From NCBI GenBank assembly GCA_963281255.1, contig OY725500.1, forward strand, positions 434,001 to 498,000: 64,000 nt of DNA, written 5' to 3'. The notes beneath the pieces are model-generated. The model was not told the origin of the DNA. It searched no databases and worked only from the letters and a program-made list of their open reading frames with translations. The DNA is from Aphrocallistes beatrix. Its lineage: Eukaryota > Porifera > Hexactinellida > Sceptrulophora > Aphrocallistidae. Positions 1 through 64,000 of the stretch are shown in pieces (within the stretch, counting starts at the first letter, position 1; each line of letters starts with the position of its first letter). Both the position numbers and the translations under genes were made by a program.

Positions 1-162
1 TTGTTCCTCGTAATGATGCCTCATCTCAGGGGTTGACCCTTATTAATAGTATTTTGTAAGGACAGAATTGAGATAGTACAGTGGAGATGAAACACCAATC
101 ATTTTTAGTGCAGCTCCTAGTATAGATGATGCCTTATGTCATGTCGGCGTGCGACGTCCGCG

Positions 163-358
163 CATACCAAGGGATTATCTAGGAGTGAGATACGCTCCTT
201 TAGGCGTATGGTTTAACCCCGAAAGTGTTTAGGAGCGTGAAAATTTAGAATATACCGAATTTACCCTATATTATAAGGGTATTTATAGATTTAGTTGTAT
301 GAAAATTGCTGGGTTCGAGACTATTAGCGTATCTCTGGAGGGCTGTATAATCCCTGAT
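163..358. repeat. Dispersed repeat (TATCTAGGAG...CTCCTTTAGGCG), copy 1
   Basis: Matches 13385-13567 and part of 43995-44120, sharing GTGTTTAGGAGCGTGAAAAT and a closing GGAGGGCTGTATAAT. The rest of 1-587 holds nothing recognised. Confidence 0.7.
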
Positions 359-587
359 GTTAGAACAGTGGGTCTTAAAATTTGGGCATCTGGATAATTT
401 AGGTGACTGCAAAGTGTCCCAAGTCAGTCACTTTTCAAAATATATGTGGGTCTTAAGTGTGATTTTGATTATCCTTACATTATTCTAAAATGAGATATAT
501 TAAGGATACAAAAATTTTATTCAAAACTGAGAAATAGAGTTTACAAAATAAGTGTTCAAAAGATGAATTCATTTATAATCAAAGTAG

Positions 588-846
588 TTACGAAGTTTTC
601 CTTCTAGTTAGAAACCGAACAGGTCCAATGGGGATGCTCTTCAGGAAATCAATCGTTTCTCTCAACCCCGAAGCAATCTGACTCTGTCCATTAATCTCAA
701 CAATTTCGTCCCCAACTTCAATCAGACCGGATAGGAATGCGATTCCATGTGGTTGCATTCCTTTGACACATATCGGAGTGGTCTCTTCCGTGCCTCCTTT
801 CAGTGATAGTCCCAGTCCCGTGCTACCCTTCACCAACTCAAAGTAC
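588..846 (-). CDS. PATJ: PATJ-like last exon: PDZ10 and stop
   Basis: Acceptor TATTTTTAG; reads [30 protein letters not shown] and [10 protein letters not shown], then TAA. One base completes the split codon from the exon at 10079, supporting a 9.2-kb terminal intron that contains four other genes. Confidence 0.72.
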
Positions 847-3800
847 CTAAAAATAGAAAATATATTATATATTTAGAGAATCATTGAGAGATGTCATATC
901 TTGAGATAACACAATCTGAAAAATTAACAAGATGCGAACATTTTAAGATAGTAAACCATTTGTTATGGCTATTAGTATTTACGGATACTCTTAGTTATTA
1001 GAAAGGAGATTGAAAATAGTTTCTCTCTTCCAAATGCGACTGTTTTTCAACCGATACGGCGCTTTAAATTTTTGTGTCCCGGGGTTATTGAGCACGAAAA
1101 TAGTAAGTGCCGCGCTTATTCAAGAAAAGACGGTATACAATATATTATCCCAAACACTACTCTCTTATGTTAAATAATCAAACTTCACACAACTGCAGTT
1201 AAAACTTAGAAAATTGACTAACAAGTACAATTCGTGTGCATGACTGTCCATATTTACAGCACAAAATAATAAACTATTTTGAAACAGTCTCCATTCGCTG
1301 AGCTCTCAAACGGCATCTTGGACATACGTCTGAGTTAACACAGGTAGAGTGCGACAGTATTCCACAGCTGGGACAACTGGTGGCTAAAATGTCCCATGGG
1401 AAAATTATATCTTCAGAATGGCATACCAGACAGGAGTGTCCGTTGCCAGAGCAACGAGCGCAGAGTCTGATATGTGAATTCCATTTGGTGAAAAACGTTT
1501 TTAAAGCGGGAAGAAATCGACCCTGTTTAACCGAGCATAAATCCTCAATAGACCACGGCTCTTTATCTTTCCATATATGGTCATGTAGTATACCCTGGTG
1601 GACACTGAGTAGACCACATTCCTTTGCGTCCTGACAGACACTAAGGAACACAAACATTTGTTTCAGCGCCTGGCGAACAGTTGAACATTCGGCTAAAGTG
1701 TCGACGTAAGAGTAAATCAGAGGATTTTCTTGAGAAAGATCGATTCGCGGATATGAATGGATGAGTTTGAGAGTGAGGTAGGATGTCAAAGAAACATTTC
1801 TCAACTCAAAGTCCCAATCATGGACGATTTTAGCAGGAAGGATCGCCGGTTTTTTAGAGTAACATTCTGGGCAGTAATAGTATCCCGTGTAGCGGCAAAG
1901 AAGAGATTCATCTCTCGAATCGACTCCGATTGGACGAGAACAGTTCTTGCATCTGAATTTCTGAAAAAGAAGTCCTCTCTCGTTCGTGATGGCGAGGATG
2001 TATTTGGGGGTTCCCTGTGCGGGACAAATTGAAGGGATTTTCTTCGCGCATTGAGCGTGCAAGACAAGCCCGCACTCATTGCATTCTGACCATTTCTTCT
2101 TGAAGTTGATCGCTGTGAAACTCTTGTCGCAAATGTCACAAGATTTCGATTGAACTTTCCCTGAATTTATTTCTAAACAATGTCCAAAAATTTTCATTAT
2201 TTTTTTCCCCTTTCCTCGTGGTGGAACTTTTCCTTCATTAATTTCTAAACGGCGAATGCGTAGCTTAACGAGAGTATGAACTAAGATTTTATAACTCGGA
2301 TGTTGAGGGTCAACCGTTTTCAATTCCTCGATTATTTTCTTCATTGTACTATAAACTTCGTTTATGTGCAGTCGGTCAACGTTAATTTCTTGCCTGAAAT
2401 AATCATCATCGCGTTGATTGAGTATTAGTGGGTTCGTGTCTAGATTCTCTATTGAAACCTCATCGAGTGAGCTGAAATCTTCCGAATGAATAACATCCCA
2501 TTCCCCATTGATGGAATAGAACTCGTCGCTGTCTGAGCGATCCATTTTGGGTTGGGGGGTAGACACTGGTGTTGCTATCACTGCATTAGCTGTTAGAAGG
2601 GATTGGATGGGTAATGACGTACTACTGTTAAATTGCATTGGTGAAGCAAAGGTAATGGGAGTCTTGAAGGATTTTTCAGCTATAGTTTCATCTTCAATCG
2701 ATTCAAAAGATTTCTTACTTTCAATATTTGGTTCTAATTCTGCACGTAATTCACAGCTGTGGAATAGCTTCGATTTCTGACTGCTAGGCTGCTCTATAAT
2801 AGGAACAGCTATTTCCGGGGTCAAATCTAATTTTAACTCAGTTCTATCTTTAGAATGCACTTCATCTCTGTCTGGAGGTGGTGACTCTGATCCGAATGGA
2901 TTCGTAGTGGGAGGTATTGGGTCTGTGGAGTCTAATATCAGATCAGAGTGGTCCGTTTTTTCGATTTCCTCTGTAATATCGATCTGAGGTTCATTCGTCT
3001 CTCTGACGATTTCATTCTCATGTTCGTAGGTGGGTTCATTCTCAAAGATGGGGGATAGGAACTCTGGGATATCTACACTCTTCTCTACAATCTGCTCGGG
3101 ACTAGAAAGTGCTTCCTTGCGTTCGGATATGAAGTTAGGGGTCTTTAGAATCACGGGGTGAGGAGCAGGCGCCGAACTAGAGAGTCCAAACCCGCGCGTC
3201 AAACTGGAATCAGAGAACATAGCCCCTTGAGAGTTCTCGAACGAGGAAGACAATCCGATGTTCGGTTTCCTACCGCCGAGTTGATTCACGGTCAACGGAC
3301 TCGTAACGACAGGCTTCATCATACTTCCATAATCTGATTCGCTGTCTGGACATTCCGGAGAGTCAGTGTCGGTGCTATGCGACTGCGGACTCTGTTTTGG
3401 TTGGCGTCTCTTCTTTCTGTGCGGTTTACGCTCGATTTGAACAGGTCCGGACGGGTAGGATAGTTGGACGGAACGAGCGAGCTCTAAAGCCATGAGACGT
3501 GATATCTTGTCCGCAGGGACATACGCGTCGGGGGCAATTTCGATTTCTAAACTCGCCGTGTCTAGAGTCAGTTCGAATCGAAAGGTTTCGAGTCCGCTGA
3601 GGACGTTAATAGCTGCTTCTGTGAGGTCTTGATCGCGGAGGAAAGCTTGCGGTTCGTAGTACTTGGTGAGTAAATCCGGGTTCGATTGAAGAGCGATGAT
3701 ATAAGCGAAGAGAGAATTCTCATTCGCGGCCATTCGAATCCAAGCCCTACACCTACCCAGATCTGTTTCAGGATGTTGGAGGTTCTTGATACGAGTGAGA

Positions 3801-6800
3801 GCTTCTTTCCGACTGATATCCTTCAACACCCCCCAAAATCCCGGCTTCTTCTTGAGGAGGGAGAGAGTGGAGTACCTGTACCTGTGACTGAATATATCTT
3901 CATAGCGTCCGCATAGCTGTAAAGGGGACCTCCCGTCTCTTACTAAGAATTCGTTCGTTTGACTCGCTTCTATTTGTACTTGTTTCACGGCACCGCATAA
4001 TCTCTGTAAGTAAATCGAGTTTTGTTCTTCCATATTTTCAATAATACAATTCAGTTCCTACTAGAGCATGCACTAATTGCTTTTTGAACAATAATAATGT
4101 ATGTATGCCTACTTCTATGCTACATTTGTACATGTTGAGTGTGATGGTCATTTGTTGATTGTACGGATTACGATTGGTTTCTTCGATAAAGTTTTATATA
4201 AAGTTGTTGAAAACTTAGGTATATAAGTCTAAATTGACTAATTCATTGAAAGATGGTGAAGAATTATGAATAATTCAATTAATGAATTATTCAAAATCTC
4301 AAACATTAGTGCAGATTCTATGCCCAAAAGTGGTTAAAAGGTTGCTCATGTTATAAACCTCTAACATTGCTCAGTCCCTAAGCGAAATATCAAATCTCTT
4401 TTCATTATTTTAGTTTCAAATTTTGAGTAATTCATTGATAATTCATGAATTAGGCAACTTAGGTATGTGCTTAGCTTAGAAACGGAAGGGGGTATAAGGA
4501 ATTCGTAATGTCTATTAGGTAGAAAATAACTATCTCAAATAATTTTTATAGTTCTTTCAAATAAACTTATTTACTCATAAATTAGATTCATTCTTTAGGT
4601 AGATACTAAATTTAGATTTAATGTTTCAAAAGCTTTATTAGGATTCATTATCTTATGAGGAATCTAATATGTACTTTATAGACTCTAGATCTTCAGTACT
4701 ATGGACCCAAACGTATTATGAACATTCGTTTATATCAAATAACCTGGTTATATTACAGTTTATATTACACAGAGATAACTAAGTAGTATTGTATTCAGAA
4801 TAACTATTCTCTGATTTCATTTCAAATAGGTTTATTTTTCCGCTTTTTACTATCACAAAAAATTCAGTTCAAAGTTTAATAGCAAAATAGATCAGACATC
4901 AGTGGTAGTGTAGTATTTAGTGAAAACATGCAACACCTGACAAACAAACAAATCAATAACCCCTTCTCCTCTTATTCTCCTTCATGAGTCTCACGAGTTG
5001 TTCCATCCCTTCATACAATCCATCTCCCGAAGTAGCAGAAGTTCCTTGGACGCACCAACTATGTCCACGGATTCCATTCAGCTCGAAGTCATTGACTAGC
5101 TTGGTGGGTGTCCTGGAGTTTGGGAGGTCTTGTTTGTTCGCGAACACGACGAAAGGCACTCCCTCCATTTCAGAATCGTTTATTATCGAGTGGAGTTCAT
5201 CTTTAGCTGTGGTGAGTCGTTCCTTGTCCGTTGAGTCAACGATGAACATCAAAGCGTCTGTCCCACGGAAATAATGTTTCCACAAAGGCCGTAATTTATC
5301 CTGACCCCCTATATCCCAAACGGTGAATGTCACATTCTTGAGCGGCGAAACTGTCTCTACGTTGAACCCGATTGTCGGAATGGTTGTGACACATTCGTTT
5401 AGTTTGAATTTGTAGAGAATGGTAGTTTTCCCAGCTCCGTCTAGCCCCAGCATAAGAACTCTCCCATTGGTAGTCCCGAGGTTCAATAGTGATTCCCAAA
5501 GAGCAGCGAATTTTGAAGCGAATCCTCCCATTTTGAATGTTCTTGAAAAGTTTCTGAGTTTATATTTTCAAATGCATCAAACTGTCATATTTATACATAC
5601 GGCACTGGGTTTATTTTTAGATTTTTATTTCGATCGACGTGGCATTAAGAACGTTTTTGTTTCAAAGTTAATTCGTCATATAAGTAACGTTGTAACTGGA
5701 TCCATTCAATTAGTATACTACTACAAACCATATAGTCACAACTGCCACATCATCCATAATAACGTGTACCTTACTCCTACACCGAATCACTGTGTATATA
5801 TAATGGAAGTTCAGTTTAGATTTATTGAATAGAAATTACTAAGAGAAGAATGGGACTTTTTCTAAGCAGAATAATGCAATCCATTTCCAGTTTGGGAACG
5901 ACTCAAGCACGCATTCTCATGTTAGGTTTGGACGCAGCAGGGAAAACTACAATTCTCTACAAATTCAAGTTGAACGAGACAGTCCAGTCCATTCCTACCA
6001 TTGGGTTCAACGTGGAGACGGTAGCACCAGTAAAGAATGTATCTTTCACGGTCTGGGACGTGGGTGGGCAGGACAAGATTCGGCCACTTTGGCGACACTA
6101 TTTCAACGGGACCGACGGACTCATATTCATCATAGATTCAGCCGACAAGGAAAGATTCCCCGAAGCGAAGAGCGAACTGTTCAATATCCTCGATGACAGT
6201 GAAATGAACGGAATTCCTGTCGTCGTATTCGCTAACAAGCAAGACCTCCCAGGAGCCCAATCGCCAGCCAATCTGATACGAGACCTTGGCTTGGAAACCC
6301 TGAAAGGACACGATTGGTACATACAAGCTACTTCTGCTACTACTGGGGATGGCCTGTACGAAGGAGTGGACGCACTGGCTAAGATGGTTAAAGAGTATAA
6401 AGCTAAGAAATGATTGGGTGTCACTTTTAATATTTATTTCTGAGTTGGTGTAGGCTGTATTATGACTATGCAATGCAAGATATTAAAAGCTGTATTTTCA
6501 ATTACTATTATATGAGTAACATCCAAGGAATCTGTTTGGTATTTAATGTACAGTCGACTCTGCTTAATAGGGTCACATCCAGGGGTTTATCTAGGTGCTT
6601 GGCAGGTACTTATAGGTGCCAGCCTGGTATTGTCCGAGGAGTCAAGGTGCTTGCAGTGTGATTCGATTTTGGTCCCGGTTGCTATCACCCCTGGAATTAC
6701 AAGATAAACCACTGTTTGGGTGCCATATAGCTTTTATCACCTCCAAAAGTGCCGGATTGGAAAATACTAGATAAACCCATGGTCACATCGGTCAGAGGAC

Positions 6801-9800
6801 ATTTTGGCCCGATTAAGCGGAGAACCCTATTAACAGAAACCATTTTGTAGCTTCTATGCGTGCTAACTATTCCGGTCCTGCCAAAAGTGGCCCAATTAAA
6901 CAGTGACCCTATTAAGCGGAGTTGACTGTATTTTCTATTCATATTTCAATTCATATGTCAAACAGCTCAGTTTTTTCGTAGCTATCCAGTTCAAGCATAG
7001 AATCTTCCGTTATTTGACTCTTAGTGGGAATTTTTTGTGGGAAAGTAAGGTAGGATTATAGTCGTCTTATTTAAATATACCAAATGAGAGTCTAGAGCAG
7101 TGATTCTCAAAGTGGGCCGTAGAGCCCCCCAGGGGGCGCTGAAGGGTTGTTGGGGGGCGCTAATGTGTTTTGTTAGCAATACATCTACGATATTTGAACC
7201 TCAAAAAAAATGTGTATTCCAGAATATTGATGTTCAATCTTTGAAATAAATTTCAACATTCACTGTAGTTGTTAGAGCTAGAAAGTACAATAATCACACT
7301 GTCAATGGTTTCCCGTGACTAATTAATACAATAATTACACTGTTGATGGCTTACGGATCATGAGTAAGGGGAGGGGGCGGTGTGCTAAATTAGTTTGAGA
7401 AACACTGTTCTAGAGCAATTTCATATTGTAATTTTGTGAAGTGTTATTTTATAATTTCAAATCTTATATCTAGATTCTACAATGCCATTCTGAAAATGAA
7501 TGTTTGGGCGCCATATTCTAAATGATTCCCTTCTTCAAGAGTAGAAAAATTTTTTTTAGTTTTGTTTCCTCTCCACTTCTCGCCCAGTGGACACAGAGAG
7601 TAGCAAGAGAGACCTAGAGAGGCTAGAGGTAGCTAGGAATGGCTACTCCAGTCAGATTGTAGTAGAGAGTGTCACACTGAGTAGAAGTATGGGACAAACT
7701 CTAGGTAGTGATTGGATAGAATCTCCATCCAACTCTTATTATTAAGCCTAGCATTCATAATGATGAGTTATACGTAAACATCTGAAATCACTATTGAATA
7801 TTGTCTGAAGAATTTATATTCACTTCCTGTGTGTTTTCATATGTTTGTTTCTGTTACTAAACTGGTTGAATCTTCTCTTACAAATAGAGCATTCGTACGG
7901 TTTCTCTCCTGTGTGTATACGGCAGTGTTTTATGAGATCTGAACTGTCACTGAACCTTTTAGAACAAGTGGTGCATTCGTACGGTTTCTCTCCTGTGTGT
8001 ATACGGCGGTGTCTTATGAGATCTGAACTGTCACTGAACCTTTTAGAACAAGTGGTGCATTCGTACGGTTTCTCTCCTGTGTGGATACGGCGGTGTCTTA
8101 TGAGATTTAGATCTAGAGAGAACCTTTTATGACAAGTTTCACACTCAAACGGTTTTTCACCAGTATGAGTACGAATGTGCCTCTTCAGATCTGCATTAGA
8201 AATGAATGGCTTAGAGCAATACTCACACTTTAATAGATCCTTCCCTGTATGGATACGAGTGTGTTCAGTCAGACTACATTTGTGATAATATGAACGAGAA
8301 CACTGCTCACACTTATACGGTTTATCTCCTGATCCAGATTTTCTCATTTTAATCGTACCTGTTGTAGCACACACCTCTCCATCTCCATTTTCACACCTTT
8401 CCTCACTCTCCCCTAACTCTACACTCACTTCCTGGATTCCGAGCTGTCTAGCGTACTGATCTCCGTAATAGACCAGAAGTTCGTTTCCAGGTCGGATCGG
8501 TTTGTAGCTCCGATAGTAGATACGGCCTCTGTACTGAAACGAAACCAAATTCTGCTCATCCTCGTTACGAGCACAGTTCACGAATCGCAGCCAGTTCGCC
8601 TTACTCAGGTCTTCTCCGTCGATGTACCAGATCGTCTTGCCGTGATCTCGCTTTATCTGCCACAGATACTCACTCTCGTTCGGGAAATCTTCCACACATC
8701 CTTTGATAAGCTTCCCAGCGTAGGGACCCATTCGAGTGCGAATTGGAATAGTCTCCTTTGCGAATATCCCCAACCCTGCACCAGGAATGGAAGATCGTTT
8801 GAGGGAGAGAGGACTCGGTATCGGAATGATGGAGAAAGGCGATATGTCGATTCGGGATTCGTCTAACGGTTTCAACTCCTCGTGAACAGGACAGTCCCCC
8901 ATGTACAGCTCATTGCATTCCTCGCAGAACAGAAAACAGTCCTCGTCCGATAGATCTTCTTCCGTGTAGTCCACCTGCTTCAAGTGACGCCGGTTTCGAT
9001 CCTTGGCCAGACTTTCCTTCCTCCCAATCCGTTTGTCCCCCTCACTATCTTGGATTTCCAGTCTCTCTGCCAGCTGTTCGTGTCGGATGTGTCTTCCGAC
9101 TAGAGCGATGTCCTCCTCGATTTCAGCAACTTCTTCTTCTCGCTTCAAGAACTCTTCGTAGCACTCTCCACTCTTGGAGGATTTCTTGAAGTCTCCACTC
9201 TTTTCGTCCAAACTCAAATCCACGAATTTCAGATCTTCAAAGTCGTCCGTTTCCACTTCATCAACAACTTTTCGTTTGTTGCTACATTTCCCGAATGTGT
9301 AATCACACGGTACATCCACGTTATCCCTCTTACTCCGTTTCCCGTTTGTCTCCGTCGATTGACTCTTCCGTTTCCTTCTCTCTCTTTCCTCTTTCTCTTC
9401 TTGTGCGATCGCTTCTTCCACCATTCCTGGTCGGTGGTACACCACTGGTGGAGGTTGGAAAGTTGGCTTCTTCACACTTTTCACATTCTTGACACTCTCA
9501 CTCGGTTCAGGACGCCAATCCTGATCAGAACTGGAGTCAGAAGATTCTTCTAGCTGGGAGGATTGGTAGGACTTTCCTTTCACTCTCATGTCTATGCCTA
9601 GCTTCAAGAGAATCCGCTCGTTCTTCCGAATGTTCGCCTCTCTCTCTCGCTCGTATTCACTCCTGAACTTCTTCTTGCAGAATACAGACATACTGAGTAG
9701 GTGTTAAGTGTTGTGACTTAATTTTATTTATTTCTCTTCTCTTCTCGTTTTATTGTCAGAGCATACACTCACTCTTGCTCTTCTTTGGATAAATTTAGAA

Positions 9801-12800
9801 CTCAAAAGCTGAAATCTGATTCATTGAGAATTCCCATTCAGTTTATTTTTAGAATTCTATTATAGATAATTGCAGTAATTCTTTAGTTATTTCGATTAAT
9901 ATTTTAATTTTATTTAGTCTTTTAAAATTATTAAACTTATATTGTTAATCAGAATCAAATATTATATTCTAAGAAATGGATAAAACATTGAAAATATTTT
10001 TTCTATTTCCTAAACTACTTTTGAAGTAATCATGGATACAAAAACTTTATAATTAAATTATTAAATGTTTCGACAAACCTTAATCCTTTCGTTGATTCGA
10101 GTTTATTCCTACTCAGCAAGTTAGAGACAATTTCTCCTTGTGTCGTATCTTCTAAATTTAGAACTTTCTTTCCTCTTAAGAGTAGAGATGGGCTTGGAGC
10201 TGCTCTAGACTTTTCAAAATTCAATTCCTGTTTTTCTAAAAATAGATCGAATTCAAACAATCATTTATGAAATTGTGTCACTATTGAACTCACTAGGTTT
10301 AGGAGAAGGAATGGGGACGATTTTACTATCTTTCTTCCTAAGGATTTTAAATAGAAGCTTATCTCCAGCATTCTTGATAACGAGTAGTGCATCTTTGTGT
10401 GAAATCTGCTCTAGTGATGTACCATTAACTGATAGCAGTTCATCTCCCATCTAAACACAGTCAGGATTTAACAGAAAATATACAATATATCTAGACATAC
10501 TAATTTCCTGGACTCAAACAGTATAGTTCGCTTATTACCAACCAATTTTCAAGTCCCAAGTTTAGATTTTGTATTAATTTCAGTTCTATTAGCAACAATT
10601 TTATGAAAGTTGCTAATAAGCAAACTCCACTGTATATGAAATATCAATATGTCCCATCACAGAAATGGTATTAATATTTTCCAGGATTACCTCGTCCCGA
10701 AAATTACACACTCACTTTCAATCTCCCGTCATTCGCCACTATAGAATTCGGCCCAATTCTTCTGATATAAACTCTCTTGTCCCCTGTGTCACTCCCCCCT
10801 GATAGTACCACCCCTAACTTATTGTCCCCTCCTCTCTCTAATTCCACCTCCAAGATTCTGTCTCCAAGGGAAATATTACGAACCACAGGCAGAGGTGATG
10901 GATTCACAAATGCATTCTCATTGGCTGAAGCAGACCTCCGCTGGAGTATAAATAGGACTGACTGGTTTAATGGAAGATTTTCATACATTCGAATCGCCTC
11001 TTTGAACGAAATTCCAATATAACTGATATTATTCACATTCAGAAGTTGGTCTCCTATTCGTATCTGTTTCGATTCACTCGCAGGTGAATTGGGTACAATT
11101 GTACGAACGTAAACATCTCCCAAATGCATCTCAATTCCTCCCTCGAATTCCAAACCAAACATATCCTGTTTATTCCTAGCGATAAGCTTAATATTATAAA
11201 CTTCAACTTTATGCTTAATCGTTTCAACACTTTCTTGGAGCTCTTCCTTCAAATCCTTAGACTTCTGAGATCTCGCTTCGATTATATGTTCTCCTTTCGA
11301 AAGATTGGAGATTATTTTTTCGGCTTGTTTCTTAGAAGTGATCTGGTTCCCATCAATTCTTACTAAGACGTCTCCTACTTCGAGTGGAGGTGTGGTTCGA
11401 TTTAAAACGCTACTCCCTGCCACTAAGCATACCATTACTTCTCCTTGCTTCTCTTCTGACAGTTTGAAACCTAACACTTTGAATATCTTCACGAATCTGA
11501 TCTCTTTATCCACGATTATGCCAGGTTTACTGAATGCTAGCTCACTCGAATCTTTCTGTTTCTCGAATTGCACCCTAGAAAATACCATTTGCCTAGGCAA
11601 TTCCCCTGTCACTGACATTGAAGAAGTTTGGTGAATGAGAGAAGATCTTCTCTTCTCCAAGGTGTCAAGTGGTTCTGTAGGGTGGAACTCAGGTGGTTTT
11701 GTGTCGGTATCTATGCTTTCAACTTGATGTGTTTTGGATAAGTGTCTCTTTCTGAATAGAATGCGTTTAGGGTTAGTTGTCGCTGTTTTCTGTTCTGAAG
11801 ATGGATTCTGATTGGTGGTTGTGGTCTCCTCTTGATCCTAGACAAGTATAAATAGGAGTGAGTACAGTGCAAATGTCTTCTTTTGTTCTATTAGCATTTT
11901 AGTTGTTTGTTTGCTGCTATTTAAAACTCGAGACTCGTAATTTAGAATTACAGGTAACTCCGCTTAATCGACCAAATATTTTCTCCTGGTTAAGCAGAGT
12001 TCCTAATTAACCAATGAAAGTTAGTATTAGCTTCTATGTATGGGAACCATTCCGTTCTTGGAGACTTGTCCCGATTAATCAGAGTTGACTGTATAACATA
12101 TGGAGTCAATAATACACTTCCATTCATATTAACTAAATATCAAACTGAGTATCACTGTATCATAATGAGGAGATTACCATCTTCTCGCTAACTCTGTCTC
12201 CGATCAGGTCCTCACTGCTGGCAGGAGTAATGAGAGTGAACTCAGAGGAGTTGTACCCAGACAGTCCATCCATACTGGACTTCATACTCACATCCACCAT
12301 CTGAATGGCTCTCCTAGCAGGAGAGACTACTGCATCCATGGTGCGGAGATCTTTCAGGGAATCCTCGAACGAACCTAAGTACCTCTGTCTGCTCTCTGAT
12401 TTCATATTCCCGGTGCCTAGATTGAATTGTACTAGATAAGTTTGCTTCAATGTCACTCAACTCGTACCAAGTCAAACTGAAAACCCAGTTTTTAGCTGTG
12501 TTCATACAGATAACCAAAATGCTATAGAAATCGCATTTTTCATTTTGGTAGTTGGTACGAGTTGGCTGGTTCCCATTTGCTTATAAGAACAAACTGATTA
12601 TAACCAGCATAGGATATTATAGTCAGTATTCAAGTGGAATTCGGGGAACAAATGTGGTTGTTTCGTCGCTGATATTTCTTTGAATAAAATTATTTAATCC
12701 TCACTTTCATTCATTCTTCATTCTCCCATTCATTCTAACAAATAATAAATGACAATCAACCATCCCCTCACGAGATAAAAATACCACTATCGCGTGCCAT

Positions 12801-15800
12801 TTGATATTATTTGAAACTCAAAATGCTCACTTTCTCTTTGCTCTTATACAAAAATACTCTCCAAATGCTCATTCTCTTATATCAATTCTATTCAGCTTTA
12901 GAACAAACTAATGTTTCCCAAAGTTTGTAATTCCATTCTAAAATATCAGCGACGAAACTTTCGTTTCCTCGTAGAACATATTTACACGTTAATACCTTGC
13001 GATGCAACCGAAATGGAACTCTCAGTGAGTGAAGTCTCGCTACTCCTGAACAGACCCACTGCTTCTCTCAGTATGATCAGTGTGAACACACTGCTAGACT
13101 GTCTCAGCATCTTCATAACCTCAGCACTGCTACGTTTATAGAGCGGGGTACTTTCTAGTGCGTAGAGTCTGTCCGACTTCTTCAACCGCCCGTCTCTAGC
13201 TGCTAGTCCCTCTGGTAGGACGTGTCGTATCTGTAAGTACCCTTCCGTGCGTCCCTTGCTAGGGGAGAGAGTGACGCCGAGAGTTTCAGACCCGTGTTTA
13301 GAGAAAGTCAGCTCTAGCATATCGAATCCTGAAAAAGAGCTTGAGACCTATGGACATGAAATCTGGATCAATCCAGTACACCCTGGGGTTTATCTAGGAG
13401 CGCGAGACGCTCCTTTAGGCGTATGATTTTAAGCTCGAATGTGTTTAGGAGCGTGAAAATTTAGAATATTACCCAATTTACCTTATATTATAATGTTATT
13501 TATCGATTTAGGCGTATGAAAAATTATGGATTCGAGATTAGGAGCATATCTCTGGAGGGCTGTATAATTGCCTGCACTCAGGGGTTTATCTAGGTGCTCG
13601 GCAGGTACTTATAGGTGCCAGTCTGGTATCGTCCGAGGAGCCAAGGTGCTTGCAGTGTGATTCGATTTTGGTGCTGGGTTTCCATCACCCCTGGAATTAC
13701 AAGATAAACCACTGTTTGGGTGCCATTAACTTATATCACCTTCAAAAAAGTGCCGGACTGGGAAATCCTAGATAAACCCATGAGTCCACCCTCACTAATC
13801 CGAACATTCCATTCTTAGAATTCGAACACGAAAACTACGTTATTGTTCCCCTCTTCGTTTAAAATCGAATTTTATAATATTTTATTAAATTAAGATTGAG
13901 AAAATTTCGTTAAAAAGCAATCATAGTGAAGCAATTAAATTCTGACCTCACAAATGTATTAACGTTAAATCCCCATTGAATTAGTGTTATTTCACTAAGG
14001 ACAAATTCGCTAATCCAAACGATTTTTTCTATCGTTGGTAGTAACTTGTTACAGCAATGCGGATTAGAGAGGATGTACTGTATTGAGGCATAGCAGTGTT
14101 CGTATATAATTCCTAGTCTAACTCTATTGTCTTACTTGATCCAGTTTCCTTGTTTCTCCGCTTCTTACAGAAACGTTTTCATCTATCATTCCAGAACTCT
14201 CATCTCTGTCTGGAGTACGGATAACTTCGAACTGGATTTCTCCGGTCAGAGAGGACAAGACAGTGAGAACTTCTTGTTGATTCATTCCTTTCAGGCTGGA
14301 GTTGTTCACTTCTAGCAACTCATCTCCCACCCGGATACTCCCTTGCTTAGCAACGGGACCTGATTTGAGAATGCTAGTCACTAGGATTCCACCTTGTGGA
14401 GTACTAGACGCAAGAATGTTCATTCCTAAGAAACAATTATACTTATAAAACTATGAAATACATTAAATGAATAGATATGTTGCGTTATTATAAGTTCCCT
14501 ATCCAAGGAGAAATTGTCTCTAACTTGTTGAGTAGGAATAAACTCGAATCGACGAAAGGATTAAGGTTTGTCAAAACGTTTAATAATTTAATTATAAAGT
14601 TTTTGTATCCATGATTACTTCAAAAAGTAGTCTTAGGAAATAGAAAAAAATATTCTCAATGTTTTACCCATTTCTTAGAATATAATATTTGATTCTGATT
14701 AACAATATAAGTTTAATAATTTTAAAAGATTAAATAAAATTAAAATATTAATCGAAATAACTAAAGAATTACTGCAATGATCTATAATAGAATTCTAAAA
14801 ATAAACTGAATGGGAATTCTCAATGAATCAGATTTCAGCTTTTGAGTTCTAAATTTATCCAAAGAAGAGCAAGAGTGAGTGTATGCTCTGACAATAAAAC
14901 GAGATGAGAAGAGAAATAAATAAAATTAAGTCACAAACACACTTAACACCTATTCAGTATGTCTGTATTCTGCAAGAAGAAGTTCAGAAGTGAATACGAG
15001 CGAGAGAGAGAAGCGAACATTCGGAAGAACGAGCGGATTCTCTTGAAGCTAGGCATAGACATGAGAGTGAAAGGAAAGTCCTACCAGTCCTCCGAACTAG
15101 AAGAGTCTTCTGACTCCAGTTCTGATCAGGATTGGCGTCCTGAACCGAGTGAGAGTGTCAAGAATGTGAAAAGTGTGAAGAAGCCAACTTTCCAACCTCC
15201 ACCAGTGGTGTACCGACCAGGAATGGTGGAAGAAGCGATCGCACAAGAAGAGAAAGAGGAAAAAGAGAGAAGGAAACGGAAGAGTCAATCGACGGAGACA
15301 AACGGGAAACGGAGTAAGAGGGATAACGTGGGTGTACCGTGTGATTACACATTCGGGAAATGTACCAACAAACGGAAAGTTGTTGATGAAGTGGAAACGG
15401 ACGACTTTGAAGATCTGAAATTCGTGGATTTGAGTTTGGACGAAGAGAGTGGAGACTTCAAGAAATCCTCCAAGAGTGGAGAGTGCTACGAAGAGTTCTT
15501 GAAACGAGAAGAAGAAGTTGCTGAAATCGAGGAGGACATCGCTCTAGTCGGAAGACACATCCGACACGAACAGCTGGCAGAGAGACTGGAAATCCAGGAT
15601 AGTGAGGGGGACAAACGGATTGGGAGGAAAGAAAGTCTGGCCAAGGATCGAAACCGGCGTCACTTGAAGCAGGTGGACTACACGGAAGAAGATCTATCGG
15701 ACGAGGACTGTTTTCTGTTCTGCGAGGAGTGCAATGAACTGTACATGGGGGATTGTCCTGTTCACGGAGAGTTGAAACCGTTAGACGAATCCCGAATCGA

Positions 15801-18800
15801 CATATCTCCTCTCTCCATCATTCCGATACCGAGTCCTCTCTCCCTCAAACGATCTTCCATTCCTGGAGCAGGGTTGGGGATATTCGCAAAGGAGACTATT
15901 CCAATTCGCACTCGAATGGGTCCCTACGCCGGAAAGCTTATCAAAGGATGTGTGGAAGATTTCCCAAACGAGAGTGAGTATCTGTGGCAGATAAAGCGAG
16001 ATCACGGCAAGACGATCTGGTACATCGACGGAGAAGATCTGAGTAAGGCGAACTGGCTGCGATTCGTGAACTGTGCTCGTAACGAGGATGAGCAGAATTT
16101 GGTTTCGTTTCAGTACAGAGGCCGTATCTACTATCGGAGCTACAAACCGATCCGACCTGGAAACGAACTTCTGGTCTATTACGGAGATCAGTACGCTAGA
16201 CAGCTCGGAATCCAGGAAGTGAGTGGAGAGTTAGGGGAGAGTGAGGAAAGGTGTGAAAATGGAGATGGAGAGGTGTGTGTTACAACAGGTACGATTAGAA
16301 TGAGAAGATTTGGATCAGGAGATAAACCGTATAAGTGTGAGCAGTGTTCTTGTTCATATTCTCACAAATATGATCTAACTGCACACACTCGTATCCATAC
16401 AGGGAAGAATCTATTAAAGTGTGAGTATTGCTCTAAACCATTCACTTGTCAACAATATCTGAAGAGGCACATTCGTACTCATACTGGTGAAAAACCGTTT
16501 GAGTGTGAAACTTGTCATAGAAGATTCTCTCAAGATATAAATCTCATAACACACCGCCGTATACACACAGGAGAGAAACCGTACGAATGCTCCACTTGTC
16601 ATAAAAGATTCTCTCGAGATATAAATCTCATAACACACCGCCGTATACACACAGGAGAGAAACCGTATGAATGCTCCACTTGTTCTAAAAGGTTCAGTGA
16701 CAGTTCATCTCTCATAGCACACCGCCGTATACACACAGGAGAGAAACCGTACGAATGTTGTATTTGTAAGAGAAGATTCAACCAGTCTAGTGCCAGAAAC
16801 AGTCATATGAAAACACACAGGAAGTGAATATAAATTCTTCAGACAATATTCAATAGTGATTTCAGATGTTTACGTATAACTCATCATTATGAATGCTAGG
16901 CTTAATAATAAGAGTTGGATGGAGATTCTATCCAATCATTACCTAGAGTTTGTCCCATACTTCTACTCAGTGTGACACTCTCTACGACAATCTGACTGGA
17001 GTAGCCATTCCTAGCTACCTCTAGCCTCTCTAGGTCTCTCTTGCTACTCTCTGTGTCCACTGGGCGAGAAGTGGAGAGGACTAGAGGCTCTTGGATAACT
17101 TCACTTGGAGTACCTTCTGAATCTGAACATACCTTGAAGAAGTATTTAATAATAATAATAATAATAATAAAAAGCTACTTTCTAGAGTTATTTATTTATA
17201 GTATGATACTGGCACAAGAAAGATCTCCCAATTTCTCAGCTAAAAATTATTACTCAGCGAATAAAATTTATCCTCAAAAACCCAATTTATTAACTTGTCA
17301 GTAATCCCACACATTTGAACAGGGAACACAAATACAGTGGAGTTCACTTATTACCAACTCCCCAACCAATTTTCAGGTCCCAAGTGTATATTTGTATTAA
17401 TTCTGTTCCCTTATTAGAAACTTCGAAATTAGCAACCATTTTGTGAGTAAAACTCGAGTTGCTAATAAGCGAATTTCACTGTACTACAACATAGAGTTTT
17501 AATTACAGTCGACTCCGCTTAATAGGGTCACATCGGTCAGAGGACACTTTGGCCCGATTAAGCGGAGAACCCTATTAACCGAAACCATTTTGTATTAGCT
17601 TCTATGTGTGAGAGCTATTCCGATCCTGCCAAAAGTGACCCTATTAAGCGGAGTCGACTGTATATAAATTACTGGGAGTTCTTCAGTGATTGGAGTCTGC
17701 TGTATCGGAGACAGTAGAGCGTCTATATCCACATTCTCCAACTCCTCTCTGCTCATGCGTAGAGCCGTCTCGGATCCTTGGGCCCTAGTCAATTCTCCGT
17801 CCCTTTCATCTGAGATAAAGTTGGCTCTCTCTATCCCAGCTATCAGCTCACTCAGATCTGACTCCAGTGGAGAGTCCATCTCGTTGCTATCAGAACTCTG
17901 ATTCATTTCCTGGAAGAGAAGGACGCTACTGTCTGTCTGATAGCTAGGAGATCTGGGCTCCAGTCTAGAAATATGAAATAATAAACTCTGCAATTTCATT
18001 TTGTCAGCATGTTTTGCTACTTTTGAGGCAAGGTGTGAAAATATGAACAATCGTTACATCTGGTACAAAACCACTCCATATAAGGAATTTTTGTCCCAAA
18101 TTTGGTAAGAATCGGTCAAGTAGATTTTCAAATAACCTCCCAACGGAAGAAAATACATCTAAAAATGCTATATAAAAATGAGTCTAGGCGCATAGAAAAA
18201 TGGTGACGTCCATTTAGGCGTATGACTTTAGAAAGTTGGATGAAATACTGGTCTCAACAATTGGTATCTAGATTCTGAATGAGTACTGCCATAACTCAAC
18301 CATTAGAGATACAGTTGAAATCGTTTTTTTTGTTACCAAATCTTTGTAGTATAAATTGTTTTATTCATTTAATTTTATTATCAAATATTCAGACATCTTT
18401 GTATATCGTTTTTTTACTTTTACTTTTCAGTCAAATGGGCAAAATACACCGAATTCGACTGTATCTTAAGATATTTTCTTTCCTTCAGGCGTATCTAAAT
18501 GAAGACTCACAAAAGATTGAGTTAGAATTGTACCCAATCAATCTTTCATTCTACAAACACACTTCTTTCCCATCCAAGCATCACTCCTCAAAACAAGGAG
18601 ATTCCATGGGAGTCAGTTTCCAGAGCGTAGTTCAGTATCTGATGAACCTCAGTGGTACCTCTAGCCATCCCACTGGACAGCCACAGAACTTGAATGCTCC
18701 TGGAGTGATTAACCCTATCTACAGACAGCATTCCTATTATGGGGCGTTTAGTAGGTTAGTTGTTATTGTTGTTTAGTGATACTTTCGAGTAATAATTTTA

Positions 18801-21800
18801 ATGTTTTCTGGTTGATAATTAATATTTATTTGTATAGCTTCTTACTATTAAGATTCTCATTCTGGTTTTCTTGTTTAAGATGAGACTGTATATTTTGATC
18901 AGAAAAATTAAGAATTTCGATACTAATAATGCGAATTCCTCGTTTCTGATCATAAATGTACATTGCTTTTCTGATAATAATTCTTGATATTTTCTGATCA
19001 AAATATAGTCTCTTTAAGATGACCAATAAGCAGTGTAGCGAGGTTAACCTATAGAAACCAGTGCAATGTATTAGGTCCTACTCTATATCTATAAATAAAT
19101 AACTCCGTCGTTCTCGAACTTTCCACTGCATACCACCATAACAACCATATTAAATAACCACAAAATACACCATTAGAGAACCCCAAGAGTCAAAAGGGAA
19201 ATCCACAAACAGGACGTTAGGATTGACTCATGTCATAACAACATCCATGGTCCAGGAATACATTTGAGTAAATATGGCATGCAACTGCCCTAATCGTCAA
19301 TTAAGATTAAAGAGGATGTGATCTTATAAATTTGCATAATTATTCAAACTTTAATTTATCCTAAATATAGTCAAAATATGATATTTAAGTACATTGAAAG
19401 AGTAATTTCTGAGTGTAGATAAAGTTCCACAAGGAGATATCCTTTCAGAAACATGACACACTCCTGCTTCAAGGAAACTAGCCACAAACCTACCAGTCAT
19501 TCTCTAATCAGTCTCTCCCTCTCACTACGACACAACACACACTTTCAGTTCATGATACCAACACACTTCTCATCTGATATAAATATACACTCAGTAAACA
19601 ATTCATTAACTCAAATCAAACAAAGGAACAATCAATGGCTTCAAGATTCCCTGAGAGCGAACCTTCCCTCCATTCCAATCCATTTGAAAGAGCAGAACTC
19701 CTCATCAAATCCACCTTCAACTCCCTGATGAAGAAACTGGAAGAGAGGAGGGACCAGCTGCTGGTAGAGCTGCATGAGATGAGTGCTAACTACTTCAGCA
19801 AAGAGGAGACGAGACAGAAACAGATGAAGGATCTGGATCAGCTGATTGCAAAAATTCAAGAGGCGACTATTGAGCAGAATCTCATAGTCGATTTACAAGA
19901 ACAACAAATTCAAAAGATGAAAAATGAAAAGGAACAATTCCAACATCCAACTCCTACCTCATTTCTTCACTTCGACACATCCCTCCTGGAGGATCTATTA
20001 CAAAATATAGAGAAGTTTGGATCTCTACAAGATATAGCTCCCATATACCGCACGAAAGTACATCCTATTAGGTCTATAGGCAAGCAAGGGAAGGGTAGAG
20101 TAGAACTAAATGGTCCATGTGGTGTAGCGATAGATGGGAAAGGAAATATATTCATAGCTGACACGTATAACGGTAGAATTCAGTTAGTTAGCTTGGAGGG
20201 TCAGTTTATTCAAGAATTTGGTAAGGGAGTGTTAATTTGGCCTTACTCCATAGCTCTATACAATGATTGGTTGTTTGTAACTGATTTAGATCTGATGAAT
20301 AAAGTCCTAAAATATAAAACACAAAACTATAAATTAGAATGTAAGAGTGAGTTAGAACTTAATCGTCCATTTGGTATAACAGTAGATAATAATGAAGTGT
20401 TTGTAGTAGATCGTAATGATAATAGAATAGTAGTGCTAAGCTTAGATCTTAAATTTGTTAGAGAATTAGGAAATAAGAAGTTAGTAAAGCCAAAAGATGT
20501 TAAAGTAAATAATAATAAAGTGTTTGTAGCTGATAGTAGTAAACATCATAATGTACATGTATTTTCCAAGTTAGGAGATCTACTGAATAGCATTATAAAC
20601 TTGAGAGTTGGAACTGATGATATATTTCTATGTTTAGATAAGTTTAATAATATTCTAATTAGTGATTATTCAGGTAAAATAATACAAATATACACATTAG
20701 AAGGTCTGTTAATTCATAGTATTGAGTGTGATTATAAACCTGCAGGAATAGCAGTGACTCAAGACAATATTATTATTTGTGTTGATTTTTCTAATAATAA
20801 ATTAAACTTGTATTAGATTTTAGTATTTATTTATACTTAAATTTTGTTGTTGTTTATTTATCTATTAAATCTTGCTCTGTATATAACTCCCCCTTCCTCT
20901 CCAGCGCCCCCCTGAGACAAGCAAACGCCCCCTGGGGGGCGTTAGAGCCCCCGTTTGGAACCACTGTTCTAGGGTGATAAGAATTCACACTTCAAAAGAG
21001 CTGATTATTTAGGGAGTGGTGGGCAACCTGGGGTCTGCGGGACTAAAATTCATTCTCCACAACCTCTTCAAACACTATATAATTGGACCCGCCTAATTTT
21101 TGTGTGAAATTGATTCTAAATATAAATACTGTACTTTATTTTCTACCATCATCATATAACTTGGGCTAACGATTCAATGTATTTCACTTAGTTATTTTTC
21201 CTTTACAAGTATAATTTTTTAAATCTGTCAGTTCTTGATGGCCATAGTATTGTAACTGTAGCAAGAACTGACAGATTTTCGGGCTCGCTTAAGGATTATT
21301 TAAGGTTTCCCGCCACTGACTTAGGAGAAACATTAAAATTGGATTATTTTTTAAATTTATTAAGGGATTGTTGATATATTTACAGTCGACTCCGCTTAAT
21401 AGGGTCACATCGGTCAGAGGACATTTTAACCCGATTAAGCGGAGAACCCTATTAACCGAAAATATTTCGTATTAGCTTCTATGTGTGAGAGCTATTCGGT
21501 CCTGCCAAAAGTGGCCCGATTAAGCGGAGTCGACTGTACATAAACATCTAAGCCTATATGACATCTCACCTCATGCTCTGTTGACTAGGAATAGGCTGCA
21601 GTCTATTCTGCCTCTTGGCTATGGTGAGTAGTCTCTCTAACGGCTCTAAAGGAGAATACCTCCGTATGCCTAGGTCAACTTGTCCCGGAGACAGTGTCCC
21701 GATTATGGCATGAGCTCTCCTCAGGTTTGTACTGGTAATGGGGTCTCCGTTAATGGTGAGTAGCTGATCTCCTCTCTGTAGAGATCGTTCATGGTACGCT

Positions 21801-24800
21801 ACCGAACCCTCTCTCACGTTCTGTAGAAAAGTTTTGTCTGTGGTTAAACAGTCCATTCAGGGGAATTTTGTATTATCAACTGGGTATACAGTAGAACCAG
21901 GGATGGCTTGAAATTTGTTCGTATTATCCTGAATTCGTTCTACTGTATCTTGGTTTATTCTAGTAGAGTCTCCCAAAATGGACAAACTTCTTGGAACGGA
22001 ATGAATCTACTATGTACGTGTGTAATAGTAAGCACTTTTGCGTAGATCCGTGAGATTCTTATACTATATAACCATGAATGGTTTTCTAGCGTAGAATTCT
22101 GAGATTATCCGTAGAATCGTGAGATTTTGTTTCGCTCACTCAAACGATCTTGTGGTTCAATTGGTTCCATCATAACCTGTTAACCATCTCCACTAAATAG
22201 CGTAACGCGACACAATTTGATGGCGGCGGTTATCAATTTATGATGAAACCGGTTGAACCATAAGGCGATTTGAGTAAACGGAACAAAATCTCACGATTCT
22301 ACGGATAATCTCAGAATTCTACGCTAGAAAACCATCCATGGTTATATAGTATAATAATCTCACGGATCTACGTAACATCCGATAATTTCTCTACAACTGA
22401 CAAAGCTAGAAAGCTACTCAATGTATCTACGTTATTTACAGTGCAACTCACTTGTATATAAATACCATCATTATATCCACCAATAGCATCTATGAGTACA
22501 ATCAACTCCAACCCTAATCCTGCGTCAGCTGTTTTGTCCAGTATAACATTCAGGGAATCATAATCAGCTGATTTCAACTCGTTCACACGTGACTTAATCT
22601 TCATGGTGACAAGTCCTTGTTTCAACTTCTTGAATGTTTGTAACGCTTTTCTCTGAGACATTCCTTGGAGACTCATTCCGTTCACTTCCAAGATTTCATC
22701 TCCAGTCTAACATAATCAAATGAATAACCACACACGTATATTAGGAATGGCGGACACTCGTCGCACGGACATTTCGTCGCGGGCAATTTGTCACATGGAC
22801 ATTTCGTCCCCTGAAATGTCCCTTTCAAACCTACTTAGTTCTCAATCAAAACCCTTCTTTTTTCTTTTTTTAAACATATTCCACTCCAAAAGCCGCAACT
22901 TCTGTTCCTTACATATTAGTGCCCGTTTATTTTAGTCTCTAATGAGACGAATATTCCAGGGATGCTACCCATTGCCCGATAACTTATATTCATGTGACGA
23001 AATATCCATGTGACGAAATATCCATGTGACGAAATGTCCATGTGACGAAATATCCATGTGACGAAATATCCATGTGACGAAATGTCCATGTGACGAAATA
23101 TCCATGTGACGAAATGTCCATGTGACGAAATATCCATGTGACGAAATATCCATGTGACGAAATATCCATGTGACGAAATGTCTGTGCGACAAAGTTTCCG
23201 TTTACCGTATGTTAGTATGGTTGATAGTTCGTCTTAACTACTAACTCACTTTCATTGTTCCCTCTATATTGGCAGCTCCATGCTGGTGTATCTGTCCTAC
23301 GTAGATCCCAATATCTCCTTTCCTGGAGCCTTTCCCTCCGGCTATGCTGAATCCTAGCGGCTGTGTTGTGTTGCGAGATAACGCGATGTGTCTAACCTAA
23401 TACCAGTATATCCTGAAATAACACACTTGAATGCTTAATGGGCGCTTTAAGAATACAGTCGACTCCGCTTAATAGGGTCACTGTTTAATCGGATCACTTT
23501 CGGCAGGACCGGAAATGTTCTACACATAAAAGCTAACACATACATTTTCGGTTAATATGGGGCAAAATGTCCTCTAACCGATGTGACCCTATTAAGCGGA
23601 GTCAACTGTAATTATACAGGTGACTCCGCTTAATTGGGACACTTTGGTCCCGGATATTTTGGTTCCGATTAATTAAGCGGAGTTCCCAATTAACCGATGA
23701 AATTTAGTACAGTCGACTCCGCTTAATAGGGTCACATCGGTCAGAGGACATTTCGGGCCAATTAAGCTAGAGCCATATTAACCGAAAATATTTTTGTATT
23801 AGTTTCTATGTGTGAGAGCTATTCCGGTCCTGCCAAAAGTGACCCGATTAAGCGGAGTCGACTGTATTAGCTTCTATGTATGGGAATCATTCCGTTCCTG
23901 GAGACTTGTCCCAATTAAGCGGAGTTGTATTTGTTTTTAGTTCCTTCCATACTAGCCTACCTGGAATGAAGATCTAGCAGCTGACGTCCTTGGTCCAAAA
24001 GCTGACTCTTCGCTGTACTGAGATCTCTGGGAGAGACGGGACCAGTCCTTAGGAATGTCGTAGGAGCGAGTGGAGTCATCTCTAGTCAGACTACTCACTA
24101 GTCTGGTGGGGGTAGGGGGCTTACGTGGATTCATGAATGGAGAATCTTTTGAAAATGAGTTTTCTAAATAAGTACAGTAGAACTCGGTTAGTACGCACTC
24201 GGGATACAACGTACTTCAGCTTAGTACGTACTTTCTCTGAAAGAGAATTCATTTTTTATATAGATGCTTATGTAATATCAACTCGGTTAGTACGTACTTA
24301 CGGATAGTATGTACTTGTTTCCGCTTCCCGGAGGGTACGTACTAACCGAGTTCTACTGTATAACAGCCAATCAAATAAGAAAACATTGTTTTAAATTTAA
24401 AATATTCTGATATTTCTGAAATGAGTGTATGTAAACTAACTTTTAAAGTCAGAGTGTGAGCTAGTCGAGATGCTGTTCGATTCATTCCTGTCAGACTCAC
24501 TAGCTGGTTTATCTGGCAAAACAGCTGATCGCGATTTAATTCCTGGACTCTCAATTCCCACACCTTGAATAGTTCGAGGATATTGATATAATAAATTAAA
24601 ATATAATTTATCAATCACATACAAATATTCATGTTTCATTTGCTCCTCAGAATGTTGTATATTCTACTCACCAATATTCTCAATACAAACTTGAACGACA
24701 GATCTGTTACAATCCAACAGCTGCATAACTCTATCACAACTCATTCCCTGCACACTCACTCCGTTCACTCTTAATACCACATCTCCCTTCTGCAATCTAC

Positions 24801-27328
24801 CATCTTTATAAACAGCGGAATGCTCCATCACTTCATCTATCTTCACTACAGCCAATCCTGTTGATTGTATAGAATAATATAACTCCATTGTTAGATTCTA
24901 GGTGTTATGTAAATAACAATAAAACATTGATAAAAATAGCGGAGGATTGACCAATAGTGTAGTTGTAGCAAATACCCAGTGGAGGTGTGAAAATGTTGAT
25001 AATTTTTGAAAATCAATAATATAATGAGTCCAAATATCGGATTATATATAGTAGTGGAATATTATATACAAGCGCGCTTCGCTAGCTTGCGCTGCGCGGC
25101 TTGCGGACACTCAGTGTCCGCAGAGTCGCCCTGCGGGCGCCTGGAGTTACTCAATCTAAACTGTTTTGGAAATTTTTCCTTCATATATATATTGTAAACA
25201 AAGGTCAACGAATAATTTTTCATATTGATTCGAAAATATGACATTCGAAATCTACACCCCTGAAAACCCCATGTCAACCGTTGAAAGTAAGTTTCTAGTT
25301 TATTTTTGAGATTTGTTTACTTTATGTATCTATTGTAAACAAAAGTAAACAAAATAATAATCAAACTTACTCAAAAATATGATATTCGAAATCTACACCC
25401 CTGAAAACCCCATGTCAACCGTTGGAAGCTAGTCTCTAGCATAATTTTCAAAATTCGTCAAATCGTGTGAAATTATGTACATAAAGGTGTGAAAATATAA
25501 TATACAAATAACCTTTTTACTGCTATACACTATAATATATAATTGAGACATTTATATAAGTTATTGCTTTGAAGTATTAATAACAATGACAGCCTACAAT
25601 AGTATCGTATAATGAATAATTTTTATATAATAATTATATAATAATTATATAATTACTATATAAAAAATTAATAATACATATTTTCATACCATTTGATGAA
25701 TTTTGAAAATAATGCTAGAGAATTGCTTCCAACGGTTGACATGGGTTTTCAGGGGTGTAGATTTCGAATATCATATTTTCGAGTAAATTTGATGATCAAT
25801 TTGTTTACAATAGATACATAAAGTAAACGAATTACAAAATGGGCTAGAGTCTAGCTTCAAACGGTTGACATGAGGTTTTTAGTGCTGTAGATTTTGAATA
25901 TTATATTTTCGGATCCACATAAGAAATTATTCGTCGACCCTTGTTTACAATATTTATATAAAGGAAAAAATTCCAAAATATGTGAAATTAAGTGACTCCA
26001 GGCGCCCGCAGGGCGACTTTGTGGACACGCAGTGTCCGCAACCTGAGCGAACCGTGCTTGTAATAATTGTATAATAATTATTTAATAATTATTTTAGTAT
26101 TATTTAATCATTATTTGATTATTATTTAATTATTGTACAATTATTATAGGTATAGTAGCCCTGCGAGTTCTTGGGAGTAACATAAACATTGCGTTTTAAT
26201 ATACAGTCGACTCTCGTTAACACGTATACCAAGGGACCGTGGAGATTTGTACTCCTTAATCCGGAGTTCGTATTAACCGATGTATTTAGTATTGAAAACG
26301 CACTGAAGGGGACCCACAAATCGTACTTATTATCCGATATTTCGTCTTATCCGTGTTCGTGTTAACCGGAGTTCGTTTGTATATATTTTGCCATAAATTA
26401 GGTTGGGGAATCAAAACTTGTACTTCTTATCCGTGTTCGTATTAACGAGAGTCGACTGTATAAGATAACATCCCGTTGAGATCTCATTTATAGTTTGTAA
26501 TAGTAAAGGTGTGAGATTATGAATATAGTACATATTCAACTATACCTGATTCTGAGTTCGCTTTTGAAAGCACCAATCCCATTTCTCCCTTCCCTTTCCT
26601 TATAAGGAATTTGTCAGATCTCTCTACACTATCTCTGATACTATCAGATTCTGTGACATCTGACTTCTGTCGTGTTAACCTCCTCACTATGCGAGACACA
26701 TCTTCTAGATCACCAACACCTAACAACAAACATATATATAGATCACCAACACCTAACAACAAACATATATATAGATCACCAACACCTAACAACAAAAAAC
26801 ATTTCGAATATTTCGAATTATATATATATATACAAGCGCGCTTCGCTTGCTAGCGCTGCGCGGCTGGCGGACACTTTGTGTCCGCCGGAGGCTCCCTTCG
26901 AACGCCTGGAAGTAACATTGGTTAATTATAAGGGAGATATCATCTCTAAATATGTCCATCTTAGTTTTAAAATCGATATCACTCGAAAATCACCAAATTT
27001 GTCAATTTTAAAATTTTTGATGCGTAATGATGACGTCATAACAAAGTGATGAGTCATCATTTTTTGATGATAGTCCCATAATATGTGAGGTATGTTAGTA
27101 TACAGATTCTATTAAAATTTCAGCCTTCTATCTCCTATAATGGCTGAGTTATGCTCGAATAACTGTGTTGCTTAACTTTTTAAAATGTGACAATGACGTC
27201 ATAATTCCATGATGAGTCGACATTTTGCTCTGAGCTCAGAACTTACTGGAGCCATAGCCAAAAGACTCCCACTTGCCAAAAATTAGCTTTCTATGACCCG
27301 CAGTTTCTTTAATCAATTCGTTACAGAG

Positions 27329-27359
<31 letters not shown>

Positions 27360-30300
27360 CACACATTAATCGAGTTTTAATAGTAAGGACAAGCACGCTT
27401 CGCTTGCTTGCGCTGCGCGGCTGGCAGACACTTCGTGTCCGCCGGAGGCTCCCTTCGGTCGCCTGGGGTCACATTGGTTAATTATAAGGGAGATAACATC
27501 TCTAAATACGTCTGTCCTACTGTTATAATCTATTTCGCACGAAAAATCACCAAATTTATCAATTTTAAAAAGTTTGATGAGTAATGATGACGTCATAAAA
27601 AAGTGATGAGTCATCATTTTTTGATGATAGCGATATCATATGTGAGGTATGTTAGTATACAGATTCTATTAAAATTTCAGCCTTCTATCTCCTATAATGG
27701 CTAAGTTATGCCCGAATAACTGTGTTGCTTAACTTTTAAAAATGTGACAATGACGTCATAATTCCATGATGAGTAGACATTTTGCTCTGAGCTCAGAACT
27801 TACTGGAGCCATAGCCAAAAGACTCCCACATGCCAAAAATCAGCCTTCTGCGCCCGGCAGTTTCTTCAATCAATTCGTTACAGAGATAGATATATATATA
27901 TATACAATAATCGAGTTTTAATAGTAAGGATATATATATATATATACAAGCGCGCTTCGCTTGCTTGCGCTGCGCGGCTTGCGGACACTATGTGTCCGCA
28001 GAGTCGCCCTACGGGCGCCAGGAGTTACTCAATCTAAACTATTTTTGGATTTTTTTCTTTTATATATAGGATATTGTAAACAAAGGTCAACGAATAATTT
28101 TTTATATGAATCCAAAATATGATATTCGAAACCTACACCCCTAAAAATCCCATGTCAAACGTTGGAAGCTAGTTTCTCGCATATTTTTGTAATTTGTTTA
28201 CTTTATGTATATATTGTAAACAAAAGTAAACAAATAATTAATCATATCGATCTGAAAATATGATATTTGAAATCTACACTCCTAAAAACCCCATGTCAAC
28301 CGTTGGAAGCTAGTTTCTCGCTTATTTTTGTAATTTGTTTACTTTATGTATATATTATAAACAAAAGTAAACAAATAATTAATCATATCGATCTGAAAAT
28401 ATGATAAACGAAATCTACACCCCTAAAAACCCCATGTCAACCGTTGAAAGCTAGTTTCCCGCATATTTGCTCAGATTTTAAATCTCAGCATGCTCAGATT
28501 TCTCAGCATGCTCAAATTTAAATCTCATCATGCTCAGATTTCTCAGCATGCTCAGATTTAAAACTCAGCATGCTCAGATTTCTCAGCATGCTCAGATTTA
28601 AATCTCAGCATGCTCAGATTTAAAACTCAGCATGCTCAGATTTCTCAGCATGCTCAGATTTAAATCTCAGCATGCTCAGATTTCTCAGCATGCTCAGATT
28701 TCTCAGCATGCTCAGATTTCTCAGCATGCTCAGATTTAAATCTCAGCATGCTCAGATTTCTCAGCATGCTCAGATTTAAATCTCAGCATGCTCAGATTTA
28801 AAATCTCAGCATGCTCAGATTTCTCAGCATGCTCAGATTTCTCAGCATGCTCAGATTTAAATCTCAGCATGCTCAGATTTCTCAGCATGCTCAGATTTAA
28901 AATCTCAGCATGCTCAGATTTCTCAGCATGCTCAGATTTAAATCTCAGCATGCTCAGATTTCTCAGCATGCTCAGATTTAAATCTCAGCATGCTCAGATT
29001 TCTCAGCATGCTCAGATTTAAATCTCAGCATGCTCAGATTTCCCAGCATGCTCAGATTTAAATCTCAGCATGCTCAGATTTCTCAGCATGCTCAGATTTA
29101 AATCTCAGCATGCTCAGATTTCTCAGCATGCTCAGATTTAAATCTCAGCATGCTCAGATTTCCCAGCATGCTCAGATTTAAATCTCAGCATGCTCAGATT
29201 TCTCAGCATGCTCAGATTTTAAATCTCAGCATGCTCAGATTTCTCAGCACGCTCAGATTTAAAATCTCAGCATGCTCAGATTTTAAATCTGAGCATGCTG
29301 AGAAATCTGAGCATGCTGAGATTTAAAATCTGAGCATGCTCAGATTTCTCAGCATGCTCAGATTTCTCAGCATGCTCAGATTTAAATCTCAGCATGCTCA
29401 GATTTCTCAGCATGCTCAGATTTAAAATCTCAGCATGCTCAGATTTCTCAGCATGCTCAGATTTAAATCTCAGCATGCTCAGATTTCTCAGCATGCTCAG
29501 ATTTAAATCTCAGCATGCTCAGATTTCTCAGCATGCTCAGATTTAAATCTCAGCATGCTCAGATTTCCCAGCATGCTCAGATTTAAATCTCAGCATGCTC
29601 AGATTTCTCAGCATGCTCAGATTTAAATCTCAGCATGCTCAGATTTCTCAGCATGCTCAGATTTAAATCTCAGCATGCTCAGATTTCCCAGCATGCTCAG
29701 ATTTAAATCTCAGCATGCTCAGATTTCTCAGCATGCTCAGATTTTAAATCTCAGCATGCTCAGATTTCTCAGCATGCTCAGATTTAAAATCTCAGCATGC
29801 TCAGATTTTAAATCTCAGCATGCTCAGATTTCTCAGCATGCTCAGATTTAAATCTCAGCATGCTCAGATTTCTCAGCATGCTCAGATTTAAATCTCAGCA
29901 TGCTCAGATTTCTCAGCATGCTCAGATTTAAAATCTCAGCATGCTCAGATTTCTCAGCATGCTCAGATTTAAATCTCAGCATGCTCAGATTTAAATCTCA
30001 GCATGCTCAGATTTCTCAGCATGCTCAGATTTAAATCTCAGCATGCTCAGATTTCTCAGCATGCTCAGATTTAAATCTCACCATGCTCAGATTTCTCAGC
30101 ATGCTCAGATTTAAATCTCAGCATGCTCAGATTTCTCAGCATGCTCAGATTTCTCAGCATGCTCAGATTTAAATCTCAGCATGCTCAGATTTCTCAGCAT
30201 GCTCAGATTTAAATCTCAGCATGCTCAGATTTAAAATCTCAGCATGCTCAGATTTCTCAGCATGCTCAGATTTAAATCTCAGCATGCTCAGATTTCTCAG

Positions 30301-33300
30301 CATGCTCAGATTTCTCAGCATGCTCAGATTTAAATCTCAGCATGCTCAGATTTCTCAGCATGCTCAGATTTAAAATCTCAGCATGCTCAGATTTCCCAGC
30401 ATGCTCAGATTTAAATCTCAGCATGCTCAGATTTCTCAGCATGCTCAGATTTCTCTGCATGCTCAGATTTTAAATCTCAGCATGCTCAGATTTCTCAGCA
30501 TGCTCAGATTTCTCAGCATGCTCAGATTTAAAATCTCAGCATGCTCAGATTTTAAATCTCAGCATGCTCAGATTTCTCAGCATGCTCAGATTTAAATCTC
30601 AGCATGCTCAGATTTCTCAGCATGCTCAGATTTAAATCTCAGCATGCTCAGATTTCTCAGCATGCTCAGATTTAAATCTCAGCATGCTCAGATTTAAAAT
30701 CTCAGCATGCTCAGATTTCTCAGCATGCTCAGATTTAAATCTCAGCATGCTCAGATTTCTCAGCATGCTCAGATTTTAAATCTCAGCATGCTCAGATTTA
30801 AATCTCAGCATGCTCAGATTTCTCAGCATGCTCAGATTTAAAATCTCAGCATGCTCAGATTTCCCAGCATGCTCAGATTTAAATCTCAGCATGCTCAGAT
30901 TTCTCAGCATGCTCAGATTTCTCTGCATGCTCAGATTTTAAATCTCAGCATGCTCAGATTTCTCAGCATGCTCAGATTTAAAATCTCAGCATGCTCAGAT
31001 TTCTCAGCATGCTCAGATTTTAAATCTCAGCATGCTCAGATTTCTCAGCATGCTCAGATTTAAATCTCAGCATGCTCAGATTTCTCAGCATGCTCAGATT
31101 TAAATCTCAGCATGCTCAGATTTCTCAGCATGCTCAGATTTAAATCTCAGCATGCTCAGATTTCTCAGCATACTCAGATTTCTCAGCATGCTCAGATTTA
31201 AATCTCAGCATGCTCAGATTTCTCAGCATGCTCAGATTTCTCAGCATGCTCAGATTTAAAATCTCAGCATGCTCAGATTTAAATCTCAGCATGCTCAGAT
31301 TTCTCAGCATGCTCAGATTTCTCAGCATGCTCAGATTTAAAATCTCAGCATGCTCAGATTTCTCAGCATGCTCAGATTTAAATCTCAGCATGCTCAGATT
31401 TCTCAGCATGCTCAGATTTCTCAGCATGCTCAGATTTAAATCTCAGCATGCTCAGATTTCTCAGCATGCACAGATTTAAAATCTCAGCATGCTCAGATTT
31501 CTCAGCATGCTCAGATTTAAATCTCAGCATGCTCAGATTTCTCAGCATGCTCAGATTTAAATCTCAGCATGCTCAGATTTCTCAGCATGCTCAGATTTCT
31601 CAGCATGCTCAGATTTAAATCTCAGCATGCTCAGATTTCTCAGCATGCTCAGATTTTAAATCTCAGCATGCTCAGATTTCTCAGCATGCTCAGATTTTAA
31701 ATCTCAGCATGCTCAGATTTCTCAGCATGCTCAGATTTAAATCTCAGCATGCTCAGATTTCTCAGCATGCTCAGATTTAAATCTCAGCATGCTCAGATTT
31801 CTCAGCATGCTCAGATTTAAATCTCAGCATGCTCAGATTTCTCAGCATGCTCAGATTTAAATCTCAGCATGCTCAGATTTCTCAGCATGCTCAGATTTAA
31901 ATCTCAGCATGCTCAGATTTCTCAGCATGCTCAGATTTAAAATCTCAGCATGCTCAGATTTCTCAGCATGCTCAGATTTAAATCTCAGCATGCTCAGATT
32001 TCTCAGCATGCTCAGATTTAAAATATCAGCATGCTCAGATTTCTCAGCATGCTCAGATTTTAAATCTCAGCATGCTCAGATTTCTCAGCATGCTCAGATT
32101 TAAATCTCAGCATGCTCAGATTTCTCAGCATGCTCAGATTTAAATCTCAGCATGCTCAGATTTCTCAGCATGCTCAGATTTAAATCTCAGCATGCTCAGA
32201 TTTCTCAGCATGCTCAGATTTAAAATCTCAGCATGCTCAGATTTCTCAGCATGCTCAGATTTAAAATCGCAGCATGCTCAGATTTAAAACGCAGCATCTA
32301 TACAATATTCCTTTTTTTATAATATATACATAAAGTGAACAAATTACAAAAATAGGCTAGAAACTTGCTTTCATCGGTTGACATGGGGTTTTCAGGGGTG
32401 TAGATTTCAAATATCATATTTTCGAGTGAGTTTGATATTTATATTAAAACCTCCGATAGTGAACACCTCCGATCAGTGAACACCTCCCGTTAGTGAACAG
32501 TTTTTTCTGGTCCCGATTTGGTCCCATTAGCTTAACATTAGAGCTACCCTCTGAACAGTGAATACCTCTCTACTATGAATAGTGAACACTTTTTCTGGTC
32601 CCAACCCTACTAATTCTATGGATTTTTCACTCCCTATAGTGAACATATAATATATTACTATATTATTCCATACGTATTTAATGTACGTATCTATGTGTGT
32701 AAGTTTATACCTGAGGCCAGCAAACTCAGAATATTAAATAAGAATGGAGATATGGATTCCTGTATTATTGGATGTTGGCTCCTCACTTGATGCATGCGAT
32801 AGTAATGAGCTTCATCATGGGACAGAAACTGTGAAATTAAAAACACATGCTTTTCTATGCCATACAAATGACATTCAATATAAAACAATTACCGACTTAT
32901 CCTTTAGTCATAAAAGTCTGTTTTAGACAAATATTTCATTATATCTTATCTGGAAATATTTGAAATATCGTTTGGTGGCCTTCTGTTTTGTAAACTTATG
33001 CTCGGTAGCATTGACAATGGCGACTAAAACGAGGAAAAATATGTATGTTTTTGAGAAACTTAGCATACTGAAAATGTTACTATTTCAATAAAATAAAATA
33101 AAATAAATGTGTATGACTAAATACATTTGCATACCATTAGTTAATCCTGTGAATTTTTTCTTTATACTAGGTTCTCACCTCCGAATAGTGAACACCTCTG
33201 TATAATGAACATTTTATTCGGTCCCAAGGGTGTTCACTATAGAGAGGTTTTACTGTAGTTTGTTTACTTTTGTTTACATTAGATACATAAAGTAAACAAA

Positions 33301-35355
33301 TCTCAAAAATATGCTAGAGACTTGCTTCCAACGGGTGACATGGGGGCTCTCAGGGTGTATATTTTCAGATCTTTATAATGAACAAGCGCGCTTCGCTTGC
33401 TTGCGCTGCGCGGCTTGCGGACACTTCGTGTCCGCAGATTTACCTAGTGGGCGCTTGCGGATATTAGAGAAACAATACGTCGCTTTCTTGTTTTATACTA
33501 AGTACGCTGAATTGTCATTTGCCTACGGTTACATTGATGAAATCAGAACTGTAGCAGAAATTGTTTCGTGATAAATATAATTTACTTCGTATTAAATCAA
33601 CTAATCTGAATGTAAGCTCAATTTGAATACACAAAGTTCACATTGCTAAAGATTATTATACTTAATAAATAATCAATTCCAGTCCATGTCGTTAAAAGTT
33701 ATTTTATGATCGAATTGATTGATCGTAGCATATAACATACTTTAATTGTTGTTAACGATCAAATTATAGACTCAAAATAGCAGTATTCAATCATTTATAT
33801 GAAATAGAATCGTGTGAATGGCATTATAAAAGGCTGATAATTGATTGGTTCACATAAACCAATGAATTTCAATCACAAATAGTTATTTTGATTGTATGCA
33901 TAAGTCACTACTATTTTATTCCAATGTATTTGCATTATAAAATAATCGAATTTGATTGGTCAGCACATTTTGTCACCTATCTCGGCGAGGTGTGAACATT
34001 TCGCTTAGATCTTCGAATTTAATCGTAGATTCATCATTTGACACCTACATGCCAATTTTTGTATCTCTACGACTTCCCAATTCTTCAATCAATTCGGACA
34101 AACAAACAAAAAATCCTAGAGTTTTAATACATAAGATATATATATATATATATCATAAACAAACAAGTTTGTATTTTTCAAATATAAACACAAATATTTA
34201 TCATCAATTTAGGAGAGGATATATTTTGATACTCGCCTTGTGCCTTTTTGAATGCGGTTTGAGATAATCTCTGTGATAGCCTATCAACAGCTCTGCACAC
34301 ACGAGATCTAGTCTCTTCTCTCTCAACACCGACACTCCGAGCTAACAGCAAGGACACACAGCCACTTCCATCTCCACTCTCTAGCCGATGCTTTGCCTGA
34401 TCGAGAGAACAGTGATTGGTTGGTTGAGAGTTGATTTCTAAACGATACTCAGCTTATTATACAGTGATTCATGTCCAAGGGTGTTATAGATGAGAACTGT
34501 GGAAATCGCTGGATTCTGATTGGCAAATGCAATTTAACACCTTTTACAAAGGTGTGAAGATTTTCCAAAAGTTACACTCAGGTACAAATATCCTCTATAC
34601 AAGGAATATATGGTCCAAATTTCGTGTAATTCGGTCCAATAGCTTTTTCAGGAATACTGATGACATATCCTATATCAGGAATTGCACTATAGTAAAAACC
34701 TAAGTAGACTAATTCATGAATTATCAATGAATTACTCAAAATTTGAAACTAAAATAATGAAAAAAATATTTGATATTTCACTTAGAGACTGAGCAATGTT
34801 AGAGGTATATAACATGAGCAACCTTTTAACCACTTTTGGGCATAGAATCTGCACTAATGTTTGAGATTTTGATTAATGTATTCATAATTCTTCATCATCT
34901 TTCAATGAATTAGTTAACTTAGCTAAAAACAGTGTTTCATCTGAATAAACTTAGCTCGAATTCCAATACAAACAAGAATGTTGTTATTTACCTAACACGA
35001 TATGATCAATCTCTATATCTTCGCACTTCTCTGCAATACTTCCCTCAACCAGCTGTTTCACACAAATCCTATACTCCAATTCCTCTCCCATATCTCCTAA
35101 CACCACACCACAACCTCTTCCTGTCTCCAACTCCACACAGACTTGAGTATCGTAGTCAGGCGCATATTCAGTGGCAATATCCCTGGTCCGTACAGGTTCA
35201 AACAACGGTAGTAGGCAGGTAATGTATTCCTGTAGCACTACGATGATACAGCATAGAGTCTGGATGTTACGGTGTAGATTCTGTTGGAGGAGGATCTCTA
35301 TGGTGTCTTCTAGACCCAACAAACACTTCTCTGCCTCGCTTTTCGTTACCGTCAT
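588..35355 (-). CDS. PATJ: PATJ/MUPP1-like L27 + 10-PDZ polarity scaffold (multi-exon)
   Basis: Multi-PDZ scaffold of the Crumbs/tight-junction class; in animals PATJ and MUPP1 bind PALS1 through L27 and position apical proteins. Exons assembled from splice sites and phase: 35355-34992, 34437-34233, (possibly 32828-32711), 26704-26546, 24857-24672, 24563-24441, 24145-23961, 23396-23250, 22706-22452, 21820-21570, 17964-17673, 17132-16943, 14425-14136, 13347-12996, 12416-12178, 11837-10716, 10450-10294, 10235-10079, 846-588. That gives about 1,680 residues. The ten carboxylate-loop motifs are GCGV, MGLV, LGFS, LGLE, LGMN, LGVT, LGFK, FGLE, LGVV and LGLS. The L27-like region is residues 1-55. 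Mammalian PATJ has the same L27 plus ten PDZ layout, MUPP1 has thirteen PDZ. Phases agree at every junction except after the second exon (phase 2 out, phase 1 expected), so an exon is probably missed between 26.7 and 34.2 kb. A split into two genes is possible, but PDZ domains divided across exons argue against it. Confidence 0.8.
847..1273. other. Part of the last PATJ-like intron, nothing recognised
   Basis: AT-rich sequence between the PDZ10 acceptor and the RUN-domain gene; no repeat or exon found. Confidence 0.4.
1274..4033 (-). CDS. RUN- and Rubicon-homology-domain protein (Rubicon/PLEKHM1-like)
   Basis: A 919-residue intronless gene starting [13 protein letters not shown]. Residues about 10-165 resemble a RUN domain (helical, with [18 protein letters not shown]). 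Residues 200-560 are low-complexity, rich in Ser, Pro and acidic residues. A C1-like zinc module lies at about 618-672 ([20 protein letters not shown]). A Rubicon-homology domain lies at about 685-910, with paired CxxC motifs ([45 protein letters not shown]). Known members (Rubicon, PLEKHM1, DEF8) bind Rab7 through the RH domain and act in late endosome, autophagosome and lysosome traffic. I see no PH domain, unlike PLEKHM1, and the C1 module is unlike classical Rubicon, so the subfamily is open. The gene lies inside the last PATJ-like intron on the same strand. Confidence 0.82.
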   Translation of the reverse strand: MEEQNSIYLQRLCGAVKQVQIEASQTNEFLVRDGRSPLQLCGRYEDIFSHRYRYSTLSLLKKKPGFWGVLKDISRKEALTRIKNLQHPETDLGRCRAWIRMAANENSLFAYIIALQSNPDLLTKYYEPQAFLRDQDLTEAAINVLSGLETFRFELTLDTASLEIEIAPDAYVPADKISRLMALELARSVQLSYPSGPVQIERKPHRKKRRQPKQSPQSHSTDTDSPECPDSESDYGSMMKPVVTSPLTVNQLGGRKPNIGLSSSFENSQGAMFSDSSLTRGFGLSSSAPAPHPVILKTPNFISERKEALSSPEQIVEKSVDIPEFLSPIFENEPTYEHENEIVRETNEPQIDITEEIEKTDHSDLILDSTDPIPPTTNPFGSESPPPDRDEVHSKDRTELKLDLTPEIAVPIIEQPSSQKSKLFHSCELRAELEPNIESKKSFESIEDETIAEKSFKTPITFASPMQFNSSTSLPIQSLLTANAVIATPVSTPQPKMDRSDSDEFYSINGEWDVIHSEDFSSLDEVSIENLDTNPLILNQRDDDYFRQEINVDRLHINEVYSTMKKIIEELKTVDPQHPSYKILVHTLVKLRIRRLEINEGKVPPRGKGKKIMKIFGHCLEINSGKVQSKSCDICDKSFTAINFKKKWSECNECGLVLHAQCAKKIPSICPAQGTPKYILAITNERGLLFQKFRCKNCSRPIGVDSRDESLLCRYTGYYYCPECYSKKPAILPAKIVHDWDFELRNVSLTSYLTLKLIHSYPRIDLSQENPLIYSYVDTLAECSTVRQALKQMFVFLSVCQDAKECGLLSVHQGILHDHIWKDKEPWSIEDLCSVKQGRFLPALKTFFTKWNSHIRLCARCSGNGHSCLVCHSEDIIFPWDILATSCPSCGILSHSTCVNSDVCPRCRLRAQRMETVSK
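4210..4465. repeat. Dispersed 250-bp repeat, copy 1
   Basis: Reverse-complement match to 34690-34925 (AATCTGCACTAATGTTTGAG and flanks). Positions 4466-4952 are AT-rich with nothing recognised. Confidence 0.75.
4953..5531 (-). CDS. ARF-family small GTPase
   Basis: A 192-residue ARF GTPase controlling vesicle coat recruitment. Gly2 is present for myristoylation (MGGFASKF). The P-loop is GLDGAGKTT, switch I contains PTIGFNVET, switch II is WDIGGQDK, the guanine-specificity motif is NKQD, and SAT follows. The C-terminus is basic (KENKRRRGY). Intronless, head-to-head with the ARF at 5850. It is more diverged from ARF1 than its neighbour, so it could be a lineage-specific ARF or an ARF-like protein. 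Confidence 0.92.
5532..5849. promoter_or_regulatory. Bidirectional promoter between the two ARF genes
   Basis: The 318-base gap separates two divergent start codons. A TATA-like TATATATAA at 5795-5803 lies 47 bases before the plus-strand ATG. No clear TATA is seen for the minus gene. Confidence 0.5.
5850..6413 (+). CDS. ARF1-like small GTPase
   Basis: A 187-residue, intronless ARF with all GTP-binding motifs: MGLFLSRI with myristoylatable Gly2, [36 protein letters not shown] and [12 protein letters not shown]. Length and motifs match class I/II ARFs (about 180 residues), acting in Golgi COPI coat assembly. Adjacent to the minus-strand ARF with a shared promoter gap. Absence of introns suggests a retrocopy or intron loss; the open frame and promoter argue for function. 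Confidence 0.94.
6551..6928. mobile_element. Pogo-like MITE (CAGTCGACTCYGCTTAAT ends) interrupted by another MITE
   Basis: TA-flanked inverted ends CAGTCGACTCTGCTTAATAG and its complement. A second element (6580-6780) sits inside with a 9-base target duplication GGTCACATC. Confidence 0.85.
6580..6780. mobile_element. Mutator-like MITE (GGGGTTTATCTAG ends)
   Basis: Inverted ends AGGGGTTTATCTAG and CTAGATAAACCC, flanked by the 9-base repeat GGTCACATC (6571-6579, 6781-6789). A second copy lies at about 13573-13785. Confidence 0.7.
7098..7405. mobile_element. hAT-like nonautonomous element
   Basis: Ends CAGTGATTCTCAAAG and (complement) CAGTGTTTCTCAAAC, flanked by 8-base repeats GTCTAGAG/TTCTAGAG. 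Contains GGGGGCGCT blocks typical of hAT MITEs. Fragments occur near 20900-20965 and 47325-47360. Confidence 0.75.
7567..7704 (+). pseudogene. Antisense relic of a PATJ-like PDZ5 exon
   Basis: On the plus strand this repeats the PATJ exon at 16943-17080 including its donor region (CTAG followed by GTAGTG). It lacks the 5' part and acceptor and is on the wrong strand for PATJ. Confidence 0.8.
7820..9691 (-). CDS. PRDM9-like PR/SET + six C2H2 zinc-finger protein (left copy)
   Basis: A 623-residue intronless gene starting [16 protein letters not shown]. The N-terminus is charged with serine clusters. A zinc knuckle ([19 protein letters not shown], about 255-275) precedes a PR/SET domain (about 290-430) with [31 protein letters not shown] and [10 protein letters not shown], the layout of PRDM7/9 histone H3 methyltransferases. 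Six C2H2 fingers follow, joined by TGEKP-type linkers; fingers 4 and 5 are almost identical. No KRAB or SSXRD was recognised. By family, it would bind DNA through the fingers and methylate H3K4/K36. Forms the left arm of an inverted duplication with 14959-16827; the body is nearly identical but finger contact residues differ. Confidence 0.88.
   Translation of the reverse strand: MSVFCKKKFRSEYEREREANIRKNERILLKLGIDMRVKGKSYQSSQLEESSDSSSDQDWRPEPSESVKNVKSVKKPTFQPPPVVYHRPGMVEEAIAQEEKEERERRKRKSQSTETNGKRSKRDNVDVPCDYTFGKCSNKRKVVDEVETDDFEDLKFVDLSLDEKSGDFKKSSKSGECYEEFLKREEEVAEIEEDIALVGRHIRHEQLAERLEIQDSEGDKRIGRKESLAKDRNRRHLKQVDYTEEDLSDEDCFLFCEECNELYMGDCPVHEELKPLDESRIDISPFSIIPIPSPLSLKRSSIPGAGLGIFAKETIPIRTRMGPYAGKLIKGCVEDFPNESEYLWQIKRDHGKTIWYIDGEDLSKANWLRFVNCARNEDEQNLVSFQYRGRIYYRSYKPIRPGNELLVYYGDQYARQLGIQEVSVELGESEERCENGDGEVCATTGTIKMRKSGSGDKPYKCEQCSRSYYHKCSLTEHTRIHTGKDLLKCEYCSKPFISNADLKRHIRTHTGEKPFECETCHKRFSLDLNLIRHRRIHTGEKPYECTTCSKRFSDSSDLIRHRRIHTGEKPYECTTCSKRFSDSSDLIKHCRIHTGEKPYECSICKRRFNQFSNRNKHMKTHRK
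10079..10450 (-). CDS. PATJ: PATJ-like exons: PDZ9 end (10450-10294) and linker (10235-10079)
   Basis: The first exon begins [15 protein letters not shown] and ends CTA|GTGAGT. The second is a short linker ending GATTAAG|GTTTGT in phase 2, the phase needed by the exon at 846. Positions 10079-10140 lie in the left inverted-repeat arm and are copied antisense at 14514-14565. Confidence 0.8.
10516..10637. mobile_element. Pogo-like MITE (CAGTGGAGTTYGCTTATT), copy 1
   Basis: Shares AACCAATTTTCAAGTCCCAA with 17331-17482 and has inverted ends; PATJ-like intron. Confidence 0.65.
10716..11837 (-). CDS. PATJ: PATJ-like large exon: PDZ7, PDZ8 and start of PDZ9
   Basis: A 374-codon exon entering in phase 0 after CTTGTCTAG with a Thr/Lys-rich linker ([17 protein letters not shown]). 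PDZ7 has [15 protein letters not shown]8 has [12 protein letters not shown] and [12 protein letters not shown], and PDZ9 opens with [14 protein letters not shown]. Donor AAA|GTGAGT. Confidence 0.85.
11952..12093. mobile_element. Pogo-like MITE, variant 2 (CAGGTGACTCCGCTTAAT type)
   Basis: AGGTAACTCCGCTTAATCG start and AATCAGAGTTGACTGTA end. Other copies at 23617-23930, 50573-50731 and 57801-58027. Confidence 0.7.
12178..12416 (-). CDS. PATJ: PATJ-like exon: linker
   Basis: Phase-1 entry after CAATCTAG; reads [17 protein letters not shown], continuing to IGDRVSEKM, then donor ATG|GTAATC. No folded domain is apparent. Confidence 0.7.
12657..12965. mobile_element. MITE with TTTCGTCGCTGATATTT ends
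   Basis: TTTCGTCGCTGATATTT at 12660 and its complement at 12943-12960; AT-rich interior. Confidence 0.6.
12996..13347 (-). CDS. PATJ: PATJ-like exon: complete PDZ6
   Basis: In-frame entry after CCATAG ([15 protein letters not shown]). PDZ6 has loop SETLGVTLS and helix [11 protein letters not shown]. The exon ends CAAG|GTATTA in phase 1. Confidence 0.8.
13385..13567. repeat. Dispersed repeat, copy 2
   Basis: Same family as 163-358, in a PATJ-like intron. Confidence 0.7.
13573..13785. mobile_element. Mutator-like MITE, second copy
   Basis: About 90% like 6580-6780 by eye, with the same ends. Immediately follows the repeat at 13385-13567. Confidence 0.65.
14136..14425 (-). CDS. PATJ: PATJ-like exon: rest of PDZ5 and linker
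   Basis: Reads [20 protein letters not shown] and [19 protein letters not shown]. Phase-1 entry and phase-0 exit (CAA|GTAAGA). Confidence 0.82.
14514..14565 (+). pseudogene. Antisense relic of the PATJ-like linker exon
   Basis: About 52 bases match the 3' end of the exon 10079-10235 with its AAG|GTTTGT donor, on the opposite strand. No acceptor is present. Confidence 0.75.
14959..16827 (+). CDS. PRDM9-like PR/SET + six C2H2 zinc-finger protein (right copy)
   Basis: A 622-residue inverted paralogue of the gene at 7820-9691, with the same start, zinc knuckle, PR/SET domain and six fingers. About a dozen substitutions and a one-residue gap separate the first 460 residues. The fingers have changed far more, largely at helix positions that contact DNA (finger 1 HKCSLTE to HKYDLTA; finger 2 SNADLKR to CQQYLKR; finger 4 DSSDLIR to RDINLIT). 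Here fingers 3 and 4 are the near-identical pair. The frame is intact, so both copies look functional. Lies antisense in a PATJ-like intron. Confidence 0.88.
   Translation: MSVFCKKKFRSEYEREREANIRKNERILLKLGIDMRVKGKSYQSSELEESSDSSSDQDWRPEPSESVKNVKSVKKPTFQPPPVVYRPGMVEEAIAQEEKEEKERRKRKSQSTETNGKRSKRDNVGVPCDYTFGKCTNKRKVVDEVETDDFEDLKFVDLSLDEESGDFKKSSKSGECYEEFLKREEEVAEIEEDIALVGRHIRHEQLAERLEIQDSEGDKRIGRKESLAKDRNRRHLKQVDYTEEDLSDEDCFLFCEECNELYMGDCPVHGELKPLDESRIDISPLSIIPIPSPLSLKRSSIPGAGLGIFAKETIPIRTRMGPYAGKLIKGCVEDFPNESEYLWQIKRDHGKTIWYIDGEDLSKANWLRFVNCARNEDEQNLVSFQYRGRIYYRSYKPIRPGNELLVYYGDQYARQLGIQEVSGELGESEERCENGDGEVCVTTGTIRMRRFGSGDKPYKCEQCSCSYSHKYDLTAHTRIHTGKNLLKCEYCSKPFTCQQYLKRHIRTHTGEKPFECETCHRRFSQDINLITHRRIHTGEKPYECSTCHKRFSRDINLITHRRIHTGEKPYECSTCSKRFSDSSSLIAHRRIHTGEKPYECCICKRRFNQSSARNSHMKTHRK
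16943..17132 (-). CDS. PATJ: PATJ-like exon: linker and PDZ5 start, within the inverted-repeat right arm
   Basis: Reads [17 protein letters not shown], continuing to [18 protein letters not shown], then donor CTAG|GTAATG in phase 1. The next exon completes PDZ5. Positions up to 17080 belong to the right arm of the inverted repeat; an antisense copy of this part lies at 7567-7704. Confidence 0.78.
17331..17482. mobile_element. Pogo-like MITE (CAGTGGAGTTCACTTATT), copy 2
   Basis: TACAGTGGAGTTC start and GAATTTCACTGTA end. Confidence 0.7.
17506..17660. mobile_element. Pogo-like MITE (CAGTCGACTCCGCTTAAT)
   Basis: Complete 155-base copy with TA flanks. Ends 12 bases downstream of the splice donor of the PATJ-like exon 17964-17673. 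Confidence 0.85.
17673..17964 (-). CDS. PATJ: PATJ-like exon: acidic Ser-rich linker
   Basis: Phase-2 entry after TTTCTAG; reads [18 protein letters not shown], continuing to [11 protein letters not shown]. The donor CCCA|GTAATT is followed 12 bases later by the end of a pogo-like MITE (17506-17660). Confidence 0.75.
18435..18776 (+). CDS. Unrecognised small ORF in a PATJ-like intron
   Basis: An open frame from [18 protein letters not shown] to TAG, 113 residues. The frame contains splice-like signals (TTTTCAG at 18430, TTTCCTTCAG at 18489, AGTAG|GTTAGT at 18757), so part could be one exon of a plus-strand gene. The C-terminal part is Ser/His/Pro/Asn-rich with an NPIY motif. No family recognised. 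Confidence 0.3.
   Translation: MGKIHRIRLYLKIFSFLQAYLNEDSQKIELELYPINLSFYKHTSFPSKHHSSKQGDSMGVSFQSVVQYLMNLSGTSSHPTGQPQNLNAPGVINPIYRQHSYYGAFSRLVVIVV
18882..19020. repeat. Short hairpin element
   Basis: GAGACTGTATATTTTGATCAG and its complement near 18992-19015. Positions 19020-19450 show nothing recognised. Confidence 0.55.
19578..19585 (+). promoter_or_regulatory. TATA-like box of the NHL gene
   Basis: TATAAATA 50 bases before the start codon. Confidence 0.4.
19635..20816 (+). CDS. Coiled-coil + NHL-repeat protein (TRIM-like without RING or B-box)
   Basis: A 393-residue intronless gene. Residues 20-115 form a coiled coil ([19 protein letters not shown]). From about 150 on there are NHL beta-propeller repeats with the signature [20 protein letters not shown] and related blades ([36 protein letters not shown]). 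This is the C-terminal half of TRIM-NHL proteins, but RING and B-box are missing, so ubiquitin-ligase activity is not expected; NHL propellers commonly bind protein or RNA. A TATA-like TATAAATA at 19578-19585 lies 50 bases before the ATG. Located within a PATJ-like intron on the opposite strand. Confidence 0.85.
   Translation: MASRFPESEPSLHSNPFERAELLIKSTFNSLMKKLEERRDQLLVELHEMSANYFSKEETRQKQMKDLDQLIAKIQEATIEQNLIVDLQEQQIQKMKNEKEQFQHPTPTSFLHFDTSLLEDLLQNIEKFGSLQDIAPIYRTKVHPIRSIGKQGKGRVELNGPCGVAIDGKGNIFIADTYNGRIQLVSLEGQFIQEFGKGVLIWPYSIALYNDWLFVTDLDLMNKVLKYKTQNYKLECKSELELNRPFGITVDNNEVFVVDRNDNRIVVLSLDLKFVRELGNKKLVKPKDVKVNNNKVFVADSSKHHNVHVFSKLGDLLNSIINLRVGTDDIFLCLDKFNNILISDYSGKIIQIYTLEGLLIHSIECDYKPAGIAVTQDNIIICVDFSNNKLNLY
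21383..21536. mobile_element. Pogo-like MITE (CAGTCGACTCCGCTTAAT)
   Basis: Complete, TA-flanked, in the intron just downstream of the PDZ4 exon. Confidence 0.85.
21570..21820 (-). CDS. PATJ: PATJ-like exon: PDZ4 second half
   Basis: Acceptor TTCTACAG in phase 0; reads [20 protein letters not shown], then a linker ending SQQSM. Donor ATGAG|GTGAGA in phase 2. Confidence 0.82.
22028..22380. repeat. Long hairpin element
   Basis: TAGATCCGTGAGATTCTTAT arm and its complement near 22345-22378; centre near 22205. Related to 38262-38593 and 49709-50144. Inserted in a CAGTAGAGTCTCCC-type MITE remnant (21960-22027). Confidence 0.75.
22452..23396 (-). CDS. PATJ: PATJ-like exons: PDZ3 and first half of PDZ4 (23396-23250, 22706-22452)
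   Basis: The first exon reads [20 protein letters not shown] and [13 protein letters not shown]. The second starts [18 protein letters not shown], completing PDZ3, then opens PDZ4 with [10 protein letters not shown]. All junctions are phase 0, with donors AAA|GTGAGT and CAA|GTGAGT. The intron between them carries a 16-bp minisatellite. Confidence 0.82.
22741..23215. mobile_element. MITE with internal 16-bp minisatellite
   Basis: Inverted flanks (GGACATTTCGTC-type at 22750-22815 and the complement near 23160-23210) enclose 12 copies of CATGTGACGAAATATC at about 22991-23182. The unit is the terminal-repeat motif amplified in tandem. Confidence 0.75.
23456..23608. mobile_element. Pogo-like MITE (CAGTCGACTCCGCTTAAT)
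   Basis: Complete copy, opposite orientation to most others, TA-flanked. Confidence 0.85.
23617..23930. mobile_element. Variant-2 MITE with a variant-1 MITE (23711-23864) inserted
   Basis: The outer element is split at TTTAGTA/TATTAGC by a complete CAGTCGACTCC element with TA duplication. Confidence 0.75.
23961..24145 (-). CDS. PATJ: PATJ-like exon: Ser/Arg/Pro-rich linker
   Basis: Reads [19 protein letters not shown] and continues to TSAARSSFQ, then donor CAG|GTAGGC (phase 0). No folded domain is evident. Confidence 0.7.
24175..24360. mobile_element. Pogo-like MITE (CAGTAGAACTCGGTTAGTAC), copy 1
   Basis: Inverted ends, TA flanks. Second copy at 35424-35608. Confidence 0.8.
24441..24857 (-). 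CDS. PATJ: PATJ-like exons: rest of PDZ2 and linker (24857-24672, 24563-24441)
   Basis: The first exon reads [20 protein letters not shown] and [17 protein letters not shown], completing PDZ2. The second encodes a Ser/Asp-rich linker beginning [12 protein letters not shown]. Both enter and leave in phase 1, with donors TTG|GTGAGT and AAAA|GTTAGT. Confidence 0.8.
25069..26060. mobile_element. Foldback-like element without satellite
   Basis: Ends are inverted copies of the same GC-rich terminus. Inside, CACCCCTGAAAACCCCATGTC blocks at 25250 and 25390 recur inverted near 25735 and 25865 around an AT-rich centre. Confidence 0.75.
26203..26460. mobile_element. Pogo-like MITE (CAGTCGACTCTCGTTAAC)
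   Basis: CAGTCGACTCTCGTTAACACG start and the complement GTATTAACGAGAGTCGACTG end. Confidence 0.8.
26546..26704 (-). CDS. PATJ: PATJ-like exon: linker and start of PDZ2
   Basis: Reads [13 protein letters not shown], then [19 protein letters not shown] (PDZ2 strands 1-2). The donor TCAG|GTATAG exits in phase 1, matching the next exon. The acceptor region is triplicated in a 33-bp tandem repeat, so the exon could also start at 26719. Confidence 0.75.
26707..26796. repeat. 33-bp tandem repeat, three copies, over a splice acceptor
   Basis: Unit GATCACCAACACCTAACAAC followed by a TA-rich tail. Each copy contains an acceptor-like TTGTTAG on the minus strand beside the PATJ-like exon. Confidence 0.85.
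26832..27389 (+). mobile_element. Nonautonomous element with GC-rich hairpin terminus and CRE-like sites, copy 1
   Basis: Begins ACAAGCGCGCTTCGCTTGC and ends CGAGTTTTAATAGTAAGGA next to TA microsatellites. Contains TGACGTCA at 27031 and 27194 and TGAGTCA at 27050. No coding capacity. Confidence 0.7.
27390..27930 (+). mobile_element. Same element family, copy 2, in tandem
   Basis: Abuts copy 1 directly and repeats it with few changes; TGACGTCA at 27588 and 27751. Confidence 0.7.
28450..32290. repeat. 3.8-kb satellite of an 18/22-bp near-palindromic unit
   Basis: The unit CTCAGCATGCTCAGATTT repeats throughout, joined directly or through AAAT-type spacers. The core contains the palindrome AGCATGCT, and AAATCT...AGATTT is also inverted, so each longer unit can fold. 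A short block near 29287-29333 runs in the opposite orientation. Rare variants (TTTCCCAGC, TTTCTCTGC) recur at fixed distances (about 120 and 480 bases), showing higher-order repeats. Open frames inside it are artefacts. Confidence 0.97.
32455..33256. mobile_element. Pogo-like element (CAGTAAAACCTCYATAGTGAAC), 0.8 kb
   Basis: Inverted ends with repeated AGTGAACACCTC. Splits the right foldback arm. No transposase seen. Confidence 0.7.
32711..32828 (-). CDS. Candidate PATJ-like linker exon
   Basis: An open block of 39 codons sits between a good acceptor (TTTCACAG) and donor (CCTCAG|GTATAA). Its phase-1 exit fits the next exon at 26704, but its phase-0 entry does not fit exon 2. It also lies inside a pogo-like MITE (about 32455-33256), so it may be transposon interior or an exonised fragment. 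Confidence 0.25.
33385..33460 (+). mobile_element. Isolated GC-rich terminus of the same family
   Basis: Carries the CGCGCTTCGCTTGCTTGCGC start and the GGACAC...GTGTCC hairpin, then diverges. Confidence 0.55.
33560..34232. other. AT-rich intron, nothing recognised
   Basis: No supported exon. 34080-34140 resembles the 3' end of the CRE-bearing element family (CAATTCG...GAGTTTTAATA). A missed PATJ-like exon could lie here. Confidence 0.4.
34233..34437 (-). CDS. PATJ: PATJ-like exon 2: PDZ1 second half
   Basis: The acceptor CGTTTAG gives a phase-1 entry and reads [20 protein letters not shown], the last strands and helix of PDZ1, then a basic linker. The likely donor is GCGA|GTATCA (phase 2). 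This end is the one uncertain junction of the gene. Confidence 0.65.
34690..34925. repeat. Dispersed 250-bp repeat, copy 2
   Basis: Inverted partner of 4210-4465, in the first PATJ-like intron. Confidence 0.75.
34992..35355 (-). CDS. PATJ: PATJ-like exon 1: start codon, L27-like region, PDZ1 first half
   Basis: Starts [11 protein letters not shown] helical, leucine-rich 50-residue segment resembles L27. PDZ1 follows from about residue 68 with loop GRGCGVVLG. The exon ends TTAG|GTAAAT, phase 1. Confidence 0.75.
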
Positions 35356-35423
35356 CTCTCTATCTACAGTTCAATGAGAGCGAACTCTAAATAATTGTGT
35401 TGTTCCATTCTGATTTAACACAC

Positions 35424-35608
35424 AGTAGAACTCGGATAATACGTACCACTTCGGGAAGAAATTATTAGTACGTACTATCCGTAAGTACGTACTAGCCGAG
35501 TTTGTACTACATAGAAATCTATATTATAGATGGATTTTGGTTCAGAAAAATGAGTACGTACTAAATCAAAGAACGTATTATCCGAGCACTAACCGAGTTC
35601 TACTGTAT
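35424..35608. mobile_element. Pogo-like MITE (CAGTAGAACTCGGATAATAC), copy 2
   Basis: Inverted ends, TA flanks; 70 bases upstream of the PATJ-like start codon. Confidence 0.8.
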
Positions 35609-35925
35609 ATGCCAACTGTCCGTTTTTGGCGGGATATATCCCTTTTTCACACTTCTATTCAGCTAGTTTTCATGGGTATCCCGTTTTACATGAAATGTCT
35701 CCATTATGTCGCGCTTTTATCATGACTCAAGTTGGAATGCATTGATTTATAAACTTAAATTCCTATCTCAGCTCAGGTTGCTAAGACAGACTAACTAAAA
35801 TCCTCATAATAATTGGACTTTAGAATTATAATTGGAATAATTTAAAAATACAAATTGTTTATTAGAAAAATATTTAAAAGTTATAACAAAAATGAAAATA
35901 ATAAACAGAGAAGAGGAATGTTGTA

Positions 35926-38076
35926 TTAGAAGAAAGTATCGAGTTCAGATAGGAAAGTGACTCCGGTATGAATACCTGACGTCATTTCAATTTCGTTATT
36001 TCTGAAAATAGGGTTCGATTGGAATCCGTCATCTCCGAAATGAGTGATTTGAGTTGGCTTCTCTTCTTTGCGAACGGAGGTTGTGTGGACGAGAATAGTG
36101 AACACTGTTAACACGTACATTCCAACGATACAACTCATCACTAGGGAGAGAACTTCGAGAGCTGTTGACGGATTGTCTTCTCCAAAAGCGTATAGTATGA
36201 TGACCCACCACAAAATCAAAAGGAATGGAAGAATGAAGCTAGATACTAGCATTCGGAACAACAAATTCAGTTCCTCTGCAATATCAACAACAATTCGAGC
36301 ACGCTCCAAGACAATAACAACAATTTCAACTATCATCAGTATCGTGAAACCGAATAGCATAAAGTAGAAAGGTGTGAGAATATGCCAAACTGCATTCAAT
36401 GAACTCTTATTGGACGGCCAACAGAACGGAGATGTTCTGAAGTAAGGACAAGAGGATATAGAGAGTGCTATTCCAACAGGAATTAATGGGAGGAGGTACC
36501 CGAGGATAACGTACACAATATTGAAAATAAGGTAGTAAGATTTGGAGAATGTTATAATACAGATATTGACTGCATCAATAAACGCCCAAACGCAAGTCGC
36601 TACTGCCGAATAGTGAAGTAAGAACCTCAACACAGTACAGACAGTATCATTCTCAGTTCGGTCAATCCCAACGGTAAGAATCAACTGAGAGAACAGTATA
36701 ATTAGAATAACGTTGATACGAACAAACACGGCACCATCTATAATGACCACAAACCCTCTTGCTATCACAAATAAAGCCACAATGAGAGGTATTGAAGAGA
36801 GACACATGAATATGCGGAATGAGATTCCAAATGGGGATGCATAGAATGGAACGCTATCTGGTTTAGTAATGGTTAATATGAAATCTTCAATGGTGTGACA
36901 ATAGTATAGAAGATCTCCTAGCTCCTCAAACGGACCAGTGCAATTAGACAGTGGAAAAACCCCGGTTTCCAAGTACAGGGAATAATTTGTAACGGAACGG
37001 AGTTGGTATGAGACTTCTGAAAGCTGGAAGGGTAGGGTGGATAGTTTGACTCGGAAGAAGTTGGTTGGGTATGGAAGTGTGATCATAGGAGTATCGCATT
37101 TCGAGGTGTGAACACCGAATGAGAATAACCCGACTGGGTAAACAAGTGATTGGGTGGCCGTGTCGACACATGTGTCATCTAGTGTCTCTTCTATTCCGAG
37201 TAAACTGTTAAAAGTCGGTAGGAAAAGCCGTCTTACAAAAGCATGGCATGTCAATGGAGTTTCCCCTGAAGGAAGATTTAAATCCTCCAAGTGGATGTTC
37301 TGTATTTGCAGGGATAAGTTGTCTGAGGGTGTGTAGAAATTGAAGAGATTGATATTCGATGAAAAGTGGTTCCATTTCACAACATTCAACTCGATTAGTG
37401 AAGAAGCAAAATTCAATTCATTCAGTGAATTATCCGAATAAATAAATTCTGAAATCAGTTCGGAGATTTTGAGAATCAAATCATGAAGACACAAAATATT
37501 CTCAGTCACATTCCCAACTTCATTCCAAATACCAGGATCGGTTGCTAGGAGTGTGTTAGTTATCTCTATTACATCCATAAATAAACCAATTTCCCAATCT
37601 GCCAAGTTTAACCTCCCAAAAGCTCTAACTATCTCTTCCAGCAAATTAATCAGGATTTGTGGATCAAAACCTTTAATTACAATCGAAGTTGTGTAGAAAC
37701 GAATCGATTCAACAACAGTTCTAAACCGAGCCGCGCTTAAATTAGTATCAGAAATAAGATCTTGAAATTCCTCTCTCAACAACTGTAGTTGAGCAGAAAT
37801 GCAATTCTGAATTTGCGGTGTGCCCCAATAAGGAGGATCACCGCTACAATCACAAGGGGGGTAACAGGTACGTGTGGCGACAGCTTCAGAGTTTGCACAC
37901 CTCAAACTCACTAAACTATTCATGAAAGTGTCAGGCCAATAGTGTCCATTGGCATCCACCACTTTAGGGCAATCTGGCTGTGCACAAGCAAACAAATTCG
38001 GATACTGAATGTTGAATATAGTTACCGTTAGGTAGTAAAGGAATGCTATCAGGAGGTATCCTGGTACTCTGTTCAT
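35926..38076 (-). CDS. Adhesion-GPCR-like seven-transmembrane receptor
   Basis: A 716-residue intronless gene starting MNRVPGYLLIAFLYYLTV, a signal peptide. A Cys-rich module near residues 30-95 (WPDTFMNSLVSLRC, ATRTCYPPCDC) resembles a hormone-receptor domain. An N-glycosylated ectodomain of about 300 residues may correspond to a GAIN domain. Seven hydrophobic segments follow at about 435-690 (RIFMCLSSIPLIVALFVIA, INVILIILFSQLILTVGI, YLLPLIPVGIALSIS). The cytoplasmic tail is short. I do not find a canonical HL/T GPS cleavage motif, so autoproteolysis is doubtful. An AATAAA lies about 63 bases after the stop (complement of 35858-35863). Ligand unknown. Confidence 0.78.
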   Translation of the reverse strand: MNRVPGYLLIAFLYYLTVTIFNIQYPNLFACAQPDCPKVVDANGHYWPDTFMNSLVSLRCANSEAVATRTCYPPCDCSGDPPYWGTPQIQNCISAQLQLLREEFQDLISDTNLSAARFRTVVESIRFYTTSIVIKGFDPQILINLLEEIVRAFGRLNLADWEIGLFMDVIEITNTLLATDPGIWNEVGNVTENILCLHDLILKISELISEFIYSDNSLNELNFASSLIELNVVKWNHFSSNINLFNFYTPSDNLSLQIQNIHLEDLNLPSGETPLTCHAFVRRLFLPTFNSLLGIEETLDDTCVDTATQSLVYPVGLFSFGVHTSKCDTPMITLPYPTNFFRVKLSTLPFQLSEVSYQLRSVTNYSLYLETGVFPLSNCTGPFEELGDLLYYCHTIEDFILTITKPDSVPFYASPFGISFRIFMCLSSIPLIVALFVIARGFVVIIDGAVFVRINVILIILFSQLILTVGIDRTENDTVCTVLRFLLHYSAVATCVWAFIDAVNICIITFSKSYYLIFNIVYVILGYLLPLIPVGIALSISSCPYFRTSPFCWPSNKSSLNAVWHILTPFYFMLFGFTILMIVEIVVIVLERARIVVDIAEELNLLFRMLVSSFILPFLLILWWVIILYAFGEDNPSTALEVLSLVMSCIVGMYVLTVFTILVHTTSVRKEEKPTQITHFGDDGFQSNPIFRNNEIEMTSGIHTGVTFLSELDTFF

Positions 38077-38261
38077 GGTAGATAACTATTCAAAATAACA
38101 ATAAACAAATCCAATAATGTACAGTTTTATCAAAGTTGGAAATAAACAAAATATTTTATTATCAATTTTCTCATTTTCCTAAATCCCAATTTTTTTCTAT
38201 ATCATCTCTATGCAACAAAGTAATTATACTTATTGCAATGGAATCTGATATTAGATTTTAA

Positions 38262-38593
38262 AAAGGAGACTGTTGCATGATATTTTGGATTCCTATATTA
38301 AGTAACCGTGGATTATTTAGTACCGTGATATTTTGAGATCGTAGCATTCTGAGATTTTGTTTCGCTACTCAAATGGCCTTGTGGTTCAATCGGTTTCATG
38401 GCACAATTTGATGGCACGCGACACAATTTAGTGGCACGCGACACAATTTACTATGGTAGAACCCCACAAGGACATTTGAGTAGCGAAACAAAATCTCAGA
38501 ATGTTACGATATCTCAAAATATCACGGTACTAAATAATCCATGGTTACTTAATTAATACAGGATTCCAAAATATCATGCAACAGTTCTATGCT
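38262..38593. repeat. Long hairpin element
   Basis: Arms begin CTGTTGCATGATATTTTGGA; its complement ends at 38593. Loop region has tandem GGCACGCGACACAATTTA. Same family as 49709-50144. Confidence 0.85.
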
Positions 38594-38983
38594 CGAGTTG
38601 ATGTTAAGCAGCTGTTACTACACTCACAGTCAACCATGATTTTATCGGAAATACGGACAATTAGGAACAAACGGGAATATCTTACACTAATTCCCTAAAA
38701 GGATCGCTTGCATTCTACAAGAAACGGAATTTCCAAATATAGAAATTAACAGTTAGAATTGTATTATGTACCTCATATGGAGCCATTTTTACTATCAATT
38801 GACCAATGGGATTAACCTCAATTTCAATTTTTGTACTCAAACTTTTTCCTGTTTTGGTAGCGAATTTTTTCTCTCGTACCTGAGTCTAACTTATGAGTTC
38901 AACCATAAACCAAAAAAGAAATGTGAATAGTTAGAAATTAAGTCTCAAATCTAATCAGGTCAAATTCCTTAAAAGGGAACGAA

Positions 38984-39340
38984 CTAGTCTTTATTCGTGG
39001 CTGCTAATGGGTTCTTTAGAACTAGAATTACTGAATCTCCACGTAGGAACATCTTGTGGATAAACTGGTCCTTATTCACAGGCCGTGCCCTTTTTTTCCC
39101 CTTACCACTCCTGGGAATTTCCGTCCACATTTCCTTCACATTCTCCAGAACCATATTGCAGTGTCTGTCGAATGCTTTCACGCGGCCTAGCAACTTGCGG
39201 TTGTTGCGACACATTATTAACACTTGTGTGTTGTTCTTCACTGACTGAGTAAGGACAGATAGTGGTCCGATCTGAAATTCTTCCTCCTCCCTTTTACGGA
39301 GATCTTCTTCTGTCATCTCGGATCTCGGTTTCTTTTCCAT
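38984..39340 (-). CDS. SNRPD2: Small nuclear ribonucleoprotein Sm D2
   Basis: A 118-residue intronless Sm protein starting [14 protein letters not shown]. Upstream in-frame codons lack an ATG. Sm1 and Sm2 are nearly invariant ([53 protein letters not shown]). It is a subunit of the heptameric Sm ring on U1, U2, U4 and U5 snRNAs. Length equals the human protein. Divergent from the gene at 39714, with a gap of 373 bases. Confidence 0.96.
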
Positions 39341-39713
39341 TTTGAGAGATAAAAATAGCACTAATTGTATCTAATAATAGCCTAGGTTAATCAATCAAAT
39401 ATCCCTAGTCACATCAATAAAATAACGTTTGTTTACATCGCAACTATACTCCAATCATAAATAACAAATATTCAGTCTCAACAGTATTTTATCACAGAAA
39501 CATAATATATTGTCATTCGATAGAGTTCTTGTTTCTTACTAAATTGGTATTAAGTAATAACAATCCGTATCCACGAGTTACAAATACTTGATTAATATTA
39601 TCTATGTTATAACTCAGACCATTTCTAGGAATCAATAGTTTAGTTAATATATGTGGTTAGTTGAAAACTTTTGAAAACAGAATCTAATGCATTCTAGAAA
39701 TTCCTAAGTTACC

Positions 39714-40736
39714 ATGGAGAGAAAGGAATGTCTATACATTATGTTGATCTATACTGCTATTATGGTCTTAACTCTAGCATTCAGTGTAGTTATTCTAACA
39801 GGGTTCAGAGAATTTTATCTTGAGAATGCTAGAAATTCCACTCAATTCCATCAGGTACTCACTCATCCTGGGAGTTCAAAGGTGTTACCTTTTTATTTGT
39901 ATACAACAAGAAGTAAACAATGCAACAAATTGCGAATACAAACTATGGACGATTTCAACCTCAAAGCAACGAATCTCATAGGTCACAGAAAACCGCAAAC
40001 AGAGAGAGGATTCGTCAATGTTTTGGACAATTTTTGTCACCTTTTTGAAGCTGGAGACGTTACTAATATTAGAATGGTGACTGATACAGGTGATGACGTC
40101 ATGATAAAGTTATTTTCAAATAGTTTGGTTAGTTATGAGTTACTAATAATAGACACAAATGAGATGGACAGTAAAGTATTGGTGAGAGAGGATGTGTATA
40201 ACTCTACAGTCGAGTTGATTCGGAGAAGTGTGAAAAGTGAATATTTGGAATTTCGGGTAAACAACCCAAGCAATTCACAGACAAAAATTTGTTTAGAAAT
40301 AAAGTTATCAAAAAATATGCACATAATTCCTAAAGATTCAGCGACCTGTGAGATCGAGAGGAAGGGAGGTGTTTGTGATTTAAACATTGGGGTAACAATT
40401 CAAAGTTTGCTAACTTCAGTTTTTTCCCTAAAGACAACCTGTGATTGCCAACCAATGGATCAACTGGGAGAGGTGTTAGTTCAAATTGGAACCCACACAG
40501 GACTTCTAAATCAGAGTAGAGACCAGATTCCTAGATACAGAGTTCGCTGTATTTCGTATGCTATCAACCCTAGGGATCTAGGCTACATACTGTTTGGATC
40601 TGGAGGGATTATCCTGTTGGTGATTGTGACTATGAATCGATTTCACTTTAGAAACTTCCTAAACGAAGCTAAGAAATTGGAAAGTGTTGAAAATTTGGAT
40701 CCTACAGATCAAGATTTCTCTGCAAACTCTTGCTAA
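39714..40736 (+). CDS. Unrecognised two-pass membrane protein
   Basis: A 340-residue intronless gene with a strong start context (ACCATGG). A hydrophobic segment at 8-30 (IMLIYTAIMVLTLAFSVVIL) and another at about 290-312 (LFGSGGIILLVIVTMN) flank a 260-residue domain with N-glycosylation sites and paired cysteines (TCDCQ, ATCEIERKGGVCD). The C-terminal tail is short and acidic. The topology suggests both ends are cytoplasmic. I do not recognise a family. Its 3' end converges on the PIFO-like gene. Confidence 0.6.
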   Translation: MERKECLYIMLIYTAIMVLTLAFSVVILTGFREFYLENARNSTQFHQVLTHPGSSKVLPFYLYTTRSKQCNKLRIQTMDDFNLKATNLIGHRKPQTERGFVNVLDNFCHLFEAGDVTNIRMVTDTGDDVMIKLFSNSLVSYELLIIDTNEMDSKVLVREDVYNSTVELIRRSVKSEYLEFRVNNPSNSQTKICLEIKLSKNMHIIPKDSATCEIERKGGVCDLNIGVTIQSLLTSVFSLKTTCDCQPMDQLGEVLVQIGTHTGLLNQSRDQIPRYRVRCISYAINPRDLGYILFGSGGIILLVIVTMNRFHFRNFLNEAKKLESVENLDPTDQDFSANSC

Positions 40737-40965
40737 CTGAATTATAAACTTTAAATTACTCTAACTGCTGAGGGATATAGATTATGATTGTTGACATTAT
40801 TAAACGTATTTATGAAATGTTACACTTTATTCGTGAAATTGTTGTACTAACAGAGGCGTTTATAAATGTATCAACTTCGTACTCATTATAATTGTATCAA
40901 CATGATCACAGTGAATAATATTAGTTTGGGTATAGAGAAGTGAGAAATTTGATCGGGTCGCCGTT

Positions 40966-46605
<5,640 letters not shown>

Positions 46606-47019
46606 CTTTAATGATTTCTGTATATAATACAAATATTTACAAGCTAATTACGGGCACTGTGAACAAAGTAAACAAATATTCTTATTGGTAAATAGATATG
46701 TTCTATTTTTAGATAAAAAAGCATCCAAATGTGTTTCGTAGAATTTTTGTTGGTAAACAATTTTTGTTGGTAAACTAAACTTCATTCTCGCCTGAAAATG
46801 TTTTTCTAAAACAATTTTTCAATTTTGATCTCCACACCGTGATTTAACTTTCTTTAAGGATGTAAGAAAATATATATATACATAATATTTATAATTTATA
46901 AGATTTATAATTTCTAAAAATATATCCATTACGAATGAAGAGAAAGTTTTAAAATAAAAAAACAGGCATCTGAGAGAAAATAAAGTTGAATTCATGAATA
47001 TATTCATCTATAAATAGAA

Positions 47020-50000
47020 CTATATCTCTCCCATTGAGAAGCTTCGTATTATTTGAGGAGCTGCAGAATCGAATCCAGCTATGTCCAACATTCCTGCGTC
47101 GTCAGGGTCAGCTATCGTGAATCCGTTGGAGGACATTCCAACTACAATCAGCTTAGCCTCTGGGTTCAGTTTAGACCTGTACGACTTGAGTGCCTAAACA
47201 TACATGTTGTAGTGAGATCACGATAGAGAGATCAGATAGAGTAATAAACTTAAAAGTAAGGAATTAATCAACAGAAATCATGGCCGACGCAATGTTTTAT
47301 CGGCAGTGGTGTCCTTAGAGCAGTGATTCTAACCTCGGGGTCGCTGAAAATTTATTGAGGTACAGTCAACTCTGCTTAATAGGGTCACTGTTTAATCGGG
47401 TCAACCGCTTAATCGGGTCACTTTTGGCAGGACCGGAATAGCTCTCACACATAGAAGCTAATACAAAATATTTTCGGTTAATAGGGTCCTCTGCTTAATC
47501 GGGGCAAAATTTCCTCTGACCGATGTGACCCTATTAAGCGGAGTCGACTGTATTTAATGCCACTGACATTAATAACATTATACATATCGAATTCATAATG
47601 TCTTCTTTGATGAGGTCGCAAGAGCAAATAGGTTGAGAACTTTCTGAAACTGGGTGTACATTAATGGAGGATATATACTGTACAATTAGATAAAATATCT
47701 GGAAATGCTTAGAATTACAAGAATAAATAAGGATTATTTGTGAAATCATCTGGCGTGGATTTCAATTATTTGACAGAGAACGGGCGATTGTTCATTGATA
47801 TTGAAGTGGATTTGTCTTAGATTTCAAAATAGATTAGTTTGAAGTTTAGTTCAAAATTCTAGTTTAATTTAAGGAATATTTCTTTGTATATAAATTCATG
47901 TCAGAAGACTAACAAGAAAAAAGTTAACAAAGGAAAGGTTAAAGTTCGATGAAATAGAATATTTACAATATTTACATATGGTTAATATAGAGATCAATAT
48001 TGTTGTTATTGTTGTTGTTTTAATCTTTAATTAATAAGCAATAAGTTCATCATTGTTTTTAAAAATTAAATTATTAATATAAGGTACAACACAAATAACT
48101 AACAGGGTTTATTTGAAAAAGAAATGATTAGGAGCTTATAGTAACAAACATAATATTAAAATGGTAAACAAATACAAACACCTCTCTTGTTGTTCAGTTA
48201 ACAGTTAACAGGATCCGGGATTAACTTAGCACTGGCTTGCAGCTTAGAAGTTGCACAAATATTTCTGTAAAAACGTACGATCTTGAAACAGATCACTACA
48301 CTTGTAGCAAGAGCGAAAATATCGAAAAGAATCATCGAGGAAAAGCGGATAATCACGAAAGTGCAAATTAGAATGGAAGAGAGACGTGAATCCATTCGTG
48401 ACGGAGTGTCGGGAATATCGAGGTTATAGAAACAATGATTAAGGAAGATATTGCGGAATCCGTCGAAGAGAGCAGTGAGTACGAGAGAGAGTGAGAGAAG
48501 GAGTAGGAATATAACCACAACTGACATTAAGTTCCTATATCTACGTTGGAATCTAATCATGTCATCAATGTCTCTGGAATCAGAAGTATAACAGAGTGTG
48601 TCTGTACAAACTTGACGGAGAACAGAGTTCAGACGGAATGTGTAGTAGATTACGATGATCATGTCAACACAAACGAATAAAGCGAATACAAAAGGAATTG
48701 CAGTTAAGGACCATGGATTATAGGCTAGAATAAATAATGTCCCGAGTTGGAATGTGCATGTTAGTATGAGCTGTATTCTGAAACAGCAGGAATAGGAACG
48801 AGTTGTTTGAGAAAACATCCTGGTGCAATACCTCAAGATACTATACACAAACGTGAGTAGGACTGGGTAGATTATGTTAGGCATTACCAGCGGTAGAATC
48901 ATGAATTTGGTTCTGTGGAGGAGAGCTAGTGCAGTGTTGGATTGGAGAGTACAGTTATGGAAGAACTGAGCCGAATTGAAGAAACTGGACTCTAAATTGA
49001 GAACGGAATTGCCAATAATTTCTATCAACTCGAATATCCCAAGCACAATAAGGAAGAACGGGAGGATGTTGTAGATCCTGTAGTAGTTACGTAGTTGCAT
49101 GTTGTAGTACTGCTTCGAAATCTTGCGGAGGTATCGAAACTTTTTCCGACTAAATCCGGAGAAGAATAGAACATGACAGATGGAGAAGACAATGATCATG
49201 AAAGCAGACGCACACATGCCTATTCTTATCCACCCAAATACTGACAATTCAAAATTATGCCAAGGACATGACCATAATCTTGAAAGAAATTTTCAGTTAA
49301 CTCAGCCATCAAAAAAATATGTATTAACCAATCGAAACTGTACTTTTATATTCGATCAACTTTAGGGATATATAAATATAAAATTTGCAATTAAATATTA
49401 GAGATATATTATGGTCAGCATTACAACAGAATTATGGTAATTACATTAAGGTTCTTGTAATCTCAGAGTAGATGCATTACTAATGCTATCGAGCTGATAA
49501 GAAAATCCCAATTGTCCACCATTAGGTAAGAGTGCACTTTGTCATACAAACTCGTGTAATAAGTGAATTTATTATATTATTATAAGCTATCGCAGTTAGG
49601 TCACGGGTTCTAACCTAGTCCTAATCATTTGCATTTCGTTCTCAATTATTTTGCTTCGGTAATGTAATCTGAGTCTAAACTCTCGCAGAACCTTACTGAG
49701 TTAAAAGCACTGTTGCGTGATATCCTGAGATCGTAATATTTTGAGATATCGTAGCATTCTGAGATTTTGTTTGGCTTACTTAAATGGCCTTGTGGTTCAA
49801 TCGGTTTCATTGTGGTACTAAATTGTGGCACATGACAAAATTTGATGGCACGCGACACAATTTACTATGGTAAAACCCCATATGGACCATGGATCAATTA
49901 TATTTTAATAATTTATGGTCCATATAGGGTTTTATCATAGTAAATTGTGTCGCGTGCCACTAAATTGTGTCACGTGCCACAATTTAGTGCCACAATGAAC

Positions 50001-53000
50001 CGATTGAACTACAAGGCCACTTGAGTAAGCCAAACAAAATCTCAGAATGCTACGATATCTCAAAATATTACGATCTCAAGATATCACGGTACTAAATCAT
50101 CCATGGTTACCTAATACTAGGATCTCTCGAGCCACGCAACAACACTAAGATGTCATCTCGCTAAAGGTAAAGTTAGGTGCTATCTTTCTTGCCTACTGGT
50201 ACCCGAGTTTTTCTCTGTAAACATGCTATCATACACATACACACAAACTATCAGTAGGTTTACCCCCTGAGAACATATTAGCATGGATTCGGGGATATAT
50301 GAATAAATCTATAAACTTTACTTTTTAAACTTTTATCTACTTACAGTGAAGCTCAGCATCAATTTCAATGTGTATAGAAACTGTAAGTAATTTTTCAGTA
50401 GAGTTCACCTAAGATAGTTTTCTCGTAAGGAATGATGGTAAGACACAAACGCTTTCAAACTCGTGGAAGTAATTGTAAGATACAACGGTAGAGAAACAAC
50501 CATAAATTAAAAGGGTTAATTACGTGAAAGATTTTTAAAAAAGGTTATTTCTGAGTAAAGTCTGTTAAAATACAGGTGACTCCGCTTAATCGGGACACTT
50601 TGGTCTCGGATATTTTGTCCCGATTAAGCAGAGTTCCCAATTAACCGTGAAATTTAGTATTAGCTTCTATGTATAGGAACCATTCCGTTCCTGGAGACTT
50701 GTCCCGATTAAGCGGAGTTGACTGACAATTAAATTGAATTCCTAACAGAAGCAATGATATATTTCAGAGACTATTTACCTGAGAAGGATGAATGTCACCA
50801 AAATAAGTCTCAGAATCGGTGTAGACTATAAACACGTCCACTTTGGCTTTCTTCTTAATCGCCCAAGTCATTGGGAGGGAGCAATCAGTTCCGCCCATCG
50901 GAATCCGATCTATCTCTCTGATCACCGTGTTAAGATCCATAGAAGGACTATATGGAGTTAGAAATGGTTAGAAGTAACATATTTATTTATACAATATCAT
51001 AATACAGTCGACTCCGCTTAATAGGGTTACATCGGTCAGAGGACATTTTTCCCCGATTAAGCGGTTTAATCCAGGAGTACTGGGCACCTAGAGGCGCGTA
51101 TTTGATCCCATGGATCATAATTAGGCGCGCGGCATACGCCTACTTAGGCGCGTGGCATAAAACATATATAAAAATGAGTCTAGGCGCGTAAAAAATGGTG
51201 ACGTCCATTTAGGCGTATGACCTTGGAAAGCCGGATGAAACCCTGGTTAGAAGTAACATATTTATTCATATACTATCATAATACAGTGACTCCGCTTAAT
51301 AGGGTCACATCGGTCAGAGGACATTTTGCCTCGATTAAGCGGAGAACCCTATTAACCGAAAATATTTTTGTATTAGCTTCTATGTGTGAGAGCTATTCCG
51401 GTCCTGCCAAAAGTGCCCCGATTAAGCGGAGTAGATTGTGTATTGAAGAATCTGAAAGGCTAATATAAGGTATTTAAGGTGTACAATTTGATATTCAAAA
51501 TTGTGAATATTTCATGAGTTATCAACATGAATATATGCATATTTTCACACCTTTGCGTGGTTCTACTACATCACACTATCTGTATTGAAATGTTCATCAG
51601 TTATCATTAATTTATTTAAAAAAGAACATAAACAAATAGAATTAAAGAGAACAGCACTCACTTAATCTTAACGTCCACCAGATGGCTAGAGAATCCCACT
51701 ACGTGGAAGTTGCTCTCTGTCTTCATCGTTACCATCGCCATAGCAGCTGATGCATCTCTGCAGTTCACAACGTTAGTTCCAAGGATCTAGTTAAGACGGG
51801 AATTAACATTAGGTTGAGAATAGGAACTTTAACATAGGAGAAGTCTTTAAGATTAAGAAACGCATTACAGTCAGGGTCGCTTATTATGAACCACCAGGGG
51901 ACCAAAAATATGTTCATAATAGAGATATTTCATATTAAGCGAACTTGGTTCAATACAAATCCTATCTAGAAAATGAAATTGGGAGCATGAGGTTAGTTCA
52001 TAATAAACTAATGTTCATAATAAGCAACCCTGACTGTATTTGTTCATTTTACAAGTATAATAAAAGTAATCAAGGAACAGCCGAAGTAAAAAGATCAATC
52101 ATACAGGGGCATTCAATAAATACTAATCACGAAATATATTTCAATGAAAGAGTATTACAAACCCAGTCAACTCAATGCAATTATATACAACCATATTTTA
52201 ACTCTATAACAAAACTTAGAGGGAGTTGATTACTCCATTATTTCTCGAGTTTCAGTGATTTTACTACGGGCGTTCAATAAGTTCTGATCAATACACTGTA
52301 AAACATTTAAAATACACAATAAACAAGTTGTTAATGTTTTATTTTTTCAAAATACTCCCCACGATTATTGATACAGCGTTGTAAACGTTCTAACCATTGT
52401 TCAAATACTTTTTTATAGTCCTCTGGAGGTATAAGGTTTAGATACTGGAAAATCGCCGAACCCAGTGCTGCATTTGTGTCGAAATGGCGGCCAGAAAGGT
52501 ACTCTTTTAGCTTCGGGAATAAATAAAAGTCACAAGGAGCTAGGTCTGGACTGTAGGGTGGATGCTCAAGCTCAACCATCCCCATGCTTGCAATTTTGGC
52601 TTTGACCTGCTTGGTTTTGTGAGGGCGGGCATTATCGTGCAATAATTTTAACCCCTTCGCTCCAGTACTAGGTCTTCGTTTAAAAAGTCTTTGTTCAACT
52701 TCACGAATACACTGGTTAGTATAGAAATTCCCTGTAATGGTTTGTCCTTTTGGAACTATTATCTGAGCAACTGGGCCATATCCATCAAAGAATATACAGT
52801 ACATCACCTTGGATGACCTGAAATCGGGCCTAGGGATCATTGGTGGATCCGAGTGACTCTCCTTCCACACCTTGTTCGCTTCTTTAGATAGAGGTGTGCT
52901 ATACTGTACCCACGTTTCATCACCAGTCACTACTTCAAATAAACGGCGAGGGTCAGCTCCTTTATACAATTTTAAGAGGTTTCGGCAACATCTAACCCTG

Positions 53001-56000
53001 GTTGCCATTTGGGCCTTTTTATAAGCAACGAGGGACCCATCGGGCACAAACCTTTGATAGATTGAGTTTTGACTTCAGAATGTGATCAACACTTCCCGTT
53101 GAGATCCCAATAATATGAGCTAACTCTTTAACAGTGATATGAGGATCTGAATCAACGAGTTCCTTAACAGCACTGGAATACTTGGGGACAACCGCCGTAA
53201 CAGGTGCTCCAGCCCGAGGGTCATCTTCCACAGACTCTCTACCTACCCTAAAGCGCTGGGCCCATCGTCTGACTCCAGGATAAGATAGAGCACCTTTCAT
53301 ACTGTAGACTTGCACCAAGTCAACATGTATATCGTGCGCAGATTTCCCGAGCAGAGTACGAATCTTAACGTATGATCTCTGCTCAATTAAAGAATTCTTC
53401 TTTGATGACGCCATAATTGATTAGTATGCAAAATCGGTTTTACAAAATAATGTGTAAATCAATAAGTAAATGTAATATCAAGATGAAATAAAAACTGACT
53501 TTTAGGTAATTGATAGAATAAACACATTCTATGAGCGAATTATGGTACTTGTACAATATAGTCATGTTATCTCTTAATGATCAGAACTTATTGAACGCCC
53601 GTAGTAGATATCTACATTTTGGACTATCATATTTTGCATGGCTTCTTGTCCTAATTACTCTGAAATTGAGCAACGGACGTATGTCAAATTTCGCACTATC
53701 CTCGAAATCCCTCCAAAGTCTATTTATGAGGAGCTGGCAATGATATGTGGAGAAGATTCTCTATCATACTCAACTGTCAGAAGATGGGTAAACCTGTTCA
53801 GGGAAGGCAGGGCCTCTGTCCAAGACGCCCCTCGTCCTGGAGCACCAAAACTGGCGACCAACAGTGACAAATTGAGTGAGGTAAAGGAATACGTCGACTC
53901 TTTCCCCCATTCTTCGGTTGAGGACGTAGCTAACAATGTTGGCATTTCAACGGGAAGTGCACACACGATTCTGAAGTCGGAGTTGGAACTGAGGAAGGTC
54001 CAAGTGCGATGGGTACCGCATTGCCTGACTTCTCCACAAAAGGCCGCTAGACTCGAAATGGCCAAGGAAAACCTCACAATCTATGAATGGTGTGACCCAA
54101 GACGTTTATTAGAGATAGTAACAGGGGATGAAACTTGGATACAATTCAAGCCACCGATCAGAAAACAAGATGGCAGGGTATAGCTGAAAAAAGGAGAGGT
54201 ACCCCCAGCTGTTTGTGTGTCCGACTTTCGTGCCCCGAAGGTCTTATACTGCATATTTTTCGATGGGCTAGGGCCTGTAGCCCAGATCCCTGTTCCCAAA
54301 GGCCAAACACTTACTGGACAATTCTACGCTGATGTTGTGTTACCTGAAGTTGAGAAATCGTACCTTAAGCGTCGTCCAAAGACTGGAACACGTGGTCTCA
54401 AAATTTTGCATGATAATGCCAGACCACATAAAACTTTGGCTGTCAAGCAAAAAATTAAAGATATGGGTATGCACGAAGTCCTGCACCCACCTTACTCCCC
54501 TGATATAGCCCCATGTGACTTCTGGCTGTTCAGAAAACTCAAAGATCACCTCTCTGGACGCGAATTTGAAGATCGGCTCAGCCTTGGTCGGGCAATTTTC
54601 CAATACCTCGAAGTCATACCCAAGGATGAGTATAGGATGACGTTTGAAAATTGGATTAAAAGGCTAAATTCTGTTGTAAAGTATAAAGGAGATTACTTTG
54701 AACATTCTTAGTAAAAATCATCCAATTTACACAATTATTTTTTGTTTTGGTGGGGTGTGATTAGTATTTATTGAATGCCCCTGTATAATACAAATTCTTT
54801 GAGGAATTCTGTCAAAATAATATACATTCGACTCCGCTTAATAGGGTCACTGTTTAATCGGGCCACTTTTGGCAGGACCGGAATAGCTCTCACACATAGA
54901 AGCTAATACAAAATATTTTCGGTTAATAGGGTTCAGGGAATTACTTGCTACTTTTTTTTTACTTGCTACTCACTACCTTTTTATTTTTTTGGAGAAAAAT
55001 AAAAAGTAGTAAGTAAATATTCTGGATGGCGAGCAAAAAAAAAGTAGCAAGTAAATTTCCCGGACACCTGATGAAATGGACATGGTTAAATTAAGAAAAT
55101 TATGTTTATGAAATACTCAAATATTCCTGCAAATCCCTCGATGCGCCCTCGTTTCTGTCATATATTGTACAATCAATAATTTATTCTCCTCACGTCAACT
55201 AAATGTCGGTCAAAAAATAAGTAGCAAGTAAAAAAAAAAGTAGTGAGTGAGTAAAACTAAAACTAAAATGGAGGAAAAAATAAAGTAGCAAGTAAACGGT
55301 TGGCAAAAAAAATTACGTACAACTTTTTTTTTGCCAGTTCTGGAATCCCTGATAGGGTTCTCCGCTTAATCGGGTCAAAATGTCCTCTGACCGATGTGAC
55401 CCTATTAAGCGGAGTCGACTGTATTTCTTTCCGTTGCAAGGTTATTTGAAAATCTACTTGACTGATTCTTACCAAATTTGGGACAAAAATTCTTTATATG
55501 GTGTGGTTTTGTACCAGATGTAACGATTATTCATATTTTCACACCTTTTTACACCTTGTTAATAGGGTTCTCCGCTTAATTGAGGCAAAATGTCCTCTGA
55601 CCGATGTGACCCTATTAAGCGACTGTACTTCTAAAATGTAAATAAGCGTGTCTTAAACTCTGATGAATAAATTAGAGTACCAACTCACAGGAGAACACAT
55701 AGACCCACTGACATCTAAAGCGATCAAAAATCGTTTTCCCGTCGGTTCTACAAACTTGAAAGAGAGATAGAACGCCTTGTCAAGAGCGGATTCTATCGCA
55801 GGGACAGGATTCCATTGGAGAGAACCTTTGTCTCCTTTCCCGGATGAGTAGGTCTTGAGGGCTACCAGGATGTTGAATGGGTGGATACGAGCAGATTTGA
55901 GAATCGATTCTGTCTGTAGCTTTTCGCAAACCAACTGCGTCTCATCTATAATTAGAACATTGTTATATAAATAGAATAGAAATAGACTCAAAGGAAGGAG

Positions 56001-59000
56001 TTCATTTTTTGATTTGTTTTAGATCATTTTTCAATAAATTTTAGATCTTTTAACTCATTTTTAAACTTCAATCAATGTCAGACATTTGATGAAGGTTTTC
56101 AACTAATAAACACAATCACTTTAACCTCAAAATCAATCAATCAAAAATCGATCACTTTAACCTCAAAAAATCAATCAGTTATCTAACTCAATTGAGTTTT
56201 CTCATTCAAGCAGGTAATAGGAATAGTAATCAGATTATTTCCATAAAAGGAAATATCCCCACTGGGATACAGACAATTCGTGACATTCTTGTAGTCGTGT
56301 AAACAATCATTAGTTGAGATTAAAGGGTTTCATTCAACTTGTTTATCGATTAATTAAAGATGAAAGACAATGACAACTAAAAGAATTACTTCCCGAGAGA
56401 GAAATTCATTCTCACATTCTAACATTGAATTCATCAATTCTATGTGGAATAGTCACGAATGCAATGTTACGAAATGAATGTCACGAATTGTATGTCACGA
56501 ATTGTTCTGTATCCCATCCCCACTCTACAGTGTACTGCCATTCCTACCATTGAGTGGAGCTAGCAACTCGATCGCAGTCATCTTTCCGAGATTCCTGATC
56601 AAGGCAGTCATGGGCATATTCTGAAGCAGAACTCTCCACACCTCCACACTCTTCAGCAAGGGAGTAGGCACGTGCTCCCTCACCAGACCGAACTTCTTGA
56701 TGAGTGGGATTATGACGTCATCCTGTGTGCAGGACTTAGCTTTGTCCACCGCGTTCAAGAAGTTCAGGAGTTGGGTTATTTCTGGGTTGGAGGGAGTGGA
56801 AAGGTGTGAGAAATCCTTCTGAGTCTGAACTAGACCCTTTATTATGTATCTAGGGAAGAGAGGAATGGAATGTGAGAGACACAATGGTAAAACTGAATAA
56901 ATACCGTAAACTGGGGTGACTTTGTCTCACAATAGCAATTTTAATAAAATATACTCAAACTTATGAATCAATGCAATCACATTGATAATATGTTGAATGA
57001 TCTCAATATATCCAAAGTTATTTAAACCGCAGTATTTCTGAGTATATTTTATTAAAATTGCTATTGTGGGACAAAGTCACCTCTTAGGGCCAAAGTCGCC
57101 CCAGTTTACGGTATGTGAGAATATTAGCTGATACGTATAAGGTCGAGACCTTGGTGAAACTCCCAAAAATCGTTGAGTAATTTTCCCACCAAGATCTCCT
57201 TAAAGAATTAGGCATGTGCTGGATTAACATTATATAACTGTATGAGTAGACTCCATTAGGAGGGATGTCTTACCTGAAAATGATGCTGAGCTCATCTCGG
57301 TCTGTTTTGAGGTGTGAAAGTCGGAGTAGGTCTTTGTGAGACCAGCCATTCCTTTGCTGGTATTTGGTAACCAACATGCTCAGATTCTTAGACTTCTTCT
57401 CAGTATACCTAAACATTAAGAAAAGCTTAAAATATAAACTAAAGTGGAATTTATTGGGTAGGAATTAGAGGAGACAGCACCCACCATTCCGCCACTGCTC
57501 TCCTGTGGGCTCTACCCCATCCAGTGCCCGCACTCAGTGACTCGCAATACTCCACAAACGCGAACAGGTGAGTGGGGATTCTACACACAGAGGGGAGTGC
57601 CTTGTAAGCGCATTTCTTTGTCTCCTCATCTCCTAAAGATTAACGAGTTATCTGATGTGAAATGATATATCATGAGGCATGTTATGAATTCATATATGCC
57701 TGCTTGAGCAATGATAAAGCGGGATGTGGTGTTGAATTTCGCGAGACATGGCGGGACACAATAGAAATTGTCCTTGACGTCCCGCCCAAAATGTTGGCAT
57801 ACAGGTGACTCCGCTTAATCGGATATTTTGTCCCGATTAAGCAGAGTTCCCAATTAAAAATTTAGTATCAGTTTCTCTGATGAGTACACTGCCTGGCCAA
57901 AAGTATTGGAACACATTGTGTGTGCCATCAGTGCCATAAGTGGCACACATTAGAATGTGTTCCAATACTTTTGGCCAGGTAGTGTATTTCGTTCCAGGAG
58001 AGTGTCATTAAGCGGAGTTGACTGTATTTACAAGTATCTTTATCTCACTAAATATTTTTCAGGAATACTATTGGTAAGTACAGACTCTGCTTAATATGGT
58101 CACTGTTTAATCGGGCCACTTTTGGTAGGACCGGAATAGCTCTCACACATAGAAGCTAATACAAAATAGTTTCAGTTAATAGGTTCTCCGCTTAATCGAG
58201 GCAAAATGTCCTCTGACCGATGTGACCCATTAAGCGCGGAATCGACTGTAATTCCCCATTTCTATAATACAACGATTCTATTGTGTCACTATACATCATA
58301 TGACGTGGTAACTGTTTGTGTTCGAATTCCTAGCATTCAGAACTGTATTTATACTAAAGCTCTACCTAGTCTCGCACACATGGCAAGAGAGAAGATGATT
58401 GGGTCTTGCTTGGCAGCTCTGCCCTCAGTGCTGAACTGCATTATCTCGAGAACTACGTCCTGCCCGTCTCCACTCGTTAGCAACCTGAGGAGAGCTTTGG
58501 CATTCTCCTTTCCTATAACAAGCATAAATATAATTCAAACAGCCCTCCGGATAGTAGACTCCTAATCTTGAAACGATATACAGTGGAGTCTCCCAAAACG
58601 GACACTCAGAAAAGCGGACAACGGACAAACTCGTGGAATGGAATGAATCTACCATATAATATACGTATGTAATAGTAAGCAATCTCTGAGAAGCAGACAA
58701 CTCTATACAACACACAAAAGCCATGTCTCCATTGTGTCCGTTATTCGGAGACTCCACTGTAGTTGTATATGCCTGAATCAGTAATAACATTATGACGTAG
58801 GGTAGTATTACACATTTTATGCTCCCAAACAACTCATTGATTGTCAGCCTAATGCAGCGGTTTCAATCTTTTTGGCTGTGGACCCCTCCAATTAACCGTA
58901 CTACAAAGTTTGGAATTATGTGGGCCACCATTAGGGTCCATGGAGTCAGATTGGAACTGTCACTGGAATTTTGGTCCAGGGGACCAATTTTTTCGTGGAA

Positions 59001-59445
59001 AATTGGTCTTCCCCTGAAAATTTTGGAATTTTGGTCCTGTAATGGACCAATTTTCCATTGAATATTGGTCCGGGAGACCATTTTTTTAAGGGAATATTGG
59101 CAATATTGGAAAATTGGTCAATTGCAGGACCAAATTTTTCAGGGGAGGACCAATTTTCCACGAAAAAATTGGTCCCCGTACCAAAACTTTAATGACAGGA
59201 CCACTATAGGTCCATGGAGCCAGGTGGGACACTGCCTACTGTAGCACACCTAGCTGCTTCTGCTTGATGTAGTAGCTCCCTCCCTCAGAACCCAAGCACA
59301 GGAACCTCCGCACCCGAGTCATGTCGCTGACAGGCCAGGAGTATCCTCCCGCTGAGTTAGGGACCTGTCCCGCTAGGCCTACTGTCTGGGGGACCTGTGG
59401 GATCTGTTCCGAGTCTGAGTCCATTGACATGTCAGACGTGGCCAT
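47020..59445 (-). CDS. RO60: RO60 (TROVE2) RNA-binding protein, nine exons
   Basis: Exons 59445-59250, 58512-58366, 57632-57485, 57408-57274, 56849-56548, 55945-55689, 51786-51662, 50947-50779 and 47193-47020 join in phase to 550 residues (human 538). Recognised blocks: [87 protein letters not shown]; then the vWA domain with a DxSxS MIDAS ([18 protein letters not shown]), [13 protein letters not shown] and the end [21 protein letters not shown]60 is a HEAT-like ring binding misfolded small RNAs and Y RNAs for quality control. Intron 8 carries another gene and intron 6 two nested mariners. Start chosen at [14 protein letters not shown]. Confidence 0.95.
47363..47550. mobile_element. Pogo-like MITE (CAGTCAACTCTGCTTAAT)
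   Basis: Complete; in RO60 intron 8. Positions 47551-48197 hold nothing else recognised. Confidence 0.85.
48198..49217 (-). CDS. Unrecognised multi-pass membrane protein nested in a RO60 intron
   Basis: About 340 residues with seven hydrophobic segments ([127 protein letters not shown]), so seven-TM topology is likely. The frame is open upstream to about 49290 without an ATG; the first ATG is at 49217, and CTTTCAAG near 49274 could be an acceptor joining an unseen 5' exon. No rhodopsin or adhesion signature is clear. Possibly a lineage-specific GPCR. Confidence 0.55.
   Translation of the reverse strand: MCASAFMIIVFSICHVLFFSGFSRKKFRYLRKISKQYYNMQLRNYYRIYNILPFFLIVLGIFELIEIIGNSVLNLESSFFNSAQFFHNCTLQSNTALALLHRTKFMILPLVMPNIIYPVLLTFVYSILRYCTRMFSQTTRSYSCCFRIQLILTCTFQLGTLFILAYNPWSLTAIPFVFALFVCVDMIIVIYYTFRLNSVLRQVCTDTLCYTSDSRDIDDMIRFQRRYRNLMSVVVIFLLLLSLSLVLTALFDGFRNIFLNHCFYNLDIPDTPSRMDSRLSSILICTFVIIRFSSMILFDIFALATSVVICFKIVRFYRNICATSKLQASAKLIPDPVNC
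49709..50144. repeat. Long hairpin element, 436 bases
   Basis: Near-perfect inverted arms of about 200 bases around 49905-49915; starts CTGTTGCGTGATATCCTGAG. 50145-50572 shows nothing recognised. Confidence 0.85.
50573..50731. mobile_element. Pogo-like MITE, variant 2
   Basis: ACAGGTGACTCCGCTTAATCG start and GCGGAGTTGACTG end. Confidence 0.75.
51005..51438. mobile_element. Pogo-like MITE pair: partial copy, inserted repeat, complete copy 51284-51438
   Basis: The flank plus the MITE 5' end is duplicated on both sides of the 51062-51245 repeat; the second copy is complete. Confidence 0.7.
51062..51245. repeat. GC-rich dispersed repeat with TAGGCG motifs, copy 2
   Basis: Inserted within a CAGTCGACTCC MITE; flanked by duplicated TTAGAAGTAACATATTTATT. 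Confidence 0.7.
51868..52041. mobile_element. Pogo-like MITE (CAGTCAGGGTCGCTTATTATG)
   Basis: CAGTCAGGGTCGCTTATTA start and its complement end; TA flanks. Confidence 0.8.
52267..53602 (-). mobile_element. Mariner element (inner), inserted in the outer mariner
   Basis: Inverted ends begin CGGGCGTTCAATAAGTTCTG with TA on both sides. About 1.34 kb, the usual mariner size. Confidence 0.9.
52331..53414 (-). pseudogene. Mariner transposase broken by a frameshift (inner element)
   Basis: The N-terminal half (53414-53019, [17 protein letters not shown]) and C-terminal half (53047-52331) are in different frames and meet near RWVPRCL. The DD34D motifs ([28 protein letters not shown]) are kept. Confidence 0.88.
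53638..54711 (+). pseudogene. Mariner transposase with one in-frame stop (outer element)
   Basis: Starts [17 protein letters not shown]. The catalytic motifs GDETW, HDNARPH and [13 protein letters not shown] give a DD34D triad. A TAG at 54181-54183 interrupts the frame; both sides share one frame, so a single nonsense change is the only obvious damage. The N-terminal helix-turn-helix is intact. Confidence 0.88.
54834..55421. mobile_element. Pogo-like MITE interrupted by a foldback insert (54932-55355)
   Basis: MITE halves at 54834-54931 and 55356-55421. The insert starts CAGGGAATTACTTGCTAC and ends GGAATCCCTG, with internal AAAAAGTAGCAAGTAAA inverted repeats. Confidence 0.7.
55440..55627. 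repeat. Dispersed repeat (TGTAACGATTATTCATATTTTC) and MITE fragment
   Basis: 55440-55556 matches the reverse complement of 18025-18140; followed by a half MITE to 55627. 55946-56547 shows nothing recognised. Confidence 0.55.
56906..57112. mobile_element. MITE (TACCGTAAACTGGGGYGAC ends)
   Basis: Long inverted arms including AATTTTAATAAAATATACTC and complement, with TACCGTAAACTGGGG ends. Confidence 0.85.
57801..58027. mobile_element. Variant-2 pogo-like MITE with a Tc1-type MITE (57889-57987) inserted
   Basis: The insert has ends ACTGCCTGGCCAAAAGTATT and complement, TA-flanked, typical of Tc1/mariner MITEs. Confidence 0.8.
58078..58248. mobile_element. Pogo-like MITE (CAGACTCTGCTTAATATGG)
   Basis: Complete; RO60 intron 2. 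Confidence 0.75.
58581..58761. mobile_element. Pogo-like MITE (CAGTGGAGTCTCCCAAAACGG)
   Basis: CAGTGGAGTCTCCCAAAACGG start and CGGAGACTCCACTG end; RO60 intron 1. Confidence 0.8.
58970..59185. mobile_element. Palindromic MITE (GGTCCAGGGGACCAATTTTT)
   Basis: Long inverted arms CCAATTTTTTCGTGGAAAATT and complement, with repeated GGACCAATTTT. Confidence 0.75.
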
Positions 59446-59844
59446 ACTGTGTAGCTAACTGTTCTAGTTTACTCTGAATAGAATTCAGTAGAAAAGGAAC
59501 TTCACAAATTAAGGGATTATTCGCCGTATACTCCACAAGGGAACAATATTGTGGGAAGACATATGGAACACGGCTCAAGTTGGCAAAATCGTATCTCAAA
59601 GTAACTACCAGTTGACCATATTATGCATTCCTGATGCTATATCCATCACCATGATCAAGTGGCTGAAGAGCCATCTTGCATTCCAGTGCGACGGAGTGGT
59701 TGACTTGTGGCTTGATGTGTCACCTAATCTTATACTCTTAGTATTGGTTCACGAGCAGTTAATACAGTTCTATTCTTAGAATTCCTTCTACACATGTTAA
59801 GAAATTCAATAGCTTATTATATGCAGAGTAGAATTGTGGCTGAG
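59446..59844. promoter_or_regulatory. Divergent gap between RO60 and the tandem first exons
   Basis: Holds the RO60 5' region (minus) and the flank of the TATA-bearing plus-strand repeat. No individual site other than the TATA box is clear. Confidence 0.35.
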
Positions 59845-59852
59845 TATATAAG
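59845..59852 (+). promoter_or_regulatory. TATA box of tandem first exon copy 1
   Basis: TATATAAG about 30 bases before the repeated exon; the same box recurs at 61058-61065 and in degraded form near 62183. Confidence 0.5.
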
Positions 59853-59874
59853 TGGTTGTGTTATGAATTGATTC

Positions 59875-62800
59875 AATGCAGATTCACATCTCACTACTTT
59901 CAACTCAATAATAGACTTTGTATACTACAACAGCACTGATCTGTTCCAGAATATTGTTTCATGTGAGTTATGTAGTTTTATTATTTAATAATTTGTCACT
60001 ATTTTGAACTCAAATACCATAAGTTCCAAATTTAGCTGTAAACTGAAAAATTAGCATATTTGTCTTCGTAATTGAAGTTCAATAATTGATTGAAACCTAT
60101 TCTTATCATTTAAAATATTTAAAATATAATTTTACAAAAATTAACTCAAAACCTCTAAATGCTGAGTTTATTTGAAAATAATGGATTTTCCTAGAATATT
60201 TAATGAGAATTTGTACTGGTTTTTACACATTTTTCTATTTACAAACGCAATTGATTGGTAATTTCGTTTTTGGGGACCAGTTTTTGCAGTCAATTTTGTC
60301 CCAAAGTGTCTAATTTTATGAGTACATTGAGTAAGATACACAGCCACTAGACCAATAGAATTACAAGTAAAAAGGTGCTAATATATTGCAATAGCTTGGT
60401 TTAATCCCGATTATCCTAACCTGGTACGGTAGTGGTGCGAATGGCATTTCTATACCACTTTATATCACTTGGAATTCAATTTAGTTAATTAGATTAATGT
60501 TTCAAGGAAAGTGAATGTTGATGTGTGCAATTGGATAATCAAATACTAGGATTAGGTGGCACATTGAACCACAATTCAACCACTTTGTTGCAATGGAATG
60601 TAGAGCATTCCATTAACAACCTGTTCATGGAAATGCATTGGGATGGAATATGATTGGTCTATAGTAATTAATTTGAATAAATTCAATGCAATATTTTCTC
60701 GGAAATACACAACTAAGTTTCTCAAAATAATGACTCATCTCAGAGGTTTACTTAAATATTATTAAGATACACAAATTTATTTAGACAGATAATTTGAATT
60801 GTACCAGTGTGAACTGAACACCAATACTTTTTATTGTCATTCAAAAATTTATTAGAATGAAGATCAGTCAAGTGCTTGCTTGTGCTGCAGTGGTATTTTT
60901 AGAATTCCTTCTATACATGTTAATTAAGAATTTTAATCCTTACTATTAAAACTCGATTGGTTCACGAGCAGTTAATACAGTTCTATTCTTAGAATTCCTT
61001 CTACACATGTTAAGAAATTTAATAGCTTATTATATGCAGAGTAGAATTGTGGCTGAGTATATAAGTGGTTGAGTTATGAATTGATTCCAATGCAGATTCA
61101 CACCTCACTACTTTCAACTCAATAATAGACTTTGTATACTACAACAGCACTGATCTGTTCCAGAATATTGTTTCATGTGAGTTATGTAGTTTTATTATTT
61201 AATAATTTGTTGCTATTTTTAACCCAAATATCATAATTCCACGTTCCAAATTTAGATGCAAATTTGATAACTAATTTAGCCAATTTATACTCATCGTTTA
61301 AATATTTCTAATACACTATACTAATAACCGAGTTTATTTGAATATAGTGGATTGTCCTAGAATAGTTAATGTGGACAAGCGCGCTTCATTTGCTTGCGCT
61401 GCGCGGCTGGCGGACACTTTGTGTCCGCAGGAGGCGCCCTTTGGGGACCTGGACCCACATTGATTAATTATAAGGGGTTTAACATGTCTAAATATGTCTG
61501 TCCTATCGCCATAATTGATGTCGCACGAAAAATCACCAAATTTGTCATTTTTTTTAAAATTTTTGATGCGTAATGATGACGTCATAACAGAATGATGAGT
61601 CATCACTTGTTGATGATAGTTGTTTCATATATTAGATATATCAATATACACATTCAATCAAAATGTCACCATTATATGATATCACCTAATGGCTTAGTTA
61701 TGATTGAAAAACAGAAAGTTCTAATTATGAAAAGTGACAATGGCGTCATAATTCCATGACGACTCGATATTTTGGTATGAAATCTGGAACTTGCTGGAGC
61801 CATACCCAAAAGACTCCCACATACCAAAAATCCTAATTTCTGTGCCTAGCAGTTTATTCACTCAATTCGTTACAGATATATACTTATATATTTGTATATA
61901 CACAAGTATATATGCACAAGTCAACATTAATCGAGTTTTAATAGTAAGGATTAGTATGACTTTATGCACATGTATGCACTGACAGGCACGATTCATTGGT
62001 GAAGTTTTATGTTTGCTTTCATTTTAAATAAATTTGCTAACACAAAAATTAACAGCCGAATAAAATATTCACAAATTATTTCTAAATTTGATTTTCAGAA
62101 TCTATCAATTTTGATTCATAAAATGAAGGCTAATGTCTATTCCATTAAATTGTAGTCAAACGTGTTGAAATATAGTGTTAGAGTATATACTAAGTGGTTG
62201 TGTTATGAATTGATTCAATGCAGATTCACATCTCACTACTTTCAACTCAATAAAGACTTTGTACATTACAACAGCACTGATCTGTTCCAGAATATTATTT
62301 CATGTGAGTTTTGATAATGTTAGCATTTAAAATTTTACTTCTTCATAGTTTTAAAGATAAATAGATTTAATTACCGTATTTCCCTGAAAGCGCAGGGGCT
62401 CGAATAAGCGCCGGGGCATTTTAGTTCTCTGAACATCATATCAAACTAGTATTCTCAGTAGTGGCATAGATACAAGTGCTTTTTGAAACATTACATTATC
62501 CTTTTTTAATAGAACTAACATTCTCAGTTGTGGCAAAAATAAAAGTGTCAGTCAATGTAGTAAACAAAAAAAGAGCGCCGGGTCAAAATAGCGAATGAAA
62601 AAAATAAGCGCCGGTTTGTTTGTAAACATTTAGTATTACTTTAGCATCAAAGTTATATGTGCATTTGATGGGGCACATCGATACATGTTGCCTCGGGGGT
62701 TTTTTAATTGTCTAGGCGGTCCTGATTGCACAGAAAAATAATCGAGTGAAAGAAAAGGGTGTGTAACAACACATCCTATGCAGAGGCCGGCGACACATTT

Positions 62801-63629
62801 TGAATGAAGTGTGCCAGTTTACCTGTAATGTCAATATATTTATGAACTTGTGTGCCAGTGGCACTCCTGTCTAGGGTTACCGACCTCTGAATACAAATAA
62901 ATGTCGGTCTGTCGACCCACAAATATTTTCAACTCCGCGTGCCATCAATTGAGAATCGCGTGCCTTAAGTTGTATCCCTGTTCTATGCAATATCTTAAAT
63001 TTCTGATTTTGAAACTTCGTAATTAATCTAATTCGTACTGATTATATACATATGTATGCTTTTACAACGCGATTCGTTGTAATTTCTGTACGGGAAACCA
63101 GTTTTGACTTTCAATACATCTCAGAGATTTACGCTTAATCTTTATGAATTTTAATGCAGATTCACATCTCGCTACTTTCAACTCAAATAATAGACTTTGT
63201 ATCTACAACAGCACTGATCTGTTCCAGAATACTACTTTCATGTGAGTTTATGATGGTATTAACATTTTATACTTTCTTCTTTACGGTTGTTAAATATACT
63301 ACGTATAAATATATTTAGTTATCCGACGAGAAAATTTTCCTGAATTTGTAATTTGGCTATGAAATTCGTACTAATTTTTTTTGAAAATATAAACTATATA
63401 ATTATCTTTCATTTTCATTAATTAATATAAATTCGCATTGATATATAGTTATGTGTTTACAAGGGAAATTCGTTTGTTTACTAAAGAGAGTCCATTGTTA
63501 CTTGTGCCACAAGTCCAGGAGACATCTGGACCTAAGGTTAGATGTCTGATGGACAAGATTGAGGGATCGCTAGTACTAAGAACCGTATCTATGTGTCTAC
63601 CAGCGTATCTCGACGATAAACTGTCTTAG
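59875..63629 (+). CDS. Candidate small gene with four tandem first exons; coding exon 63464-63629
   Basis: Four similar exon-like units end at 59962, 61176, 62303 and 63241, each closing ...TTCAT|GTGAGTT. A downstream exon follows acceptor TTTACAAG at 63463 and begins G GAA ATT. Splicing AT to G would create an ATG and a 57-residue protein starting MEIRLFTKESPLLLVPQ and ending CLPAYLDDKLS. The first exons otherwise carry stops and look like 5'UTR. TATA boxes precede copies 1 and 2 (61058-61065), a degraded one copy 3, none copy 4. AATAAA occurs near 63932. No family recognised. A repeat family mimicking splice sites is the alternative. Confidence 0.4.
61375..61950 (+). mobile_element. Same element family, copy 3, distant
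   Basis: Same start and end motifs; TGACGTCA at 61577 is kept, the second site has become TGGCGTCA. More diverged than copies 1 and 2. Confidence 0.7.
62373..62617. mobile_element. MITE (TACCGTATTTCCCTGAA), copy 2, truncated
   Basis: Shares more than 200 almost identical bases with 41152-41430 but lacks the right end. Confidence 0.75.
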
Positions 63630-64000
63630 CAACACACCACTCTGTCACTGAAGAATGTGTGTATGTGACATATCATCTGTCCTGGAAACGAATATAGCAT
63701 TTGGAATTCAATTTAGTTAATTATATTAATGTTTCAAGGAAAGTGAATGTTGGTGCGTGCAATTGGATAATCAAATACTAGGATTAGGTGGCACATTGAA
63801 CCACATTTTAACCAATTTTGTTGAATGGAATGCAAAGTGTCATATCATTCATAGCAAAAACTTTAATAATGTATAAGATTGCTCAGATTTGGCCAATAAT
63901 ACAAGTAATTAATTCTAATAATATCGTTTCTGTAATAAATATAGAAAAGCAGAATTTCCATAATCATTTGAAACAGGTTATGTTTTTTACTTAATTTTAA

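Follow-up and report, generated by a model that had tools for sequence, protein, structure and literature searches.

PRDM9 is the protein that chooses recombination sites in mammals, and the locus described here raises the question of whether two linked, inverted PRDM9-like genes in the glass sponge Aphrocallistes beatrix could have a comparable role. The window, that is, the whole stretch of DNA analysed (64,000 nucleotides; contig C14:434001-498000), contains two inverted arms of about 2.6 kb each, at 7567..10140 (left) and 14504..17080 (right), each bearing one PR/SET-C2H2 gene and 96.1% identical across 2,581 columns in a BLASTN comparison. Copy A (7820..9691, minus strand, 623 aa) and copy B (14959..16827, plus strand, 622 aa) are intact open reading frames on opposite strands, as an earlier sequence-only reading had described. 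The genes had also been called intronless, which holds in that each entire frame is a single open ORF; however, a 5' untranslated exon is possible, because a candidate acceptor (..cag) was recognised by eye directly upstream of both ATGs. The "about a dozen" differences reported for the first 460 residues were counted as 12 substitutions and one single-codon indel. At the nucleotide level, the arms diverge most in the finger array (51/495, 10.3%) and least in the 3' flank (2/253, 0.8%). Between these values lie the linker (5/114, 4.4%), the 5' flank (15/449, 3.3%) and codons 1-420 (26/1,257, 2.1%). The 4.4-kb spacer between the arms is no part of the repeat and carries an ORF with a PDZ domain (10704..11660, minus strand). 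The frame of a converging neighbour, a putative exon, is cut near the arm edge on the copy A side (7560..7742, plus strand) and continues beyond the arm edge on the copy B side (16905..17174, minus strand). Since this frame is continuous only at the right arm edge, copy B probably occupies the older location and copy A is probably derived, as judged from one neighbour frame. Two related single-frame genes, divergent and head-to-head at 4953-5531 (minus strand) and 5850-6413 (plus strand), lie beside the pair and presumably encode ARF-family GTPases, and a 393-aa ORF at 19635-20816 (plus strand) encodes what we take to resemble a coiled-coil plus NHL-repeat protein.

The zinc knuckle and PR/SET domain span residues 250-420 of copy A (8432..8944, minus strand) and residues 249-419 of copy B (15703..16215, plus strand), and the two copies received the same PR score in the genome profile search. 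Among solved structures, the closest matches of the PR/SET domain were to PRDM9 (142, 133 and 132 bits), followed by PRDM12 (97), PRDM4 (84) and PRDM11 (81), supporting the relationship to PRDM9 that had been proposed. Alignment with the PRDM9 structure showed that the zinc knuckle (CxxC..CxxH) and three tyrosines, in GPY, FQY and YYGD, are kept; the latter are presumably the PRDM9 catalytic set. Pfam matches above the cut-off were PRDM2_PR, SET and C2H2 fingers, and the C-terminal tandem array comprises six C2H2 fingers in each copy (copy A, 7823..8317, minus strand; copy B, 16330..16824, plus strand). Pfam detected neither KRAB nor SSXRD in the protein. The genome search for KRAB gave no match and that for SSXRD gave one sub-threshold match elsewhere than the pair (E 0.33), and both searches matched in no control genome either; an ancestral KRAB is described as diverged in the available text of PMC8835667. 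In the genome searched (100.5 Mb, 28 contigs), the PR-family search yielded three matches, namely, the two copies and a third on contig C1, which we consider another PRDM because it is only 39% identical over 56 residues with the protein query and its frames look split across exons. Two genes only of the PRDM9-like PR type were present among the genome matches, and we call the locus a duplicated, apparently KRAB-less PRDM9 variant.

The divergence of the two copies is concentrated in the residues that contact DNA, defined here as helix positions -1, 2, 3 and 6 of each finger. Differences were observed at 17 of the 24 contacts versus 13 of the 141 other finger residues (Fisher P=3.7e-10), rather than being spread evenly over non-contact codons. 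Contact differences had been claimed for fingers 1-5, and all five show them, but finger 6, which differs at positions 3 and 6, had been missed. Because finger 4 is homogenised with a different neighbour in each copy and is therefore not comparable, the test was repeated without it, giving 13/20 contacts versus 10/117 other residues (P=9.5e-8). The dN/dS comparison of contact and non-contact codons that had been suggested, made with pairwise Nei-Gojobori counts between copy A and copy B over few codons, gave the same result. For the contacts of all fingers, dN was 0.66 and dS was 0.04, and the ratio was 0.63 for non-contact finger codons (0.44 without finger 4), 1.48 for the whole finger array, 0.05 for the PR/SET region and 0.09 for codons 1-420 (dN 0.007, dS 0.076). 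The 25.5 non-synonymous changes at contacts exceed the 4.6 expected under neutrality from dS (Poisson P 3.5e-11); without finger 4, there are 19 such changes and 0 synonymous ones, against a neutral expectation of 3.9 (P 3.7e-8). The excess persisted with the highest dS tried (P 1e-9; without finger 4, P 4.5e-7), and a small excess was also observed in the linker (codons 421-458; 5 non-synonymous and 0 synonymous changes). A raised mutation rate in the array was not supported as the cause of the finger divergence, with a dS of 0.080 there against 0.076 in codons 1-420. It is also unlikely that one copy is drifting: if one were unconstrained, about 37 non-synonymous changes would be expected in codons 1-420, whereas 7 are found, next to 19 synonymous ones. 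Replacement focused on the contacts is therefore combined with a constrained body, and a PRDM9-family duplication with selection on the DNA contacts is well supported.

The arrays have also been reshaped internally, in a different way in each copy. In the left copy, 82 of 84 bases are identical between fingers 4 and 5, against 68 in the right copy; for fingers 3 and 4, the right copy has 75 identical bases of 84 and the left copy 64. This result agrees with the earlier description of a different homogenised finger pair in each gene (4/5 left, 3/4 right) and fits separate homogenisation events, as far as the present sequences can tell. The further idea that the linked arms could exchange sequence found no support from run lengths outside the arrays, where the longest stretch of identity measures 187 bases versus 186 expected (P=0.42), and gene conversion between the arms was thus not detected. 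In addition, no recent donor for an import of fingers from other genes was observed among the matches listed for the copy A array (150 of 247 candidates scored); among these, the best outside match over almost the full array had 55% identity, and up to 74% was reached over shorter stretches.

Other C2H2 genes of the same genome were used as controls. Clusters of such genes, in open single frames, are located at contig C9:640-925 kb and contig C13:355-375 kb (L020-L039), with further matches on contigs C16 and C17; an acidic motif at the N-terminus is common to most of the genes read on C9 and C13, and contact differences are frequent between close pairs. Twenty stretches from C9 and C13 yielded 30 arrays of at least 4 tandem fingers (32 including the PRDM9-like pair) and 435 control pairs; the 40 pairs with no fewer than 16 aligned contacts and an identity of 70% or more were kept. 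A contact bias at P<1e-3 was observed in 28 of these 40 pairs, so that contact divergence, which had been presented as the pattern of PRDM9, is shared by ordinary C2H2 paralogues and is by itself no PRDM9 signature. In other words, positive selection at the finger contacts is found between the copies but is unspecific. The contact odds ratio is 23.9 for copies A and B, and reaches at least 10 in 9/40 and at least 20 in 2/40 control pairs. Two control pairs at least as similar as copies A and B (99.5% and 93.1%) showed contact differences of 0/28 and 0/20, and the next most similar pair (87.7%, locus L024) differed at 10/16 contacts versus 6/96 other finger residues. The ratio of the contact rate to the rate outside the contacts is 25 for copies A and B and reached 10 in 0/40 control pairs, a contrast weakened by the short, acidic and perhaps less constrained N-termini of the controls. 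With a statistic of within-array contact diversity that follows Baker et al., the two genes ranked 29th and 30th of the 32 arrays (0.245 and 0.223; top 0.474), so diversity within the array is not concentrated at the contacts, which speaks against a mammal-like array. Many complete vertebrate PRDM9 genes rank first by this measure in the available text of Baker et al. (2017, PMC5519329), and such diversity is a trait of many fast-evolving PRDM9 genes, not of the family as such. The contact-biased divergence of duplicates is also found in clustered C2H2 families, those of the A. beatrix genome included, and the C9 and C13 clusters resemble the clustered zinc-finger families of vertebrates; the control genes are unlike the pair in their mostly acidic N-terminus and in having no PR/SET match.

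Genes for partners in the PRDM9 pathway are present in the genome. One match was obtained for SPO11, in a frame that carries TP6A_N and Toprim, three for HORMA proteins, which are candidate relatives of HORMAD, and two for the CW domain. One of the latter lies in a 278-residue open frame (L017) that combines a CW with a PWWP domain; among solved structures, this frame matches ZCWPW2 best, and it may encode a relative of ZCWPW1/2. Both of these readers are reported to co-evolve with PRDM9 across vertebrates (PMC7494361, PMC8892340, in the parts available). The ZCWPW-like gene is nevertheless supportive only, since, according to the available text of PMC7494361, ZCWPW1 is retained even in certain species whose breaks are thought not to be positioned by PRDM9. 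The second CW match (L016; contig C18:27482-27616 and flanks) differs from the other loci read in that its overlapping frames have a high content of Arg, Ala and Pro; it may represent foreign DNA or simply a region of high G+C content. When mitochondrial code 5 is applied, COX1 on contig C28 is a single open frame, 16 AGA codons being translated as Ser and TGA as Trp; outside bilaterians, the use of AGR for serine is a trait of glass sponges. A compact genome with single-exon genes is also found in Aphrocallistes vastus (80.32 Mb, 19,578 genes, 12,409 single-exon transcripts in the available text of PMC10282587).

Several explanations can be considered for these observations. The two arms, which are just about 4% apart, might be two alleles of one gene set by the assembly as an inverted pair, and differences at contacts are common among PRDM9 alleles. 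However, the arms are separated by a 4.4-kb spacer with its own PDZ ORF, the neighbour frame is cut at one arm only and dS between the copies is near 8%; such an artefact is exceedingly improbable. The fingers might also have diverged through a loosening of constraint in a redundant duplicate, with no positive selection involved. This would suit two redundant genes with repeat-like arrays, but it does not predict contact replacements above the neutral expectation even without finger 4 (P 3.7e-8), non-contact finger codons that are constrained (0.44) or zinc-binding residues that are intact in the fingers of both copies, and we regard it as quite improbable. More weight is given to the possibility that the two genes encode PR/SET transcription regulators outside recombination, acting for instance during development or against transposable elements, with fingers diversifying for new regulatory targets. 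The clustered C2H2 duplicates with the same contact bias (28/40, and the L024 pair in particular) are consistent with this explanation, as is the failure to find KRAB and SSXRD in the protein and in genome searches that matched in no control genome. Nevertheless, the closest solved relative is PRDM9, with knuckle and tyrosines kept, the contrast between contacts and body exceeds that of all 40 control pairs, although control N-termini are perhaps less constrained, and a ZCWPW-like gene is present. A role outside recombination is thus a real possibility, although a somewhat doubtful one.

We consider a meiotic hotspot role of this inverted PRDM9-family duplication to be the likeliest mechanism, and we propose it with moderate confidence. 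The PRDM9-like PR/SET domain, the excess of dN over dS at the contacts beside a constrained body, the separate homogenisation of the fingers, the count of just two genes of this PR type among the genome matches, the SPO11, HORMA and CW-PWWP genes and the fast contact evolution published for sea anemone Prdm9 favour this hotspot role, and the missing KRAB and SSXRD, the contact bias common in C2H2 duplicates and the low within-array ranks were counted against it. Under this mechanism, each protein would bind its own DNA motif and place H3K4me3 and H3K36me3 on nucleosomes near the motif, and the marked sites would direct meiotic breaks that depend on SPO11, the CW-PWWP protein being a putative reader. 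Two linked genes whose fingers diverged after duplication would then provide two hotspot specificities, and the driving pressure would be the loss of binding sites by biased repair, as in the turnover of mammalian PRDM9.

The pair shares with vertebrate PRDM9 the zinc knuckle, a PR/SET domain with three tyrosines, a C-terminal C2H2 array and contact-focused change in a gene with a constrained body, but it differs in that no KRAB or SSXRD was found, each gene is one open frame and two linked inverted copies are present; moreover, the vertebrate array is a near-uniform minisatellite, whereas six rather dissimilar fingers are observed here. More than one PRDM9-family gene per genome is also described, in sources available in part, for ruminants, primates (PRDM7) and salmonids, although these are vertebrates. 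According to the available text of Baker et al. (2017, PMC5519329), vertebrate orthologues without KRAB and SSXRD show no fast finger evolution, and both domains are linked to the hotspot role in vertebrates; the present pair departs from this rule, unless a diverged KRAB has been missed. Outside vertebrates, positive selection at the contacts has been reported, as here, in the available text of Oliver et al. (2009, PMC2779102), which describes concerted evolution with positive selection at -1, 3 and 6 for Nematostella Prdm9 and three Prdm9 sequences for Capitella, which may be alleles or diverging paralogues, whereas the copies described here are assembled, linked and inverted. Full-length PRDM9 homologues have been reported in cnidarians and sponges, with the retention of function stated to be unknown (2026, PMC13186367, available text). 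Thus, sponge PRDM9 (PMC13186367) and fast-evolving anemone fingers (PMC2779102) are already in print in these sources; among the best-ranked literature titles, none was about an inverted PRDM9 pair or sponge PRDM9 itself, and no word beginning PRDM occurs in the main text of either of two papers on glass-sponge genomes (including PMC10282587, as available).

A more far-reaching proposal, which we consider rather unlikely, is that recombination in this sponge is directed by PRDM9 without KRAB and SSXRD, and that the inverted pair gives two specificities at once, the duplicate being an answer to hotspot erosion. If this were true, one array would be free to change while the other keeps meiosis going. 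Whatever the answer, contact-focused selection occurs here together with a ZCWPW-like gene and a PR/SET domain that is intact, in an animal without detected KRAB or SSXRD, the N-terminal domains thought necessary in vertebrates. With two near-identical paralogues in one genome, both the requirement of these domains for the hotspot role and the age of that role become testable questions.
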